Of a stretch of DNA of 64,000 bases, positions 1 through 64,000 are shown in pieces. The notes under the pieces were generated by a model that was given only the letters and a program-made list of their open reading frames with translations, did no database searches and was not told the origin of the DNA. The translations under genes and the position numbers were made by a program. The stretch comes from Lutibacter sp. (lineage in GTDB: Bacteria > Bacteroidota > Bacteroidia > Flavobacteriales > Flavobacteriaceae): NCBI GenBank assembly GCA_002733665.1, contig NVWM01000010.1, forward strand, positions 1-64,000, read 5' to 3'. How positions within the stretch are numbered: the stretch's first letter is position 1; each line of letters opens with the position of its first letter.

Positions 1-1795
1 CATGGCAGCAGCAATAGTCAAACTCGATGCCCTGTCCGATCCGGTTGGGGCCGCCCCCGAGAATGATGGCCTTGTTACGTGTCGAGGGCAGGGCTTCACA
101 CTCTGCCTCCTCGGCGCCGAACACCGGCTGCTCATAGGTGGAATAGAGGTAAGGTGTCTTGGCGGCGAACTCTGCCGCACACGTATCAATGCGCTTGTAG
201 ACGGGGCGCACGCCCAGTCCGTGACGCAGGGCGCGGATCTCGGCCTCGCTCTTGCCGACCAGCTTGCCGAGACGCTTATCGGAAAAGCCGAGCATCTTCA
301 GGCGCAGCATGCCTTCATGATCCTGCGGCAGGCCGTCCTTCAGGATCTCAGCCTCGACCTCCATCAGCTCCGCGATCTGGCGCAGGAACCATTTGTCGAT
401 GGACGTGATCTGGTGAACTTCGTCCACGGACAGGCCCTGGCGCAGGGCTTGTGCCACAACGCGCAACCGGTCCTGTGTCGGCACGCCCAGCGCATTGCGC
501 AGATCGGCTTCGGTGTCGAATGCGATATCGTCCAGGCCGGACAGGCCTGTCTCCAGTGAGCAGAGCGCCTTTTGCAGGCTTTCCTGGAAGGAGCGGCCAA
601 TCGCCATTGCCTCGCCGACGGATTTCATTGCGGTGGTCAGCACCGGATCGGCGCCCTTGTACTTCTCAAAGGCAAAGCGGGGGATCTTGGTGACCACATA
701 GTCAATCGTCGGCTCGAACGAGGCTGGCGTGACGCCGGTAATGTCATTGTCGAGCTCGTCCAGCGTGTAGCCAACCGCCAGCTTTGCCGCGATCTTCGCA
801 ATCGGGAAGCCTGTCGCCTTGGAGGCCAGTGCCGATGAGCGCGACACGCGCGGGTTCATCTCGATCACGACCAGGCGTCCATCGGCCGGGTTCACGGCAA
901 ACTGGACATTCGACCCACCGGTCTCGACGCCGATTTCGCGGAGTACCGCAATCGAGGCGTTCCGCATGATCTGGTATTCCTTGTCGGTCAGCGTCAGCGC
1001 GGGCGCGACCGTGATGGAATCTCCGGTATGGACCCCCATCGGGTCAATGTTCTCGATGGAGCAGATGATGATGCAATTGTCCGCCTTGTCGCGGACGACC
1101 TCCATCTCGTATTCCTTCCAGCCGAGCAGGCTTTCATCGACAAGGATCTGGGCCATCGGTGAGGCGGCAAGGCCCGACCGGCAAATCTCTTCATATTCCT
1201 CGACATTGTACGCCACACCGCCGCCGGTGCCGCCGAGCGTGAAGGCCGGGCGAATGATGGCGGGTAGGCCGACTTCGTCCAGCGCGGCCATGGCGCGCTT
1301 CAGGCCTTCGATCCGGTCATACTTGCCGTCTTCCTTCTTCGGAGACGCAATGATGGCGGCGCGGGGATTTTCGAGGCCGAGCCGGTCCATCGCTTCGCGG
1401 AACAGCTTGCGGTCTTCGGCCATCTCGATGGCTTCGGCCTTCGCGCCGATCAGCTCAACGCCATGCTTTTCGAGGATGCCGGCATAATGCAGGTCCAGCG
1501 CACAGTTGAGCGCGGTCTGGCCGCCCATGGTCGGCAACAGGGCGTCCGGCTTTTCGGCCTCGATGATCTTCTCGACCACTTCCGGCAGGATGGGCTCGAT
1601 ATAGGTGGCATCAGCGAGTTCCGGGTCGGTCATGATCGTCGCCGGATTCGAATTCACCAGGATCACCCGGTAGCCTTCGCTCTTCAGCGCCTTGATCGCC
1701 TGCACGCCGGAATAGTCGAATTCACAAGCCTGCCCAATGATGATCGGACCGGCACCAATAACCAGGATAGAGCGGATATCCGTGCGCTTCGGCAT
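1..1795 (-). CDS. carB: Carbamoyl-phosphate synthase large subunit, N-terminal part (runs off the left edge)
   Basis: The large subunit makes carbamoyl phosphate from bicarbonate, ATP and ammonia supplied by CarA, for pyrimidine and arginine synthesis in the cytoplasm. About 598 codons are present, of roughly 1,070-1,100 in the family. They cover the first ATP-grasp (carboxyphosphate) half, the oligomerisation region and the start of the second half, where the motif [19 protein letters not shown] begins. Diagnostic pieces include [19 protein letters not shown] near the N-terminus and [10 protein letters not shown] in the first ATP-grasp fold. The ATG at 1795 follows a clear Shine-Dalgarno (TAGGAG, minus strand). 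The reading frame stays open to base 1. It is GC-rich and bacterial, and belongs to the alphaproteobacterial-type part of the window. The identification is firm; only the 3' part is missing. Confidence 0.96.
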
Positions 1796-1921
1796 GTTGC
1801 TTTTCTCCTACCGGCCAAACGGCTGCTCCATAGCTGGGAGTCGGGGGCGGGGGCAAGGCCAAAGGGATGGGTTTCCGTCAATAGCTGTAATTGATTTTAA
1901 CCAGCCCGCCTGACGCCCGGC

Positions 1922-2383
1922 CTAGACCGGGGCGTCATGCACGGTGGAATGCTCCTGGACGAGGTGCCAGCGGCCTGTGATCTTCTCCCAGACCTGCGAC
2001 ACAGCCTGGACCTGATTCATCACGCCGTCATGATGTGTGACACCGCTGAGCTGAGTAAAGAAATGGGCCGCTGCCATCTCGCGCGTACAGCGCAGATTGA
2101 TCGCCGAAACGATGCTGATGTGCCAGCGCTTGAAAGTATCCTCCAGGATCGGCTGCCAGAGCTGGCGGTAATCGTTCAAAGTGCGGTTCACTGAAACGTC
2201 CCGGCCGAAGTCGCTGAGTAAACGAATACAGCCCGGACCCGTGAGAGGGTCATCGGCGGCTGCCAGCTGGCCTTGCGGCCAACAGCGATACCAGTCTCGG
2301 ATGCGTTCGCGCACGGCGCGATCATCCGCTTCGATATGCTTCGAGCCGGAAATGAAATTATTGAGGGGCGTAACTCGTCCCAT
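1922..2383 (-). CDS. NTF2-like (SnoaL/DUF4440-type) small protein
   Basis: This 153-residue protein has the look of the NTF2/SnoaL fold: an N-terminal helix (residues about 20-40, with ERIRDWYRCW), then alternating strands, ending in a strand with WHLVQEHST that closes the cone. Proteins of this fold act as small enzymes or ligand-binding domains. No catalytic residues can be assigned here, so the function is unknown. It has no signal peptide and is probably cytoplasmic. It lies upstream of carB on the same strand, with about 125 bases between them, and could be a separate transcript. GC content and codon use match carB. The family call is moderate and the exact role is open. Confidence 0.7.
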   Translation of the reverse strand: MGRVTPLNNFISGSKHIEADDRAVRERIRDWYRCWPQGQLAAADDPLTGPGCIRLLSDFGRDVSVNRTLNDYRQLWQPILEDTFKRWHISIVSAINLRCTREMAAAHFFTQLSGVTHHDGVMNQVQAVSQVWEKITGRWHLVQEHSTVHDAPV

Positions 2384-2490
2384 GCAGTGTCTCCTGTCTC
2401 ACAATCTTGCTGAATAAACGTGTCAGCCTTTGGCGTGTTCCGGTTCGGCCGGGGAGAGACGGGGGTGATACGGTGGCGAAAATGTGCCGC

Positions 2491-2524
2491 AAAAGAAAAG
2501 CCCCGCTTCCAAAGAAGCGGGGCT
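2491..2524 (-). terminator. Rho-independent terminator of the glycine-zipper lipoprotein gene
   Basis: Read on the minus strand, an 11-bp perfect stem (AGCCCCGCTTC / GAAGCGGGGCT, 2499-2509 and 2514-2524) with a 4-base loop is followed by a T-rich run at 2491-2498. It lies about 27 bases past the stop of the lipoprotein gene. Confidence 0.9.
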
Positions 2525-2550
2525 CACCATCACTCTACTACCTCGGCTGC

Positions 2551-2889
2551 TTACCAGCGCGAGCTGTCATACGGGTAGCGGTCATAGATGTCGGCGCGGC
2601 CATCGCCATCCGCATCTTTTTCATCCGCCTGGTCTTTCACGCCGGGCATGTCGCAATCCTCGGATTCCGTACAGCCTTTTGCAGCGCCGGCAGACCCGCC
2701 CAGAACCGCGCCAATCGCAGCGCCTCGGCCAGCATCGCCATCGCCGACATTGTTACCGATCGCGGCGCCAGCGACGGCCCCTGCTGCGGCGCCAACTGCG
2801 GCGTTGCGTTCCGTCGTACCCGTTTGCGTACAGGCGGCCAGAGCAAGGGCGCTGGCGCCAATGGCGGCAAGTTTCAGATAAGCGGTCAT
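2551..2889 (-). CDS. Glycine-zipper lipoprotein
   Basis: A 112-residue lipoprotein starting at the ATG at 2889, preceded by AAAGGAA as a ribosome site. A longer frame from 2952 adds an implausible Cys/Arg-rich leader. The signal peptide ends in a lipobox (ALALAAC). A glycine-zipper segment with repeated GAAAGAVAGAAIG-type motifs follows (about residues 30-70). Such segments insert in or lie along membranes in Rcp/SlyB-like outer-membrane lipoproteins. The C-terminus is acidic and ends in DADGDGRADIYDRYPYDSS, a short Asp-rich stretch resembling a calcium-binding loop. A strong terminator follows. Its role is probably in the cell envelope; nothing more specific can be said. Confidence 0.75.
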   Translation of the reverse strand: MTAYLKLAAIGASALALAACTQTGTTERNAAVGAAAGAVAGAAIGNNVGDGDAGRGAAIGAVLGGSAGAAKGCTESEDCDMPGVKDQADEKDADGDGRADIYDRYPYDSSRW

Positions 2890-2988
2890 AGGACATTCCT
2901 TTCCGTTGTGTACGGGGCAGAAACGTCTTCTTTTCGGCTTGGTTCCAAGCAATTTCAGAGACTTGCCGGATCGTAATGCGGAACTCCG

Positions 2989-3723
2989 TCAGCTCCAGCG
3001 TTTGGCGAGCTTCTGGTCTGTCGCGTCCGCATCCTGTGTTGCGGCGCCTTGGTATCCGGTGATCGAGTCCGCGACGAAGGGATTGTCCTGCCGTTCCTGA
3101 CCGAAGGTGGACAGGGGGCCGTGGCCCGGTACGAAGCGCATCTCATTGCCCAGCGGCCAGAGCTTGCCGGTGATCGAGTCGATCAGCTGCTGGTGATTGC
3201 CGCGCGGAAAATCGGTCCGGCCGATGGAGCCGCGGAACAGGACATCGCCGACAAACGCCAACGCGCCATCCTTGTGATAGATCACGACATGGCCCGGTGT
3301 GTGACCGGGGCAGTGGGCAACGCCGAATTTATTGCCGGCCAGTTCCAGTTCATCGCCATCCTGCAAATAGCGGTCCGGCTTCACATTGCGGCCGTCTGTA
3401 ATGCCATATTTGGCGCCCTGGGCTTCCAGCTCGTCCAGCAGCCATTGATCATCTTCATGCGGGCCGATGATCGGGCAACCGGTGCGCTCGGACACTTCGG
3501 TCGCCGCGCCGGCATGGTCGAGATGGCCATGCGTCAGCCAGACGCCGACGATCTTCACGCCGAACTGTTGGGCCGCGCCCATCAATTTGTCGACCTCGCC
3601 GCCCGGATCGATGAACACCCCTTCCATCGTGTCGGTGGACCAGATCATCGACGTGTTCTGCTGCAGCGGCGTCACAGGGATGATGCGGATTTCGAGCTTC
3701 GGCTGGGGGGCATGGTCTGTCAT
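2989..3723 (-). CDS. MBL-fold hydrolase (glyoxalase II-like, YcbL type)
   Basis: A 244-residue cytoplasmic metallo-beta-lactamase-fold enzyme. The metal-binding signature THGHLDHAG sits near residue 64. Further ligands are seen in HCPGHTPGHV, in FVGDVLF and in the C-terminal FVPGHGPLS. The layout matches the glyoxalase II/YcbL branch, which hydrolyses thioesters such as S-lactoylglutathione, but substrates in this branch are hard to predict. The length is close to the usual 210-250. The ATG at 3723 is the only sensible start. It is divergent from the M48 protease at 3833, leaving about 110 bases for two promoters. The family is firm and the substrate unknown. Confidence 0.88.
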   Translation of the reverse strand: MTDHAPQPKLEIRIIPVTPLQQNTSMIWSTDTMEGVFIDPGGEVDKLMGAAQQFGVKIVGVWLTHGHLDHAGAATEVSERTGCPIIGPHEDDQWLLDELEAQGAKYGITDGRNVKPDRYLQDGDELELAGNKFGVAHCPGHTPGHVVIYHKDGALAFVGDVLFRGSIGRTDFPRGNHQQLIDSITGKLWPLGNEMRFVPGHGPLSTFGQERQDNPFVADSITGYQGAATQDADATDQKLAKRWS

Positions 3724-3832
3724 GCTTCAGAAATAGCGTCCGGAGAGGCCTTCGTGAAGGTGCAAGCGTGCTTTCCCTTGCGACGGGTCTTGGTTTAAAC
3801 GGTTTACCAAGCAGATTTGACGGAGATTGCTC

Positions 3833-4813
3833 ATGCGCCTGCCGCGTTATGCCTATGGCCACAAGACCCGCAGAAGCGGGCTGGGCGGCCTGTTGCGTAG
3901 CCGGTTCAGCCTGATCCTGGTCGGCCTGTTCCTCATCTTTCTCTACTGGCAGGCGAACCAGACCGAAGTGCCATTCTCGGGCCGCAAGCAGCTGAACACG
4001 GTCTCCATCGAGAAAGAGGTCGAGTTGGGCCAGCAATCCTATGTCCAGATCCTGAACCAGGAGCAGCAGCAGGGAAATGATGTCCTGTGCGCGGACGGAA
4101 ACACTTGTGACGGCGCCGAAGCGGAGTACACGCAAGCCGTCCGCGAGATCGGTGTCAGGCTGCAGCGCGCGGCTATCGAACTAGAGCAGGAACTCCTGCG
4201 AGACGGCGCCTCCTTCACGCCGGTCGCCGACCAGTTCGACTGGACCTATTATGTCGTGGATTCGTCGACGCCGAATGCCTTCTGCCTGCCGGGGGGCTAT
4301 GTCGCCATCTATACCGGCATCCTCGACATCACCGGCAATCATGACGGTCAGGTCGACACCGACGATATCAGTGATCTCGACAAGCTGGCCGTGGTGATGG
4401 GGCATGAGATTGGCCACGCCCTGGCCCATCATGGCGCTGAGCGGGTCAGCCAGCAGCGTGTTGTCCAGTTCGGGCAGATCGCCGTCGGCGTAGGCCTTGG
4501 CGACATGGACGCCTCGCAACAGCGCGCCATCATGCAGGCCTTCGGCATCGCGGCGCAGGGCGGCATGCTGGCCTATTCCCGCAAGCATGAGACCGAAGCG
4601 GACAAGATCGGCCTCGATCTGCTCGTGCGCGCCTGTTACGATCCGCGCGAAGCGCCGGATCTGTGGGAACGGATGGGACAGATTGGCAGCGGCCAGCGCC
4701 CGCCGGAATGGATGTCCACCCACCCGGCCTCTGAAACACGGGCCGAGAATTTCCGGGAATGGATGCCGGACGCCATTGCGGAATACGAACGCCGTTGCGG
4801 CGCTCTGGGCTAG
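3833..4813 (+). CDS. M48-family zinc metalloprotease, membrane-anchored
   Basis: A 326-residue protease of the YcaL/LoiP/BepA-like M48 group. The N-terminus is basic, followed by one membrane anchor (about residues 24-40, FSLILVGLFLIFLYW), which suggests a periplasm-facing domain. The zinc motif HEIGHALAHH lies near residue 194, with the third ligand in the later ETEADKIG segment. NAFCLPGGYVAIYTG is typical of the family. There are at least three cysteines outside the anchor. The ATG at 3833 has CGGAG seven bases upstream. A TTG six bases earlier is less likely. The stop overlaps the stop of the convergent DUF218 gene by a few bases. An unrelated M48 protease also occurs in the flavobacterial part (35277-36047). 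Confidence 0.9.
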   Translation: MRLPRYAYGHKTRRSGLGGLLRSRFSLILVGLFLIFLYWQANQTEVPFSGRKQLNTVSIEKEVELGQQSYVQILNQEQQQGNDVLCADGNTCDGAEAEYTQAVREIGVRLQRAAIELEQELLRDGASFTPVADQFDWTYYVVDSSTPNAFCLPGGYVAIYTGILDITGNHDGQVDTDDISDLDKLAVVMGHEIGHALAHHGAERVSQQRVVQFGQIAVGVGLGDMDASQQRAIMQAFGIAAQGGMLAYSRKHETEADKIGLDLLVRACYDPREAPDLWERMGQIGSGQRPPEWMSTHPASETRAENFREWMPDAIAEYERRCGALG

Positions 4814-5415
4814 GCGCCCTCTTCGTCCCCGCGCAGGCGGTCGATGATCGCATCCCGCCAGCTTTCAGGCATCAGGAACAGCGCCCAGGCGCCGGCCTCG
4901 TAATGCGCGCGGCGCCAGATATCCAGCGGGTTGTATCCCCCCGGAGGGCAAGCGGCGAACGCCTTGGGCTGGTCGCCCGGATGGCTGGCATAGATCGCCT
5001 TGGCACGCAGGACGTGCATGCAGTTCGAGATGAAGACGATCTTGCCACTGTCGGCGGCGCTGGTCGTATTGGCAAGGTTTTCCAGACCGGAGATCGTGTC
5101 CCGGCTTTCAACGTCGGCACTGATCCTGGCGGCCTCTCCGGACCGGCGCGCCGCAAGCAGGGCCATCTCCTGGCTGCCGAGTCGGCCTTCCTGCGGGCGA
5201 TGGCCGCCGACCATTTTCAACTGGTCGAGCCTGCCGGCCTTCAGCAGGGCGAGACCCTTGTCGATGCGCGCCGAGGCATCTGCGGCATTGTCGGTATAGA
5301 AGATGATCCCGCGTCCGCCGGACAGCTTGTTGGTCTGGTCCGAAAGCCGGGTGACGCCCCAGAAGAGAAGCGTTGCCACCAGGTCCGCGATGACCAGCCA
5401 GATAAAATATGTCAA
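4810..5415 (-). CDS. DUF218 (YdcF/ElyC-like) protein, 5' end lost at a sequence junction
   Basis: About 198 residues of a DUF218 protein: an N-terminal hydrophobic helix (FIWLVIADLVATLLFW), then a Rossmann-like domain with IIFYTDNAADASARIDKGLALL, MVGGHRP, a segment equivalent to the family's SxxT region (ESRDTISGLENL) and FISNCMHVLRA. Homologues such as SanA, ElyC and YdcF act in envelope or peptidoglycan-related processes. The only available start is a TTG at 5413-5415, and it lies in sequence that belongs to nqrA on the other strand. The true start is therefore not in this window, and the first few codons are not native. The stop overlaps that of the M48 gene. Confidence 0.72.
   Translation of the reverse strand: MTYFIWLVIADLVATLLFWGVTRLSDQTNKLSGGRGIIFYTDNAADASARIDKGLALLKAGRLDQLKMVGGHRPQEGRLGSQEMALLAARRSGEAARISADVESRDTISGLENLANTTSAADSGKIVFISNCMHVLRAKAIYASHPGDQPKAFAACPPGGYNPLDIWRRAHYEAGAWALFLMPESWRDAIIDRLRGDEEGA
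5400..5415. other. Junction between GC-rich alphaproteobacterial-type and AT-rich flavobacterial sequence
   Basis: Left of this point all genes are GC-rich and proteobacterial. Right of it everything is AT-rich and flavobacterial. The change is complete within about ten bases. It interrupts the 5' end of the DUF218 gene (the native FIWLVIAD segment starts at about 5406 on the minus strand) and touches the nqrA ATG at 5409. No repeat, integrase, tRNA or insertion sequence is present at the join, so it reads as an assembly chimera. Confidence 0.9.
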
Positions 5416-6758
5416 AAGACATCCGAATCAAAAAAGGGTTAGACATTAAGTTGCAAGGCGAAGCAGAGAAGATAATCACGAAATCTGTTGCCAGTAATGT
5501 TTACACATTATTACCTGAAGATTTTCATGGAATTATTCCAAAACTTATCGCAAAAGTTGGTGCAAAGGTAAAAGCCGGAGAGCCAATTTTTTATAACAAA
5601 TCAGTTGAAACAATGAATTTTGTTTCGCCTGTAAGTGGTGAAGTTATTGAAGTAGTTCGTGGAGAAAAAAGAAAAATATTAGCAATTAAAATTCAAGCGA
5701 CAAAAGAACAATCATACCAAGACAATGGTAAATTTGATTTGTCTACTGATGCAACTGCTATAAAAAATCACCTGCTTAAGACAGGTTGTTGGTCGTTTAT
5801 CAAACAACGCCCTTATGATGTAATTGCAAATCCAGAGAAATTTCCAAAAGCGATTTTTATTTCAGGTTATGCAAGCGCACCATTAACTGCTGATTATGAT
5901 TTTGTGTTGAATGGTAAAGACGCTGAATTACAAGCCGCAATTACTGCTCTTGGAAAATTGACTGACGGAATTGTTCATGTTTCTGTTGGTGCAAATTCTA
6001 ATTCACCCTTATCAAGCTTGAACGGAGTTTCATTACATACCGTTTCAGGACCACATCCTTCAGGAAATGTTGGTACGCAAATAGCGAAAATTGACCCAAT
6101 AAATAAAGGAGAAACTGTTTGGACAGTAACACCACAAGATTTAGTAATAATCGGTGAGTTGTTATTGACTGGAAAATTCAATGCAGAACGTATTGTTGCC
6201 GTTGGAGGATCATCAGTGAAGAATCCAAAATATTACAGAACTAAAATTGGAACAGAAATAGCAGCAATTGTTTATGATGCTGGAGTTGAAGGTGATAATT
6301 TTAGAATTATTAGTGGAAATGTACTTTCAGGTCGTGAGATAAAACCAGACGGATTTTTAGGGTATTATGATAATACAGTGACTATTATTCCAGAAGGAAA
6401 TGATTATGATTTATTTGGTTGGACTAAACCGGTTTTCAATAAAGTATCTACAACTCGCGCGTTGACGTTCTCTTGGTTAAATCCAAAGAAAAAATACGAT
6501 TTGAATACTAACACAAACGGAGAGCATAGAGCATTTGTATTAACAGGAAAATATGAAGAGGTTTTTCCTTTAGATATTTATCCAATGCAGATTTTGAAAG
6601 CATGTATGTATCAAGATTTAGATGAAATGGAAGCTTTAGGAATGTATGAAGTTGCACCTGAAGATTTTGCTTTAACAGAATTTGTATGTGTTTCTAAACA
6701 GCCTCATCAAGAAATTATAAGAAAAGGGTTGGATTTAATGCTTAAAGAAATAGGTTAA
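5409..6758 (+). CDS. nqrA: Na+-translocating NADH:quinone reductase subunit A
   Basis: NqrA is the cytoplasmic-side, quinone-interacting subunit of the NQR complex, which oxidises NADH, reduces quinone and exports Na+. The 449-residue length is normal. The N-terminus (MSKDIRIKKGLDIKL) and segments such as VSGPHPSGNVGTQIAKIDP are characteristic of the family. It is the first of six collinear nqr genes. The ATG is intact, but its upstream region, including any promoter, is replaced by foreign GC-rich sequence, so regulation cannot be read here. A 60-base gap with a short hairpin repeat separates it from nqrB. Confidence 0.97.
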   Translation: MSKDIRIKKGLDIKLQGEAEKIITKSVASNVYTLLPEDFHGIIPKLIAKVGAKVKAGEPIFYNKSVETMNFVSPVSGEVIEVVRGEKRKILAIKIQATKEQSYQDNGKFDLSTDATAIKNHLLKTGCWSFIKQRPYDVIANPEKFPKAIFISGYASAPLTADYDFVLNGKDAELQAAITALGKLTDGIVHVSVGANSNSPLSSLNGVSLHTVSGPHPSGNVGTQIAKIDPINKGETVWTVTPQDLVIIGELLLTGKFNAERIVAVGGSSVKNPKYYRTKIGTEIAAIVYDAGVEGDNFRIISGNVLSGREIKPDGFLGYYDNTVTIIPEGNDYDLFGWTKPVFNKVSTTRALTFSWLNPKKKYDLNTNTNGEHRAFVLTGKYEEVFPLDIYPMQILKACMYQDLDEMEALGMYEVAPEDFALTEFVCVSKQPHQEIIRKGLDLMLKEIG

Positions 6759-6770
6759 AACATAAACCTT

Positions 6771-6794
6771 GGTCACTGAGCGTAGTCGAAGTGA
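6771..6794 (+). repeat. Hairpin repeat (D type) between nqrA and nqrB
   Basis: TCACT-GAGCGTAGTCGA-AGTGA forms a 5-bp stem around the same GAGCGTAGTCGA loop found in the D-type hairpins of the paa locus. It is the only copy I found outside 37.7-52.9 kb. Confidence 0.7.
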
Positions 6795-6818
6795 GTTGAG
6801 AGTTTAAACATATATAAA

Positions 6819-8045
6819 ATGGGATTAAAACAGAATTTACATAATTTTAAAGAAAAGAATAAAGACAAAAAGTGGTTGCCACTTTTTAGCGCTTTTCATA
6901 CTTTTTTATACGCACCAAATGAGGTTACTCATAATGGTACACATATAAAAGGAGCCGATGATTTAAAGAGAACAATGAATACCGTTATTATGGCGTTGGT
7001 TCCTTGTTTGATTTTCGGAATGTTTAATGCAGGTTACCAACATTATCTTGCGATCGGAGAAATAAACAGTGTTTCAGGCGGCTTTTTTAGTCCAGAATTT
7101 TGGAACGCTGCCAATTTTTGGGTAGGATTTTTCAAAATACTTCCATTAGTACTTGTTTCTTATGGTGTAGGACTTGGAATCGAGTTTATATTCGCTATCA
7201 AAAACGGACACGAAGTAGAAGAAGGATATTTGGTTACAGGAATGTTAGTTCCATTAATTGTTCCTGTTGATATTCCACTTTGGATGTTAGCAGTTGCTGT
7301 TATATTTGGAGTTGTTCTTGGAAAAGAAGTTTTTGGAGGTACAGGAATGAATATCTTAAATCCAGCATTATTAATTCGTGCATTCTTATTCTTTGCATAT
7401 CCAACTTGGATGAGTGGAGATAAAGTTTGGGTACACGGTGCTGTAGAAAGAACAAATGAGATTGCTGCAGGTTCATCTGCAGATGTAATTTCTGGAGAAA
7501 CAATCTTAGGGACATTGGCACAAGGAAAAGAAGTCGTAGACTCAGTTTGGGATATGTTTTATGGCTTTATTCCAGGATCAGTAGGAGAAACATCTACTTT
7601 GTTAATTTTATTAGGAGGCTTATTCTTGATTTTTTCAAAAATCGGAAGCTGGAGAATTATGCTGTCAGCAGTTGCTGGAGCATTGGTTATGGGATTAATA
7701 TTTAACTTTGCAGTAGATGCAGAATGGATAACTGGAAGTAGTAAATTTTATGGGTTGATGAGTACCACTTTTTGGCATCACTTATTAATTGGTGGTTTTG
7801 CATTTGGTGTTGTATATATGGCAACAGATCCTGTAACAGCGAGTCAAACCAACAAAGGAAAATGGATTTATGGTTTCTTAATAGGATTTATATCAATTTT
7901 AATTAGAGTATTCAATCCTGCATATCCAGAAGGAGTAATGCTTGCAATCTTATTGATGAATGTATTTGCACCAACAATTGACCATTATGTGGTTCAAGGA
8001 AATGTAAAAATGAGAGCAAAACGTCTAAAAGCAAAAACTGCATAA
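6819..8045 (+). CDS. nqrB: Na+-translocating NADH:quinone reductase subunit B
   Basis: NqrB is the large integral-membrane subunit carrying a covalent FMN, and is central to Na+ transport. It has 408 residues and about ten hydrophobic helices, as expected. Family signatures include FGMFNAGYQH, GKEVFGGTGMNILNPALL and the C-terminal YMATDPVTASQT. The segment DVISGETILG (Thr near residue 228) lies where the flavinylation motif (D..SGAT) sits in characterised NqrB. Here Ala is replaced by Glu, so FMN attachment at this Thr is inferred rather than certain. It is followed two bases later by nqrC, so the two are probably translationally coupled. Confidence 0.97.
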   Translation: MGLKQNLHNFKEKNKDKKWLPLFSAFHTFLYAPNEVTHNGTHIKGADDLKRTMNTVIMALVPCLIFGMFNAGYQHYLAIGEINSVSGGFFSPEFWNAANFWVGFFKILPLVLVSYGVGLGIEFIFAIKNGHEVEEGYLVTGMLVPLIVPVDIPLWMLAVAVIFGVVLGKEVFGGTGMNILNPALLIRAFLFFAYPTWMSGDKVWVHGAVERTNEIAAGSSADVISGETILGTLAQGKEVVDSVWDMFYGFIPGSVGETSTLLILLGGLFLIFSKIGSWRIMLSAVAGALVMGLIFNFAVDAEWITGSSKFYGLMSTTFWHHLLIGGFAFGVVYMATDPVTASQTNKGKWIYGFLIGFISILIRVFNPAYPEGVMLAILLMNVFAPTIDHYVVQGNVKMRAKRLKAKTA

Positions 8046-8047
8046 CG

Positions 8048-8800
8048 ATGGAAAAAAGAACAGATAAAAATTCATATACAATACTATTCGCAGTGCTTAT
8101 GGTATTAGTTGTAGGTGCAATATTAGCCTATTTAGCATCCGCGTTGAAACCAACAATTGATGTAAATAAACAACTTGAAAAACAGCAAAATATTTTATAC
8201 GCTTTAGGTGTAAACGAAAATGACGAAAAAAGTGTTGCTTTTGTTTCTACTGATAAAGTTGCAGATGAGTTTGATAAATACATTGTAAAACAACTGGTAA
8301 TTCAAGGAGATGATGTAAGAGTTGATGACACAGCATATTTAATTGATATCAAAAAAGAACAAGCAAGCGCAAAAAATCCTTCATACAAAAGACAACTACC
8401 GTTATTTCTTGGAGTGAAAGACAACAAATTATCATATATCGTTCCTATAAGAGGAAAAGGATTATGGGACGCAGTTTGGGGTTATGTAGCAATGGATGAA
8501 AACATGACTGTAACTGGAATTTTCTTTGACCATAAAGCAGAAACTCCTGGGCTTGGAGCAAATATAAATCAACGATTTTTTATGGATGATTTTATCGGCG
8601 AAAATCTTTTAGATACTTCTGGAAAATTTGCAGGAGTTGATATTTCTAAATCAAATGCAGACCCAATAAATATAGATAAATTGGACAACGAAGTAGATGC
8701 AATTGCAGGAGCAACAATTACAGGAGACGGTGTATCGGCGATGATACGATCAGAATTGAAAGTATATTCGTCTTACTTTATAAATTTAAAAAAGAATTAA
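8048..8800 (+). CDS. nqrC: Na+-translocating NADH:quinone reductase subunit C
   Basis: NqrC has one N-terminal membrane helix (about residues 9-31) and a periplasmic FMN-binding domain, matching this 250-residue protein. The flavinylation motif D-A-I-A-G-A-T places the FMN-bearing threonine at about residue 223, very close to its position in Vibrio NqrC. ApbE, the enzyme that attaches this FMN, is encoded at 22902-23900. GLWDAVWGYVAMD and GLGANINQRFF are family landmarks. It is spaced by two bases from nqrB and one base from nqrD, so it is certainly co-transcribed. Confidence 0.97.
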   Translation: MEKRTDKNSYTILFAVLMVLVVGAILAYLASALKPTIDVNKQLEKQQNILYALGVNENDEKSVAFVSTDKVADEFDKYIVKQLVIQGDDVRVDDTAYLIDIKKEQASAKNPSYKRQLPLFLGVKDNKLSYIVPIRGKGLWDAVWGYVAMDENMTVTGIFFDHKAETPGLGANINQRFFMDDFIGENLLDTSGKFAGVDISKSNADPINIDKLDNEVDAIAGATITGDGVSAMIRSELKVYSSYFINLKKN

Positions 8801-8801
8801 T

Positions 8802-9440
8802 ATGGGACTTTTTAAAGATAGCAACTTAATAACAGATCCATTAGCAGATAACAATCCAATTACAATTCAAGTATTGGGAATCTGTTCGGCATTAGCAATT
8901 ACTGCTGAATTAGAAGCTTCAATAGTAATGTCAATCGCAGTATTATTTGTGCTAGGAGTTGGAAACGTAGTAATATCATTAATGCGTAATATCATTCCAT
9001 CAAAAATTAGAATTATAGTACAATTGATTGTTGTAGCGACATTGGTAATTATAGTAGATTTAGTGTTGAAAGCCTTCGCTTACCAATTGAGTAAAACACT
9101 TTCGGTATTTGTTGGATTGATTATCACCAACTGTATTATTATGGGACGTTTTGAAGCATTTGCTTTGGCAAACAGACCTTGGCGCTCTTTCCTTGACGGA
9201 ATTGGGAACTCTTTAGGATATGCAATGATATTAATTATTGTTGGGTTTTTTAGAGAATTGTTAGGGTCAGGAACATTATTGGGAATGGAAGTATTAGGAA
9301 ATCCTATTGATAAAACAGGTGTGTATGCATTTGGATATGAAAATAATGGATTCATGTTATTGGCACCAATGGCATTAGTGACTGTTGGAATTATTATTTG
9401 GGTACAACGTAGTAGAAACGAAGCATTAATCGAGGATTAA
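8802..9440 (+). CDS. nqrD: Na+-translocating NADH:quinone reductase subunit D
   Basis: This 212-residue membrane protein has six predicted helices and is homologous to RnfE/NqrE. With NqrE it forms the core that coordinates a membrane 2Fe-2S cluster in known structures. Family landmarks are ALAITAELEASIVMS, TNCIIMGRFEAFALANRPW and SFLDGIGNSLGYAMIL, and the conserved Cys in TNCII is present. Position in the operon is canonical. It is followed by a 78-base gap filled with a repetitive CAGT/ACTG sequence, unlike the tight spacing elsewhere in the operon. Confidence 0.96.
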   Translation: MGLFKDSNLITDPLADNNPITIQVLGICSALAITAELEASIVMSIAVLFVLGVGNVVISLMRNIIPSKIRIIVQLIVVATLVIIVDLVLKAFAYQLSKTLSVFVGLIITNCIIMGRFEAFALANRPWRSFLDGIGNSLGYAMILIIVGFFRELLGSGTLLGMEVLGNPIDKTGVYAFGYENNGFMLLAPMALVTVGIIIWVQRSRNEALIED

Positions 9441-9518
9441 ATAAGTCAGCAGTATTCCAGTCAGCGGTATGCAGTCAAAACTGCCAACTGAAGACTGAGA
9501 ACTGAAAACTAAAAGAAT
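9441..9518. repeat. CAGT/ACTG-rich inverted repeat between nqrD and nqrE
   Basis: The left half carries CAGTC/GCAGT words and the right half their complements (ACTGCCAACTGAAGACTGAG), giving an imperfect long hairpin. It sits inside an operon that must be read through, so it is not expected to be a strong terminator. It is not coding. It resembles dispersed intergenic repeats I recall from other Flavobacteriaceae; this could not be checked here. Confidence 0.6.
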
Positions 9519-10229
9519 ATGGAACATTTAGAATTATTTTTCAAATCAATATTTATAGACAACATGGTATTTGCTACATTCCTTGGGATGTGTTCTTACC
9601 TTGCAGTATCTAAAAAAGTATCAACAGCCGTTGGTCTTGGAGCAGCAGTTATATTTGTAATGGCAATTACAGTACCTTTAAACTGGTTGTTAGACACATA
9701 TTTATTACAAGACGGAGCATTGGCTTGGCTTGGAGAGGAGTATGCTCAATACGATTTAAGTTTCTTGTCATTTATCATGTTCATTGCAACCATTGCAACA
9801 ATGGTACAATTGGTAGAAATTATAGTTGAGAAATTTTCACCATCATTATACAATTCATTAGGAATATTTTTACCACTGATAGCCGTAAACTGTGCTATTT
9901 TAGGTGGTTCATTGTTTATGCAATCTCGTGAAATACCATCATTAGGTTTGGCGCTTAATTATGGAGTTAGTTCTGGAATTGGATGGTTTTTAGCAATATT
10001 AGCAATTGCGGCAATCCGTGAAAAAATTAGATATTCTAATGTGCCTCCTGCATTAAGAGGATTAGGAATTACATTTATCATTACAGGATTAATGGCAATT
10101 GGCTTTATGAGTTTTGGAGGAATGTTGACTGGAGGAGCAGATAGCGGAAAGAGCGAAGTAATTTCTCAAGAAGCGATTCAAAAAATAGAAAAAGAAGTAG
10201 AAGGAATAGTAAATAATTCAAATAATTAA
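9519..10229 (+). CDS. nqrE: Na+-translocating NADH:quinone reductase subunit E
   Basis: A 236-residue membrane subunit with six helices, homologous to NqrD and RnfA. It matches the family at [15 protein letters not shown] and [17 protein letters not shown], and both conserved cysteines (MCSYL, VNCAI), which hold the intramembrane iron-sulfur cluster, are present. The C-terminal tail (about 30 residues, rich in Gly, Ser, Glu and Asn) is longer than in Vibrio, which is usual in Bacteroidetes. The nqrF start follows nine bases after the stop. Confidence 0.96.
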
Positions 10230-10238
10230 TTGAATAAG

Positions 10239-11552
10239 ATGATATTAGCAGCAAGTACAAGCGGAACAATAATGGTGACAATCGTTGCCTTTCTTCTGAT
10301 TACATTAGCGTTGGTTGGACTTTTATTAGTTGTAAAACAAAAACTATCGCCTTCAGGACCTGTAAAGATTACAATTAATGGAGAAAGAGTTATAGAAGTC
10401 TCTTCTGGAGATAGTTTATTAACAACTTTAAGTGCAGAAAAAATATTTTTACCATCTGCTTGTGGTGGTGGTGGAACTTGTATTCAATGTGAATGCCATG
10501 TAAATTCTGGAGGAGGTGAAGCATTACCTACAGAAACACCTCATTTTAGCAGAAAAGAATTAAAAGAAGGAGTTCGTTTATCATGTCAAGTGAAAGTGAA
10601 ACAAGATATGGATATTTCTATTCCAGAAGAAATATTTGGAATTAAAAAGTGGGATGCAGTTGTTGTAAGAAATTACAATGTTGCTACTTTTATTAAGGAA
10701 TTTGTTGTTGAAATTCCAGAAGATATGGGTTACAAAGCTGGAGGATATATTCAAATTGAAATTCCTAATACTGTTGTAAAGTATGAAGATATGGATGTTA
10801 CAGCACATCCAGAAGAGCATCCAGGAGAACCGGATAAATTTAAAGGAGATTGGGATAAGTTTAAACTTTGGCCTCTAGTAATGAAAAATACTGAAACTGT
10901 TGAGCGTGCATATTCAATGGCCTCTTATCCTGCAGAAGGAAGAGAAATCATGTTAAATGTTCGTATTGCAACACCTCCTTTTGATAGAGAAAAAGGTGGA
11001 TGGATGGATGTAAATCCAGGAGTAGCATCATCATATATCTTTAACTTAAAGAAAGGTGATAAATGTGTTATTTCAGGTCCTTATGGTGAATTCTTTATTA
11101 ATGAAAGTGAGTCAGAAATGCTATATGTTGGTGGTGGAGCAGGAATGGCACCAATGCGTTCACATTTATATGAATTATTTAGAACTCTTAAAACAGGGAG
11201 AAAAGTTACATATTGGTATGGAGGACGTTCTAAAGCAGAATTATTTTATATTGAGCACTTTAGAGCATTAGAAAAAGATTTTCCAAATTTCAAATTCTTT
11301 ATTGCTTTGTCTGACCCTTCAGAGGCAGATAATTGGAAAGTGAAAAAAGATATTAATGATGAGGCAGGAGATGGTTTTGTTGGGTTTATTCATAACTGTG
11401 TTATAGAGAATTATCTAGACCTTCATGAAGCACCAGAAGATTTAGAATTATATTTCTGTGGACCACCCTTAATGAACCAAGCCGTTCAAAAAATGGGAGA
11501 AGACTTTGGAATTCCAGATGAACATATTCGATTTGATGACTTTGGAGGATAG
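10239..11552 (+). CDS. nqrF: Na+-translocating NADH:quinone reductase subunit F
   Basis: NqrF is the NADH dehydrogenase entry point. It has an N-terminal membrane helix (about residues 6-28), a 2Fe-2S ferredoxin domain, an FAD domain and an NADH domain. Cluster cysteines are visible at about C75, C81, C84 and C116. RAYSMASYP is the FAD motif, and GGGAGMAPMRSHL plus the C-terminal YFCGPPLMNQAV are the NAD motifs. The ATG at 10239 is preferred to a TTG at 10230, giving 437 residues. It ends the operon and is followed by a good terminator. The DDFGG C-terminus matches the family. Confidence 0.96.
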   Translation: MILAASTSGTIMVTIVAFLLITLALVGLLLVVKQKLSPSGPVKITINGERVIEVSSGDSLLTTLSAEKIFLPSACGGGGTCIQCECHVNSGGGEALPTETPHFSRKELKEGVRLSCQVKVKQDMDISIPEEIFGIKKWDAVVVRNYNVATFIKEFVVEIPEDMGYKAGGYIQIEIPNTVVKYEDMDVTAHPEEHPGEPDKFKGDWDKFKLWPLVMKNTETVERAYSMASYPAEGREIMLNVRIATPPFDREKGGWMDVNPGVASSYIFNLKKGDKCVISGPYGEFFINESESEMLYVGGGAGMAPMRSHLYELFRTLKTGRKVTYWYGGRSKAELFYIEHFRALEKDFPNFKFFIALSDPSEADNWKVKKDINDEAGDGFVGFIHNCVIENYLDLHEAPEDLELYFCGPPLMNQAVQKMGEDFGIPDEHIRFDDFGG

Positions 11553-11577
11553 TAAAAAGACATTTTAATTTATTTTT

Positions 11578-11608
11578 AAAAACCGAAGCGAAAGTTTCGG
11601 TTTTTTTT
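11578..11608 (+). terminator. Terminator after nqrF
   Basis: AAAAACCGAA / TTCGGTTTTT forms a 10-bp stem with an 8-base loop, followed by a run of T. It lies 26 bases past the nqrF stop and marks the end of the nqr operon, so apbE (22902) is transcribed separately. Confidence 0.85.
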
Positions 11609-11697
11609 ATTAAATAATAATTTGATTCACATAGTTTTATAAAATTATAAATAAACACTATCTTTACACTTTACACAAAACTTTAAACCTCAAGGAT

Positions 11698-14448
11698 ATG
11701 AAAGCAATTTACTCAAAATCAAATAATTTAGTTTTTATTTTTTTACTCCTTCCAATGATAATTTTTTCACAGAAAACTGAATCAATGTGGAAGAAAACAT
11801 CAAAAATTGATTTCCCTTCCTCAGAAAAAATTTTAAGAAAAACGGAGCCTAATGTTGCGTCTTATTATCAATTAGATATAGAGAGTTTAAAAAAATCTTT
11901 AAAGGACACGCCAAAAAGGGGAACTTCAAGTAAATCAAATGTAATTGTTGATTTTCCACATGCAGATGGTAAACTCTATTCATATAGTGTTATGGAAGCA
12001 TCTGTATTTCATCCTGATCTTCAAGCAAAATATCCAAATATCAGATCTTATGTAGGTCAAGGAATTGAAAACCCTTCAACTATCATTAGATTTAGTGTTA
12101 CACCACAAGGGTTACATGCAATGTTATTGTCAACTGATCAAGGAACTCAATATATTGATCCTTATTCTAAAAACGGGAATGATTATATAACCTATGCTAG
12201 AAAAAATTTACCAGTATTAGATGAAAAGTTTATTTGCGAGTTTATAGATGATGAAGTATTAGTTGATAGTGGTAAAGAAGTTAATTCTTTTAAAAATGCT
12301 GATGATGGGCAATTAAGAAAATTTAGATTAGCAGTTGCTGGAACAAATGAGTATTCTTCTTTTCATTGGATGGCTGCTGGTGTAGCAGCAGGTGATTCTG
12401 ACGCTGCAAAAAAAGCGGCAGTATTAACAGCGATGGGTGTTACCATGACAAGAGTTAATGGTATTTATGAAAGGGATTTAGCTATCACGATGGAAATTAT
12501 ACCTACAAATGAGAATGTAATTTTTGTAGATGTTTCTGTTGATGATGGGCTCACTGATGATAATGCAAGTGCAATGTTAAATGAAATCACAGGTGTATTA
12601 AATTCAGGTTCTGGTGTAGGGTCTGCTAGTTATGATATTGGCCATGTATTTAGTACAAGTGGTGGAGGTGTAGCAATACTTAATTCCCCTTGTACAGGCA
12701 ATAAAGCACGAGGAGTTACAGGATTAGGTTCACCAGTAGGTGATCCTTATGATATAGACTATGTAGCACATGAGATGGGACATCAATTTGGTGCACCACA
12801 TACATTTAATAGTAGTGTAGCAAGCTGCTTAGCACAAAGGACAGCATCAAATGCTTATGAAGTAGGTAGTGGTTCAACAATTATGGCATATGCTGGTATA
12901 TGTACTCCTCAAAATGTGCAGTCAAATAGTGATGCTTATTTTCATCAAAAAAGTATAGAAATGATTTGGGATAATATAACTCCTGGAGGAGCTGTTAGTA
13001 ATAGTATTTGTGCAGCACAGTCAGCATTGACATCAAACCCAAATGCACCAACATCTATTGCAGGTGGTGATTATACAATTCCAATCTCAACACCATATGT
13101 GTTAACAGGATCTTCTACAGATAATGATGGAACAGCAAGTCATACATTTACTTGGGAACAATTTGATCTAGGTCCAGCAGGAGTGCCAACTGAAACTACT
13201 GCAACAGGTCCATTAGTACGTTCTTTTGAAGGAACATCTAATCCGATTAGGTTTATTCCTCGAATGCAAGATTTATTATTAGCTCCTGGATCTACAGATT
13301 GGGAAAAGTTAGTGTCGATTAGTAGAGATATAGATTTTCTACTTACCGTAAGAGATAATGGAATTGGTGGAGGACAAACAGCAATGGATGGTATGACAGT
13401 TACAACATCTGACACTTCTGGTCCATTCGTTGTTACATCACAATCTGCGCTTTCTTCATGGATTCAAAACACAACAGAAACTATAACTTGGGATATTGCA
13501 GGAACAAATACAGGAGCAGTTAACACTCCAAACGTTGATATTTTGCTTTCAATAGATGGAGGGATGACCTATCCTACAGTTTTGGCTTCAACAGTGCCTA
13601 ATGATGGGACTCATGATATCACAGTACCTAATATATCAGAAGAAAACTGTAGAATTATGGTAAAAGGTGCTAATAATATTTTCTTTAATATCAATGCTGC
13701 TCAAATAGGAATTGGTTATTCTTTAGTTGCCGGTGAAGTGTGCGAAACATATGATTTTACTGTTAATCAAACTTTAACTCCAAATGCAGGAGTCTTTGAA
13801 ACAGTAGATACTGGGAATGTTTCAGATTTTGGAGCAATAACAGACATTAACTTTAAATTTGATATAACTTCTCCTGAATTAGGACAATTACATCTTAGAT
13901 TGATAGGTCCTACGGGAGCTGTTTCCTACCCAATTAATGGAGGTTGTTCAGGAAATGCTGATATGGAAGTCTTGTGGGATGATGAAGCAGGTTCAGCGGT
14001 CGTTTGTGCATCTCCTACAACTGGTTCGGCTACACCTAGAACAGGACAAGAATTGTCGGTTTTTGATGGTACAAGTATGAATGGAAATTGGTCGTTTAGT
14101 TGTGCTAATACTGGATCTACAAATATGGTACTTAATACTGTAAGTCTAGAGATATGTAAAGATGGAGTAATTGCTACAGTATTGTCTGTTGAAGAGAATA
14201 TTTTTGATGTATTTAATATTTACCCAAACCCATCAAACGGTACTGTAAATATTTCTTTAAGTTCTATTGACGATGTTCAAGTATCTTTATATGATATTAG
14301 AGGAAGACTAATTTCTTCTGAAGTACATGCTAATAATTCAGGAACTTTTAAAAAGGAGTTAAATTTCGGAACAGTATCCTCAGGAGTTTATTTATTGAAC
14401 GTGAAAAGCGGAAATAAAACAGCAACTAAGAAATTGATAATTCAATAA
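11698..14448 (+). CDS. Secreted reprolysin-type zinc metalloprotease with P-domain and T9SS sorting signal
   Basis: A 916-residue extracellular protease. It has a signal peptide (ending about FSQ, residue 25), a propeptide-like region (about 40-200), then a metzincin catalytic domain with HEMGHQFGAPH near residue 357 and a Met-turn in STIMAYAGIC. The middle part has Ig/PKD-like sandwich sequence. A proprotein-convertase P-domain follows (about 680-815, with FKFDITSPELGQLHLRL and GNWSFSCANTG). The C-terminal 75 residues (YPNPSNGTVNIS ... GVYLLNVKSG ... KKLIIQ) are a type IX secretion sorting domain. It is probably exported through the T9SS and either released or anchored. It is a single-gene unit, between the nqr terminator and its own terminator. 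Confidence 0.93.
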   Translation: MKAIYSKSNNLVFIFLLLPMIIFSQKTESMWKKTSKIDFPSSEKILRKTEPNVASYYQLDIESLKKSLKDTPKRGTSSKSNVIVDFPHADGKLYSYSVMEASVFHPDLQAKYPNIRSYVGQGIENPSTIIRFSVTPQGLHAMLLSTDQGTQYIDPYSKNGNDYITYARKNLPVLDEKFICEFIDDEVLVDSGKEVNSFKNADDGQLRKFRLAVAGTNEYSSFHWMAAGVAAGDSDAAKKAAVLTAMGVTMTRVNGIYERDLAITMEIIPTNENVIFVDVSVDDGLTDDNASAMLNEITGVLNSGSGVGSASYDIGHVFSTSGGGVAILNSPCTGNKARGVTGLGSPVGDPYDIDYVAHEMGHQFGAPHTFNSSVASCLAQRTASNAYEVGSGSTIMAYAGICTPQNVQSNSDAYFHQKSIEMIWDNITPGGAVSNSICAAQSALTSNPNAPTSIAGGDYTIPISTPYVLTGSSTDNDGTASHTFTWEQFDLGPAGVPTETTATGPLVRSFEGTSNPIRFIPRMQDLLLAPGSTDWEKLVSISRDIDFLLTVRDNGIGGGQTAMDGMTVTTSDTSGPFVVTSQSALSSWIQNTTETITWDIAGTNTGAVNTPNVDILLSIDGGMTYPTVLASTVPNDGTHDITVPNISEENCRIMVKGANNIFFNINAAQIGIGYSLVAGEVCETYDFTVNQTLTPNAGVFETVDTGNVSDFGAITDINFKFDITSPELGQLHLRLIGPTGAVSYPINGGCSGNADMEVLWDDEAGSAVVCASPTTGSATPRTGQELSVFDGTSMNGNWSFSCANTGSTNMVLNTVSLEICKDGVIATVLSVEENIFDVFNIYPNPSNGTVNISLSSIDDVQVSLYDIRGRLISSEVHANNSGTFKKELNFGTVSSGVYLLNVKSGNKTATKKLIIQ

Positions 14449-14470
14449 AAGAATTTTAAATTTATTAACG

Positions 14471-14498
14471 ACCCAACACTTTGTGTTGGGTTTTTTGT
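14471..14498 (+). terminator. Terminator after the T9SS metalloprotease
   Basis: ACCCAACAC-TTT-GTGTTGGGT hairpin (14471-14491) followed by TTTTTG, 22 bases after the stop. It also separates this gene from the convergent DUF6090 gene. Confidence 0.88.
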
Positions 14499-14504
14499 TT
14501 AGGA

Positions 14505-15248
14505 TTATCCTTTTTTATTCATCAAGTCCAATAATTCTTGAGTTTCGACTTTAATTTCGTTCATCAATAAAGTACTCCCTTTTGCTAAATCTTTTCTGAA
14601 GTTTACTAAGTTAATAAGCCGGAGTTTGTTTTCCTCTTTTTGAAGAATTTTATTAGAAATTTTAACCAATTCTGTTGATTGTGGCATTTTGCCATTATTG
14701 AAATAAATCAACTTAAGAATGTCTGAAAAATAAATTTGATCATTTAGATGAATATTATTGTTGTTATTGATTTTTTCAATTAGTTCAACATTTTGGTAGT
14801 ATTCAATGAGTTTGTTTTTAAATTCAGTATTTTTTATAATGTCAATGTTTCCAGAAGAAATTAAATCAGTATAAGTTGGATCAGTTCTTACAAATGTTTT
14901 TCGCTCTGTAGCAATCGATAAATCTCTTGAGATTGTTGAGTCTAGTTTTACTATTGAGTGTTTATAAAAATAGTCTAAAAATGGTTGAACTTTATCTAAA
15001 TATTTCTGTTCGTGTTCTAACTGTAGCTCAATAGAGACTAATTGATGTTGTAAATCACGTTTTATGTTAGTTAAATAGACATATTCCTTATCTTGTTCAA
15101 TTCTTTGTTGATTCCAATTATTAATCTGTAGTGCAATCAAAATTCCAATAACTACTAGTACAATTTCACCAATAGCATATTTAAAATACTTACCTGTTTT
15201 ATTTTCCATAAGTAGGTTTTGACGTATTTTTCTGAAAAATTTAATCAT
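14505..15248 (-). CDS. DUF6090 family membrane protein (second of a tandem pair)
   Basis: A 247-residue protein of unknown function. The N-terminus (MIKFFRKIRQNLLMENKTG ... ALQINNWN) is the hallmark of the DUF6090 family: a basic helix followed by one transmembrane helix (about residues 28-42). The rest is a largely helical soluble domain, probably facing the periplasm. Its start overlaps the stop of the upstream paralogue by four bases, so the two are translationally coupled. The first 48 residues are identical to the paralogue, while the remainder is only weakly similar. Confidence 0.82.
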   Translation of the reverse strand: MIKFFRKIRQNLLMENKTGKYFKYAIGEIVLVVIGILIALQINNWNQQRIEQDKEYVYLTNIKRDLQHQLVSIELQLEHEQKYLDKVQPFLDYFYKHSIVKLDSTISRDLSIATERKTFVRTDPTYTDLISSGNIDIIKNTEFKNKLIEYYQNVELIEKINNNNNIHLNDQIYFSDILKLIYFNNGKMPQSTELVKISNKILQKEENKLRLINLVNFRKDLAKGSTLLMNEIKVETQELLDLMNKKG

Positions 15249-15973
15249 TTAATTTCTTTTAAATGATTATCAATATTTACAATTAATGTTTTGGCATTGG
15301 TTACATAATTTTCAAGATCGGTTATATAAATACGATAAATGAAATATAATGTAGCAATTCTACTTTTTATTGTTGGCTCATTATAAAAACTATCTATGAA
15401 GCCATCAGTTTTATGCTGCATTAAAAAGGATGCATACCAATCAAAATTTTGAAAATAAATATAGTTCCTTGTAAATTGTTCGCCTAACTCGTCAGTTCCT
15501 GTATTAAATTCTAAAATGTGTTTAGTGTAAAACTTATTTATGTCTGAAGTAAGCCCTTCTTCTAAATTATTAGAAAACCCAGATAATTTTTTCAGTTGGT
15601 CAATACCACGTTTACTGATTGCTAAATCTTCATATCCCTTCATAACTTCTAAATAACTAGGGTTATTTTCCCAATCTTCTCTAGTCAGTTCTTTATTTAG
15701 TACAGCTTCAAATGCAGGCTTTTTTGACTTATTATATTCGTAAATGAACGACTCAAATCCTGAAATGTCAGTTTCTAAATCTTCTTTTACAATGAGGTAA
15801 ATTGCGTTTTGTGTATTAATTTGTTTTCTAGTCTCATTCCAATTATTAATCTGCAACGCAATCAAAATACCTATAACCACAAGAACAATTTCACCAATAG
15901 CATATTTAAAATATTTGCCTGTTTTATTTTCCATAAGTAGGTTTTGACGAATTTTTCTGAAGAATTTAATCAT
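15245..15973 (-). CDS. DUF6090 family membrane protein (first of a tandem pair)
   Basis: A 242-residue paralogue of the gene that follows it, sharing the N-terminal cytoplasmic stretch and transmembrane helix (ALQINNWNETRKQ). The C-terminal domain is divergent. The family is widespread in Flavobacteriaceae, often as tandem copies, but has no known function. The ATG at 15973 gives the same N-terminus as the paralogue. No clear -7 box was found in the 150-base gap it shares with the divergent helicase gene. Confidence 0.82.
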   Translation of the reverse strand: MIKFFRKIRQNLLMENKTGKYFKYAIGEIVLVVIGILIALQINNWNETRKQINTQNAIYLIVKEDLETDISGFESFIYEYNKSKKPAFEAVLNKELTREDWENNPSYLEVMKGYEDLAISKRGIDQLKKLSGFSNNLEEGLTSDINKFYTKHILEFNTGTDELGEQFTRNYIYFQNFDWYASFLMQHKTDGFIDSFYNEPTIKSRIATLYFIYRIYITDLENYVTNAKTLIVNIDNHLKEIK

Positions 15974-16098
15974 AGCGGATTAAAAAAGAGTTGGTTAGTA
16001 GTTTATAAAAATAAGCAATTATAACTAAACGTTTAAATTAGTTAATGCGAACTCCTAACTCAATATTCAAAATTCACTACTCAAATTCAAAATAACCG

Positions 16099-16106
16099 TA
16101 CCTTTG
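16099..16106 (+). promoter_or_regulatory. -7 box of the DEAD-box helicase gene
   Basis: TACCTTTG matches the Bacteroidetes housekeeping -7 consensus TAnnTTTG exactly and lies 17 bases before the ATG at 16124. No convincing -33 TTG is seen. Confidence 0.65.
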
Positions 16107-16123
16107 CACAAAATATTTAGTAA

Positions 16124-17479
16124 ATGAGCACTTTCGAAGATTTAAACCTGTCAAAACAACTGCACTATGCAATTGATGATTTAGGTTTTACACAACCTAC
16201 ACCTATTCAAGAGCAGTCCTTTCCTATAATTCTATCGGGAAAAGATATGGTTGGTGTTGCGCAAACTGGTACAGGAAAAACATTTGCTTATATGTTGCCT
16301 ATCCTTCGTGATTTAAAATTCTCAAAACAAGTAACTCCAAGAGTATTGATAATGGTTCCTACTCGAGAATTGGTTTTACAAGTTGTTGAAGAGATAGAAA
16401 AACTCGCAGAGTATATCAATGTACGTGTACTTGGAGTGTATGGAGGTACAAACATAAACACTCAAAAAAGAGCCATTCTACAAGGTACAGATATTATTGT
16501 TGCAACTCCTGGAAGGTTATATGATTTAGCATTGAGTAGAGCCATCAAAATGAAATCTATCCAAAAATTGGTGATTGATGAGGTTGATGTTATGCTTGAT
16601 TTAGGTTTCCGTTTTCAACTGATGAATATCTTTGAGGTTTTACCAAAAAAGAGGCAAAATATTATGTTTTCTGCAACTATGACTGATGATGTTGAAGCTT
16701 TGATAAACGATTATTTTAAGAATCCATCTAAAGTGTCAATTGCAGTTAGTGGAACACCTCTTGATAATATTTCTCAGCAATGTTATGAAGTCGAAAATTT
16801 TTATACTAAGGTAAATTTACTTTCACACTTATTAAAAGACAAAGCAGCATTTAGCAAAGTATTGGTATTTGTATCAAACAAAAAAAGTGCTGATAGATTG
16901 TTTTTAAAGCTAGATGAAATATATAACGAAGAGTTATGTGTGATTCACTCTAATAAAACACAGAATTACAGAATCCGTTCTATAAAACAATTTGATGAAG
17001 GTGAAAATAGAATTTTGGTCGCTACTGATGTAATGGCTCGTGGATTAGATTTAGACGAGATTAGTCATGTTGTGAATTTTGATACGCCAAACTTCCCTGA
17101 AAATTATATGCACAGAATAGGAAGGACTGGTAGAGCAGAACACGAAGGAAAATCCATCCTTTTTTATACTGATAAGGAAACAGCTGCAAAAGAAGCAATT
17201 GAGAAATTGATGAAAATTGAGATTCCTAAAATAGAATTTCCATCAGAAGTTGAAATTTCTGAAGAATTAACTCCAGATGAAAGACCAGAAGAAGTAGAGA
17301 TAAATAATCCTCATAAAAAAGGAGTAGAAGATGAAAGAGGTGCTGCATTTCACGAAAAAAGCGAAAAGAATAGCCAAGTCAATGAGGGTGGCTCTTATCG
17401 CAGATTGATCGCTAAAAAATATAAGAAGCCAAGAACTCGTGGTGATAAAAACTACAACAAACGAAATAAGAAGAAATAG
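16124..17479 (+). CDS. DEAD-box RNA helicase
   Basis: A 451-residue ATP-dependent RNA helicase with both RecA-like domains. Motifs in order: the Q-motif region (FTQPTPIQEQSFP), Walker A AQTGTGKT near residue 47, PTREL, TPGR, motif II as DEVD (rather than DEAD), SAT, then ATDVMARGLD and HRIGRTGR. The C-terminal tail (about 375-451) is charged and Lys/Arg-rich, probably for RNA binding. It belongs to the RhlE/DbpA-like group, with probable roles in ribosome assembly or RNA decay. It is followed three bases later by a small gene, suggesting co-transcription. Confidence 0.93.
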   Translation: MSTFEDLNLSKQLHYAIDDLGFTQPTPIQEQSFPIILSGKDMVGVAQTGTGKTFAYMLPILRDLKFSKQVTPRVLIMVPTRELVLQVVEEIEKLAEYINVRVLGVYGGTNINTQKRAILQGTDIIVATPGRLYDLALSRAIKMKSIQKLVIDEVDVMLDLGFRFQLMNIFEVLPKKRQNIMFSATMTDDVEALINDYFKNPSKVSIAVSGTPLDNISQQCYEVENFYTKVNLLSHLLKDKAAFSKVLVFVSNKKSADRLFLKLDEIYNEELCVIHSNKTQNYRIRSIKQFDEGENRILVATDVMARGLDLDEISHVVNFDTPNFPENYMHRIGRTGRAEHEGKSILFYTDKETAAKEAIEKLMKIEIPKIEFPSEVEISEELTPDERPEEVEINNPHKKGVEDERGAAFHEKSEKNSQVNEGGSYRRLIAKKYKKPRTRGDKNYNKRNKKK

Positions 17480-17482
17480 CAC

Positions 17483-17851
17483 ATGTTACAGCCTTTAACT
17501 GAACAAGAACTTCACAATCTTGGAATGAACATAATAGGTGAACACTTGCAAGAACTGGGTTATGAGTTTGTTGCTATCAACAGTGAATTAAAAAAGCATC
17601 CGCAGTTTGTACTTTATAAAAAAGGAGAGCCTACTACTTTTGTGTTAGTTAAAGTCTCTAACAATATCCACCAACCAGAATCTTATGATGTTATTTGGAT
17701 GGAAACATTTAAACAACATGCTATCAAACAAAACGCCAAAGTTTGGTTTGCAGCAATTGGTTTAGCCAATGCTGAAAGTGTTGAATTACCTGTGTTTAAA
17801 GATCAACCTTATTATGTGGCTTTTGAAGATTTTGAGAAGATAATCGCATAG
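17483..17851 (+). CDS. Small NQR-associated protein (often labelled NQR subunit F in Bacteroidetes)
   Basis: A 122-residue soluble protein with no signal peptide. Its layout (LTEQELHNLGMNIIG, then GYEFVAINSELKKHPQFV, then WFAAIGLANAES) resembles a short Bacteroidetes family often annotated, wrongly, as NQR subunit F because it commonly sits near nqr/apbE. It has no ferredoxin cysteines and no NAD motif, so it cannot be a real NqrF. This likeness is from memory of the family. Its function is unknown. It starts three bases after the helicase gene and is probably co-transcribed with it. Confidence 0.6.
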   Translation: MLQPLTEQELHNLGMNIIGEHLQELGYEFVAINSELKKHPQFVLYKKGEPTTFVLVKVSNNIHQPESYDVIWMETFKQHAIKQNAKVWFAAIGLANAESVELPVFKDQPYYVAFEDFEKIIA

Positions 17852-18066
17852 ATAGAAACTTTTTGTGTTTTCAAGAATATACTTAAAAAAGCTTCAAGCC
17901 AGATTAACTTAGGAACTCCTAAGAGAAGTTTTTTAGCATTATTTTTTATTAAAATGATGACTTTTAATCGATTATAAAAAAAAATGTATCTTGCAGTATA
18001 AACAAATTGCATAGTGAAATATTTCCCCTGATTTTTTTCTATAAGACTATTAAGTTATATTTTCAT

Positions 18067-20040
18067 ATGAAAGAAGCGATACATTCTTACTTTTTGACAA
18101 GTAATGGAAGTAAATATAAAATCACAATTCCTCCTAAAAACATTTTATTTTATTTCGTATTATTTATTGCATGTTTAAACCCGAACTTTCTTTTAGCTCA
18201 AACTTCACAATCTAATAATGAGATTCTTTTAGAATCACTTCAAAACTGGATTGAAGAACACATAGAAATTCCTAAAGACTCAATCGAAGTACTTGATAAA
18301 GCGCACAAACTTAGAGGGTTGTCTCATGATATTGATAATGTTCAATGGCAAGCAAAATCCTATAGTAATATTGCTAAGTATTACATGCGTTATACACCTT
18401 TAGATTCAACGTTACATTATTTACATCTAGCAAAAGACATTTATACCGATACCGATACTGAGAATGAACTAGAACTCGCAAAGACATATTTAGAACTAAA
18501 GGCTTATTACAATTTAAAAGCAGCATATTCTAAATCTATGGAAAATGTATATGCAGCACTTGAAATTTATGAGAAAAACGATAATCAACAAGGAATAGCT
18601 CTTTGTTTTACTCATTTATGTGATTTATTATATTATCAAAACGATTATGTAGGTGGAATAAGTTATTGTGATAAGGCAATTGCAATTCAAGAGCAATTAA
18701 ACTTTCAAAAAGATTTAGCGACTTCTTATTTTTATAAAGCATGCAATCAACTTTTTTCTGGAGATGATTTAGTTAATGCATTGATTACAATAAATAAATC
18801 AATGGATTTAAATAAAAAAATAGAAGCGGTAGGGAAGCCATTACTTGCATCAAGAAATACAAAAGGAAACATATTAAAATATATGAATCGTTATGATGAG
18901 GCTATTGCTACTTATCAGAAAAATTATGAGGAATCAAAACGATTAAAATACGATCGATATTTGTCTTCTTCTATAGCAAATATTGGGCATGTGTATGTTC
19001 TACAAGGGAAGTATCAAGAAGCTTTACCTTATAATCTTAAAGCAATTGATATTATAATAAAAACCGGTAAAACTCGAAACCTATGGGAAAATTATATGCA
19101 TGTTTCAAATTCATATGAAGAAATTGGGGATTATAAAAAAGCATTAGAATACCATCATTTATATGCAGAAGAATACGATCAATTTCAAGAAACGATGGTT
19201 CAGCGCCTAGAAAGCGAGATTCAAGTTAAATATGAAACAGGTAAAAAGAATGCAACTATTTATTTTCAAGATGTTAAAATAACCAAACAAAACAAGGAAA
19301 AAACATTATATATCAGTATTGCAAGTTTATTAACAATTAGTTTATTGGGAATGTATTTTACAATCAAGAATATTAGAAAGAAAAGGAAGGAATTACAATT
19401 GTTAAATACTGAATTGGATGTAAAAAACAAGCAAAACGTATTGTTGCTCAAAGAAATTCATCACAGAGTAAAAAACAACTTAGAGATGGTGAAAAGTTTG
19501 ATTGCTTTGCAATCTGCACAATTAGATGATGAGGCAAGTAAAGAAGCAATGTTGGCGAGTCAAAATAGAGTTCAGTCAATGGGAATAATTCATCAAAAAC
19601 TGTATCAAGGAGATAACTTGGGAAGTATTGAAATGAAAGATTATTTTATCAATTTGGGCGAAGGTATTTTAGACACTTTTAATGCTGATGATAAAGTGAA
19701 AATTGAATGCGCAATGGACAATCTAGAGTTAGACGTTGATACTGCTGTTCCAATTGGATTGATTGTAAATGAATTGCTCACAAATGCATTAAAATATGCT
19801 TTTCCAGAAGATCAAAAAGGAAATATTGAAATTTGTTTGGCGCAAGATACACCTGAAATATTGACATTAAAAGTAGTAGATAATGGTATTGGTAAAATAA
19901 AAGGGCAAGCTCCTAAGGGTACAGGTTTTGGAACTCAATTAATTCAATTATTAACGCAACAACTCAACGGCAAAATGACAGAAATTATTAAAGAAGGAAC
20001 TTCTATCTTTTTTCAATTCAAACTTAACTCAACAATCTAA
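18067..20040 (+). CDS. TPR sensor histidine kinase (HisKA_2 type)
   Basis: A kinase of about 657 residues. A signal/anchor segment (about residues 25-45, ending FLLAQ) is followed by roughly eight TPR-like helical repeats (about 60-410), one transmembrane helix (about 420-440, ISIASLLTISLLGMYF), a HisKA_2 dimerisation helix with the phospho-acceptor in LLKEIHHRVKNNLEMV, and an HATPase_c domain (NELLTNALKYAF, DNGIG, GTGFGTQLI). The ATG at 18067 is preferred. An upstream TTG at 18007 adds 20 residues and lies close to a promoter-like TATCTTGC. The response regulator gene follows two bases later, so they form a pair. Confidence 0.9.
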   Translation: MKEAIHSYFLTSNGSKYKITIPPKNILFYFVLFIACLNPNFLLAQTSQSNNEILLESLQNWIEEHIEIPKDSIEVLDKAHKLRGLSHDIDNVQWQAKSYSNIAKYYMRYTPLDSTLHYLHLAKDIYTDTDTENELELAKTYLELKAYYNLKAAYSKSMENVYAALEIYEKNDNQQGIALCFTHLCDLLYYQNDYVGGISYCDKAIAIQEQLNFQKDLATSYFYKACNQLFSGDDLVNALITINKSMDLNKKIEAVGKPLLASRNTKGNILKYMNRYDEAIATYQKNYEESKRLKYDRYLSSSIANIGHVYVLQGKYQEALPYNLKAIDIIIKTGKTRNLWENYMHVSNSYEEIGDYKKALEYHHLYAEEYDQFQETMVQRLESEIQVKYETGKKNATIYFQDVKITKQNKEKTLYISIASLLTISLLGMYFTIKNIRKKRKELQLLNTELDVKNKQNVLLLKEIHHRVKNNLEMVKSLIALQSAQLDDEASKEAMLASQNRVQSMGIIHQKLYQGDNLGSIEMKDYFINLGEGILDTFNADDKVKIECAMDNLELDVDTAVPIGLIVNELLTNALKYAFPEDQKGNIEICLAQDTPEILTLKVVDNGIGKIKGQAPKGTGFGTQLIQLLTQQLNGKMTEIIKEGTSIFFQFKLNSTI

Positions 20041-20042
20041 TT

Positions 20043-20783
20043 ATGGCACAACCGATAAAAATATTTATTGTAGAAGACGAAATGATTATTGCAGCTAATA
20101 TCTCTTTGCAACTTACAGATTTGGGTTATGAAGTGACAGGAATTGTACCGCGAGGAGAAGATGCGTTAATACATGTTCAAGAAAACAAACCTGATATTGT
20201 TTTGATTGACATCAATTTAAAAGGAAATATTGATGGTATTGAAACTGTAGAACTTATGCAAAAAGATTATTCTATTCCTGTTATTTATTTAACGGCAAAT
20301 GCTGATGAGGAGCATTTTAATAGAGCTAAAAAAACAAATCCACAAGCATTTATATCAAAACCATTTAAGAAATTAGATTTACAACGAGCAATTGAACTCA
20401 CAGTAAATAGATTGCAAGCCAATCAAGGAATACTTGAAGTTGAAGAAGATAATTCTACGTCATTTATTTTAAGTGATTGCATTTTTGTGAAGCATCATGA
20501 AAAGATGGTGAAAATTGTAATTGAAGATATTCTTTATATAGAGGCTGATAGAAATTATAGTTGCATTCATTCTAAAGGTAAAGATTATCTATTGGTTACA
20601 ACGCTCAAAAATATTGATATGAAATTACCTGCAGCACATTTCATGCGTGTTCATAGATCTTTTATTGTCAATATTTCTCAAATAGATGAAGTTGGCTCAA
20701 CTCACATTGTTATTGCTAAAAAAGCAATTCCAATAAGTAAACATTTGAGAGGAGATTTAATGAAACGCTTTCAGACAATTTAA
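20043..20783 (+). CDS. LytTR-family response regulator
   Basis: A 246-residue regulator with a receiver domain (residues 5-120: acidic VEDE, phospho-acceptor in VLIDINLKG, Thr/Lys in LTANAD and SKPFKK) and a C-terminal LytTR DNA-binding domain (about 145-245, with ILYIEADRNYSCIH and MRVHRSFIVN). It partners the HisKA_2 kinase two bases upstream. Targets are unknown. The next gene, a secreted protein at 20927, lies in the same direction and is a candidate target. Confidence 0.92.
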   Translation: MAQPIKIFIVEDEMIIAANISLQLTDLGYEVTGIVPRGEDALIHVQENKPDIVLIDINLKGNIDGIETVELMQKDYSIPVIYLTANADEEHFNRAKKTNPQAFISKPFKKLDLQRAIELTVNRLQANQGILEVEEDNSTSFILSDCIFVKHHEKMVKIVIEDILYIEADRNYSCIHSKGKDYLLVTTLKNIDMKLPAAHFMRVHRSFIVNISQIDEVGSTHIVIAKKAIPISKHLRGDLMKRFQTI

Positions 20784-20926
20784 TATTTCTTCTTTTATAT
20801 TAATGTCACTTCGGTAAAAAAAACGGCACTTTCGGACAAGAAACTACTTATTTCGTCCTAAATTATTTTTATAACAATAAGATTTTCAATACCTTCGAGA
20901 TATTATTAACCTAAAATTTTATAATT

Positions 20927-21733
20927 ATGAAAAAATTTAACAACCTTTTTATGGTATTGTTAGTATGCAGTTTTATGTGTACAACAGTAACTTTTGGGCA
21001 AGAAAAAGAACCAGAAGAATTTAAATCAATGTATCTTGTTGTTACTACATTGCATTGGAGTTCTGATGCTGACGCTGATTTCTCTGATTGGAAGAAAACA
21101 GAACAAGAGTATTTTGATAAAGTTACAAGCAAGAATGATTTGATTGCTGGATCAGGATATTACACTCATTATTTTACACCTGATAATTCAGAACTCGTTT
21201 TAGTCTCTCTCTACAAATCGTGGGAAGATATTGAAAAAGCAGATGAAGTTACCGATAAACTTATAGATGCTGGCTGGCCTGATGAAGATGCTAGAACAGC
21301 ATTTTTTGAAAAACAAGGCAGTTATTATAGCGCTAAACATAGTGATGAGATTTATACAACCTATCCGTTCACCAAAGAAGTTAATACAGAATCTACTGAG
21401 CCGTTACTGTTTTATGTAAGAAAAAATATAGCAAGTGGTTTAGGAGGAAAAGGATATAAAGAGTTCTTTGAAAATATAGTTATGAAAAATAAATATATCA
21501 AAGGATTTTATACTCATGGTCATCGTTGGGGAGCAGATGCAAGAGATAGATTTGAAGTCGGAGTTTATGATAGTTTGGGAGATATAGAGAGAGCTTTTGA
21601 TGAAAATGAAAGACTAGTTAAAGCCCATTGGCCAGATGAAGAAAAGAGAAAAGCATTCTTTAAAGAATATAACAAAATATTTTCTGGACATGGAGATTAT
21701 ATTTATACAAGTGTTCCAAGTTTGTCGAAATAA
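20927..21733 (+). CDS. Secreted protein with two tandem ferredoxin-like repeats, unknown function
   Basis: A 268-residue protein with a signal peptide ending near FGQ (residue 25). It is an internal duplication: the first half has SWEDIEKADEVTDKLIDAGW followed by PDEDARTAFFEKQGSYY and HSDEIYTTYP, and the second half has SLGDIERAFDENERLVKAHW, then PDEEKRKAFFKEYNKIF and HGDYIYTSVP. Each half of about 115 residues has the strand-helix-strand pattern of dimeric alpha/beta-barrel (NIPSNAP- or ABM-like) domains. No enzyme signature is visible. A TACCTTCG box at 20890 may be its promoter. It ends before a bidirectional terminator. Confidence 0.72.
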   Translation: MKKFNNLFMVLLVCSFMCTTVTFGQEKEPEEFKSMYLVVTTLHWSSDADADFSDWKKTEQEYFDKVTSKNDLIAGSGYYTHYFTPDNSELVLVSLYKSWEDIEKADEVTDKLIDAGWPDEDARTAFFEKQGSYYSAKHSDEIYTTYPFTKEVNTESTEPLLFYVRKNIASGLGGKGYKEFFENIVMKNKYIKGFYTHGHRWGADARDRFEVGVYDSLGDIERAFDENERLVKAHWPDEEKRKAFFKEYNKIFSGHGDYIYTSVPSLSK

Positions 21734-21853
21734 TTAAGATTGTAGTTTTATTATTTTTAGTCATTTGAACGAGATGAAATATTAATTTAGGTTACTATTT
21801 TACTTTGTTCAAATGGCTTTTTCTTATGATAATCTAGGTTGAAAAATAATGAA

Positions 21854-21889
21854 TATTAAAAAAGCCTTTCAATTGAAAGGCTTTTTTAA
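21854..21889. terminator. Bidirectional terminator (perfect 36-base palindrome)
   Basis: ATTAAAAAAGCCTTTCAA and its exact reverse complement sit back to back, giving an 18-bp stem with A and T runs on both sides. It lies between the convergent genes ending at 21733 (+) and 21910 (-). Confidence 0.92.
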
Positions 21890-21909
21890 TATTCTAAAGA
21901 GTTTTGAAA

Positions 21910-22773
21910 TCAAGGTTTTTGCTCCAAAATATCAAAGAATTCTTCCAACTTAGGTAAAATCACAATCCTTGTTCTACGGTTAGTTGCTCTACCTGCAGCA
22001 GTGTCATTGCTTTCTAAAGGTACATATTCACTACGTCCAGCAGCAATTAATCTTTTTGGATCAATGCTAAAGTCACTTTGTAAAACTCTCACAACTGATG
22101 TTGCACGAGCAGTACTCAAGTCCCAATTATCTTTCATAGTAGCAGTAGAAATTGATACATTATCTGTATAACCCTCAACTTGTACTTCCATTTCTGGTCT
22201 AGATGAGATTACAGTTGCAACTTTACCTAAAACTGCTTTTGCTTTTTCAGAAACTATTGCGCTACCACTTTTAAATAATAATTTATCAGCAATAGAAATA
22301 TAAACAACTGTTTTTTCAACTTCTACAATAATGTCTTCATCCTGAATTCCTGCAGCCAATTCTTTGGTCAATTGATACTTAATCGCCAAATTGATAGAAT
22401 CTTTTTGTGTCATTGCGGTACGAATTCCATTGATGTATTTGTCTTTTTCGCTTAATTGAGCAATCACAGTTTTAATATTATCAGAAGAAGACTGCGTTAG
22501 AACAGTTAAGTTTTCAACCTGTTTAAGAGCTGATTTTTTATCTTCTTTTAAAGATGCTATTTGATCTTCCATTGATTGAACTTTCGCTTCAGTTGAAATA
22601 ACTTTATTAGAATTTCTGTCTTTTTCAATCAGACATTCTTGTAAACTTGCCTTAGCGCTTACCAATTCTTTTTTTGTAGAGCTATAGCTACTTTCCAAAT
22701 CTGTAAATTGTTTCTTTGAAACGCAAGAAGACAGGAAAACAGCTGTTAGTGATACTAAAAATATTTTTTTCAT
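21910..22773 (-). CDS. OmpA-family lipoprotein
   Basis: A 287-residue outer-membrane lipoprotein. The lipobox is VFLSSC at residues 11-16. A long coiled-coil region follows (about 20-120), then a C-terminal OmpA/MotB peptidoglycan-binding domain (about 155-280) with VEGYTDNVSIS, NWDLSTARATSVVRVL and GRATNRRTRIVI. It would tie the outer membrane to peptidoglycan. The ATG at 22773 is chosen because it gives a clean lipoprotein signal and lies downstream of a perfect -7 box (TATATTTG, minus strand, 22798-22805). A longer frame from 22827 would start upstream of that promoter. Confidence 0.9.
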   Translation of the reverse strand: MKKIFLVSLTAVFLSSCVSKKQFTDLESSYSSTKKELVSAKASLQECLIEKDRNSNKVISTEAKVQSMEDQIASLKEDKKSALKQVENLTVLTQSSSDNIKTVIAQLSEKDKYINGIRTAMTQKDSINLAIKYQLTKELAAGIQDEDIIVEVEKTVVYISIADKLLFKSGSAIVSEKAKAVLGKVATVISSRPEMEVQVEGYTDNVSISTATMKDNWDLSTARATSVVRVLQSDFSIDPKRLIAAGRSEYVPLESNDTAAGRATNRRTRIVILPKLEEFFDILEQKP

Positions 22774-22797
22774 ATTATATGATGTTTTAGAGTTACA

Positions 22798-22805
22798 CAA
22801 ATATA
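22798..22805 (-). promoter_or_regulatory. -7 box of the OmpA lipoprotein gene
   Basis: TATATTTG on the minus strand matches TAnnTTTG and lies 24 bases before the chosen ATG at 22773. This decides between the two possible starts. Confidence 0.65.
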
Positions 22806-22870
22806 TTAAAAAAGGTTTGTTTAACATAGCATTAAAATATTTTGTGATGCATTTAACAGAGATTTAATTG

Positions 22871-22878
22871 TAAATTTG
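22871..22878 (+). promoter_or_regulatory. -7 box of apbE
   Basis: TAAATTTG matches TAnnTTTG and lies 23 bases before the apbE ATG. It indicates that apbE has its own promoter, apart from nqr. Confidence 0.6.
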
Positions 22879-22901
22879 TTTTAACAATGATGAACATTTA
22901 A

Positions 22902-23900
22902 ATGCAAAAAACTATTCTCCTCTTTTTCTTTCTGATATTTTTTTCTTGTACGGATGATACAGCAACATATAAAAAAATAAAAGGAAATGCTTTTGGGACT
23001 ACATTCGATATTTTATATCAAAATACTTATAATCAGGATTTTACAAAACAAATTGATAGTTTGATATATGTAGTAAATAAATCCCTTTCAACATATATTC
23101 CCAATTCTGATATATCAAAAATCAATAACGGCGATTCTACTATTGTTGTTGATGAGATGTTTGTAGAGGTTTTTCAAAAATCAAATAGAATATATAAGGA
23201 AAGTAATGGTCTGTATGACCCAACAGTTGGAGTTTTAGTTAATGCTTGGGGTTTTGGACCAGAAAAACCAATTAATGAGATGGATTCTGTTAAGGTAAAG
23301 GAGTTACTTGAGTTTGTCGGTTTTGACAAGGTAAAAATCATCAATAATAAAATAGAAAAGCTGCATTCAAAAATTCGTTTTGATTTTAATTCGATTGCTA
23401 AAGGATATGGATTGGATATTATAGGGAGATTTTTTGAATCTAAAGGATGTGAAAATTACCGTATAGAACTTGGAGGTGAAGTGCGAGCAAAAGGAGTTGA
23501 CCCAACAAATAAACTTTGGAGAGTTTGGCTTGAAGACCCAAATACTGATGGAACTCGTTCATTTAATAAATCTATCCAATTAGACAATCAATCTATGGCA
23601 AGTTCTGGAAATTATCGAAAATTTAAAATTGATAAAAATGGACGAAAATATGTGCATACAATCAATGCAAAAACTGGCTTTGCGACCGAAAGTAATCTTT
23701 TAGCTGCAACAGTAATTTCTTCTTTAGATTGTGCTGATGTAGATGCTTATGCTACTGCTTTTATGGCGATGGGTTTTGAAAAAACAAAAGTATTTTTAGA
23801 AAATCATCAAGAATTACAAGTCTATTTGATATATGTTGATAATGATGGAGAAACTAAAATATATCAAAGTGAAGACTTGATAGTTAAGCATAAGCTTTAG
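22902..23900 (+). CDS. apbE: FAD:protein FMN transferase
   Basis: ApbE moves FMN from FAD onto a threonine of target proteins at the outer face of the membrane. The proven targets of this family are NqrB and NqrC, and both genes are present at 6.8-8.8 kb. The 332-residue protein has a lipoprotein signal (FFSC, Cys at about residue 16). Family motifs are GTTFDI, LSTYIPNSDIS, YDPTVGVLVNAWGFG, FDFNSIAKGYGLD, IELGGEVRAKG and the metal-site segment DVDAYATAFMAMG. In many Flavobacteriaceae it follows nqrF directly. Here 11 kb of other genes intervene. Confidence 0.95.
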   Translation: MQKTILLFFFLIFFSCTDDTATYKKIKGNAFGTTFDILYQNTYNQDFTKQIDSLIYVVNKSLSTYIPNSDISKINNGDSTIVVDEMFVEVFQKSNRIYKESNGLYDPTVGVLVNAWGFGPEKPINEMDSVKVKELLEFVGFDKVKIINNKIEKLHSKIRFDFNSIAKGYGLDIIGRFFESKGCENYRIELGGEVRAKGVDPTNKLWRVWLEDPNTDGTRSFNKSIQLDNQSMASSGNYRKFKIDKNGRKYVHTINAKTGFATESNLLAATVISSLDCADVDAYATAFMAMGFEKTKVFLENHQELQVYLIYVDNDGETKIYQSEDLIVKHKL

Positions 23901-23959
23901 AAACTCTAATTATGATTTCAGAAACTTATGTAATTGTGTAAATTAGTAAAAGTGTATTT

Positions 23960-26908
23960 TTGAATTATAATCAATTACAGTTGATAAGAAAACTAATTTT
24001 TAGTGTATTTTTTAGTGTGTCAGTTTTTGTTTTTTCTCAAGAACCTATTTCTATTCATCTATCTGAAAAAGAAGGACTTCCAGATATAGAATTCTATAAT
24101 ATGCTAGAGGATAGCAAAGGCTTTATGTGGTTGGCTTCGGACAAAGGCTTTTTCCGTTATGACGGAAAAGAGTTTAAAAATTATTCAAATTCAAAACAAC
24201 GTGGACTATCGGTCTTTGGACCAGTAGAAGATCATTTAGGTCGCATTTGGTGTAACAATATTTCTGGTCAATTTTTTTATGTAGAAAAAGAGGAATTAAC
24301 AACTTTTATTGACCTTGGAAACATTTTAAGTGGTGAATTAGCAAATTTTAGTGTCACAAAAAATGCACTTTTGGTTTTTACAACTACTTATGTTTATAGC
24401 GTAGATTTAGTTACAAAAAAGATTGACAAAGAGAACTATAATACTTCACATTTTGGAACTCCATTTGTTGCCAACGATACAATAATTATAACAACAAAAA
24501 ATCATATATTATTAAAAACTAATGATAGTTTGAAGAGTTTTGTTAAACTACAAATCTCAATCGCAGATAAAACAGGTAAATCAAGGGTGTTTAAATTAAG
24601 GTCTAAATTTTTTTATACACAAAATAAAAATAAAAAAAATGCTTTCTTTCAATTTGATTTAAAAAATAAATTTTTTCATAATGTACAAGGATTAGAACGT
24701 ATTGAAAGTAGAAGAATCATTTCTATCTTTGATAATGATCATGAAGTATGGTTTGCTACGGATAATGGTATTTGGGTATATCAGTTTATAGATGGGCGAT
24801 TTAAGTATAAAAAGCAATTTTTAAAAAAAGAATTTGTTACAAAAATTGTAAAAGATAAGGATGAAAATTATTGGGTAACTACATTAACAAATGGAATTTT
24901 TATTATTCCAAATATCAATATTGAAAGCCTTTCTATTTCTGAAGAAAATAAAAATATAAGTTGTCTAGAAAAAATTGATGAAACTACGTTGCTTTTTGGA
25001 ACTAATAATGGAAATGTAGTGTTGTATAATATTGAAACAGATACTGAAAAGATACTTAGCATTCCTGTGTCCTCTAGAGTCTCGGCATTAAAATATCACC
25101 CAAAAAAGAAGATTAGTTATATCAGTAAAGACCTTGCGTCATTCTACTTTGATAATGTTTCTCAAAAAGAAATTCAAAACAATGATTTTATAACAGTTAA
25201 GAATTTTTCTGTTTTAGGTAATGGAGACGTTTTATATGTAAGTAATAAAAAGGTCAGTGTCTTAAAAGAAAAAGACAAGGGAGAAGTTAATATAAGCATT
25301 GGAAAACGAGGATATACTTCGTATTATAGTAGTGACAAAGAAGAAGTTTATATTGCTTATGTTGATGGTTTAGTGAGTTATGATAGTAATTGGATAGCAA
25401 CAGAAATAAGAAACGGAAACCAACCTGTTTTAGCAATTTCTATAGACGAAACAGATGATGGAACGATATGGGTTGCAACATTTAAAGATGGCGTTTTTGG
25501 TATTCAAAATAAAAAAGTTATTTATAATAATAATATAGGTAATGGATTGATTTCTAATAAAATAAGAAAAATAAAAGCAGATGGAGATGATTTGTGGATC
25601 GCAACAGATAAAGGTATTCATCAGTTTAACACTATTAATGAAACGTATAAAACTTTAACAAAAAGTGATGGCGTACTTTCTTATGCAATAACGGGTATTG
25701 AAATTCTAAAAAACAAAGTTATATTTTCTTCTAACAAGGGTTTGTTTAGTGTAGAAAAGGAAATGTCATTTAAACAACAATCAAATCCTGAGATTTATTT
25801 TACAGGAGTTGAGGTTAATGAAAAAGATATACAAATTAACACACATTATGATTTAAGTTATGATCAGAATGCGATAAAATTTAATTTTAATGTAAATGGA
25901 TTTCAATACAACCAAAAAGGAACATATCAATATCGATTGCTAGGTTTTAATGATGATTGGTTAACTACTGATATTAACACTGGAAATGTAAAATATAATA
26001 GTCTTCCAGCAGGAAATTATACTTTTCAAGTAAAGCCTTCAATCACAAGTTATTTAAATGAAAATAGTTTTAAAGCAATAACGCTATCAATTAAAAACCC
26101 GTTTTGGAAAACCTTAAAGTTTATTATTGGGAGCAGTTTGTTTTTTATAATGATGATTGCCTTATATTATCGAAAAATAATCAGAGAAAAAGAAAGAGAA
26201 CGCCAACAACAAGTGAAAAAATTGTCATTAGATAATGAATTGATTTCCCTAAAGTTAGAGAATTTACGATCGCAAATGAATCCGCATTTTATTTTCAATG
26301 CCTTAAATTCCATACAAGAATATATAGTGTTGAATCAAAAAAAGTTAGCAAGTGAGTATTTGGGTAAATTTGCCGATTTAATTAGAACCTATTTAAATCA
26401 CAGCACTAAAGGAGATATCACACTTCAAGAAGAAATAGATTGTTTAGAAATGTATTTAGAATTAGAGAAACTTCGTTTTGAAGACAAGTTACATTATGCT
26501 ATTACAACTTCTGGAAGTTTAAATCCAGATCAGATACGAATTCCAACAATGCTTGTTCAACCTTATGTAGAAAACGCATTGAAACACGGTTTGTTACATC
26601 GTAAGACAGATAGAGATTTAAAAATAAATTTCTTTATAGACGAAGGTTTTAAAATCGTTAAATGTATTATTTTAGATAACGGTGTTGGTAGAGATAAAGC
26701 AGAAGAGTATAAGTCTAGAAGCCATAAAAATCATAAATCTTTTGCTACAAAAGCAACACAGGATAGATTAGATTTATTAAACTATGGAAAACAAAAAGAA
26801 GTAGGTGTAACTACTACAGATTTGTTTGAAAAAGGCGAGCCAATAGGAACACAAGTAGATATTTCAATTCCATTTATAACAGGTAAAGATGAAAGTAATA
26901 ATTATTGA
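23960..26908 (+). CDS. Beta-propeller sensor histidine kinase (LytS type)
   Basis: A membrane kinase of about 980 residues. A signal peptide is followed by a two-component-regulator beta-propeller (about residues 25-620, repeats such as GFMWLASDKGFFRYDG and TIWVATFKDGVFG), a Y_Y_Y domain (about 640-710, with FQYNQKGTYQYRLLGFNDDW), one transmembrane helix (about 718-738), and a LytS-type His_kinase domain with phospho-acceptor LRSQMNPHFIFNALNSIQEY plus an ATPase domain (VENALKHGL, DNGVG). No ATG precedes the signal peptide. Possible starts are TTG at 23960 or TTG at 23981. It overlaps its regulator gene by 20 bases. Confidence 0.88.
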   Translation: MNYNQLQLIRKLIFSVFFSVSVFVFSQEPISIHLSEKEGLPDIEFYNMLEDSKGFMWLASDKGFFRYDGKEFKNYSNSKQRGLSVFGPVEDHLGRIWCNNISGQFFYVEKEELTTFIDLGNILSGELANFSVTKNALLVFTTTYVYSVDLVTKKIDKENYNTSHFGTPFVANDTIIITTKNHILLKTNDSLKSFVKLQISIADKTGKSRVFKLRSKFFYTQNKNKKNAFFQFDLKNKFFHNVQGLERIESRRIISIFDNDHEVWFATDNGIWVYQFIDGRFKYKKQFLKKEFVTKIVKDKDENYWVTTLTNGIFIIPNINIESLSISEENKNISCLEKIDETTLLFGTNNGNVVLYNIETDTEKILSIPVSSRVSALKYHPKKKISYISKDLASFYFDNVSQKEIQNNDFITVKNFSVLGNGDVLYVSNKKVSVLKEKDKGEVNISIGKRGYTSYYSSDKEEVYIAYVDGLVSYDSNWIATEIRNGNQPVLAISIDETDDGTIWVATFKDGVFGIQNKKVIYNNNIGNGLISNKIRKIKADGDDLWIATDKGIHQFNTINETYKTLTKSDGVLSYAITGIEILKNKVIFSSNKGLFSVEKEMSFKQQSNPEIYFTGVEVNEKDIQINTHYDLSYDQNAIKFNFNVNGFQYNQKGTYQYRLLGFNDDWLTTDINTGNVKYNSLPAGNYTFQVKPSITSYLNENSFKAITLSIKNPFWKTLKFIIGSSLFFIMMIALYYRKIIREKERERQQQVKKLSLDNELISLKLENLRSQMNPHFIFNALNSIQEYIVLNQKKLASEYLGKFADLIRTYLNHSTKGDITLQEEIDCLEMYLELEKLRFEDKLHYAITTSGSLNPDQIRIPTMLVQPYVENALKHGLLHRKTDRDLKINFFIDEGFKIVKCIILDNGVGRDKAEEYKSRSHKNHKSFATKATQDRLDLLNYGKQKEVGVTTTDLFEKGEPIGTQVDISIPFITGKDESNNY

Positions 26909-27641
26909 CGATGAACCAAAGGCAAGAAAGTTATTAGAGATTTTAGTAGTAGAAAACTGCCCAAAAGTAACTAGTGTTTTTAGCGCTGAAGATTTATTAA
27001 GCGGTATTGAAATGATAAAAGAAGAACAACCAGAAATTGTTTTTTTAGACATTGAAATGCCTGTACACTCTGGTTTAGAGATATTAGATTTTATAGATAA
27101 GGATCAGTATAATTTCGAAATTATTTTCACAACAGCATATAGCGAATATGCCATACAAGCATTCGATTTATCTGCAATAGATTATTTATTAAAACCTATA
27201 AGAGGAGAAAAAATAAAAGAAGCGGTAGAGAAAGCTATAGTAAATATTGGAAAATCTCAAATTAATATTAAACTTGAAGAATTACGTAAAAACCTAAATA
27301 GTTCTAACTTCAATAAAATAGCACTACCAGTTGCAGATGGGATTAAATTTGTTAATTTCAATGACATTATTATGCTAAAAGCAGATGGTATGTACACAGC
27401 CATTTCTTTACATTCAAAACCTGAAATTTTAATAAGTAAGCCGCTAAAACACTTTGTAGAATTACTCGATAAAATTCCCGTTTTTTACAAGCCTCATCGC
27501 TCTTATTTAATTAATCTTAAGTACATACAAGAATACTCTAAAAAAGATGGAGGTTACATAATTATGGATAATAATGAGAGTGTTTCTATTTCAAAAGACA
27601 AGAAAGAAGAGTTTTTAACCATTGTTCAAAATATAGGTTAG
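26889..27641 (+). CDS. LytTR-family response regulator
   Basis: A 250-residue regulator: receiver domain (IDDEPKARKLLE, phospho-acceptor in IVFLDIEMPVHSGLEIL, TAYSEYAIQAFDLSAIDYLLKP) followed by a LytTR DNA-binding domain (about 150-245, with IIMLKADGMYTAI and FYKPHRSYLINLKYI). It overlaps the propeller kinase gene by 20 bases, so the two form one system. A strong terminator follows the stop. Targets cannot be read from the sequence. The secreted-protein genes downstream are possible targets but are separated by that terminator. Confidence 0.93.
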   Translation: MKVIIIDDEPKARKLLEILVVENCPKVTSVFSAEDLLSGIEMIKEEQPEIVFLDIEMPVHSGLEILDFIDKDQYNFEIIFTTAYSEYAIQAFDLSAIDYLLKPIRGEKIKEAVEKAIVNIGKSQINIKLEELRKNLNSSNFNKIALPVADGIKFVNFNDIIMLKADGMYTAISLHSKPEILISKPLKHFVELLDKIPVFYKPHRSYLINLKYIQEYSKKDGGYIIMDNNESVSISKDKKEEFLTIVQNIG

Positions 27642-27677
27642 TTTTTTTAGAAGTCCAAAATCACATTTCAGAAATTT

Positions 27678-27711
27678 GCTACTAAACAAGACCTTGTTTA
27701 GTAGCATTTTT
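27678..27711 (+). terminator. Terminator after the second LytTR regulator
   Basis: GCTACTAAACAAG / CTTGTTTAGTAGC forms a 13-bp perfect stem with a 2-base loop, followed by ATTTTTG. It lies about 36 bases past the stop. Confidence 0.88.
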
Positions 27712-27717
27712 GTTTTA

Positions 27718-27741
27718 TAATAATAATAATAATAATAATAA
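27718..27741 (+). repeat. (TAA)8 trinucleotide tract just before a start codon
   Basis: Eight perfect TAA units end three bases before the ATG of the secreted protein at 27745, filling the position of a ribosome-binding region. Slippage would alter leader length in steps of three. Confidence 0.9.
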
Positions 27742-27744
27742 TTC

Positions 27745-28746
27745 ATGAAAAAAATAATTCTATCGGTTGTTTTACTTTTTGTAGCAACCATAACACAAGC
27801 ACAAAACAGTTTATTTAACAATATTTCTACTACAGATCAATATGATGAATATTGGAGTATACAAGATCCAGATGGCGATGGAAATTATTTAATTAAAGAA
27901 AAACGATTTATAGTAAAATTTGAAACAAAGTTTCTTCCAACAGGAGAAGGATATGCACTCTCTGTAACGGTAGATGAGGGGAGCAGTAAAGGACACGGAA
28001 TGTTTAATCCAGATGCAGTGGAAAGAGACTATCTATGTAGTGGCTATCCTTATGAAAGTTTTTTGAAGGATAAACGCGAAAGAAGTGCATTTGTAGCCAT
28101 AGGTGACTACATATTCATAATTAGAAATATTTCTAAAGACGGGACTTCTTTTGATGGAATAGATAATGTATTTATTAAAAGAAGTGCCTCAACTACAAAA
28201 ACTACTGGCGGTAAAAAGAAGAAAATGTCTTTTAGAGAAAAATTGAAGGCATTAAAAAATGCTTCATCAGGCAAATCTAATTATGGTGAAGCTCATAAAC
28301 AATTACAAAGTAAAAATTTAGATAAATTTATTACAGATTATTTGGTTACTATGAAAGCAAAACAAGATGGAAGAATAGCTGCTGAAAAACAACAAGATAA
28401 AAATATAGAAAATGCTAAAGCTTTATATGATTCTGACTTAAATGCATATAATGATAAGATTAGGGCTTCTCCTGAGTATCAAAAAATGAAAGCGCATCAA
28501 GCCCGTATGAAAGAAATGGAGAATGGTGAGAGCAAGAAAATGGTTACTATTTATAATAAAACAGGTAAAGATATTTATATCTATCAAGATGGAGCTAGAA
28601 ATGGAACTCGTATAAACGCTAATAGCAGTACAAAGGTAGATTGTTCATCTAATTACACCTATAAGTTTGATTCAAACTCAAATGGTAGTGGTTCTAGGTG
28701 TTATTCTGCTAACTCTGGTTGCGAAAGAAGCGTTACCGTAAAATAA
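27745..28746 (+). CDS. Secreted protein of unknown function
   Basis: A 333-residue protein with a signal peptide (MKKIILSVVLLFVATITQAQ). Residues about 25-150 look like a beta-rich domain (DEYWSIQDPDGDGNYLIKEK and FVAIGDYIFIIRNIS). A Lys-rich helical middle follows (about 155-250, with KKKKMSFREKLKALKNA). The C-terminal 75 residues are Ser/Asn-rich with several cysteines (about 255-333, ending CYSANSGCERSVTVK), beginning with a strand pair MVTIYNKTGKDIYIYQDG. I recognise no family. Its promoter/leader carries the (TAA)8 tract. A long hairpin follows the stop. Confidence 0.7.
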   Translation: MKKIILSVVLLFVATITQAQNSLFNNISTTDQYDEYWSIQDPDGDGNYLIKEKRFIVKFETKFLPTGEGYALSVTVDEGSSKGHGMFNPDAVERDYLCSGYPYESFLKDKRERSAFVAIGDYIFIIRNISKDGTSFDGIDNVFIKRSASTTKTTGGKKKKMSFREKLKALKNASSGKSNYGEAHKQLQSKNLDKFITDYLVTMKAKQDGRIAAEKQQDKNIENAKALYDSDLNAYNDKIRASPEYQKMKAHQARMKEMENGESKKMVTIYNKTGKDIYIYQDGARNGTRINANSSTKVDCSSNYTYKFDSNSNGSGSRCYSANSGCERSVTVK

Positions 28747-28753
28747 TTATACT

Positions 28754-28811
28754 AAGTGACTTTTAAGATGATTAAAGTTTACAGTCTCATCAATCATTTT
28801 AAAAGTCACTT
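28754..28811 (+). terminator. Long inverted repeat / probable terminator
   Basis: AAGTGACTTTTAAGATGATT (28754-28773) pairs with AATCATTTTAAAAGTCACTT (28792-28811), a 20-bp stem with one or two mismatches around an 18-base loop. It lies eight bases after the stop of the secreted protein gene. There is little of a T-run, so termination is likely but not certain. Confidence 0.6.
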
Positions 28812-28832
28812 ATTGTCACATATTAAGAATAT

Positions 28833-29285
28833 ATGAAAACATTTTTAAAGTTTCTTGTCGTATTACTGACTCCATCTTTACTTTTTTCACAGAATGAAAT
28901 CCCTACAGAAGCCATTAACGGAACATACCACTTGTTGGAAGCAGAAAGAGGCGTAGGTAACAAACAAACCCAAACTAAAATTTTTCAATATGGATTGTTT
29001 GGCGATACAAAAGTATTGGCAATTGCAGCTTGTGGGAAATGCATGCCAGCAATATATACGTATAAAGAAGCCGAAAGTAAAGAACTTGGAATTCATTTTT
29101 TTTATAACGACATCGGACTTTTTGTTATTACTTATGATAACGAGAGTTTTGTAATGCTGAAGCTATCAAATAAAGAGAGTGTAGATTTCACAGATTTTTC
29201 ATTCAGTAATTTTTATAGTAAAAACAAAACTAAAGTTGATGCGATGACGCAACAGAAAATTAAAGAATACATTCTAAGCATTTAA
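28833..29285 (+). CDS. Small secreted protein, unknown function
   Basis: A 150-residue protein with a signal peptide ending at LLFSQ (residue 20). The mature part is about 130 residues of mixed strands and helices. It contains a conspicuous CGKCMPAIYTY segment near residue 69, which could be a redox or metal-binding CxxC site, though no thioredoxin fold is evident around it. No family was recognised. It lies between two other exported proteins in the same direction. Its start at 28833 follows closely on the long inverted repeat. Confidence 0.65.
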   Translation: MKTFLKFLVVLLTPSLLFSQNEIPTEAINGTYHLLEAERGVGNKQTQTKIFQYGLFGDTKVLAIAACGKCMPAIYTYKEAESKELGIHFFYNDIGLFVITYDNESFVMLKLSNKESVDFTDFSFSNFYSKNKTKVDAMTQQKIKEYILSI

Positions 29286-29408
29286 AAATAAATTACAAAT
29301 TGCTTTTAGCAATTCAAACCCATTACTCAGAAGTTAGTCACTTAAATGTATGTAATAAAACAACATTTTTGCAATAGAAATTTATAATTAAAATAAAAAT
29401 TAAAACCC

Positions 29409-30431
29409 ATGAAAAATTTAAAATCAATTTTACAACTTAGTATTTTAGCAACGCTATTTTTAACCTCTTGTTCAAAAGATGATGATAGTCCTATTATAAC
29501 TGTAACGGATTATGCTACCTCTATTGAAGAAAACGTACCGACAGCGACTTCTTTAGGAACTGTAAATGCTGCGTCTAATAATAATGCTACTTTAAGTTAC
29601 AGTATTGCGTCTCAAGTTCCAACTGGTGCTGTAACAATTAATAGCACCACAGGAGAGTTGACTGTAAGTGATGCTACAATTTTCGACTTTGAAACCAACC
29701 CAGAAATAACAGGGGTTATAAATATTACTACTAATGGCGCTTCAGAATCTATTAATTTCACAATTACTTTACTTGATGTGGTTGCTAAAAAAGTTTTAGT
29801 TTTAGGGGCAGATGATTCTTCTTGGCTAGAAGATGTTGGTCAGAAAATTGAAGATACAAACTTCTTTGATACTGTAGATATTCATAACTCTAAAGACTCT
29901 CTTGTAAGTTCAGCAAAATTAATGAATTACGATGCTGTTTTGGTTTATACAAATAATGGTCCGATAAGCGCTTCTGAATTTGGAGATAATTTAGCTGTGT
30001 TTATAGATAATGGAGGTGGTGTTGTAGAATCAACCTTTGGAGGGAACGTAACAATTACTGGAGGTTACAATAGTTATAAGGTTTATGACACTTCTAATAG
30101 TATAGGTCAATCAAGTGGGACGGTTAGAACTTTAGGTGCTGTTTTGGATAGTAATCATCCTATTATGGATGGTGTGAGTACTTTTGATGGAGGATCATCT
30201 TCATATTATAACACTGGAATTGTTGCTGTCACTGGAGCTGCTAAAATTGCTGAATATGATAACGGAGAACCGTTAATCGTTGTAAAGAATCAAGTAGGTC
30301 AAAAAGGTGTTCCTGGAGTTTTTGTTAACTTTTTTCCACCATCTAAAGATGTTCGAAATGATTTTTGGGATGCAACTACAAATGGAGATTTAATTTTAGG
30401 AAATTCTTTAAAATGGGTAGGAAATAAATAA
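29409..30431 (+). CDS. Lipoprotein with cadherin-like domain and glutamine-amidotransferase-like domain
   Basis: A 340-residue surface lipoprotein. The lipobox LFLTSC is near residue 21, followed by SKDDDSP, a typical flavobacterial lipoprotein export tail. Residues about 33-120 form a cadherin-like repeat (TSIEENVPTATSLGTVNA and the DFETNPEITGVINIT motif). Residues about 125-340 look like a flavodoxin/ThuA-type or class I amidotransferase-like domain (KVLVLGADDSSWLEDVG, MNYDAVLVYTNNG, VFIDNGGGVVESTFGG), but no catalytic Cys is present, so it is probably non-enzymatic or carbohydrate binding. A terminator follows the stop. Confidence 0.75.
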   Translation: MKNLKSILQLSILATLFLTSCSKDDDSPIITVTDYATSIEENVPTATSLGTVNAASNNNATLSYSIASQVPTGAVTINSTTGELTVSDATIFDFETNPEITGVINITTNGASESINFTITLLDVVAKKVLVLGADDSSWLEDVGQKIEDTNFFDTVDIHNSKDSLVSSAKLMNYDAVLVYTNNGPISASEFGDNLAVFIDNGGGVVESTFGGNVTITGGYNSYKVYDTSNSIGQSSGTVRTLGAVLDSNHPIMDGVSTFDGGSSSYYNTGIVAVTGAAKIAEYDNGEPLIVVKNQVGQKGVPGVFVNFFPPSKDVRNDFWDATTNGDLILGNSLKWVGNK

Positions 30432-30454
30432 TCAAAATAAATACTTAAATTTTA

Positions 30455-30488
30455 AGAGAGGGAATTATGTTTAATAATTCTCTCTTTT
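30455..30488. terminator. Terminator between convergent genes
   Basis: AGAGAGGGAATTAT (30455-30468) pairs with ATAATTCTCTCT (30474-30485) with one bulged G, followed by TTTTTT. It serves the lipoprotein gene (+). Its end touches the stop of the convergent methyltransferase gene (-). Confidence 0.75.
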
Positions 30489-31250
30489 TTATTTATAACA
30501 AACAGGTAAAATCTCACCTTTTGTCAAGCAATATTCAGTAATTTCTTCTTCTGATAATTTTGAAGTGTAGTCAACTTCATCAACTTTAAAACCTATAGAA
30601 CGCAATTTGTCAAAATAGTCTTTCCCATAAATACGTACGTGATCATATTGCCCAAAAATTTTGGCTCTTTCTTTTCTATCAGTTATAGAATCATCTTCAA
30701 AAGTTGTTGCTCTTGATAAATCTTGCGGAATTTGAAGCATAGCCATTCCTCCTTTTTTTAAGACTCTATATAATTCTTGCATTGCTTTGGTATCATCTGA
30801 AATATGCTCTAACACATGATTACAGAAGATAATATCAAACTCATCATCAGCAAATGGAAGATCACAAATATCTGCCTTCACATCTGCAATTGGAGATTCT
30901 AAATCTGTAGTTGTATAATTCCAGTTTTTCAATGCTCTAAATCGTTTTAAAAAACATTGTTCTGGAGCAAAATGTAGCACCTTTTTATCAGTAGTAAAGA
31001 AATCAGTTTCGTTTTTTAAGTACAACCATAATAGCCTATGGCGTTCTAATGAAAGTGTAGAGGGAGATAATACATTTGAACGCTGTGTTTCGTATCCGTA
31101 AGGAAGAAATTTTCGAAAACTCTTTCCGTCAATAGGATCGGTAAATGTGTTTCCTTTTAAATAAATTGCCATCAATGGACGAACCCAATAACTTAGTTTT
31201 ATTAAAATAGGACGAGGAATTGTATTTAATATGGTTTTGAATAAATTCAT
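30489..31250 (-). CDS. SAM-dependent class I methyltransferase
   Basis: A 253-residue protein with a methyltransferase domain in the middle. Motif I is the atypical VLHFAPEQCFLKRF near residue 90, followed by YTTTDLESP, the acidic ADICDLPFADDEFDIIFCNHVLEHI segment (split here as ADICDLPF and DIIFCNHVLEHI), and a post-motif LKKGGMAML. The N-terminal 75 residues may bind the substrate, which is unknown. It lies seven bases downstream of map on the same strand, so the two are probably co-transcribed. The call is firm for the fold and open for the substrate. Confidence 0.85.
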   Translation of the reverse strand: MNLFKTILNTIPRPILIKLSYWVRPLMAIYLKGNTFTDPIDGKSFRKFLPYGYETQRSNVLSPSTLSLERHRLLWLYLKNETDFFTTDKKVLHFAPEQCFLKRFRALKNWNYTTTDLESPIADVKADICDLPFADDEFDIIFCNHVLEHISDDTKAMQELYRVLKKGGMAMLQIPQDLSRATTFEDDSITDRKERAKIFGQYDHVRIYGKDYFDKLRSIGFKVDEVDYTSKLSEEEITEYCLTKGEILPVCYK

Positions 31251-31257
31251 TTAAAAT

Positions 31258-32064
31258 TTATTTTACTCTAAACTCATCTTCTTCATTGCTTTTTATTCCA
31301 AGCGCTTCATAAACATAATCAAACGTTGAAAGTAGTTGAGGTTTACCATCAACAATAGCAACATCGTGTTCAAAATGTGCGCTCATTTTATTGTCTTCTG
31401 TGGTGATTGTCCAACCGTCATTATGGTGTTTTATTTTCTGTGTTCCCATATTTATCATAGGCTCAATAGCTACAACCATTCCGTTTTTAAATTTTTTACC
31501 TCTTCCTCTTTTGCCGTAATTTGGCATTTCTGGATCTTCGTGCATCACGCGTCCTAATCCATGACCAACCAATTCTCGTACGACTCCGTAACCAAAAGAT
31601 TCACAATAATTTTGAATAGCAAAACCTACATCTCCAACACGATTTCCGGCCTTAAACTCACGAATACCTTTGTACAAACTTTCTTTGGTTACATCTAATA
31701 ATTGTTGAATTTCAGGTGCAATTTCACCAACAGCAAATGTGTATGCGTGATCACCATAAAACCCATTTTTGATAGCACCACAATCAATAGAAATAATATC
31801 ACCTTCAACCAAAGGAGTTTTATTCGGAAATCCATGAACAACTTGTTCGTTTGGACTCATACATAGTGTGTTAGGGAAATCATACAATCCCAAAAAACCA
31901 GGAATAGCATCTTGACTTCTAATGTATTCTTCTGCCATTTTATCTAACTGTAGTGTTGTAACTCCAGGTTTTACCTCTTTGGCTAACATTCCTAAAGTTC
32001 TTGAAACGACCAATGCACTTTCACGCATCAATTCAATTTCTTCTAATGTTTTAATTTTTATCAT
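31258..32064 (-). CDS. map: Methionine aminopeptidase, type I
   Basis: Removes the initiator methionine from nascent proteins. It has 268 residues of the pita-bread fold. The metal ligands are visible: D in DIISIDCGAI, D in GFYGDHAYTF, H in GHGLGRVMHEDPEMPNYG, E in VAIEPMINMG and E in the late EHDVAIVDG. The substrate His is in VVHGFPN. There is no N-terminal zinc-finger extension, as is usual for bacterial type I. It is transcribed from a perfect -7 box (TATCTTTG) at 32090-32097, divergent from the CoA-transferase gene. Confidence 0.96.
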   Translation of the reverse strand: MIKIKTLEEIELMRESALVVSRTLGMLAKEVKPGVTTLQLDKMAEEYIRSQDAIPGFLGLYDFPNTLCMSPNEQVVHGFPNKTPLVEGDIISIDCGAIKNGFYGDHAYTFAVGEIAPEIQQLLDVTKESLYKGIREFKAGNRVGDVGFAIQNYCESFGYGVVRELVGHGLGRVMHEDPEMPNYGKRGRGKKFKNGMVVAIEPMINMGTQKIKHHNDGWTITTEDNKMSAHFEHDVAIVDGKPQLLSTFDYVYEALGIKSNEEDEFRVK

Positions 32065-32089
32065 GGATTTTTATTGCAAATTTTGGTGT

Positions 32090-32097
32090 CAAAGATA
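32090..32097 (-). promoter_or_regulatory. -7 box of map
   Basis: TATCTTTG on the minus strand matches TAnnTTTG exactly, 25 bases before the map ATG. Together with the plus-strand box at 32157 it makes a divergent promoter region. Confidence 0.65.
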
Positions 32098-32156
32098 CTT
32101 AAAAAAAATAAATTGAAAACATGACTTTTAGCATGTTTTTAATTGATTTCTGATTG

Positions 32157-32164
32157 TAAATTTG
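32157..32164 (+). promoter_or_regulatory. -7 box of the CoA-transferase gene
   Basis: TAAATTTG matches TAnnTTTG and lies 23 bases before the ATG at 32188. It supports that start over an in-frame start at 32143, which would be upstream of the promoter. Confidence 0.65.
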
Positions 32165-32187
32165 CATTGGAATTTAAACAAAAAGTT

Positions 32188-33453
32188 ATGTACAAACCAG
32201 TAAGTGCAGAAGAAGCAGTAAAAGTAATTAAATCTAACGATAGAGTATATATACAAGCCGCAGCTGCAGCGCCTCAAGAATTGATAAACGCAATGTCTGC
32301 AAGGCATGAAGAATTGAGAAATGTTGAGGTTTGTCATTTGCATATTGAAGGTGAAACACCTTATGCAAATCCAAAATATATAAATAGTTTTCATGTAAAT
32401 TCGTTTTTTATTGGCAAAAATATTCGCCATACTTTAAAAGCAGGTAACGGATCATATACGCCAGTTTTTTTAAGTGAATTACCAACTTTATTCAAGAGAA
32501 ATATTCTTCCATTGGATGTCGCTTTGATTCAAGTTTCACCTCCAGATAAGCATGGTTATTGCTCTTTGGGAGTTTCAGTAGAAGGAACAATAGCGGCAAT
32601 TGAAAACGCAAAATGTATCATTGCACAAGTAAATCCTCAAATGCCGAGAGTACACGGAGAAGGAATTATTCATATTTCTGAGTTAACTACTTTGGTCGAT
32701 GTTGATACACCAATTCATGAGCATTTTATGCCTAAGCCAACAATAGTTGAGCAAAAAATTGGTGATTATATTGCAGAATTGATTGAGGATAGAAGTACGC
32801 TGCAAATGGGAATTGGAAACATACCAAATGCCGTTTTATCAAGATTGGGAAATCATAAAGATTTAGGATTACATACCGAAATGTTTTCAGACGGAGTCAT
32901 AGATTTGATATTAAAAGATGTAATTACAAATAACTATAAAGGAATAAATGCTGGACGTGCTTTGGCAACTTTTCTTATTGGTACAAAAAAATTATATGAT
33001 TATGTAGATGACAATCCGTTTATAGAAATGCGTGCTTCTGATTATGTAAATGATGTTGCCAATATTAGAATGAACCCAAAAATGGTTGCAATCAATTCGG
33101 CAATAGAAATAGATTTAACAGGACAAATTTGTGCAGATTCTATTGGCACAAAAATGTATTCTGGAGTAGGAGGGCAAATGGATTTTATGAGAGGTGCATC
33201 TTTGAGTAAAGGAGGGAAACCGATTATTGCAATGCCGTCCATTACCAATAAAGGCGTGAGTAAAATTGTGCCGTTTTTAAAACAAGGAGCAGGAGTTGTA
33301 ACTACAAGAGCACATGTTCAGTATATTGTTACTGAGTATGGAGTAGCAAATTTATACGGAAAAACAATCAAACAGCGTGTTAAAGAATTGGTGAATATTG
33401 CACATCCAGATCATAGAGAACATCTTGATCGTGCTTATTTTGATGCGTTATAA
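32188..33453 (+). CDS. Acetyl-CoA hydrolase/CoA-transferase family protein
   Basis: A 421-residue enzyme of the acetyl-CoA hydrolase/transferase family (Cat1/AarC-like class I CoA-transferases), which exchanges CoA between acyl-CoA and a carboxylate such as acetate or butyrate. Family segments: QVSPPDKHGYCSLGVSVE, LQMGIGNIPNAVL, then LHTEMFSDGVIDL, whose Glu fits the CoA-linked catalytic position, and VTEYGVANLYGKTIKQR at the C-terminus. It is encoded alone, divergent from map. The substrate is not readable. A link to short-chain acyl-CoA from the nearby catabolic locus is possible. Confidence 0.88.
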   Translation: MYKPVSAEEAVKVIKSNDRVYIQAAAAAPQELINAMSARHEELRNVEVCHLHIEGETPYANPKYINSFHVNSFFIGKNIRHTLKAGNGSYTPVFLSELPTLFKRNILPLDVALIQVSPPDKHGYCSLGVSVEGTIAAIENAKCIIAQVNPQMPRVHGEGIIHISELTTLVDVDTPIHEHFMPKPTIVEQKIGDYIAELIEDRSTLQMGIGNIPNAVLSRLGNHKDLGLHTEMFSDGVIDLILKDVITNNYKGINAGRALATFLIGTKKLYDYVDDNPFIEMRASDYVNDVANIRMNPKMVAINSAIEIDLTGQICADSIGTKMYSGVGGQMDFMRGASLSKGGKPIIAMPSITNKGVSKIVPFLKQGAGVVTTRAHVQYIVTEYGVANLYGKTIKQRVKELVNIAHPDHREHLDRAYFDAL

Positions 33454-33467
33454 TGGAGATAAATTAC

Positions 33468-33578
33468 GTCAGTTCGAATGAGATTTTGATAAAAATTTTT
33501 TATCGAGAATTTTTTCATGTAAAACTATTCTCGATACTATTTTTATTCGCTTCACTCATAAAAATCACTCGAATTGAC
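33468..33578. repeat. Nested inverted repeat between convergent genes
   Basis: An outer imperfect stem (GTCAGTTCGAATGA... / ...CACTCGAATTGAC) encloses a perfect inner stem TATCGAGAA / TTCTCGATA (33501-33509 and 33528-33536). It may act as a bidirectional terminator for the CoA-transferase and gpmI genes. It resembles dispersed intergenic repeats I recall from flavobacteria. Confidence 0.65.
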
Positions 33579-33600
33579 TTTTTTTAAACAAGCAACAAGT

Positions 33601-35118
33601 TTAAACTAACGACTTTCTTGTCATTGCTTTTGGTTGCTGTATTCCCATTAATTTTAAAATAGTGGGAGCAATATCGCTTAATACACCGTTTTTAATTGCT
33701 GTTAAATCTTTATCAATCAAGATAATCGGAACAGGATTCGTAGTGTGTGCTGTGTGAGGTGTTCCATCAGGATTTATCATTGTTTCACAGTTTCCATGAT
33801 CGGCAATTAAAATGGTTGAATAATCGTTTTTTAATGCTGATGTTATAACATATTTTACACATTCATCAACAACTTCGCAAGCTTTTATTGCGGCTTCCAT
33901 AACTCCTGTATGACCTACCATATCTCCGTTTGCGAAGTTTAAACACACAAAATCTGTTTCTCCTTTTTCTAATTCAGGAATCAATGCATCGCGTAATTCA
34001 TACGCACTCATTTCTGGTTTTAAATCATAAGTTGCAACTTTTGGAGAGTTTCTAAGGATTCTTTTTTCTCCTTCAAATGGCTCTTCTTGACCTCCAGAAA
34101 AGAAGAAAGTTACATGAGGATATTTCTCTGTTTCTGCAATTCTGATTTGTTTTTTATTATTTTCTGATAGTACTTCGCCTAAAGTTTCTGTTAAGTTTTC
34201 TTTATTGAAAACGACTTTGATTCCTTTAAATGACTCATCATAATTGGTCATTGTGACATAGTACAAATCGAGTTTATGTGTATTGTATTCGTGAAAATGT
34301 TTTTGACTTAACATTTCTGTTAATTCGCGACCTCGATCAGTTCTAAAATTAAAAAAGACAATAACATCATCATCTTTTATAGTTGTTATAGGTTTGTTGT
34401 TTTCATCTACTCTAACAATAGGCATTATAAATTCATCGGTTACGCTATTCGTATAACTAGCTTGTATTGCAGCATTAATATCCTTCACCTTTAACCCTTC
34501 ACCATTCACCAATAAATCATAAGCCAGTTTTACTCGTTCCCAACGTTTATCTCTATCCATAGCATAATAGCGTCCAATAACTGTTGCTATTTTTGTGTCG
34601 GTTTTTGAGATATGCTTTTCTAGATCAGCAATAAAATGAATTCCAGATTTTGGATCAACGTCACGACCATCAGTAAACGCATGAATAAAAGAATTTTGAA
34701 CTCCATAATCGTTTGCAGCATCAATCAAACCCTTTAAATGATTGATATGAGAGTGAACTCCTCCATTACTGACCAATCCTAAAAAATGAAGATTTTTATT
34801 ATTTTCTTTTGCGTATTTAAAAGCATCAATCAACACTTTTTCTTGTGATAATGTGTTGTTTTTTATTGCTAAATTAATCTTTGCCAAATCTTGATATACA
34901 ATCCGTCCAGCACCCAAATTCATATGACCAACTTCACTATTTCCCATTTGGCCTTCAGGTAAACCAACATGTAAACCATCGGTTCTTAAAGCAGCATTTG
35001 GATAGTTTTTGTAAAGCGAATCTATAAATGGAGTTTCAGCATTATCAATTGCAGATACTTTTGGGTCAGGCGATGTTCCCCAACCATCGAGTATCATCAA
35101 GATTACTTTTTTATTCAT
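33601..35118 (-). CDS. gpmI: 2,3-bisphosphoglycerate-independent phosphoglycerate mutase
   Basis: Interconverts 3- and 2-phosphoglycerate in glycolysis and gluconeogenesis, using two Mn2+ ions and a phosphoserine. The 505-residue length is typical. Key parts: MILDGWG at the N-terminus (metal Asp), the active serine in EGQMGNSEVGHMNLGAGR near residue 60, FTDGRDVDPKSG, FFNFRTDRGRELT, and the late metal motifs NFANGDMVGHTG, ILIADHGNCE and HTAHTTNPVP. A -7 box (TACCTTTG, minus strand, 35139-35146) precedes it. Confidence 0.97.
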   Translation of the reverse strand: MNKKVILMILDGWGTSPDPKVSAIDNAETPFIDSLYKNYPNAALRTDGLHVGLPEGQMGNSEVGHMNLGAGRIVYQDLAKINLAIKNNTLSQEKVLIDAFKYAKENNKNLHFLGLVSNGGVHSHINHLKGLIDAANDYGVQNSFIHAFTDGRDVDPKSGIHFIADLEKHISKTDTKIATVIGRYYAMDRDKRWERVKLAYDLLVNGEGLKVKDINAAIQASYTNSVTDEFIMPIVRVDENNKPITTIKDDDVIVFFNFRTDRGRELTEMLSQKHFHEYNTHKLDLYYVTMTNYDESFKGIKVVFNKENLTETLGEVLSENNKKQIRIAETEKYPHVTFFFSGGQEEPFEGEKRILRNSPKVATYDLKPEMSAYELRDALIPELEKGETDFVCLNFANGDMVGHTGVMEAAIKACEVVDECVKYVITSALKNDYSTILIADHGNCETMINPDGTPHTAHTTNPVPIILIDKDLTAIKNGVLSDIAPTILKLMGIQQPKAMTRKSLV

Positions 35119-35138
35119 AGTTTATAGCAAGTGAAATG

Positions 35139-35146
35139 CAAAGGTA
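35139..35146 (-). promoter_or_regulatory. -7 box of gpmI
   Basis: TACCTTTG on the minus strand matches TAnnTTTG exactly, 20 bases before the gpmI ATG. No clear -33 element. Confidence 0.62.
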
Positions 35147-35276
35147 AGGAATACTGATGTTTGTTTAAATCCTTTGAAGTTTAATTTTGTTATTAAAATT
35201 TATAAAAAAGTTATTTCATATCTTGATAAGAGTATGGAAGTTATAGACAAAAAACTAGATTCAGATTTATTAATAT

Positions 35277-36047
35277 CTATCGCCTATACTTTCGTATTGC
35301 CTCTTTAATCATCTCAATCCTGTTTTCAGGATCAGGATGTGTAGATTGAAATTCTGGAGTGCGATTAGGACCTGCAGCAGTTTTTAAGATTCTCATTACG
35401 CCAATCATTTCTTCTGGTTCATAACCTGCATCTATCATAAATTTTACACCAAGATCGTCGCTTTCTAACTCATCTTCTCGACCAAATTTCATATTAGTAA
35501 CATTAGAAATCATTCCAGCCATTTGACCTGCAGCATCACCACCACCAACCATAACACCAGAAACAATTCCCTGCCAAAGCCCTTGGTTTGACATTCGTTC
35601 AGCAGAATGCCGACCTACAACATGTCCAATTTCATGACCTAATACACCAGCAAGTTGATCTTCGTTTTCCAATTTTGAAAAGAGCGCATAGGTAATAAAT
35701 ATTTGACCTCCAGGAAGTGCAAAAGCATTGATGGCTTTAGGGTCTCGCAATAAATGAAAATCATATCGATATGGAGTTTGCCGTGCAATACTGTTATTTA
35801 CCAAAGAATTACCAACTCTGTCAACCAAGTCTTGTGCTTCTTGACTTGGATATAAGCCTCCATGTTGCTGTGCCATTGAAGGTGCACTGCGTAAACCTAT
35901 TGCAATTTCATCTTCGACAGATAAAGTAATGCTTTGTTTTTTTCCTGTGTATTGGTTTGTTTCTCTGTTAGAATAATACTTAAAGAGGGAAAATAAGATA
36001 ATTCCTGCACCAATTAATAACCGTATTTTTAAATTTCCTCTTCTCAT
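35277..36047 (-). CDS. M48-family zinc metalloprotease
   Basis: A 256-residue membrane-anchored protease (N-terminal helix about residues 8-22, LLIGAGIILFSLF). The zinc motif HEIGHVVGRHSAERM is near residue 137, with the third ligand in EDELESDDLGV. NAFALPGGQIFITYAL is diagnostic of the YcaL/LoiP-like group. Its substrate-facing domain is probably periplasmic, with a role in envelope quality control. It sits at the end of the minus-strand catabolic locus, 59 bases after the E1 gene, with a TATATTTA box of its own upstream. It is only a distant relative of the M48 protease at 3833-4813. Confidence 0.9.
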   Translation of the reverse strand: MRRGNLKIRLLIGAGIILFSLFKYYSNRETNQYTGKKQSITLSVEDEIAIGLRSAPSMAQQHGGLYPSQEAQDLVDRVGNSLVNNSIARQTPYRYDFHLLRDPKAINAFALPGGQIFITYALFSKLENEDQLAGVLGHEIGHVVGRHSAERMSNQGLWQGIVSGVMVGGGDAAGQMAGMISNVTNMKFGREDELESDDLGVKFMIDAGYEPEEMIGVMRILKTAAGPNRTPEFQSTHPDPENRIEMIKEAIRKYRR

Positions 36048-36106
36048 AGTATTAGTTTTTTAGAGATTTAACGTCTAAATATACGAATATTTTTCTTTTT
36101 TACTAT

Positions 36107-38179
36107 TTAGTAATTTAACAGTTCGTGAATTTTTCTTTTCACTTTTTCAGTCGAAGGAATCATAGTTTCTTCTAAAGTTGAATTTAATGGAATTGCTGGC
36201 ATATTTTCACTTCCAATGGTCATTACTGGCGCATCCAAATGTTTAAAACATTCTTCTTGTATTTTTCCTGACAATGCTCTTGCAAAGCTATTATTACTTG
36301 GTTCTTCAGTTACAACCAAACATTTTCCAGTTTTTTTGACAGATTTCATTACAGTATCTTCATCAAGAGGAAAGAGTGTACGAAGGTCAATAATTTCGAC
36401 TTGATCTCGCATGTTTTTTGTCGCATTATACGCCCAATGAACTCCCATTCCGTAAGTAACAATCGTCAAAGTTTCAACATCCTCTTGTTTCCATATTTCT
36501 TGTAAAACCCACGCTTTTCCAAATGGCAAGATATAATCTTCACTTGGCTCTACTGAAGTTGCTCCTTTTGTCCCTGGAACTTTAGACCAATACAAACCTT
36601 TATGTTCCAATATCACAACTGGATTTGGATCATAATAAGCTGCTTTTATCAATCCTTTTAAATCTGCACCATTACTTGGATAGGCAATTTTTATTCCTCT
36701 AATGTTGGTAATAACACTTTCAACAGAAGACGAATGATATGGTCCACCACTTCCATACGCGCCAATAGGAACACGTAGAATCATAGATACAGGCCATTTT
36801 CCGTTTGACAAATAACAACTACGACTTACCTCTGTAAATAATTGATTTAATCCAGGCCAAATATAATCGGCAAATTGAACTTCAACAATTGGTTTCAAGC
36901 CAACAGCACTCATTCCAACTGTAGAACCTACGATAAATGCTTCTTGAATGGGTGTATTGAAAACTCTATCATCGCCAAATTTTTGCGCAAGAGTTGCTGC
37001 TTCTCTAAAAACTCCTCCTAATCTTCCTCCAACATCTTGTCCGTAGAGTAAACATTCTTTATGTTTTCTCATCAATTCTTCAACTGCAAATAATGCACAG
37101 TCAACCATCACTACTTTTTCTGAACCTTCTGGAGTTCTTTCGCCAACTTCTTCAGTGATTGGAGTAGGAGCAAAGTCGTGTGTAAATAAATCTTCAGGTT
37201 TAGGGTCTTCAGCAATTAAAGCCTTTTCAAAATCTTCGGCAACTTTATTTTTTGCACTTTTTTCTATTTCTTTTATTTCATCAGAAGTGAATCCAGCATC
37301 GAGCAACTGTTGTTTTAAAACAGGATATGGATCACGAGAACGTGCTTCTTCAAGATCATCACGATACCATTCCATTCGTACACCAGAAGTATGATGATTT
37401 AAAAGCGGAACTTTAGCATGAACTAAAAAAGGACGTCTTTCTGTTCGAATTGTTTTTATTACTTTCTCTATTGCATTATAACTTTCTGTAAAGTTTGCAC
37501 CATCAATAGAAATGGCTTCCAATCCATGAAATCCTTGTGCGTATTCGTACGCATTTTGAGCACGTGTTTCTGCTGCATTTGCTGAAATATCCCAACCATT
37601 ATCTTGTACTAAATATAGGATTGGCATTTGTTTTAAAGCAGCCATTTGAAATGCTTCTGCAATTTCACCTTCAGTTACTGATGCATCTCCTAGTGAACAA
37701 ACTGTTATAGGTTTGAGACCTCTTGACTCCGCTCGAGGTGACAATATTGCTGCCTGATCTTCAATGCCTTGTAATTCTTTATACTGCATTCCCATGGCAA
37801 CGCCTGTTGCAGGGATTGCTTGCATTCCTGTTGCAGACGATTGATGAGGTATTTTTGGCTTATCGTCATCCTTTAAACTTGGATGGCAATAATAGGTTCT
37901 TCCACCAGAAAAAGGGTCTTCTTTTTTTGCCATTAACTGCAGCATTAGATCATAAGGTTTCAATCCAAATGATAATAACATGGCATCATCTCTATAATAA
38001 GGAAAAGCATAATCTTGCGGAAGTAATTGCATTCCTAAAGCAATTTGTACAGCCTCGTGACCTCTAGATGTTGCATGAACATATTTAGAAACCTGCTTGA
38101 AATTGGTTTCATAAAGCTCAGCCATTGATTTTGCTGTGCAAAGATTCGAAAATGCTTTTTCTAAAATATTTTTCTTCAT
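36107..38179 (-). CDS. Fused alpha-beta E1 of a branched-chain 2-oxoacid dehydrogenase
   Basis: A thiamine-dependent E1 that decarboxylates branched-chain 2-oxoacids and loads the acyl group onto E2. Alpha and beta subunits are fused in about 690 residues: the alpha part to about residue 330 (TPP motif CSLGDASVTEGE ... LVQDN, with Ala in place of the usual GDG glycine), and the beta part from about 355 (VEVQFADYIWPGLNQL, IGAYGSGGPYHSSS). The ATG at 38179 is preferred to one at 38188, which lies inside a hairpin repeat. About ten residues near 146-155 (ILSPRAESRGLK) are encoded by an in-frame copy of the hairpin repeat. BCAT and E2 genes are next door. Confidence 0.9.
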   Translation of the reverse strand: MKKNILEKAFSNLCTAKSMAELYETNFKQVSKYVHATSRGHEAVQIALGMQLLPQDYAFPYYRDDAMLLSFGLKPYDLMLQLMAKKEDPFSGGRTYYCHPSLKDDDKPKIPHQSSATGMQAIPATGVAMGMQYKELQGIEDQAAILSPRAESRGLKPITVCSLGDASVTEGEIAEAFQMAALKQMPILYLVQDNGWDISANAAETRAQNAYEYAQGFHGLEAISIDGANFTESYNAIEKVIKTIRTERRPFLVHAKVPLLNHHTSGVRMEWYRDDLEEARSRDPYPVLKQQLLDAGFTSDEIKEIEKSAKNKVAEDFEKALIAEDPKPEDLFTHDFAPTPITEEVGERTPEGSEKVVMVDCALFAVEELMRKHKECLLYGQDVGGRLGGVFREAATLAQKFGDDRVFNTPIQEAFIVGSTVGMSAVGLKPIVEVQFADYIWPGLNQLFTEVSRSCYLSNGKWPVSMILRVPIGAYGSGGPYHSSSVESVITNIRGIKIAYPSNGADLKGLIKAAYYDPNPVVILEHKGLYWSKVPGTKGATSVEPSEDYILPFGKAWVLQEIWKQEDVETLTIVTYGMGVHWAYNATKNMRDQVEIIDLRTLFPLDEDTVMKSVKKTGKCLVVTEEPSNNSFARALSGKIQEECFKHLDAPVMTIGSENMPAIPLNSTLEETMIPSTEKVKRKIHELLNY
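37715..37743 (-). repeat. D-type hairpin inserted in frame in the E1 gene
   Basis: On the minus strand: TGTCACCTC-GAGCGGAGTCAA-GAGGTCTCA, a complete copy with TGTCA and TCTCA ends and a 5-bp stem. It encodes LSPRAESRGL without breaking the frame. Confidence 0.85.
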
Positions 38180-38182
38180 ACT

Positions 38183-38259
38183 TGTCATTCCTGCGTAGGC
38201 AGGAATCTCTTTATTAAATTCTCTTTTATTCTGGATTCCGCATCTTGTGCAGAATGACA
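38183..38259. repeat. A-type and B-type hairpins upstream of the E1 gene
   Basis: TGTCATTCCTGC-gta-GGCAGGAATCTC (38183-38209) is followed by GGATTCCGCA-tcttg-TGCAGAATGACA (38233-38259). The first reaches to within four bases of the E1 start and supplies a spurious upstream ATG (GGAATGACA on the minus strand). Confidence 0.85.
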
Positions 38260-38283
38260 GAAAACTATCTAACTAGTTGCTTC

Positions 38284-38422
38284 TGCGTTAATGATTACTC
38301 GTTCATTCTTATTTGATAAATAAGAACTCGTGATTTCTCAGCTGTTGCAGCGACATCCTTTTACTTTTCTTGTAAAAGATAAATCGGAAATCATAACCTC
38401 CAATTAAGTTGGAGAAATGCCC
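38284..38422 (+). repeat. GCGTTA-element, copy 1 (putative structured element)
   Basis: Begins TCTGCGTTAATGATT, has a central AT-rich hairpin (CTTTTACTTTTCTTGTAAAAG), then CGGAAATCATAACCTCC-aattaa-GTTGGAG and ends ATGCCC. The same order of parts is seen in the copy at 45270. It fills most of the gap between the ilvE and E1 genes. Non-coding. Confidence 0.6.
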
Positions 38423-38430
38423 AAAAACCT

Positions 38431-39498
38431 TTAAGCCAATTCTTTTCCAATTTTCACCATCCAATTGAATGTGTCTTCAATCTTTCCTGTTTTGATGTCG
38501 TTTAGCATGTCATTTACTTCAAGTCCAACAGGACTTTTATCAGAAACATGAATACGCTCATTTTGAGTCCCAATCTCTTGTATATATGCAATTCCAACGG
38601 CAGTTCCGGTTCCAAAAGCCTCTTCAAGAGTATTGTTTTTAGACGCTTCAATAACTTCGTCAATTGTTATGGGTCTTTCAGTAACTTCGTACCCTTTGTG
38701 CTTTAAAATATCGATAACACTCATGCGAGTAATTCCATCCAAAATAGAGCCATCACGTAATGGCGTGATAAATTTCCCGTCAATTTTAAAGAAGATATTC
38801 ATTGTTCCAACTTCCTGAATATACTTATGTTCGATAGCATCTAACCATAAAACTTGATCGTAACCTTTTGCTTTAGCCAATTCTGTTGGGCGAATTGCAG
38901 CAGCATAATTTCCTGCGGCTTTTGCTTCTCCAGTTCCGCCATTAGCGGCTCTGATATATTTAGTCTCAGCATATAATTTTATTGGTTTGCTAAAAAAAGG
39001 CCCTGAAGGCGAAGCCATAATTATAAACTTATAGTGTGTTGCAGCACGCATGCCAATAAAAGGTTCATCAGCATACATGAAAGGTCTTAAGTATAGTGCG
39101 CTTCCATCCATTGGAGGAATCCAATTTTGTTCCAGCGCAACCAATTGCTTTAATCCTTCAACAAATAAATCTTCAGGAAAATCAGGCATTCCCATTCTAT
39201 CTGCACTGAAATTTAATCTTGCAGCATTTTTAGAAGGTCTAAAAAGCATAGGATTTCCATCAGTATCAATTGTTGCTTTCATCCCTTCAAATATGGCTTG
39301 TCCGTAATGTAATGCCATTGCTGCTGGATGTGTAGGGATCAATTCTAAAGGTTCTATTCTTGGGTTTGTCCATGCGCCATTTTCATAATCACAGATAAAC
39401 ATATGATCAGTAAAAGTTGTTCCTAAAGGAATATTATTAAAGTCAATTGTTGAAACTTTTGACTCATTTATTTTAGTAATATGTATGTTGTGCGACAT
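38431..39498 (-). CDS. ilvE: Branched-chain amino acid aminotransferase
   Basis: A PLP enzyme that transaminates Leu, Ile and Val to their 2-oxoacids. The 355-residue size and features are those of the BCAT type II group (like BAT of animals): YGQAIFEGMKA, LRPFMYADEP, the Schiff-base lysine in LWLDAIEHKYIQEVGTMN, and DGITRMSVIDIL and EAFGTGTAVGI near the C-terminus. It lies two bases upstream of the E2 stop side and in the same direction as E2 and E1, so it supplies the substrate for the adjacent oxoacid dehydrogenase. The start at 39498 is an ATG. Confidence 0.95.
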   Translation of the reverse strand: MSHNIHITKINESKVSTIDFNNIPLGTTFTDHMFICDYENGAWTNPRIEPLELIPTHPAAMALHYGQAIFEGMKATIDTDGNPMLFRPSKNAARLNFSADRMGMPDFPEDLFVEGLKQLVALEQNWIPPMDGSALYLRPFMYADEPFIGMRAATHYKFIIMASPSGPFFSKPIKLYAETKYIRAANGGTGEAKAAGNYAAAIRPTELAKAKGYDQVLWLDAIEHKYIQEVGTMNIFFKIDGKFITPLRDGSILDGITRMSVIDILKHKGYEVTERPITIDEVIEASKNNTLEEAFGTGTAVGIAYIQEIGTQNERIHVSDKSPVGLEVNDMLNDIKTGKIEDTFNWMVKIGKELA

Positions 39499-39500
39499 GT

Positions 39501-40784
39501 TTATATTGTTCTTTTGGTATCAAACTGTTCTAAATAATCTGCAATTTTCCTTAAAAATGAGCCTCCTAAATATCCATCAACTGCTCTATGGTCAAACGAC
39601 AGTGATAAGTACATCATACTTCGAATTGCAATTTCATCGCCGTTTTCTGTTTCCATCACTTCGGCTCTTTTCTTAATAATTCCGAGTGCTAAAATGGCTA
39701 CTTCTGGTTGGTTGATGATTGGTGTTCCCATCAAACTACCAAAAGTCCCGACATTGGAAATTGTGAAAGTACTTCCTTGAATATCATCTGCATTTAAGTT
39801 GTTCTCTCGTGCTTTTTTTGATAAATTATTTACACTAACTGCTAATTCATGAAGATTTTTATTATCAGCGTTTTTAACAACAGGAACGATTAAATTTCCT
39901 GATGGTAAGGCTGTTGCCATTCCTATATTGATGTCTTTTTTTACAATGATATTATCTTCATCGATAGATACATTTATCATTGGAAAATCTTTGACGGCTT
40001 TTGCAACTGCTTCAATAAATAAAGGTGTAAAAGTTAATTTACAATGGTGTTTTTCTTGAAATGGAATTTTGTTTTTGTTTCTCCATTTCACCATTTCTGT
40101 TAAATCTGCTTCTACATATGCTGTAACATGAGGAGAAGTATGTTTTGAATACACCATATGATCTGCAATCATTTTGCGCATTCTATCCATTTTCACTATT
40201 TCACCAGTTCCTTTATCAAGTTTTAATTGTGGAATCCTATATGCTGTTGGATCGTGTTCAATTGTTGGTTGTACAAATTGAAATGGTCTCCCTTCTTTTA
40301 TATATTGAAAAATATCACTCTTTCTTAGTCTTCCATCATTTCCTGTTGCTGGAATTCTTGCTAATTCTTCATAACTAATATGTTGTTCTTTGGCAATTGA
40401 GATAATCAAAGGTGAAAAGAACGTATTGTTGTTTTGTTTTGCTGAAACTAATTTTTTTGGAATTGATTTCTTTTGTTTGACTTCTTTTTTTTCTGTCTTC
40501 GATTCAGGTTTTGAATCTTTTTTTACAGATTTTGAAGCGCTTCCATTAGTATTAATAATAGCAATAGTTTCGCCAATTTTTATAACCTCATTTGCTTGAA
40601 ATAAAATTTCTTCTACTATACCTGAAACAGTTGATGGGACTTCAGCATCTACTTTGTCAGTTGCAACTTCTAACAACATTTCATCTTCACCAATGGTATC
40701 ACCAACGTTTTTAAACCATGTAATTATGGCTGCTTCTGTAATACTTTCGCCTAGCTTAGGCATTTTAAATTCGAATTTCGACAT
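39501..40784 (-). CDS. Dihydrolipoamide acyltransferase (E2) of the branched-chain oxoacid dehydrogenase
   Basis: The E2 core takes the acyl group from E1 and passes it to CoA. The 427-residue protein has an N-terminal lipoyl domain (lipoyl Lys in EVATDKVDAEVPS, about residue 43), a Ser/Lys linker, an E3/E1-binding domain (about 125-165, with ARIPATGNDGRLRKSDI), and a catalytic domain ending with the active site LSFDHRAVDGYLGG. The E3 gene is not in this window. An operator-like palindrome (40789-40809) sits just before the start, overlapping the paaY stop. Confidence 0.94.
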   Translation of the reverse strand: MSKFEFKMPKLGESITEAAIITWFKNVGDTIGEDEMLLEVATDKVDAEVPSTVSGIVEEILFQANEVIKIGETIAIINTNGSASKSVKKDSKPESKTEKKEVKQKKSIPKKLVSAKQNNNTFFSPLIISIAKEQHISYEELARIPATGNDGRLRKSDIFQYIKEGRPFQFVQPTIEHDPTAYRIPQLKLDKGTGEIVKMDRMRKMIADHMVYSKHTSPHVTAYVEADLTEMVKWRNKNKIPFQEKHHCKLTFTPLFIEAVAKAVKDFPMINVSIDEDNIIVKKDINIGMATALPSGNLIVPVVKNADNKNLHELAVSVNNLSKKARENNLNADDIQGSTFTISNVGTFGSLMGTPIINQPEVAILALGIIKKRAEVMETENGDEIAIRSMMYLSLSFDHRAVDGYLGGSFLRKIADYLEQFDTKRTI

Positions 40785-40788
40785 TATA

Positions 40789-40809
40789 TTAACTAATGTT
40801 TGTTAGTTT
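40789..40809 (-). promoter_or_regulatory. Possible second TetR operator between paaY and the E2 gene
   Basis: Minus strand AAACTAACAAACATTAGTTA matches the palindrome before paaE (54025-54044, AAACTAACAACCGTTAGTTT) at 17 of 20 positions. It overlaps the paaY stop and ends four bases before the E2 ATG. No -7 box is visible beside it, so it may be an internal site or chance. Confidence 0.45.
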
Positions 40810-41404
40810 ATTTTTTCATAAAATCTTGAAGGGTGTCATAGACACCTTTTTGTAATATTCTCTCTTTTGGCATTTGACGTAAAGGCTCGACTTCTTTCAA
40901 ACTCTCATGACATTCTGCTGGTAATTGCTGGTACAATTGTGTGCCTTTAGTTTTCCAAGCAATCATTTCATCGCTTACTTCTTTGATCACTTTTGCAGGA
41001 TTACCAACGACTAAACTTCGTCTTGGAATTTTAGTTTCTGCTTTCACAAATGCCATTGCTCCAATAATGCTTTCGTCACCTATTTCAGCATCGTCCATAA
41101 TGACTGTATTCATTCCAATAAGGCAGTTTTTACCCAAATTGGCACCGTGAATAATGGCTCCATGACCTATATGTGCACTCTCCTTAAGCGTTATAGACTT
41201 TCCAGGAAACATGTGAACAGTACAATTTTCTTGTACATTTACTCCGTCTTCCAGAATGATTTGTCCCCAATCTCCACGAATTGCTGCTCCAGGACCTATA
41301 TAACAATTTTTGCCAATAATAACATTGCCAGTTATAGCCGCTAAAGGATGCACAAAACTACTTTCGTGAACTACTGGTGTATATCCTTTGAAACTGTAAA
41401 TCAT
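40808..41404 (-). CDS. paaY: PaaY-type hexapeptide-repeat thioesterase
   Basis: A 198-residue left-handed beta-helix protein of the gamma-carbonic-anhydrase-like family. In phenylacetate loci PaaY is a thioesterase thought to hydrolyse stalled CoA intermediates. Hexapeptide repeats run from about residue 20 to 135 (ITGNVIIGKNCYIGPGAAIR, HIGHGAIIHGANLGKNCLIG). Metal-binding histidines are in TVHMFP, AHIGHG and IIHGAN. The C-terminal helix (residues about 150-198) is typical of PaaY. It belongs to the minus-strand paa block, followed by the E2 gene. Confidence 0.88.
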   Translation of the reverse strand: MIYSFKGYTPVVHESSFVHPLAAITGNVIIGKNCYIGPGAAIRGDWGQIILEDGVNVQENCTVHMFPGKSITLKESAHIGHGAIIHGANLGKNCLIGMNTVIMDDAEIGDESIIGAMAFVKAETKIPRRSLVVGNPAKVIKEVSDEMIAWKTKGTQLYQQLPAECHESLKEVEPLRQMPKERILQKGVYDTLQDFMKK

Positions 41405-41418
41405 AATTATAGATATTT

Positions 41419-41480
41419 GTCATTGCGAGCGAAGCGTGGCAATCTCATTAAACAGACTCCTTCACTTTGATTGGAATGAT
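41419..41480. repeat. E-type hairpin pair between paaY and the paaF-like gene
   Basis: TGTCATTGCGAGCGAAGCGT and GGCAATCTCA ends (41419-41447) form a complete E-type copy. It is followed by AGACTCCTTCACTTTGATTGGAATGA, a degenerate hairpin half like the one at 49961. Confidence 0.8.
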
Positions 41481-41484
41481 GTTT

Positions 41485-42237
41485 TTATTTAAACCCTTTT
41501 AATTTTTCTTTTGTAAAATCACTTAAAACTAACCTTCCACTTGTTTGAGCACGTTTTGCCAATAATGAATCCCAATCTTCAGTTCCTTTCCAAAAAACAG
41601 ATTTCATTTCTTTCATTGCTTCAGTGTTATAAGTACATAAATGTTCTGCTGCAGTTTTTACGGCTTCATCTAATTCTTCATTAGATTCAAAAACATGAGT
41701 AAACAACCCTTTTTGTTTTGCCCATTCTGCAGGATAAAAGGAATTTGCATCAATAGCAATCTGTGACATTCCACTTAATCCTATTTTACGTTCAATTGCT
41801 GGTCCTACTACAAATGGTCCAATACCAATATTTAATTCACTTAGTTTGATTGATGCGAATTTCGATGCCATACAATAATCTGTTGAGGCTGCTAATCCAA
41901 CTCCACCACCTACAGTTTTCCCTTGAATACGTCCAATAATAAACTTTGGACATTTACGCATCGCATTTATCACATTAGCAAATCCAGAAAAGAAAACTTT
42001 TCCTGTTGCTTCATCATTAATGTTGATTAATTCTTTAAAACTTGCTCCAGCACAAAACGTTCTATCTTTTCCGCTTTTCAAAACAATTACTTTGATAGCG
42101 TCATTATTTCCAGCATCAGTAATAGTTTGTGCTAATTCTGCCAAGATATTTCCTGGTAAAGAGTTGTGTGCAGGATGAAAAAACTCTATATATCCTACTT
42201 CGTTTTTGATGTCTAATTTAACGTATGGTGTACTCAT
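41485..42237 (-). CDS. Enoyl-CoA hydratase/isomerase family protein (PaaF-like)
   Basis: A 250-residue crotonase. In this locus it would hydrate the 2,3-dehydroadipyl-CoA intermediate (PaaF role), since a separate PaaG-like gene is also present. The oxyanion-hole segments are FCAGASFKEL near residue 65 and QGKTVGGGVGLAAS near 107. The usual catalytic Glu positions are in LSELNIGIGPFVVGP (Glu of SELN) and less clear at the second site, so the precise reaction is uncertain. The C-terminal part carries the family's helical trimerisation tail. Assignment as paaF is by context. Confidence 0.82.
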   Translation of the reverse strand: MSTPYVKLDIKNEVGYIEFFHPAHNSLPGNILAELAQTITDAGNNDAIKVIVLKSGKDRTFCAGASFKELININDEATGKVFFSGFANVINAMRKCPKFIIGRIQGKTVGGGVGLAASTDYCMASKFASIKLSELNIGIGPFVVGPAIERKIGLSGMSQIAIDANSFYPAEWAKQKGLFTHVFESNEELDEAVKTAAEHLCTYNTEAMKEMKSVFWKGTEDWDSLLAKRAQTSGRLVLSDFTKEKLKGFK

Positions 42238-42247
42238 TTTCTTATTA

Positions 42248-42272
42248 TGTCAATGCGCACTTGTTGCGCATT
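42248..42272 (-). repeat. B-type hairpin at the downstream end of GIY-YIG gene 1
   Basis: Plus strand TGTC-AATGCGCA-cttgt-TGCGCATT: perfect 8-bp stem with an outward TGTCA end. It begins five bases beyond the GIY-YIG stop and is the mirror image of the hairpin at 42612-42636. Confidence 0.85.
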
Positions 42273-42276
42273 CGTA

Positions 42277-42594
42277 TTAATCTTTGTTTTTTATATACTT
42301 TGAAAGATCCCAATCCAAACTTAAATCAACCCAATCAGGATTCATTTCTGTTATTTGATTTATCTTCCATTCTCTTTTCCATTTCTTAATAGTTTTCTCT
42401 CTTCTTATTGCAATTCTAATATCTGAATGCTCTTCGAAGTAAACTAATTTCTTTATATTATAGCGTCCAACGTGTGTTCCGAAAGTTGCATTTTGATGCT
42501 CACTTATTCTTCTTTCAATATTATTAGTTACTCCAACATAAAAGATGTGATTTCTTTCATGTGTTAGAATATATGTGTAATATTTTTTTGACAT
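42277..42594 (-). CDS. Small solitary GIY-YIG nuclease, copy 1
   Basis: A 105-residue protein consisting of a single GIY-YIG domain: YYTYILTHERNHIFYVGVT holds the degenerate GIY and YIG (here YVG) strands, then NNIERRISEH supplies the Arg and His region, and IAIRREKTIKKWKREWKI carries the catalytic Glu and a basic helix. The C-terminus NPDWVDLSLDWDL is typical of this small family. Such solitary domains are presumed DNA endonucleases; their role is unknown. It is out of place inside the phenylacetate operon and is flanked within 5 and 18 bases by inverted hairpins, suggesting it came in as a mobile unit. Confidence 0.88.
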   Translation of the reverse strand: MSKKYYTYILTHERNHIFYVGVTNNIERRISEHQNATFGTHVGRYNIKKLVYFEEHSDIRIAIRREKTIKKWKREWKINQITEMNPDWVDLSLDWDLSKYIKNKD

Positions 42595-42611
42595 TTAGTT
42601 TCATTCAACCG

Positions 42612-42636
42612 ACTGCGCAATAAATGCGCAGTGACA
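42612..42636 (+). repeat. B-type hairpin at the upstream end of GIY-YIG gene 1
   Basis: ACTGCGCA-ataaa-TGCGCAGT followed by GACA: perfect 8-bp stem with an outward TGACA end. With the hairpin at 42248 it forms inverted termini around the GIY-YIG gene. Confidence 0.85.
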
Positions 42637-42639
42637 ATT

Positions 42640-45138
42640 CTACAACAACCCGAACTGTTCAAAGTGATGATTCAAATGTTTCCTTTCCTGTAAATACCAT
42701 TCGTATTTATTTAATTCTCCAAAGACTATATTATTTAATTTTGCATCAGGATTTTCTTTAAAAAACGCTAAATATTCTGCTCTTGCTTCATTCATTTTCT
42801 CTTTAGCAGTTGACAAATCAGGATGATTTAATTTTGCTAATTTATCTTTCTCTAATAATGGAAATTCAGAATTCTTCGGGAATGGTCTGTAATTATACAG
42901 GCTATTATGTACTTTTTCTAGAATTTTTTCTGGTGTTGCAATTTCAAAATCTTGAATTTCTCCTGAAGCAATTCTATAAGTATGTTCCAAGTACTCAATC
43001 ATATGTTGAGGTGTCATAATTCCCCATTTTGGTTTAGCATCTTCAGTTAACTTCGTTAAACATTCTTGAATTTTTTCGCTTGTCATTTCAACAAAGACTT
43101 CTTGCTTCTTTTGAACCATAGTTAAGATTGTTGCTATAGCAACTAACTCGTCTTCAGCATCAAAAACTTCAACAAACCATTTTACAATTCCACTTGGATG
43201 CTCTGCAGATGCAACATCTCTATCAACTTTTTGTTTACAAGTCAATCTAACATAAACTGTGTCATTGTGATATAAAGGACGTAAAAATCGACATTCTTCT
43301 AAACCGTAGTTTGCAGAAACTGGCCCTTTATTAGGATATACAAATAATCCTGCCGCAGCAGAAATAATGAAATAGCCATGTGCTGTTCTTTTTTCGAAAA
43401 TACTTCCCTCTAAAGATGTGATATCTGTATGCGCATAGAAATGATCCCAAGTAACATTGGCAAAATTGATAATATCAGTATCGGTAAACGTACGTTTGTG
43501 AGTCTTCAGTGACATTCCTGGCTGAATGTCTTCCCAATGATATTTAAACGGATGTTGTTCTGCCTCTTTATATTTTGCATTCGGCTGGTAAATACCAGTA
43601 ATTTCGGTTAATGTTGTTGGCGAACCTTGAATGGCAGTACGTTGTAAATAATGTTTTATTCCACGTATTCCACCCATTTCTTCTCCACCTCCAGCACGTC
43701 CTGGACCACCATGAACCAAACTTGGTAATGGCGAACCATGACCTGTACTTTCTTTAGCCATATCACGATTAATCACCATAATTCTTCCGTGATGACTTGC
43801 AGCATTTATAACATATTCTTTAGCAATTTTATCATCATTTGTTGCAATTGAAGAGACCAAAGATCCTTTACCCATTTGTGCTAATAAAATAGCCTCGTCT
43901 AAATTTTTATAAGGCATAATAGTACTTACTGGACCAAATGCTTCTCGTTCGTGAATTGCTGTATTTTGAAAAGGATTGTCTGCTCTTAATAAAATAGGGC
44001 TTATAAAAGCTCCTTTTTTAGCATCCGCACCAATGGTTTCTATTTTGTCTAAACTTCCATAAACAATTTGTGCTTCTTTTGCTAAATCATTAACAGAATC
44101 TCTAACTGCTTGTACTTGTTGATGACTTATTAAAGATCCCATTCTCACTTCTTTCAGTCTTGGATCTCCAATTGTCACTTTGTCTAATGCTTTTCCTAAT
44201 GAAATTTGAACATCTTCAATTAAGTTTTCTGGAACGATAATTCTCCTTATTGCAGTACATTTTTGACCTGCTTTTACAGTTATTTCTTTTCTTACTTCTT
44301 TGATAAATAAATCAAATTCTGGCGTTCCTGGAACTGCATCTTCACCTAAAATAGAAGCGTTTAAAGAATCGGCTTCCATCGTAAAAGGAACTGCTTCTTG
44401 AATAATTCGTGGATGTGCTTTTAATATTCTTCCTATTGCTGCAGAACCTGTAAAAGTTACAACATCTTGAGACTCTACTGTATCTAAAATTGTTTTAACG
44501 GTTCCGTTTATTATTTGTAGCGCACCTTCTGGTAAAATTCCAGATGCGATAATTTCTTTTGCAACTGCTTCTGCTAAATAAGAGGATGATGGTGCTGGTA
44601 ACACCACAGCAGGAACTCCAGCCATCCAATTAACAGCACATTTTTCTAACATTCCCCAAACTGGGAAATTGAAAGCATTTATATGTACAGCAACTCCTTT
44701 TTTAGGTACCATGATGTGATGTGCCATAAAGCGTCCACCACGAGATAAATCAATAGCATCACCTTCTACATGGTAGGACTGATTTGGAAATAATTTCCTT
44801 AAAGATGCATTGGCAAATAAATTTCCAAAACCACCTTCTATATCGATCCAACTATCAACTTTGGTTGCTCCAGTCCTATAACTTAATTCGTAGAAATCAT
44901 TCTTTCGTTTTGTAAGATATAATGCTAATTTCTTAAGCATGTTCCCACGTTCTTGAAAAGTCATTTTTCGAAGGACTTCACCTCCTTTTGTTCTTCCGTA
45001 GTTTAAGATTTCAGGAATGTCTAATCCTTCAATAGCAACACTTGTAAATGCTTCGCCTGTGATTGCATCCAATACTGGAATTCCTTCTTCTTTTCCTTCA
45101 GTCCATTGACCTTGAACGTAATGTTGTATTTTTTTCAT
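42640..45138 (-). CDS. paaZ: PaaZ: aldehyde dehydrogenase / MaoC hydratase, with an extra C-terminal DUF1569-like domain
   Basis: PaaZ opens the oxepin-CoA ring (MaoC hydratase) and oxidises the resulting aldehyde (NADP-dependent dehydrogenase). Residues 1 to about 520 are the dehydrogenase (Glu in FTMEADSLN, catalytic Cys in KAGQKCTAIRR). About 535-678 is the MaoC domain (FANVTWDHFYAHTD). E. coli PaaZ ends at 681 residues, but this protein has 832. The extra 154 residues (MTPQHMIEYLEHTYR ... NPDAKLNNIVFGELN ... ERKHLNHHFEQFGLL) resemble a DUF1569/DinB-like helical domain with several histidines able to bind metal. The ATG at 45138 is clear. Confidence 0.93.
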   Translation of the reverse strand: MKKIQHYVQGQWTEGKEEGIPVLDAITGEAFTSVAIEGLDIPEILNYGRTKGGEVLRKMTFQERGNMLKKLALYLTKRKNDFYELSYRTGATKVDSWIDIEGGFGNLFANASLRKLFPNQSYHVEGDAIDLSRGGRFMAHHIMVPKKGVAVHINAFNFPVWGMLEKCAVNWMAGVPAVVLPAPSSSYLAEAVAKEIIASGILPEGALQIINGTVKTILDTVESQDVVTFTGSAAIGRILKAHPRIIQEAVPFTMEADSLNASILGEDAVPGTPEFDLFIKEVRKEITVKAGQKCTAIRRIIVPENLIEDVQISLGKALDKVTIGDPRLKEVRMGSLISHQQVQAVRDSVNDLAKEAQIVYGSLDKIETIGADAKKGAFISPILLRADNPFQNTAIHEREAFGPVSTIMPYKNLDEAILLAQMGKGSLVSSIATNDDKIAKEYVINAASHHGRIMVINRDMAKESTGHGSPLPSLVHGGPGRAGGGEEMGGIRGIKHYLQRTAIQGSPTTLTEITGIYQPNAKYKEAEQHPFKYHWEDIQPGMSLKTHKRTFTDTDIINFANVTWDHFYAHTDITSLEGSIFEKRTAHGYFIISAAAGLFVYPNKGPVSANYGLEECRFLRPLYHNDTVYVRLTCKQKVDRDVASAEHPSGIVKWFVEVFDAEDELVAIATILTMVQKKQEVFVEMTSEKIQECLTKLTEDAKPKWGIMTPQHMIEYLEHTYRIASGEIQDFEIATPEKILEKVHNSLYNYRPFPKNSEFPLLEKDKLAKLNHPDLSTAKEKMNEARAEYLAFFKENPDAKLNNIVFGELNKYEWYLQERKHLNHHFEQFGLL

Positions 45139-45149
45139 AATTTTATTTT

Positions 45150-45214
45150 GTCATTCCTGCGAAGGCAGGAATCTATTCAATTTATTATGGATTCCGCATC
45201 AAGTGCGGAATGAC
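45150..45214. repeat. A-type and B-type hairpins upstream of paaZ
   Basis: TGTCATTCCTGC-gaa-GGCAGGAATCT (45150-45173) and TGGATTCCGCA-tcaag-TGCGGAATGACA (45188-45214). Same pair and order as at 38183-38259. Confidence 0.88.
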
Positions 45215-45269
45215 AGTTTGTATTAAACTTTTTTCAATGTTTTACATTGATGTTGTTTTATTCTCGATT

Positions 45270-45358
45270 TGCGTTAAGGATTGAGGCTTTGTTGAAGCTC
45301 TTTTTTTTTTTTCAAAAAAAGCGACTGCCGAAAGCCTGACCCTTTTGGGTAACGCCCA
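45270..45358 (+). repeat. GCGTTA-element, copy 2 (putative structured element)
   Basis: TGCGTTAAGGATTGAGGC at the left end; GCGTTA pairs with TAACGC at the right end. Between them are a T/A-rich hairpin (CTTTTTT.../...AAAAAAAG), the word CCGAAAGCCTG and a small ACCC-tttt-GGGT stem. It fills the gap between the paaJ stop and the paaZ hairpins. Non-coding. Confidence 0.7.
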
Positions 45359-45362
45359 AATT

Positions 45363-46577
45363 CTATTTACTTACATTTTCAATCACACAAGCATACCCTT
45401 GACCAACTCCAATACACATTGTAATTAATGCATATTTTTTATTTTGTTCTTGTAATTCTAATGCTGCTGAATATGCAACTCTTGCTCCTGTAACACCTAA
45501 TGGATGACCAATTGCTATAGCGCCTCCATTTGGATTTAATCTTGGATCGTTATCTACCAATCCCCAAGCGCGAGTACACGCTAATGCTTGTGCTGCGAAT
45601 GCTTCGTTTAATTCTATCACATCCATATCATCCATGGTCAAACCTGCTTTTTCTAATGCTTTATTAGAAGCTTGAACTGGACCAATTCCCATGATTCTTG
45701 GCTCTACACCAACAACAGCAGAATTTACAATTCTTGCTAATGGTTTTAGATTGTATTTTTTAACGGCATCTTCTGAAGCAATAATAGTTGCTGCTGCTCC
45801 GTCATTTAATCCGGATGAGTTTCCTGCAGTTACACTTCCACCTTCTTTTTTGAATGCTGGACGTAATTTCCCTAAAATTTCTAAAGATGTTGTTGGTTTT
45901 ACAAATTCGTCTTTTGAAAACAGAATTGGATCTTTTTTACGCTGCGGAATTTCAACAGTTACTATTTCTTTTGCTAGTCGTCCATTCTCTTGTGCTTTGG
46001 TTGCTTTCATTTGGCTCCAATAAGCGAACTTATCTTGGTCTTCGCGAGAAATATTATATTTTTCTACAAGATTTTCAGCAGTATTTCCCATTCCGTCAGT
46101 TCCATATAATTTTTGCATTTTCGGATTGATAAAACGCCAGCCGAATGTAGAATCATACATTTTAGAATCTCCGCCAAACCCTGTTGATGGTTTTCCAATA
46201 ACATAGGGTCCACGAGTCATATTTTCTACTCCTCCAGAAATAAACAAGTCTCCATCTCCTGCTTTTATAGCACGATTGGCATGAATAATTGCTGACAATC
46301 CCGAACTACATAATCTATTTACGGTTTCTCCGGGAACTGTAAATGGTAATCCAGCCAATAATGATGACATTCTTGCAACATTACGATTGTCTTCTCCTGC
46401 TTGATTTGCACAACCCATGATAACATCGTCGTACGCTTCTTTTGGGATGTTTGGATTTCTTTTTACTAATTCTTCAATTACAATGGCTCCTAAGTCATCA
46501 GTGCGAACAGCAGATAAAGTTCCTTTGTAACTTCCTATTGGAGTTCTGATTCCGTCTATGATATATGCTTCTTTCAT
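45363..46577 (-). CDS. paaJ: Acyl-CoA thiolase of the phenylacetate pathway
   Basis: PaaJ cleaves 3-oxo-5,6-dehydrosuberyl-CoA and 3-oxoadipyl-CoA, releasing acetyl-CoA and succinyl-CoA. The 404-residue protein is a standard degradative thiolase: nucleophile Cys in VNRLCSSGLSAI near residue 88, ENMTRGPYVIGK, then AGNSSGLNDGAAATII, NEAFAAQALACTR, GGAIAIGHPLGVTGAR and the second catalytic Cys in TMCIGVGQG. The specificity call rests on the operon context. It is followed by a 224-base gap with repeats before paaZ. Confidence 0.92.
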   Translation of the reverse strand: MKEAYIIDGIRTPIGSYKGTLSAVRTDDLGAIVIEELVKRNPNIPKEAYDDVIMGCANQAGEDNRNVARMSSLLAGLPFTVPGETVNRLCSSGLSAIIHANRAIKAGDGDLFISGGVENMTRGPYVIGKPSTGFGGDSKMYDSTFGWRFINPKMQKLYGTDGMGNTAENLVEKYNISREDQDKFAYWSQMKATKAQENGRLAKEIVTVEIPQRKKDPILFSKDEFVKPTTSLEILGKLRPAFKKEGGSVTAGNSSGLNDGAAATIIASEDAVKKYNLKPLARIVNSAVVGVEPRIMGIGPVQASNKALEKAGLTMDDMDVIELNEAFAAQALACTRAWGLVDNDPRLNPNGGAIAIGHPLGVTGARVAYSAALELQEQNKKYALITMCIGVGQGYACVIENVSK

Positions 46578-46579
46578 AT

Positions 46580-46656
46580 CTATGCCTGCGAAAGCAGGTA
46601 TCTGTTAATTTTACCTTTTATTTTATTTTGGATTCTGCATCAAGTGCGGAATGACA
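46580..46656. repeat. A'-type and B-type hairpins upstream of paaJ
   Basis: ATGCCTGC-gaaa-GCAGGTAT (46582-46601) is followed by TGGATTCTGCA-tcaag-TGCGGAATGACA (46629-46656; one G-U pair in the stem). Confidence 0.85.
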
Positions 46657-46702
46657 AATCCTTACTGTTTTTATGCAAAGACTAAAATTAGTCTCTATTT
46701 AT

Positions 46703-46728
46703 TGTGAGATTCCTGCCTTCGTAGGAAT
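46703..46728. repeat. A-type hairpin immediately after paaI
   Basis: TGAGATTCCTGCCTTCGTAGGAAT, a slightly decayed A-type copy in reversed orientation, ending directly at the paaI stop codon. Confidence 0.75.
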
Positions 46729-47133
46729 TTATTCCCAATCTTTTTGAGTACGATATACAACACCTTTAAAAAGTGCTACTAATTCATCACCTCGTTTAAC
46801 TTCTACGATATTAAAACCTAATCTGTTATTTACTTTTTCAATGACACATTCTGCAACTAAATAATCACCTTCATTTAACGCTTCAATATGATTTATGCTT
46901 GTTTCTATTGAAACAGCGTACTTTCCATGTGTATTAGATGTGAACCCAAAAGCAGTATCTGCAAGTGAATAACTAATTCCTCCATGTGCTTTTTTCATGC
47001 TATTCAACATTTCTTTACGAATAGTCATGCCGACTTTTACACGACCAATTTTGCTTTCTAAAATTTCGATTCCTAGCCAAGTGCTATACGCATCTTGACT
47101 TAACATTTTATATGGAATTTGTTCTCCTTTCAT
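46729..47133 (-). CDS. paaI: PaaI hotdog thioesterase
   Basis: PaaI removes CoA from dead-end hydroxyphenylacetyl-CoA by-products. This is a 134-residue hotdog-fold protein with family motifs AYSTWLGIEIL, KKAHGGISYSLADTAFGFTSNTH (the catalytic HGG and Asp near residues 52-60) and SINHIEALNEGDYLV. The ATG at 47133 is chosen. A TTG five codons upstream lies inside a hairpin repeat. It is preceded by a cluster of five hairpins and directly followed by another. Confidence 0.92.
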   Translation of the reverse strand: MKGEQIPYKMLSQDAYSTWLGIEILESKIGRVKVGMTIRKEMLNSMKKAHGGISYSLADTAFGFTSNTHGKYAVSIETSINHIEALNEGDYLVAECVIEKVNNRLGFNIVEVKRGDELVALFKGVVYRTQKDWE

Positions 47134-47140
47134 ATTTATT

Positions 47141-47293
47141 TCCCACAAAAGTGGGAGTCTTATTGTTTTTAATTATGAGACCTTTCGACTACGCTCAAGG
47201 TGACATTTAAGTTTTAATTTGTCATTGCGAGGAATGAAATGACATGGCAATCTTATCATTTGTTATGCGATGCTGAAACAAGTTCAGCATGAC
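47141..47293. repeat. Cluster of four or five hairpins between paaH and paaI
   Basis: In order: TCCCAC-aaaa-GTGGGA (47141-47156); D type TGAGACCTT...AAGGTGACA (47176-47205); E type TGTCATTGCGAGG...GGCAATCTTA (47220-47254); C type GATGCTGAA-acaa-GTTCAGCATGAC (47269-47293). Nearly the whole gap consists of repeats, each of a different stem class. Confidence 0.88.
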
Positions 47294-47301
47294 GCTATTA
47301 A

Positions 47302-48480
47302 TTAATAGAACTTTAAGTTCTCTCTATTCATTTTTCTTAATAGTGGACTACAACGATATCTATCTTCATGATATTCGTTATATAATTCATCCAGTTTCGA
47401 TACACACCAATCTACTCCTTTTTCATCTGCCCAAGCCAATAATCCTTTTGGATAATTAACGCCTTTAGTCATAGCATTGTCAATGTCTTCTGCGGAAGCA
47501 ATATTTAAGAACAAAGCATCTGCAGCTTCGTTGATTAGCATTGCTAAAACTCTGTCAAAAATTTGATTTGATAACTCACTGTTATGAGATCCTGAAACAA
47601 GTTCAGAATGACGTGCAATCAATTTTCCGTTCTCATCATAATTATAATACCCTTTTCCAGACTTTCGCCCTAAATATCCTGCTTCTGAAAAACGTTTTTG
47701 AGTAAATGCTGGTTTGTACCTTGGGTCAAAATAGAATGCTGTAAATACTGTTTCTGTTACTGTATAATTGACATCATTACCAATGAAATCCATTAATTCA
47801 AAAGGTCCCATTCTGAAACCTCCCAATGTTTTTAAACTCCAGTCAATAGTCGCAAAATCCGCCAACCCTTCTTCATAAATTCGTAAAGATTCACCATAGA
47901 ATGGTCGTGCAACTCTATTTACGATAAATCCAGGAGTGTCTTTGGCAACAGCTACAACTTTTTTCCAGTCAGAAATAATTTGAGTTGATTTATCTAAAAC
48001 TTCTTTTGATGTTTGAATCGCAGGAATGACTTCAACCAATTTCATTAGGGGTGCTGGATTGAAAAAGTGAATTCCAATACAGCGTTCTGGTTTTTGTAAT
48101 GATGCGGCGATTGACGCAATTGACAAACTTGAAGTGTTTGAGGCTATAATACAATCGTCAGAAACATAACTTTCTAATTCAGCAAATACTTTTTTCTTTA
48201 TGTCTAAATTTTCAATAATCGCTTCAACCGTTAAATTTGAATCGGCTAAATCCTTTAAGTTATTTACGTAGGAGATATTAGACTGAATTCTAACTTTTTC
48301 ATCAGAATCAATACGTCCTTTTTCAATTAATCTAGACAATACTTTTTCTAATGCGACTTTAGACTTGTCCAATGCCGCTTGATTGGTATCGTATAACTTT
48401 ACTTTACAACCAGATGTAGCCGCAACTTGTGCGATGCCACTTCCCATTGTTCCAGAACCAATTATTCCTATGTTCATCAT
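47302..48480 (-). CDS. paaH: 3-hydroxyacyl-CoA dehydrogenase of the phenylacetate pathway
   Basis: PaaH oxidises 3-hydroxyadipyl-CoA to 3-oxoadipyl-CoA with NAD+. The 392-residue protein has a Rossmann domain (GIIGSGTMGSGIAQVAA, NTSSLSI, RCIGIHFFNPAPLMKLVEVI with the catalytic His) and two C-terminal 3HCDH domains (about 190-285 and 305-392). Between them, residues about 290-299 (RHSELVSGSH) are encoded by a complete hairpin repeat inserted in frame. The site falls in a linker, so activity is probably kept. It starts one base from the stop of an unrelated lipoprotein gene. Confidence 0.93.
   Translation of the reverse strand: MMNIGIIGSGTMGSGIAQVAATSGCKVKLYDTNQAALDKSKVALEKVLSRLIEKGRIDSDEKVRIQSNISYVNNLKDLADSNLTVEAIIENLDIKKKVFAELESYVSDDCIIASNTSSLSIASIAASLQKPERCIGIHFFNPAPLMKLVEVIPAIQTSKEVLDKSTQIISDWKKVVAVAKDTPGFIVNRVARPFYGESLRIYEEGLADFATIDWSLKTLGGFRMGPFELMDFIGNDVNYTVTETVFTAFYFDPRYKPAFTQKRFSEAGYLGRKSGKGYYNYDENGKLIARHSELVSGSHNSELSNQIFDRVLAMLINEAADALFLNIASAEDIDNAMTKGVNYPKGLLAWADEKGVDWCVSKLDELYNEYHEDRYRCSPLLRKMNRENLKFY
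47585..47613 (-). repeat. C-type hairpin inserted in frame in paaH
   Basis: On the minus strand CGTCATTCTGAAC-ttgt-TTCAGGATCTCA, with near-complete TGTCA and TCTCA ends. It is almost identical to the intergenic C copy at 47269-47293 and encodes RHSELVSGSH. Confidence 0.88.
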
Positions 48481-49125
48481 TTACTTTTTCTTTATGAATT
48501 TCTCTTTATCACCAATCAATTTGTTGTTTCTAATTTTAAAGTTTTTATTAGTAAAAAATTGGTAGTATTCAAAATCAGGATTTTTTTCGTTAAGCTCAAT
48601 AGCTAAATAATCACTTTTTAAATTATTTAATGGAATACTGGCGTAATCATAACCAATAAAAGATATACCCAAACTATCAGCGTCAACTTTAGGAATTTTA
48701 GCAAAACCATAATTATCAGACTCTGTTACATAAATTAAACTATCACCATTTATTAAAATACAAGTAGCATAATTTAAAGTAATTCCATTTTTCTCTAAAA
48801 CTCTAATTTTTATAGAATCTAAGTTTTTATTTTCACTTTCAAGGATTCTATATTTATTTTGAAACTCTTCACTTTCAGGTTGAAATTCACTATTTAGAAT
48901 AATTTTATTATTGTTAATCACATATTTTCCTTTAGTAATACCATTTATAAGTCCAGTTACCCATTCGTACTCAAATGAATTATTTCCTTTAATTTTTATA
49001 CTAGACCCAATTCCATAAAAATTATCATCCAAAATATATTCTCCTTGAATCTTTTTTGGATTTAAGTTTGAAGTCGATGAACACGAAATCAAAAAAAGAA
49101 ATAGAATTAAGTAAATAAATTTCAT
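48481..49125 (-). CDS. Lipoprotein of unknown function lodged in the paa operon
   Basis: A 214-residue protein with a lipobox (LFLISC, Cys at about residue 15) followed by SSTSN. The mature part is predicted to be all-beta (IQGEYILDDNFYGIGSSIKI, KGKYVINNNKIIL), similar in style to lipocalin-like or DUF-type flavobacterial lipoproteins, but I recognise no family. It is packed with zero spacing between the genes for PaaG and PaaH on the same strand, so it is surely co-transcribed with them. Low GC and Asn/Lys richness are slightly more marked than in its neighbours, which fits a late insertion. Confidence 0.7.
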   Translation of the reverse strand: MKFIYLILFLFLISCSSTSNLNPKKIQGEYILDDNFYGIGSSIKIKGNNSFEYEWVTGLINGITKGKYVINNNKIILNSEFQPESEEFQNKYRILESENKNLDSIKIRVLEKNGITLNYATCILINGDSLIYVTESDNYGFAKIPKVDADSLGISFIGYDYASIPLNNLKSDYLAIELNEKNPDFEYYQFFTNKNFKIRNNKLIGDKEKFIKKK

Positions 49126-49908
49126 TTAGTTTCCTTTAAAATTCGGTTTTCTTTTTTCAATAAATGCTGCAACGCCTTCTGCATAATCATTACTCTGTGC
49201 TGCTTCTATTTGTAATTTAGATTCTAGTGCTAATTGATCTTCCAAAGTATTACTCATTGATTTATTGAATAATTCTTTAATCATTCCTAATGCTTTGGTT
49301 GGCATATTTGCCATTTTTATAGCCAATTTATTTACTTCTTCTTCAAAATTATCAAGCGGAATCATCTTGTAAATCATTCCCATTCGTTCTGCTTCTTCAG
49401 CAGATATTTTGTCACCTAGCATTGCTAATGCCAATGCTTTTTGAAACCCAATGAGTCGAGGTAAAAAGAAAGTTCCAGCGCTATCAGGCACTAAACCTAT
49501 TAGACTAAATGCTTGTATAAAACTTACTTTTTCGTGTGCAACTATAACATCACAAGCCAAAGCAATATTGGCTCCTGCACCTGCAGCAACACCATTAATC
49601 GCTCCAATAATTGGTTTTTTTATAGAACGAATCCGTGTAATTATTGGGTTATAATGCTCTTCTAATATTTTTTTAAATCCTGGATTCAAATCTGGATCAG
49701 TTACTTCTTTTAAATCTTGACCTGCACAAAATGCCTTTCCGTTTCCAGTAAGCACAATTGCTCGCACATCATCATTTTTCTCACAAGCGTCTAAAGTATC
49801 ATGTAGTAAAAATGCCATTTCACGATTGAAACTGTTAAACACTTCAGGTCTATTTAATGTGATATATGCTACTTTATTTTCTATTTTTAATTCTATTGAA
49901 TTACTCAT
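49126..49908 (-). CDS. paaG: Enoyl-CoA hydratase/isomerase, PaaG type
   Basis: PaaG isomerises ring-1,2-epoxyphenylacetyl-CoA to oxepin-CoA and later shifts a double bond. The 260-residue crotonase carries AFCAGQDLKEV (oxyanion hole 1) near residue 60, GAINGVAAGAGANIALACD (oxyanion hole 2) and the catalytic Asp in GLVPDSAGTFFLPRLIG, which is typical of PaaG rather than ordinary hydratases. It is close to E. coli PaaG in length. It is followed directly by the lipoprotein gene and preceded by an E-type hairpin region and paaD. Confidence 0.92.
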   Translation of the reverse strand: MSNSIELKIENKVAYITLNRPEVFNSFNREMAFLLHDTLDACEKNDDVRAIVLTGNGKAFCAGQDLKEVTDPDLNPGFKKILEEHYNPIITRIRSIKKPIIGAINGVAAGAGANIALACDVIVAHEKVSFIQAFSLIGLVPDSAGTFFLPRLIGFQKALALAMLGDKISAEEAERMGMIYKMIPLDNFEEEVNKLAIKMANMPTKALGMIKELFNKSMSNTLEDQLALESKLQIEAAQSNDYAEGVAAFIEKRKPNFKGN

Positions 49909-49921
49909 ATTTATTTTTTGT

Positions 49922-49987
49922 TGTCATTGCGAGGAGGAAGGACGTGGCAATCTTTTGATAAGATTCCTTCACTTCGTTCGGAATGAC
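49922..49987. repeat. E-type hairpin and half-hairpin between paaD and paaG
   Basis: TGTCATTGCGAGG...GGCAATCTTT (49922-49954) followed by AGATTCC-ttcacttcgttc-GGAATGAC (49961-49987). Same composite arrangement as at 41419-41480. Confidence 0.82.
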
Positions 49988-49990
49988 GTT

Positions 49991-50491
49991 TTATTTCAAA
50001 CATTTAAAATAATCAAATGGTTCTTGGCAGTCATCGCACTGAAACTGCGCTTTACATGCTGTTGATCCAAATTGACTTACTAATCTTGTATTGGTTGAAG
50101 TGCAATTAGTACATTTCACTAATCTTTTACCTTCAAGCAATACCCCTTTATCTGCTTCAGCATCCAGAGGTGCTGCAATTCCGTAATCTTCCAATGCTTT
50201 TCTCCCTTTTGGTGTAATCCAGTCAGTTGTCCAAGCAGGAGCTAGGATTAATTCTATTTCCGAATTGTATCCAGTATCCAATAATGCTTTTTTTATATCA
50301 TCACCAATGACATCCATAGCTGGACAGCCACTATAAGTTGGTGTAATTTGAACTTTTACAATATCGTTTTCAAGAACTGCTGAACGTACAACTCCCATAT
50401 CCATGATAGATAATACCGGAATTTCAGGATCTGATACCTGCTCCAGAATTGGGAAGAGTTTTTGATCGATATGTTGTTCAGCTGTTACCAT
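49991..50491 (-). CDS. paaD: PaaD, maturation factor of phenylacetyl-CoA epoxidase
   Basis: PaaD is a 166-residue MIP18/SufT-like protein needed for assembly or repair of the PaaABCE epoxidase. The N-terminal domain carries VSDPEIPVLSIMDMGVVR and the conserved Cys in YSGCPAMD. The C-terminal zinc ribbon has two CxxC pairs (VKCTNCTS and QCDDCQEP) after a PaaD-typical YGIAAPLD segment. It overlaps the paaC stop by seven bases, so it is translationally coupled to paaC. Confidence 0.94.
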   Translation of the reverse strand: MVTAEQHIDQKLFPILEQVSDPEIPVLSIMDMGVVRSAVLENDIVKVQITPTYSGCPAMDVIGDDIKKALLDTGYNSEIELILAPAWTTDWITPKGRKALEDYGIAAPLDAEADKGVLLEGKRLVKCTNCTSTNTRLVSQFGSTACKAQFQCDDCQEPFDYFKCLK

Positions 50492-51237
50492 TCCATATTC
50501 GGATATGTGCGTTGCATGTATTGCAAATCACTTAATAAATATCCTAAATGCTCAGTATGGATACCTTCTTTACCACCTTTTTGGAACCATTTAGATTCAG
50601 GAGTTTTCAAAGTTGCTTCTTGTAATAATTCTGAAACCTTACTGTAATAAGTCTCTTTTAAATTTGTTACATCTACGCCAATTCCTTCTGAAACAATTAT
50701 TTTATCTGCATCTGTTTGATGAAATAATTCATCAGTATATGTCCACAATCCATCAATTGCATCTTGCATTTTTTGATGACTTTCTGCTGTTCCATCACCT
50801 AAACGTTTTACCCAATCTGACGAAAAACGTTGATGGTAACTCACTTCTTTTATTGATTTGACAGCAATCGCAGAAAGCATTAAATCATTGCTTTTTTGCA
50901 ATTCATTTAAAAATAATAAATGATACACATCGAATAAAAATTGACGACCAATTGTATAAGCAAAATCTGTATTTGGTTGTTCAACCAATAGAACATTTAC
51001 ATACTCGCGTTCTTTACGAAGCATTGCAATATCATCTTCAGATTTTCCATTACCAGTAATTTTCGCAGCATATTGATAATAACTTCTTACTTGACCAAAT
51101 AAATCTAACGAGATATTAGTACAAGCAATATCAGTTTCTAAACTTGGACCATGACCACATAATTCACCTAATCGTTGTCCAAGAATTAAGGAATTGTCTG
51201 CGATTCCTAGGATGTATTTGTATAAATTGTTATTCAT
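50485..51237 (-). CDS. paaC: Phenylacetyl-CoA epoxidase structural subunit C
   Basis: PaaC is the ferritin-like structural partner of PaaA in the ring-epoxidising complex. It has 250 residues, all-helical, with family segments LGQRLGELCGHGPSLETDIA, LDLFGQVRSYYQYAAKI, DFAYTIGRQFLFD and KEVSYHQRFSSDWVKRLGDG. It lacks the full di-iron ligand set, as PaaC does elsewhere. The C-terminal EHLGYLLSDLQYMQR is strongly conserved. It overlaps paaD by seven bases. An A-type hairpin lies between it and paaB. Confidence 0.95.
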   Translation of the reverse strand: MNNNLYKYILGIADNSLILGQRLGELCGHGPSLETDIACTNISLDLFGQVRSYYQYAAKITGNGKSEDDIAMLRKEREYVNVLLVEQPNTDFAYTIGRQFLFDVYHLLFLNELQKSNDLMLSAIAVKSIKEVSYHQRFSSDWVKRLGDGTAESHQKMQDAIDGLWTYTDELFHQTDADKIIVSEGIGVDVTNLKETYYSKVSELLQEATLKTPESKWFQKGGKEGIHTEHLGYLLSDLQYMQRTYPNMEW

Positions 51238-51248
51238 AGTTTCTCTTT

Positions 51249-51277
51249 ATGAGATTCCTGCCTTTGCAGGAATGACA
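51249..51277. repeat. A-type hairpin between paaB and paaC
   Basis: TGAGATTCCTGC-ctt-TGCAGGAATGACA: a complete A-type copy in reversed orientation, with both TGTCA and TCTCA ends intact. Confidence 0.88.
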
Positions 51278-51281
51278 ATTA

Positions 51282-51566
51282 TTACATATGTTTTACTTCG
51301 TCTGGTAAATCGTAAAATGTTGGATGACGATAAATTTTATCCTGTGCAGGTTCAAACATCTCTCCATTATTTTCTGGATTTGATGCAGTAATATTTTTTG
51401 ATTCTACAACCCAAATACTCACACCTTCATTTCGTCTGGTATACACATCGCGTGCATTTTCTAAAGCCATTTCAGCATCTGCTGCATGAAGGCTTCCAAA
51501 ATGCCTGTGTTCTAATCCGTTTTTACTTCTTACGAAGACTTCCCAAAGTGGCCAATTCTTACTCAT
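51282..51566 (-). CDS. paaB: Phenylacetyl-CoA epoxidase subunit B
   Basis: PaaB is the small bridging subunit of the PaaABCE epoxidase. The 94-residue length and sequence are diagnostic: NWPLWEVFVRSKNGLEHRHFGSLH near the N-terminus, ALENARDVYTRRNEGVSIWVV in the middle, and the C-terminal DKIYRHPTFYDLPDEVKHM (split here to keep motifs short). It is set between hairpin repeats and the second GIY-YIG gene, which separates it from paaA. Confidence 0.95.
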   Translation of the reverse strand: MSKNWPLWEVFVRSKNGLEHRHFGSLHAADAEMALENARDVYTRRNEGVSIWVVESKNITASNPENNGEMFEPAQDKIYRHPTFYDLPDEVKHM

Positions 51567-51572
51567 ATTTTT

Positions 51573-51594
51573 AATGCCTGCGAAAGCAGGTATC
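51573..51594. repeat. A'-type hairpin at the downstream end of GIY-YIG gene 2
   Basis: ATGCCTGC-gaaa-GCAGGTAT (one G-U pair) followed by CTTA, 20 bases beyond the GIY-YIG stop. Same class as the one at 46582. Confidence 0.82.
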
Positions 51595-51614
51595 TTATTA
51601 ATTAAACCTAAAAT

Positions 51615-51929
51615 TTACTTTCTAATTTTATTAAAATTTAAATTCCAGTTGATACTTAAATCTGACCAACTTGGATTCATTTCTTCTATTAATTCAATTT
51701 TCCAATCTCTTTTCCATTTTTTGAATTGTCTTTCCCTTTTTTCAGCATCTCTACCATTTTCAAACTCTTCAAAATAAATCAATTTATCACAATTATATTT
51801 TGCTGTGAATGCTTTCGGAAATATTTTTAATCTGTGCTCTTTTACTCTTTCTTCAATATTATCAGTTACACCAATATAAATTACTCCATTACGCTTATTT
51901 GCCATAATATAGACATACCAATGGTTCAT
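51615..51929 (-). CDS. Small solitary GIY-YIG nuclease, copy 2
   Basis: A 104-residue single GIY-YIG domain: WYVYIMANKRNGVIYIGVT, NIEERVKEHRL, FENGRDAEKRERQFKKWKRD with the catalytic Glu, and the C-terminal NPSWSDLSINWNL. It is clearly related to copy 1 at 42277 but well diverged (about half the residues differ), so the two are not a recent duplicate. It lies between paaA and paaB, eight bases after the paaA stop, and has hairpins on both sides, as copy 1 does. Confidence 0.88.
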   Translation of the reverse strand: MNHWYVYIMANKRNGVIYIGVTDNIEERVKEHRLKIFPKAFTAKYNCDKLIYFEEFENGRDAEKRERQFKKWKRDWKIELIEEMNPSWSDLSINWNLNFNKIRK

Positions 51930-51937
51930 TTTATTTA

Positions 51938-52915
51938 CTATGAGACCTCTTTTTTCAAAGAGGTTTGTTTCTTTTCTGCGTGTGCCATTGCCGCATCACG
52001 AACCCATTCTCCACGTTCCCAAGCGCCAACTCTGGCTTTCATACGTTCTTTATTGCAAGGTCCATGACCTTTTACTACTTGCCAAAATTCATCCCAATTT
52101 ATTTCTCCAAAATCATAACTCTTCTTTTCTTCATTCCATTTTAAATCTGGATCTGGAATAGTCAAGCCTATTAATTCTGCTTGAGGAACCGTTTGGTCGA
52201 TAAATTGCTGACGTAAGTCATCATTTGATTTACGTTTCAATTTCCATTTCATAGATTGTTCTGTATGTACAGATTCTGCATCTGTTGGTCCGAGCATCAT
52301 AAGTGATGGCCACCACCAACGGTTCAATGCATCTTGTGCCAATTCTTTTTGCTCAGGAGTTCCGTTTGTCAATTTTATCATGATTTCATAGCCTTGGCGT
52401 TGATGAAAACTTTCTTCCTTACATACTCTTACCATTGCGCGTGCATATGGTCCGTAAGAAGTGTTACATAAAGGGACTTGATTGATGATTGCTGCTCCAT
52501 CTACCAACCAGCCAATCGCTCCCATATCTGCCCAAGTAATAGTTGGGTAATTAAAAATACTTGAATATTTTGCTTTTCCTGAGTGAAGTTGTTCATATAA
52601 TTCATCACGAGAAATCCCTAAAGTTTCACAAGCAGAATACAAGTATAACCCATGACCTGCTTCGTCTTGAACTTTGGCTAATAAAGCCACTTTCCGTCTT
52701 AATGAAGGCGCTCTAGTAATCCAATTTCCTTCTGGAAGCATCCCTACAATTTCAGAATGCGCATGTTGTGACATTTGCCTGATATGTGTCTTTCGATACT
52801 TTTCTGGCATCCAATCTTTAGGTTCAATTTTTTCGTCACGAGCAATTCGTGCTTCAAATTGTTCTTCTAGACTTCGACTACGCTCAGTCTCCATATTTAA
52901 TTGTTCTTCACTCAT
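51938..52915 (-). CDS. paaA: Phenylacetyl-CoA epoxidase catalytic subunit A
   Basis: PaaA holds the di-iron site that epoxidises the aromatic ring of phenylacetyl-CoA. It has 325 residues with ligand segments [35 protein letters not shown] and [15 protein letters not shown], all canonical. The N-terminus is about ten residues longer than in E. coli. Residues about 9-16 (TERSRSL) are encoded by an in-frame D-type hairpin, and the last eight residues (TSLKKEVS) by another hairpin. The rest is fully conserved, so the enzyme should be active. Confidence 0.95.
51941..51965 (-). repeat. Hairpin forming the 3' end of paaA
   Basis: ACCTCTTT-tttc-AAAGAGGT, with a TCTCA end directly next to the paaA stop (minus strand). 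It lies 12 bases before the GIY-YIG copy 2 start. Confidence 0.75.
52869..52891 (-). repeat. D-type hairpin inserted in frame near the 5' end of paaA
   Basis: AGACT-tcgactacgctc-AGTCT has the standard D loop with a changed but still paired stem. It encodes TERSRSL. Confidence 0.82.
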
Positions 52916-52932
52916 AATTTTGAGTTTTATTT

Positions 52933-54003
52933 TTATACGTCGAAATCAACAACTACTTTTTCCGTAGTTGGAACTGATTGACAACTTAATACCAAGTTCT
53001 GTGATACTTCTTTTTCATCTAATGCATAGTTGATTTTCATTTCAACAGAACCTTCAATTACTCTACATTTACAAGTGCTACACACTCCGCCTTTACATGC
53101 GAAAGGCAAGTCTGCGCCTGCCGCCAATGCTCCGTCAAGAATATTATCATATTCATCTTCCATAATAAAATGAAATTCTTTTCCACCATCTACAATGGTA
53201 ACATCAGTTCCTTCAACTTTATGTTCTAATGCTTCTGCAATATGTTTATTATCATCAGGATTTCCAGAAAAGAAGAGCTCATAATGGATTTTATTTTTAT
53301 CTAATCCTTTTTCTTCTAAATGATCTCTAATTAAGAAAATCATGTCTTGAGGTCCGCAGATAAAAGCATGATTAGTATCTTCTATATCAATGAATGTTTT
53401 GGTTAAAACACTTAATTTTTCAGTATCAAAACGTCCATTCAGAAAAGGGATATCTCGTTGTTCTTTTGTCAAAAAATAAAATACCTGAAACCGACCAAAG
53501 AACTGATTTTTTAATTGTTCAATTTCTTCTTTAAAGATAATAGATTTTACTGTGCGATTTAAATAGAATAATTTGAATGTACTATTTGGTTCAGAAAGTA
53601 AATGTGTTTTAATGATTGATAGCATTGGTGTTATTCCACTTCCTGCAGCAAAAGCAATATGGTTTTTTGATGATTCTGGCTCAATATCAATATAGAAATT
53701 TCCAGAAGGCTGCATTAAATCTATAGTATCTCCAATTTTCAATTTGGTATTGGCATAAGAAGAAAAAACGCCTCCAGGAATTTGTTTAATTGCAACTTTC
53801 CATTTCTTGTCCAATGGACTTGAGCATAATGAATAAGAGCGTCGCACGTCTTCGTCGTTTATAATTTTACGAAGTGTCAGATGCTGACCTTGAATGAAAC
53901 TAAAATTGTCTTGAAGATGTTTTGGTATATCAAATTCTACGACAACAGTATCTTTTGTTTCTTTATAGATATCTGCAATTCTTACCGAATGAAAATCTGC
54001 CAT
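52933..54003 (-). CDS. paaE: Phenylacetyl-CoA epoxidase reductase subunit E
   Basis: PaaE passes electrons from NADPH to the PaaAC di-iron site. It has 356 residues: an FNR-like FAD domain ([10 protein letters not shown]), an NAD(P) domain ([24 protein letters not shown]) and a C-terminal plant-type 2Fe-2S domain with cysteines in [15 protein letters not shown] and LSCQS. The ATG at 54003 is chosen over a TTG at 54018. It is the first gene of the paa block, directly after a -7 box and the palindromic operator. Confidence 0.95.
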
Positions 54004-54024
54004 GTATAAATTAATCAATTTACG

Positions 54025-54044
54025 AAACTAACAACCGTTAGTTT
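54025..54044 (-). promoter_or_regulatory. Operator palindrome of the paa operon (probable TetR site)
   Basis: AAACTAAC-AACC-GTTAGTTT: perfect 8-bp inverted repeat placed just downstream of the -7 box (54051-54058) and 21 bases before the paaE ATG, where a bound repressor would block initiation. The TetR gene at 54079 lies directly upstream on the same strand. Confidence 0.75.
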
Positions 54045-54050
54045 AGATTA

Positions 54051-54058
54051 CAAATTTA
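54051..54058 (-). promoter_or_regulatory. -7 box of the paa operon
   Basis: TAAATTTG on the minus strand matches TAnnTTTG exactly, with predicted initiation inside or just before the operator palindrome. Confidence 0.68.
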
Positions 54059-54078
54059 CAAAAAAAATACTTTAAAAA

Positions 54079-54642
54079 TTAAATTTTAACACCATTTATC
54101 AGTACATCACTAAGGCTATTGGCTAGTTCATTAATATCTTTTTGATTTGGTGTCCAAAGATATAACGACCTAAGAGTTGAAAGCATTGAGAAAAGCATAA
54201 TTTCAGAATTTGAATTAGAAATTTCTTTTTTTGAAATACCTTCATTAATAATTTCTCTAAAATCTTCTTCATATTTATGTCTGAGAGATAAATAATAGTC
54301 TAATTTTTCTTCAAGATGCATCCAATCATTGTTTAATGAGGCCATGCCGTTAGTGTTTTCACTAGTTATTTTTACATGTAAAGAAATTATTTCTTTAAGT
54401 TTGTCAATAGAATTTAAGTCAGATTTTAAAATATTATTCATTTCATCAGTAAATTCTTCTGCAAGAGAAATAATAATATTGGTCAATATTTCTTGTTTAG
54501 AATTGATGTGATTGTAAAGACTTGCAGCTTTTATTCCCATTGATTTAGCAATGTCTCTCATAGTTACAGCACTATATCCCTTTTTTTTGAATAATTTGGT
54601 TGCAGTATGAATTATTTCGTCTTTTCTATTTTCTTGTTTCAT
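54079..54642 (-). CDS. TetR/AcrR-family regulator (probable paa repressor)
   Basis: A 187-residue regulator. The N-terminal helix-turn-helix is classical (ATKLFKKKGYSAVTMRDIA, GIKAASLYNHINSKQEIL, residues about 10-55), followed by a helical ligand-binding domain. Position at the head of the phenylacetate operon, in the same direction, suggests it senses phenylacetyl-CoA or a related acyl-CoA, as PaaR does in other bacteria. Whether it binds the palindrome 35 bases downstream of its stop is inference. No matching palindrome was found before its own start. Confidence 0.88.
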   Translation of the reverse strand: MKQENRKDEIIHTATKLFKKKGYSAVTMRDIAKSMGIKAASLYNHINSKQEILTNIIISLAEEFTDEMNNILKSDLNSIDKLKEIISLHVKITSENTNGMASLNNDWMHLEEKLDYYLSLRHKYEEDFREIINEGISKKEISNSNSEIMLFSMLSTLRSLYLWTPNQKDINELANSLSDVLINGVKI

Positions 54643-54744
54643 TTAATAAAAAGAGTATTATTATAGTTTATTCAAAAATAATTAAAATCCATTTGATTTA
54701 GAGTTATTGTGAAATTCTTTTTTATTTTTATCAAAAATTTTGAA

Positions 54745-55044
54745 ATGATGTTTTTTAATTTATTTAAAAAGAAAAATACTATGAATGATATTCAAGAATA
54801 TCTAAAGAGAGGTGCAGTCGTAGTTGATGTGAGAACACAAGCAGAATGGGATGAAGGACACGTAGAAGGGTCTAGAAGAATTGAATTAGGATTGATTCCT
54901 ATAAAGTTAGATGAAATAAAAGCATATAATAAACCTGTAATTGTAGTTTGTAGAAGTGGAACACGTAGTGGTCAAGCAATGCAACACTTATCAAAATACG
55001 GAATTGACGTTATAAATGGAGGAGCGTGGCAAAACCTTTTATAA
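54745..55044 (+). CDS. Rhodanese-like domain protein
   Basis: A single rhodanese domain of about 99 residues, with the active Cys in VVCRSGTRSGQA near residue 71 and the substrate loop AVVVDVRTQAEWDEGHVEGS. Such proteins transfer sulfane sulfur. The ATG at 54745 is preferred (a GTG at 54709 would add 12 hydrophobic residues; an ATG at 54748 is also possible). A hydrophobic N-terminus (MMFFNLFKKKN) may be a weak membrane association. It is divergent from the TetR gene and is not obviously linked to phenylacetate use. Confidence 0.85.
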   Translation: MMFFNLFKKKNTMNDIQEYLKRGAVVVDVRTQAEWDEGHVEGSRRIELGLIPIKLDEIKAYNKPVIVVCRSGTRSGQAMQHLSKYGIDVINGGAWQNLL

Positions 55045-55070
55045 CTACTTGCTTTATTACAATACTAACT

Positions 55071-55751
55071 TTAGGCTTGTGGGTTTTTTAGTTCGAATAA
55101 TAATGGGTTTGAAATGAATAGTAATTCTATCAATGTCCGAATTAAAATTAAAAGTATTGCAACAATAAAAACACCTGAAGAGAAGATGATGAAAAAGCCA
55201 CCTAAAATTACTGCGAATTGCTGAATAATAATTCGAACATAAGGCTGAGAGAATATTTCTCGGACTCGAGCTTTTTTATAGACTTGAGTTTGAATAAAAT
55301 TAAGATAATAGTCTGCAAGATTGTAAATCAATATCGATATTAAAACGATAATCATTCCTTTCAAACTCATTACATAACTGATATTGTGGATGAGGTTAAA
55401 ACCACTTGTGATGTTGCTGTCGTTCATTTCTAAGAAACTAAATACAAAGATCAATTGAATGGCTACAAAAAAAAGATAATGCACCAGAAAAAAGAGGATA
55501 GTACTGTACGATTCTTTTGATGAAGGGTTACTAGAAATAATGGTAAACATTTTAAAAGCATGCACAATACCAATAATAATGGTTTCGAGAAAGTAAGCAA
55601 TGACAATTGTCAAGGCATCTGTTTTGTCAAAAATAAGTAAGCCAATTAAAAAAACAGCATTGAGCCAAACAAAGAGATTTTGCTTATTAATTGTAAATAT
55701 ATTTGTAGTGATGATATCATTTAATTTTATTTCAGAACGACTTTTATACAT
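55071..55751 (-). CDS. DUF6498-like multi-pass membrane protein
   Basis: A 226-residue protein with about five or six transmembrane helices, beginning near residue 25 (LFVWLNAVFLIGLLIF) and continuing through the C-terminal third (VILGGFFIIFSSGVFIVAILLILI). TIVIAYFLETIIIGIVHAFKM is typical of a family of bacterial membrane proteins of unknown function labelled DUF6498. No transport or enzyme motif was seen. It is convergent with the rhodanese gene. Confidence 0.65.
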   Translation of the reverse strand: MYKSRSEIKLNDIITTNIFTINKQNLFVWLNAVFLIGLLIFDKTDALTIVIAYFLETIIIGIVHAFKMFTIISSNPSSKESYSTILFFLVHYLFFVAIQLIFVFSFLEMNDSNITSGFNLIHNISYVMSLKGMIIVLISILIYNLADYYLNFIQTQVYKKARVREIFSQPYVRIIIQQFAVILGGFFIIFSSGVFIVAILLILIRTLIELLFISNPLLFELKNPQA

Positions 55752-55818
55752 AATACTATAAGTTAGGAAGTAGGTTGTCTGGAATACTTGAAGGATTAGA
55801 TGTTCCTTTTTTAAATTA

Positions 55819-56397
55819 TTAATTCACCATTTTTCCATGAAGATAATTTCGGGTATCTCTTTGTACACCTCTTACATAGATTTTCCATTCGCCAGATTTT
55901 TTATCATCAACATAATTTCCTTCTCTCTCTATTTTACCACTGAATCCATAAAACTTCCATTGGCCAGATTTTTTTCCGTTTAAATAATTCCCTGTTTTTA
56001 GTAACTCACCACTTGTGTGGTAATATTTCCATTCACCATTTGCTTTTTTATTGGTAATGTGTCCGGCATACATTAATGTTTTGTCTTCATAATACCCTTT
56101 TTTAGGACCAACCCTTTCTCCTTTAACATAATCTTGAGTATATTCTAAAACACCTTCTTTATCGTATTTTTCATGTAAACCATTAAAGACACCATTAAGA
56201 AAAATGAATTTTGCATCAATTTTGCCATTTTCATGGTAAAACTTCCATTCTCCAGATGCTTTTTCATTCTCATCAAAAAAACCTTCTTGCTTTAAATTAC
56301 CATTATCATAATATTTAGTATGTTTTTTTTGTGCATAAATATTTGTTGAAATGTAAACTATTAATAGAATTGCAAATGTGTTTCTAAGTGTTTTCAT
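55819..56397 (-). CDS. Secreted MORN-variant (YwqK-like) repeat protein
   Basis: A 192-residue protein with a signal peptide (ending IYAQ, residue 22) and about six copies of a YwqK-type repeat (KYYDNGNLKQEGFF, GEWKFYHENGKIDAKFIF, GQWKFYGFSGKIEREGNY, and so on). These tandem beta hairpins are often labelled as antitoxin-like in databases, but there is no toxin gene here, and an exported structural or binding role is more likely. It lies just downstream of the NarL-type regulator, on the same strand. Confidence 0.8.
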   Translation of the reverse strand: MKTLRNTFAILLIVYISTNIYAQKKHTKYYDNGNLKQEGFFDENEKASGEWKFYHENGKIDAKFIFLNGVFNGLHEKYDKEGVLEYTQDYVKGERVGPKKGYYEDKTLMYAGHITNKKANGEWKYYHTSGELLKTGNYLNGKKSGQWKFYGFSGKIEREGNYVDDKKSGEWKIYVRGVQRDTRNYLHGKMVN

Positions 56398-56407
56398 GAT
56401 GTGTTTT

Positions 56408-57058
56408 TTATATTAAATTATGTTTTCTACCTTTTATCACAGCCTCCATCTTATTGTGAACTTGCAATTTCCGGTATATATTTTCAATATGTTTTCTCAC
56501 TGTTCCTGAAGAAATAATCAAATTATCTGCAATTGCATTGTAGTTTAAACCTTTGCTTAAATGCTCTAAAATTTCTGTTTCGCGTTTGCTCAATTCTACT
56601 TTTTCTTTATCTATGTTGTCTTTTATTTCTATTGGATTTCGCAATAAATTTAATGTCTTTAAAGCAATACTTGGAGACATTGGTGCGCCACCATTAACAA
56701 CTTCTAGAATGCATTTGTGTAAACTTTCAGGATCTATTTCTTTTAATAAATAACCATTTGCACCTGCTTTAATGGCGTTAAAAATGTTTTCGTCATCATC
56801 AAAAACAGTCAACATAATTACTTTGATATGCGGATATTTATTTTTTACAATTTCAGTTGCCTTGATGCCGTCCATTTCTGGCATTTGTATATCCATTAAA
56901 ATAACATCAAGATTGTGATTTTCTTCAAGTTTCCCAATCAATTCAGCACCATTTGATGCTTTGTACTTATAATTTAAGTCATCAAAAAAGGATAATTTTT
57001 CAATGACTGCTTTTGCCAAAAAACTATTGTCTTCTGCGATGGCTATTTTTAAATTCAT
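56408..57058 (-). CDS. NarL/FixJ-family response regulator
   Basis: A 216-residue regulator: receiver domain (IAIAEDNSFLAKAVIE, phospho-acceptor in DVILMDIQMPEMDGIKATE, MLTVFDDDENIFNAIKAGANGYLLKE) and a C-terminal LuxR-type HTH (LSKRETEILEHLSKGL, AIADNLIISSGTVRKHIENIYRKL). The ATG at 57058 is chosen; an upstream in-frame start at 57148 adds 30 residues with no role. The kinase gene (57174-59003) lies just upstream on the same strand, so the two form a system. Confidence 0.93.
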   Translation of the reverse strand: MNLKIAIAEDNSFLAKAVIEKLSFFDDLNYKYKASNGAELIGKLEENHNLDVILMDIQMPEMDGIKATEIVKNKYPHIKVIMLTVFDDDENIFNAIKAGANGYLLKEIDPESLHKCILEVVNGGAPMSPSIALKTLNLLRNPIEIKDNIDKEKVELSKRETEILEHLSKGLNYNAIADNLIISSGTVRKHIENIYRKLQVHNKMEAVIKGRKHNLI

Positions 57059-57173
57059 ATCAATTGTTGTTTGTTTGCTATCTATTCTAAAAATATCTGT
57101 AGCGTTTCTAATGCTATAACTGGTCATATTATAATATTGTTTTTTCAAAATTACATTGATGAATAGTTATTTC

Positions 57174-59003
57174 CTATACGGCATTTGTCGTATTTTTATC
57201 TAAACGAATATGTATAGAAGTACCTTGGTTTATAGTTGAGGTTAGATCGATCTTACCGTTGATTTCTTCAATACGTTTTTGCATATTATTGAGACCGTTA
57301 CCAAATTCAACCGTAGTGATATCAAATCCTTTTCCATTATCTTTTATAAGTATGTTAAAGGTGTTTTTTTCTTCAGAAAAATCAATATCTATTTGTGAAG
57401 CCTCAGCATACTTTAGTGTATTATTGATGCTTTCTTGTATTACTCTAAAGATGTTTATTCCAATAACAGAAGAAAAAATAATATTGGATTTGACATTGTT
57501 TTTAAGGTTAAATTTAACATCATTTTTTGCAAGTTTGGTTTTTTCAATAAGCCCTAAAACGCGTCCATAAAAATCTTGATACGTAATTTCATTTTTATTC
57601 ATTGCCCAAATTGTATCTCGAAGTTGAGAAATAGTTGAAGTAGCAAAGTTATTGATATTGGATAATTTATCTTTTAACTTACTATCGGATGTTTTAGTTA
57701 AAAACTTTAGGTTATCAATCGAAGAAATGATGAATGTTAGTTGTGAGCCTATGTTGTCGTGTAAATCACGCGAAATTCTTAAACGTTGCTCTTGTAACTT
57801 ATTTTGTGTTTTAGTTTGTGAGAGTTCGTCTTTTAAAACCAATTGCGCTCTTAACTGTTTGCGTTTATTTTTTTGATATTTATAAACCCCAAATGAAAGT
57901 AAACAAACAAGTAATAATCCTGATCCAAGTGCGGTATTAAAGAGGTTTTTATTTTTTATTTGAAGTTCTTGTTCTAGTATTTCTTCTTTTTGTACTGCAA
58001 TTTCTTTTTCTTTCTTTTCAGTTTCAAACTCTATTTGTAATTCTGCAACACGGCTATTTGTTTGAGCATTTAATGTGCTGTCTTTGAGAGATTGATAAAT
58101 TGTATTGTATTGAAATGCTTTTTTGTAATTGTTAAGTTTTCTGTATGACGATGTTATCTTTTCAGCACAATACTTTTGTAGATTATAAAATTTATTTTCT
58201 TTAGATAAATCAAATCCTTTTATAAAATAATCAATTGATTTTAAGTGATCTTCTTGTTCAAAATATAAGTCCCCATAATATGCGTAAACATCTGCTATGC
58301 CATAAATGTCATTTCGTTTTTTGCGTATTACGTATGAGCTGTCAATATATTTCTTAGCGATATCAAAGTTTTTTTGAATAATATTAACTGTAGCTATATG
58401 TGCGTAACCATAAGGGATACCAATACTGTCATTATTTGCTTTTTTAAGCATAAGAGACTTGTTATGATAATAAATTGCGCTATCAAAATTTTCTAAGATT
58501 GCTTGTAAAATTCCGTAGTTGTCATAAAGAGCATCAATTTTTGATGATTTGGAGTTTTTAATTAGTCTGATGCCTTTTCTCATATATAATAACGCATCGT
58601 CTATATTTTCATGTTTTAGCATAAAGCCTAGTTCTCCATAAGAATTTCCGGCCATATCAAATTCTTCTAATTTTTCAAAAACAGTTATAGCCTTTAAACT
58701 GTATAATATTTTTTTCTCTCGTTTGTCTTTATAAGTATAGATTAAAGATAATTTTGAATATGCTTGGGCTAGTGAAAGAGAATCATTTAACTCAACAGCA
58801 ATTTCTACAGCTTTGTTGGTGAGTATTTCTGATTTAGAAATATTGCCAATAAACTTATCGTATGGTATTTTTAATATTTCTTCAAGTTGTTTCTCTTTAG
58901 ACAATTTTTTGATAGATACATCAAGGCTATCTACATAAGAATTTTCTTGTGAAAATGCGGTGCTTGATAAAAATAATAATAGTAAATAATAGTTTACTTT
59001 CAT
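57174..59003 (-). CDS. TPR sensor histidine kinase (HisKA_3 type)
   Basis: A 609-residue kinase. It has a signal peptide (ending FSQ), about seven TPR repeats (residues about 70-315), a coiled coil, one transmembrane helix (about 350-370, LLVCLLSFGVYK), a HisKA_3 helix with phospho-acceptor in LRISRDLHDNIGSQLTFIIS, and an ATPase domain (VIQESINNTLKYAEAS, DNGKGFD, GNGLNNMQKR). It pairs with the NarL-type regulator. This is the third TPR- or propeller-sensing kinase in the window. Confidence 0.93.
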   Translation of the reverse strand: MKVNYYLLLLFLSSTAFSQENSYVDSLDVSIKKLSKEKQLEEILKIPYDKFIGNISKSEILTNKAVEIAVELNDSLSLAQAYSKLSLIYTYKDKREKKILYSLKAITVFEKLEEFDMAGNSYGELGFMLKHENIDDALLYMRKGIRLIKNSKSSKIDALYDNYGILQAILENFDSAIYYHNKSLMLKKANNDSIGIPYGYAHIATVNIIQKNFDIAKKYIDSSYVIRKKRNDIYGIADVYAYYGDLYFEQEDHLKSIDYFIKGFDLSKENKFYNLQKYCAEKITSSYRKLNNYKKAFQYNTIYQSLKDSTLNAQTNSRVAELQIEFETEKKEKEIAVQKEEILEQELQIKNKNLFNTALGSGLLLVCLLSFGVYKYQKNKRKQLRAQLVLKDELSQTKTQNKLQEQRLRISRDLHDNIGSQLTFIISSIDNLKFLTKTSDSKLKDKLSNINNFATSTISQLRDTIWAMNKNEITYQDFYGRVLGLIEKTKLAKNDVKFNLKNNVKSNIIFSSVIGINIFRVIQESINNTLKYAEASQIDIDFSEEKNTFNILIKDNGKGFDITTVEFGNGLNNMQKRIEEINGKIDLTSTINQGTSIHIRLDKNTTNAV

Positions 59004-59046
59004 TTATTAAGTATTGCTATTGAGAGGCTTGACTAAAATACAAAAA

Positions 59047-59080
59047 AAACCAACGTTTACAAATTTGTAAACGTTGGTTT
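59047..59080 (-). terminator. Terminator of the MORN-repeat gene (perfect 34-base palindrome)
   Basis: AAACCAACGTTTACAAA and its exact reverse complement form a 17-bp stem. On the minus strand it is followed by TTTTTG, about 38 bases past the stop of the MORN gene at 59118. It also isolates the kinase gene start at 59003. Confidence 0.88.
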
Positions 59081-59117
59081 CGCATTAAACACAATTGCTC
59101 TCTTTCTTATAGCAATA

Positions 59118-61133
59118 TTATTTTACTGCTTTATCATCTTTATACATACCTTCAAAAGTTAGTTTTCCTTCTAAATTATAAAATTTTCCTAATCCTTGGC
59201 GTAGATCATCTTTAAATTCTCCTATGTATTTACCATCTGTATAATACTTTGCTCCTTGTCCATTTTTCTTTCCATTTTCAAAATTACCTTCATATGCTTT
59301 TTTTCCATCTTTATAATAATATGTTCCTTGTCCTTGCCGCTGACCATTTTTATAATTGCCGTCATGAAATTTTACTCCATCAATATCATACGAAACTCCT
59401 TTTCCATTTATTTTACCATTTTCAAAATCGCCTTCATACTTTAATTCAGTATTTTTGTAGTAAATTTTTCCAAAACCATTTCTTTTATCTTTTTTCCAAT
59501 TACCTATATATTTGCTTTCGTTCTTGTAATAATAAGTTCCTAATCCTTCAAACATGTTATTTATATAATTACCTTCATAAAATAGCAAGCCATTTTCATC
59601 ATATTCTTTTCCAAAACCATGAAATTTATTGTCTTTATATTCTCCAATATATTTACTTCCTTTAGCATAAGTAAAAGTTCCTTGACCGTTTCTTTTGCTG
59701 TTTTTATACTCTCCAACATATTTATTTCCACTTTCCCAAATATGAGTTCCAAAGCCTTCTGTTTTGTTTTTAACAAAATCACCTTCATATGAATCTCCAC
59801 TTGCCCAAGTATATTTACCTTTACCTGTTCTAAAATCATCTACAGATTCTCCATCATATTTATCTCCAATTTTCCAAAGAAACAGACCCTTTCCATTTCT
59901 TTTGTCATTTTTATATTCTCCATCATAACTGTTGCCATTACTCCAAGCATACTTTCCTTTTCCAGAACGTTCGCCATTTTTAAATTCCCCTTCATAAATA
60001 GCATCTGTGTATTGTTTTTTTCCTTTACCATTTTTGCGGTTTCCAGAAATACAAGGGTCAGGTTTTGGAAAAGTTAATGTCATTCCTGAACTATACTTGC
60101 TTACATATAATTCAACATCATTATATTTATAACGAGAATCTTTAGTAGGAATTAGTTTTTTACAACTATTACAAGCTTCTATTAATTCTTCATAAACTAA
60201 AGTTGGTTTACCTTCTTTTTTGTCAGGGAAAAAAAAGTGAATTTTTTCATTGCCAGTAAAATTATCAGCATAGGAGTCGGTTTTTAGATTAAACTGATTT
60301 AAAAAATGCTTTTCTAAAGTAATGCTCGATGAATTTTTCCCTTTAACAAGTTCACGCCTCTCTTTTTTGTTAAGTTTTGCTAAAGCAATGATTTCTTTGC
60401 AAAAATCTGTTTGACTAAATTCAAATTTTAAAGGGTCTTGATACACATCATCTATCCACTTTCCAAAAACTCTCTTATTACTTTTATCAGTAAAGATTCC
60501 AGCACCATTTTTTTTGCCATCTTTAAAATAACCTAAAAAATATTCATTATTGTTCAGATATTTTATTTGGCCATAACCATTTGGAATATTGTTTTTTATT
60601 TCACCATCATAGAGGTAATCTTTACTTTGAATATTCCCTAAAATTATATTTTTGTCTTTAAAAATCCCTGTAAAATATATACTGTCTTTATCTATTAATT
60701 GGCCAATACCTTCAATACAATTTCCAGTACAATTTTTTGGATTGTTTGTTGGAGAAGTAGAACTCAATGAATTTGAAATTTTCCCATCAGCCCACAGTCC
60801 TGCAGACTGAATTCCGCCGTTTACCTTTTTTTGAATTCCTAATCCAGATTGTAATCCATTTTTCCAACTTCCAATATAGGTTTCGCCAGTTTTCCATTTA
60901 TAATAACCGTAACCGTTAAATGTATTGTCTTTATATTCTCCATGATAAAGCCTTTTATCATTATAAAACATCAACCCTAAACCATCAAATTTTCCTTCAG
61001 CATAATTTCCTTCATAAGTAGCGTCAGAATATTTCATAATACTAAAACCATTCTTACAATCTCCTTTTTGACATTGTGCAATTGTGTAATTTGTTACTAG
61101 TAATAACCCGAAAATTAAAATTATTTTTCTCAT
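59118..61133 (-). CDS. Large secreted MORN-repeat protein
   Basis: A 671-residue protein with a signal peptide (MRKIILIFGLLLVTNYTIAQ). MORN repeats fill residues about 25-250 and 370-671 (for example GDCKNGFSIMKYSDATYEGNY, YEGEFKNGERSGKGKYAWS, KYIGEYKDNKFHGFGKEY), about 25 copies in all. They are interrupted by a non-repeat, Lys-rich insert of about 115 residues (about 250-365) with a CNSCKK motif. MORN repeats usually bind lipids or mediate protein contacts; an envelope scaffold is plausible. The ATG at 61133 is chosen over one at 61166, which overlaps the upstream gene. Confidence 0.87.
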   Translation of the reverse strand: MRKIILIFGLLLVTNYTIAQCQKGDCKNGFSIMKYSDATYEGNYAEGKFDGLGLMFYNDKRLYHGEYKDNTFNGYGYYKWKTGETYIGSWKNGLQSGLGIQKKVNGGIQSAGLWADGKISNSLSSTSPTNNPKNCTGNCIEGIGQLIDKDSIYFTGIFKDKNIILGNIQSKDYLYDGEIKNNIPNGYGQIKYLNNNEYFLGYFKDGKKNGAGIFTDKSNKRVFGKWIDDVYQDPLKFEFSQTDFCKEIIALAKLNKKERRELVKGKNSSSITLEKHFLNQFNLKTDSYADNFTGNEKIHFFFPDKKEGKPTLVYEELIEACNSCKKLIPTKDSRYKYNDVELYVSKYSSGMTLTFPKPDPCISGNRKNGKGKKQYTDAIYEGEFKNGERSGKGKYAWSNGNSYDGEYKNDKRNGKGLFLWKIGDKYDGESVDDFRTGKGKYTWASGDSYEGDFVKNKTEGFGTHIWESGNKYVGEYKNSKRNGQGTFTYAKGSKYIGEYKDNKFHGFGKEYDENGLLFYEGNYINNMFEGLGTYYYKNESKYIGNWKKDKRNGFGKIYYKNTELKYEGDFENGKINGKGVSYDIDGVKFHDGNYKNGQRQGQGTYYYKDGKKAYEGNFENGKKNGQGAKYYTDGKYIGEFKDDLRQGLGKFYNLEGKLTFEGMYKDDKAVK

Positions 61134-61143
61134 ACTATTATGT

Positions 61144-61659
61144 TTAATACTCTCTATAAAATTCAATTAATTCAAGTGCTTTTAACTCCTTACCCTTTGG
61201 AATTGGTATACGCGTTTCATCATTTGTATTTCCATTTCTTGTTTTCCATTCAACAGTAAATTCTAATAATTTAAAATTATCATTGGTTTCAATAATTTTC
61301 ATATCCTTTAACCATTTTTTCTTTCCGTATAAGTCTATTTTTTTACTATTGATAGTTAAATGTTCATGGTAAATTTCAATAATTGATTCTTTGGATGCAT
61401 CCTTTAAATGTGGATTGCTAAACTTCATTCTCAACCAAGGAATCAAAAGTGCAAGAGGAGCTGAAAATAGAAGTGCAGTTAAAAAAGAAGTGCTTCTTAA
61501 TATCATTAAACCAGGAGTACAGAGTACTAATATTCCTATTCCAAAATAAATATTGTCTTCTCTTTTAATGCGTTTTTCAATAGCCACAAATCGATTCCAT
61601 TCACCTGCAGTGAATGACCAAGTATCGAGTATGTTTGATTGTTCTAAAAACATAATCAT
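61144..61659 (-). CDS. Membrane protein of unknown function
   Basis: A 171-residue protein with two transmembrane helices (about residues 38-55, IYFGIGILVLCTPGLMIL, and 60-76, FLTALLFSAPLALLIPW) and a C-terminal soluble part (about 85-171) of mixed strands and helices (TVEWKTRNGNTNDETRIPIP). The layout is like PH-domain-type (DUF-like) membrane proteins, but I cannot name a family. It ends about ten bases before the MORN gene on the same strand, so the two are probably co-transcribed. Confidence 0.7.
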   Translation of the reverse strand: MIMFLEQSNILDTWSFTAGEWNRFVAIEKRIKREDNIYFGIGILVLCTPGLMILRSTSFLTALLFSAPLALLIPWLRMKFSNPHLKDASKESIIEIYHEHLTINSKKIDLYGKKKWLKDMKIIETNDNFKLLEFTVEWKTRNGNTNDETRIPIPKGKELKALELIEFYREY

Positions 61660-61718
61660 GTTAAATATAAAAAAAACTGCGCAAGAATTAAGGAAACAGC
61701 ACAGTTTCTTAATTACAC

Positions 61719-63608
61719 TTATTTGTTTAATTTGTAGGCGTTTATCGTATTTCCTTTTGACTTGAAATATAAAATTCCTTCAACATCATCAATTTCATAC
61801 ATTGGTTTTTTGTCTTTTACCAAAATCTCATCAAGAGTTTCACCACTATCTTTATCAACTTTTATAAGTCCGACTCCTCCATCAATTTTTGTTAATATAA
61901 AAGAAGCATTTTCAGTTGCTTTTGTTGCTTTAAATCGTTTTGCCATTTCTGTAAAAGCAGCGTCTCCTATAGCTGCAGCATTAGCAGCATTTGTTTCGTG
62001 TTGGCGAACTGTTGAGTTGTATGATGGTACTCCAGAGCCTTTCATGTATCCTGCTGTCGCACTTTCACTAACCGCAACAGTAGTTGCTGCAATAGCAAGG
62101 GCGCCCATAAATATTGCTCCAACTGCACTTTTTCCAGGAGGTCTGTGATATATTTCCCAGCCTTTATCACCATTAAAATTAAGCATTTGTAAATTTTGAT
62201 CAGAAGACAAAAGAATTCCATTATCTCGAACATGAATTCCTGTTGGAGCTTCTTTTCCTTCAAACTTAATGTCACCATTTATTAAATTATACTCACCATT
62301 ATTACCATCAATCTCATAGACACCGTCTTTACAAGAAAGTAAAAAACGATCTCTGTTAGAGTCATAAGTTGAAGTAACAGCTTTTGATCTCTTATATTTC
62401 AAGGCTTTTCCAAAAACAGATTCTCCAGTATTTATATCTAATATATCAGTATCTGTCTCTGATATGTATAGCAACCCTTTAGGTACTGTTGCTAACACTT
62501 GAATTGAAGGGCCAGTTTTGTGTGGTTTTTTCCATAAAGGAGTTCCGTCAAATGCGAGTTTATTAATCCCGCCAGATGCAACACCAAAAATGATTCCATC
62601 ATCTTCAATATAAAAATGATTAATGATCCCTTTTGTTTTAGGAGATTTTTCCCACATATCTGCACCAGAATTTAGATCTAATAAATACACTTTAGAAGTT
62701 CCTGAACCTTTGGCTTTATTAGCAATTTTCCCAACCAATCCTTTTTTTCCTGAACCCAAAATATTAGTCACTATTGCAAGACCATGATCTGTAAATTTTA
62801 TATTATTTATAGCTCCCTTTAGCTTGTTGCCTTCTGCCCATAATAAACTACCACTAGTTGCATTTACTTTATATACAACAGTATTTGTCCCTTTAGTTCT
62901 AAAAGCATAAACTTCTTTTGTTATATCATTGGTCATAATGCTAGTAGCGTTTTTAATATCAGTACTCCATTTTACAGTTCCAGTACTTATTGAATAACAT
63001 TCAATATTTTTTACTCCAGGAATTATAATATTATCGCCCATAATGTCAGGTCTTCCTGTCATTGGATTAGAACTTTTTCTTTCAAATATTCTCACAAGTT
63101 CTCCTGTTTTTAAATCATATAATCCAACACCTTGTTTGAATTGACCAAGCCCTTTTTCTTTATGCATACCATTAACAACGAGCATCATATTTGGTTGTAT
63201 GACATGTCTGCTTGTTACACCTCCTTGCCATTTTTCTTTTTTAGAATCAAAAACAATTTTCCCTTTTATCAAATCAATAACAGAAATATGACCTTGATTC
63301 AACATTCCTTTTGGAACAACAATCAAATATGGTGTATTAGGAATAGGTTCTAAATTTTCTTCTTTAACTTTTTTTAAACTTTCAAATTTGAATAAAAAGT
63401 CATTTGTATTTGGTTTTATTCCAACCAATGCTTCACCTGTAGAGGCCAATACAGTTCCGGTATGAGTTAGTAACATCCATTTTACTTGACCATCAAAAGT
63501 GTATTGAAAATCAGGTGTTTGTTGCGCTTTTACATTAATTATAACTAATAGCGTAAAAAGTATTACTGCTGTTTTTTTTTGTAATAATTTAAAACTTAAA
63601 GTTTTCAT
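61719..63608 (-). CDS. PQQ-like beta-propeller protein, exported
   Basis: A 629-residue protein with a signal peptide (ending VKAQ, about residue 29) and a beta-propeller built from PQQ-like blades (GVGLYDLKTGELVRIFERKS, YSISTGTVKWSTDIKNATS, YLLDLNSGADMWEKSP, VYEIDGNNGEYNLI). Near residues 495-515 a hydrophobic, glycine/alanine-rich segment (AVGAIFMGALAIAATTVAVS) interrupts the propeller and could insert in a membrane. No quinoprotein catalytic residues are seen, so it is likely a binding or assembly protein. The ATG at 63608 gives the signal peptide directly. Confidence 0.82.
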   Translation of the reverse strand: MKTLSFKLLQKKTAVILFTLLVIINVKAQQTPDFQYTFDGQVKWMLLTHTGTVLASTGEALVGIKPNTNDFLFKFESLKKVKEENLEPIPNTPYLIVVPKGMLNQGHISVIDLIKGKIVFDSKKEKWQGGVTSRHVIQPNMMLVVNGMHKEKGLGQFKQGVGLYDLKTGELVRIFERKSSNPMTGRPDIMGDNIIIPGVKNIECYSISTGTVKWSTDIKNATSIMTNDITKEVYAFRTKGTNTVVYKVNATSGSLLWAEGNKLKGAINNIKFTDHGLAIVTNILGSGKKGLVGKIANKAKGSGTSKVYLLDLNSGADMWEKSPKTKGIINHFYIEDDGIIFGVASGGINKLAFDGTPLWKKPHKTGPSIQVLATVPKGLLYISETDTDILDINTGESVFGKALKYKRSKAVTSTYDSNRDRFLLSCKDGVYEIDGNNGEYNLINGDIKFEGKEAPTGIHVRDNGILLSSDQNLQMLNFNGDKGWEIYHRPPGKSAVGAIFMGALAIAATTVAVSESATAGYMKGSGVPSYNSTVRQHETNAANAAAIGDAAFTEMAKRFKATKATENASFILTKIDGGVGLIKVDKDSGETLDEILVKDKKPMYEIDDVEGILYFKSKGNTINAYKLNK

Positions 63609-63689
63609 AAGTATTATTTTTATAAGATTTATATGAGACAAAAATCTTAATTATACTTATGTGAGTCAATACGCAGAATGTCGTATTTT

Positions 63690-64000
63690 TTAAAAAGTGA
63701 TTTTGTGATTTTCTTGTAATTTATTGATTTTCAATTGTAAACCTTCAATAAATTGCTGGTGCTGTACAGAATTTTCATTAAAAGGACGATGCTCTAATCC
63801 CTTTTGAATGCTGTCGATTTCAGCTATTAAATCAATTGAATTTGTATCAATCCAAGTGTTTTTAAATTGTTGCCAAATGTATGCGATAGCAGTTTCATTT
63901 GGGTGAATCATATCATTTTTATAAAAACGATACTCGCGCAAATCATCCATCATAATTTCATAAGAAGGAAAATAATGTGTGTGATTTCTTGGCTCAATAA
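63690..64000 (-). CDS. GSCFA-domain protein, C-terminal part (runs off the right edge)
   Basis: The visible 103 residues continue to the window end in frame (EPRNHTHYFPSYEIMMDDLREY at the start, then RFYKNDMIHPNETAIAYIW). The combination YFPSYEIMMDDLR and DMIHPNETAIAYIW is characteristic of the GSCFA domain, an SGNH/GDSL-hydrolase-like family in Bacteroidetes of unknown substrate. D-x-x-H in the DMIHPN part would be the catalytic Asp-His. The N-terminal catalytic Ser block lies outside the window. It is convergent with nothing and is probably its own unit. Confidence 0.85.
   Translation of the reverse strand, partial: IEPRNHTHYFPSYEIMMDDLREYRFYKNDMIHPNETAIAYIWQQFKNTWIDTNSIDLIAEIDSIQKGLEHRPFNENSVQHQQFIEGLQLKINKLQENHKITF

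Follow-up and report, generated by a model that had tools for sequence, protein, structure and literature searches.

A small GIY-YIG nuclease gene and two inverted hairpins form a compact unit in the window, the whole stretch of 64,000 nucleotides of Lutibacter sp. DNA that was analysed. We consider this unit to be a minimal cassette that is gained and lost and whose hairpins are most likely the target of the nuclease, a reading to which we assign a probability of roughly 60%. Many GIY-YIG subfamilies appear to have such cassettes, with a different hairpin for each subfamily, and the nucleases as a group look like the dedicated enzymes of the REP repeats that carry a CGTC or TGTC tag.

The gene (42277-42594, minus strand) codes for a single-domain protein of 105 amino acids that matches Pfam PF01541 (E 5.6e-15). 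GIY-YIG and the related T5orf172 are its only Pfam matches; no NCBIfam family was found for it at E 0.001, and four relatives have only weak NCBIfam matches that stay below the cut-off. The residues Y8, Y19, G21, R29, H33 and E66 are invariant in the nine GIY-YIG paralogues of the same genome. We call the group to which the window protein belongs the THVG subfamily, which is our own label. The hairpin upstream of the gene (42608-42636, minus strand) consists of a TGTC tag, an 8-bp stem (ACTGCGCA/TGCGCAGT), a 5-nt loop and the tail CGG. The downstream hairpin (42248-42276, plus strand) is inverted relative to the upstream one and has a TGTC tag, the stem AATGCGCA/TGCGCATT, a 5-nt loop and the tail CGT. 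Both 8-bp stems are perfect, and stems and loops together occupy 42252-42272, 4 bases 3′ of the stop codon, and 42612-42632, 17 bases 5′ of the start codon. Folded as single-stranded DNA, both hairpins are far more stable than shuffled sequences on both strands (z of −4.7 and −5.3 for the upstream hairpin, −3.5 and −3.8 for the downstream hairpin). The whole cassette (42248-42636, 389 bp, outer ends TGTCA...TGACA) contains the 318-base gene and the two hairpins and is located in the gap between a paaF-like enoyl-CoA hydratase gene (41485-42237) and paaZ (42640-45138). These coordinates confirm the first-pass annotation, which had described a 318-base GIY-YIG gene bounded by outward 8-bp hairpins as a 389-base unit between paaZ and the paaF-like gene; only its spacings of 5 and 18 bases had to be corrected, to 4 and 17.

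The hairpins had also been assigned to the same broad family as the repeats scattered around them. This is right as regards architecture, with a GTC tag, an 8-bp stem and a loop of 4-5 nt, but not as regards the stem sequence, since the TGCGCA-loop-TGCGCA stem has its sole place in the 2.7-Mb genome in the window cassette (two copies, one unit). Altogether, 12 GTC-tagged hairpins with a stem of at least 7 were found in the window. Five sequences from an order-2 Markov model contained 2, 2, 2, 4 and 2 such hairpins, and the reversed window contained 7; three of the 12 (at 1277, 4564 and 40328) look like chance occurrences. The CATTCC-type repeat occurs 60 times in the genome. Two CATTCC-type hairpin pairs without a gene were identified in the window by the tagged-hairpin scan, one in the gap between the thiolase gene and paaZ (45149-45215) and a second, outward-tagged pair at 38183-38259. 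In the genomes G010 and G013 the thiolase/paaZ gap contains a GIY-YIG gene (L020, L022) where the window has the hairpin pair. The window contains another small GIY-YIG gene, C33b (51615-51929, minus strand, 104 amino acids), whose hairpins are degenerate and whose unit is missing from G010 and G018.

PF01541 matches 11 places in the 2.7-Mb genome: a UvrC gene and ten small genes, of which one is truncated. When the flanks of the ten small units were inspected by eye, outward-tagged hairpins were seen on both sides of seven and on one side of one; one unit (C6) has both hairpins reversed and one (C33b) has degenerate hairpins. The strict hairpin scanner flags four of the ten. The tags of the C6 unit (G000:C6, L014) both point toward the gene, which is the opposite of the usual order. 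In the truncated copy, C16, the reading frame continues into the hairpin. The hairpins can be sorted by subfamily: TGCGCA belongs to the window gene, TCGAGCG.AGTCGA to C14, C2 and C6, TTCCCAC/ATTCCTGC to C30 and C16, CCTGAACTTGTTTCAGG to C7a and C7b, and TCATTCTGA... to C5. Hairpin types among GIY-YIG relatives include the CATTCC type and the CCTGAACTTG type. On the Planktothrix agardhii plasmid NZ_LR882964.1 (L257), TGTCATTCTGAG repeats accompany a small GIY-YIG gene whose neighbours are an MmeI-type restriction gene on one side and the DISARM gene drmA on the other.

The first-pass annotation had proposed to score whether hairpins with TGTCA/TGACA ends flank the GIY-YIG family of the window gene more often than expected by chance; in several GIY-YIG subfamilies, outward-tagged hairpins bound the gene far more often than that. 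For A2, a large subfamily, a six-protein profile yielded 80 loci, the record titles of which span more than 10 phylum-level groups; 78 were counted, two being dropped because their flanks were too short, and 144 other genes from the same loci served as control. Outward GTC hairpins were present on both sides at 47 of the 78 A2-type loci and at none of the 144 control genes, and on at least one side at 67 of 78 compared with 8 of 144. The tags at the A2-type loci point outward rather than inward in 55 versus 18 cases upstream and in 59 versus 14 cases downstream. An inverted match between the upstream and downstream flank with a score of at least 16 was found at 52 of the 78 loci and at one of the 144 controls. 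Even if the tag is not required, GTC is the triplet immediately outside the nearest stem in 45 of 57 cases upstream and in 51 of 72 downstream, and 34 of the 57 upstream hairpins have the inner tail CCA. Over all GIY-YIG units, the strict scan flagged 104 of 206 with tagged hairpins; in a phylum-wide sample of 29 loci chosen by Pfam score, only four units were flagged. The hairpin association is restricted to some GIY-YIG subfamilies and is not a general property.

Hairpin and protein also vary together. In the 98 distinct units that have a tagged hairpin, the distances between proteins correlate with the distances between their hairpins (Mantel r 0.66; none of 5000 permutations as high). With family labels assigned by our own regular expressions, the median hairpin distances within and outside a group are 0.20 and 0.43 for the A2-type (59 units), 0.10 and 0.52 for the RTTFY-type (6 units) and 0.14 and 0.52 for the THVG-type (9 units); no within-group likeness was found for LLYTG (2 units) and for the unlabelled units (22). 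The analogy to RAYT transposases and their REPs that had been drawn from the window alone gains from this result, since the hairpin goes with the enzyme, as an analogue would require. In the window subfamily, 24 hairpins from 12 genomes have 14 different stems; of their 192 stem cells, 186 are Watson-Crick pairs, a count biased toward pairing because the best-paired GTC site was picked for each hairpin. Two-sided changes occur at six of the eight stem positions (1, 2, 3, 4, 7 and 8). Because of this pairing and these two-sided changes, stem pairing is, subject to the site-picking bias, kept in the window subfamily while the sequence drifts. Passive company, in which REP repeats common in intergenic gaps flank a GIY-YIG gene by chance, would be in line with the many tagged hairpins of the genome. 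It is contradicted by the A2-type enrichment with its empty two-sided control and by the covariation of protein and hairpin, and the restriction of the TGCGCA stem to the cassette argues against it as well; we regard this explanation as barely credible.

Repeats of the CATTCC type are associated with A2-type genes at the level of whole genomes too. Among 120 genomes of the family, at least three exact CATTCC repeats were found in 10 of the 15 genomes that have an A2-type gene and in 10 of the 105 that lack one (p 3e-6), and at least five in 6 of 15 and 6 of 105, respectively (p 8e-4); in both comparisons the cut for the presence of an A2-type gene (E 1e-38) was set after the list had been seen, and the hairpins of the unit itself enter the repeat count of its genome. 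At least one CATTCC repeat is present in 25 of the 105 genomes without an A2-type gene, as decayed systems would leave them.

Of 397 genomes in the family, 12 have a homologue of the window protein with E 1e-30 or better, its own genome among them. The other 11 homologues, from ten other genera, are all located in the paaZ/paaF gap and have hairpins of the TGCGCA class or compensated variants of it. Relatives in conserved positions without hairpins had been named in advance as evidence against a hairpin-bounded unit; the 11 homologues are conserved in position but are flanked by hairpins. On the basis of their common location in these genomes we reject free recent transposition of the window unit, and the earlier idea of a mobile unit is not supported in the sense of a freely jumping element; its stem also has no other place in its genome. 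The cassette is absent from the paaZ/paaF gap in G010, G013, G018, G021 and G022. A set of 42 paaZ/paaF loci, with states assigned by eye, contains seven THVG-type units and two genes of another subfamily (G218 and G290), which have TTCCCAC-like hairpins without a clear GTC tag; the set is not random but consists of the 30 best-scoring loci and a further 12 chosen because their gaps are long or because they had been of interest before. Gene-free hairpins were found at eight of these loci (six pairs, two singles) and decayed remnants at three; of the remainder, three loci hold other genes, 13 are empty and short, and six have a longer gap in which no hairpin is evident. The paaZ/paaF site is re-used, and the window subfamily was found nowhere else among the 397 genomes.

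The confinement of all 11 homologues to one gap might also be explained by a free-standing endonuclease of the homing type that cuts the empty paaZ/paaF junction, with the hairpins being incidental. We reject homing at this site as the whole story on account of the occupants of the 42 loci, where other subfamilies, hairpin pairs and unrelated genes are found; in addition, close relatives keep empty sites and the hairpins co-vary with the protein, so that we consider homing with incidental hairpins very improbable.

For the window unit and its 11 unit-bearing relatives, distances between the GIY-YIG proteins correlate with those of paaZ (r 0.60, p 0.003) and not with those of paaF (r 0.03); distances of the adjoining genes paaF and paaZ, compared in unit-bearing genomes only, are themselves uncorrelated (r 0.04, p 0.35). 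This pattern fits inheritance of the unit together with paaZ and recombination nearby. It might also point to a pair of nuclease and repeat that serves the host. The enzyme would then act on its repeats when single-stranded DNA enters the cell or is replicated and would thereby adjust uptake or recombination, and the apparent mobility would be ordinary gain and loss through homologous recombination: the unit follows paaZ, and the disagreement of paaF and paaZ looks as if recombination breaks near the unit. Work on the nuclease Ssn and its repeat NTS in Neisseria, which reportedly deals with transformation, would agree with such a role. The patchy presence, the decay and the many subfamilies per genome look selfish, however, and we consider a host-serving pair unlikely.

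Gain and loss of the cassettes can be followed at orthologous sites. For all ten small GIY-YIG loci of the window genome, the gene is absent from the orthologous gap in at least one compared relative, and at the C7a site another gene occupies the gap. Empty sites in sister strains had been proposed as a check, and close relatives with an empty paaZ/paaF gap do exist. A hairpin pair is found instead of the gene in G013 at paaZ/paaF, in G010 at mutS2/ung, in G012 at the C14 site and in G004 at the C2 site. On Sphingobium plasmids, seven records have a GIY-YIG unit in the gap between fnrL and a response regulator gene and four do not. Alignment with four of the seven unit records showed that two of the four unit-free records contain a single palindrome that is flanked by GTC at one end and by GAC at the opposite end, which is the outcome expected from deletion between the two stems. 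Sinorhizobium was rejected as an empty-site case, since the compared record carries the gene too. The hairpin-only, empty, gene-bearing and decayed states look like gain and loss of cassettes of a nuclease and its cognate repeat.

These sites also bear on whether the hairpins are RNA elements, either autoregulatory or terminators, so that the enzyme, or only ribosome and polymerase, handles mRNA hairpins beside the start and stop codons. The upstream hairpin lies at a median of 18 nt from the start codon at the A2-type loci, close to the distance in the window, and the hairpins fold equally well on either strand. Gene-free hairpins, as pairs in other gaps and as the plasmid scar, are not expected for such elements, and outward tags on both sides are not needed for RNA regulation, which makes RNA elements an improbable explanation. 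As to insertion-sequence traits, empty sites were found, but neither a duplication nor, in the window genome, any recent dispersed copy. Neither a target-site duplication nor a clean donor-target pair was seen in the set of one genome per species. In four GIY-rich genomes, for which 30 of 73 matched places were compared, the comparison for near-identical copies scattered within a genome yielded no more than one, which lies about 9 kb away from a tandem array on the same contig; the matched places are mostly tandem arrays, plus tRNA-linked copies of another family. One such row (G090:C34:6991-9748) contains eight GIY-YIG matches, most of them about 364 bp apart. Members of a different GIY-YIG family lie directly behind tRNA genes in L196 (G169:C1, approximately 1733900-1734700) and in L235 and L240 (G107, C7 and C14). 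L196 has three tandem GIY-YIG copies, each with a partial tRNA-like piece, and after the last copy a complete-looking tRNA follows.

We infer recognition of the hairpins, nicking and cassette movement from sequence comparisons, and the cassette reading could work as follows. The enzyme would nick its own hairpin near the GTC tag in single-stranded DNA, as might arise on the lagging strand, during DNA uptake or in repair, and the nicked ends would be copied or rejoined by host repair. Since the stems are palindromic, the two hairpins also contain direct repeats, so that the gene could be deleted by slippage or recombination, with either a hairpin pair or one GTC-hairpin-GAC scar left behind. 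An exchange in the opposite direction may carry a gene into a hairpin pair. The window cassette would be an old resident of the paaZ/paaF gap that is inherited along with paaZ and frequently lost.

In many bacteria, the hairpins beside related genes differ in step with the enzyme, so that GIY-YIG enzymes appear to be the partners that a widespread class of short DNA repeats has so far lacked. More broadly, GIY-YIG nucleases might be the missing dedicated enzymes of the CGTC/TGTC-tagged REP superfamily in bacteria at large. Such a REP system would be a second one of independent origin, would spread through hydrolytic nicks in single-stranded hairpins where RAYTs rely on HUH transposition, and would have a hairpin specificity that diversifies with the enzyme; we put this forward tentatively and give it slightly less than an even chance. 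A 2013 survey left the mobiliser of these repeats, among them Neisseria dRS3 and Rickettsia RPE-4/6, unsettled (Di Nocera et al., 2013; PMC3733652). If each repeat type has a cognate nuclease, a single protein of some 100 residues and a single 29-base oligonucleotide would be enough to test the question. The covariation moreover offers many pairs of enzyme and target for single-stranded DNA that are ready for use.

CGTC-tagged REPs, as described in the survey, have an unpaired CGTC or TGTC tag at one end, a stem of 8-9 bp, a loop of 4-5 nt and a CCA tail, form head-to-head pairs and are without a dedicated transposase (PMC3733652); the survey does not name GIY-YIG. The GTC tag and the CCA tail seen at the A2-type loci belong to these features. 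Judged against this description, the window hairpins agree in having TGTC at both outer ends, 8-bp stems and 5-nt loops, and they differ in their TGCGCA stem, which is confined to a single unit, and in the tails CGG and CGT instead of CCA. CGTC REPs are present in many copies, whereas the window stem has two copies only, compared with 60 for the CATTCC type. Stem positions 1 and 2, which are complementary A-T in CGTC REPs, are AA in one window hairpin and AC in the other. Because the tail is not CCA and only two copies exist, the window hairpin would be a divergent relative of the CGTC REPs and not a member of the four families described in the survey.

Small GIY-YIG proteins of the UPF0213 group (PDB 1zg2, 1ywl) are matched by the own-genome profile with E 4e-12 and 8e-11 and are alike in fold and length. 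We know of no repeat association for them. Ssn, according to a 2025 study in Neisseria, is said to be a site-specific GIY-YIG nuclease that acts on single-stranded DNA at the NTS repeat and has many homologues. It would share with the window enzyme the small single-domain architecture and a cognate dispersed repeat; the window member belongs to a different subfamily with another hairpin. The GIY-YIG homologue of N. gonorrhoeae sits among CGTCATTCCCGC repeats of the dRS3 type, one of them directly 3′ of the stop codon, which agrees with the reported Ssn/NTS pairing. Two N. gonorrhoeae records of 2.17 Mb, NZ_CP119142.1 and NZ_CP119140.1, are chromosome-sized and filed as plasmids. To our knowledge, the Ssn account includes neither cassettes of gene and hairpins in empty, paired and decayed states nor a link to CGTC REPs. 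Among openly licensed papers no printed link between GIY-YIG enzymes and REPs was found. The proposal of a new kind of system is weakened by the reported Ssn/NTS pairing, with which, if it is right, the biochemical pairing of enzyme and repeat is already known in kind. What looks new is the connection to the CGTC REPs as a class, together with the covariation of the hairpins and the different states of the cassettes.

A parallel in organisation is offered by RAYT (TnpA-REP) and the REPINs. RAYTs are HUH tyrosine transposases that are associated with GTAG REPs and REPINs, and their repeats are enzyme-specific. Both systems place a small nuclease gene between inverted tagged hairpins of its own repeat, and both have non-autonomous pairs elsewhere in the genome and enzyme-specific repeats. 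A RAYT as the window enzyme is ruled out by the fold, which is GIY-YIG and not that of an HUH tyrosine transposase; the tag is GTC and not GTAG, and no covalent intermediate would be expected.
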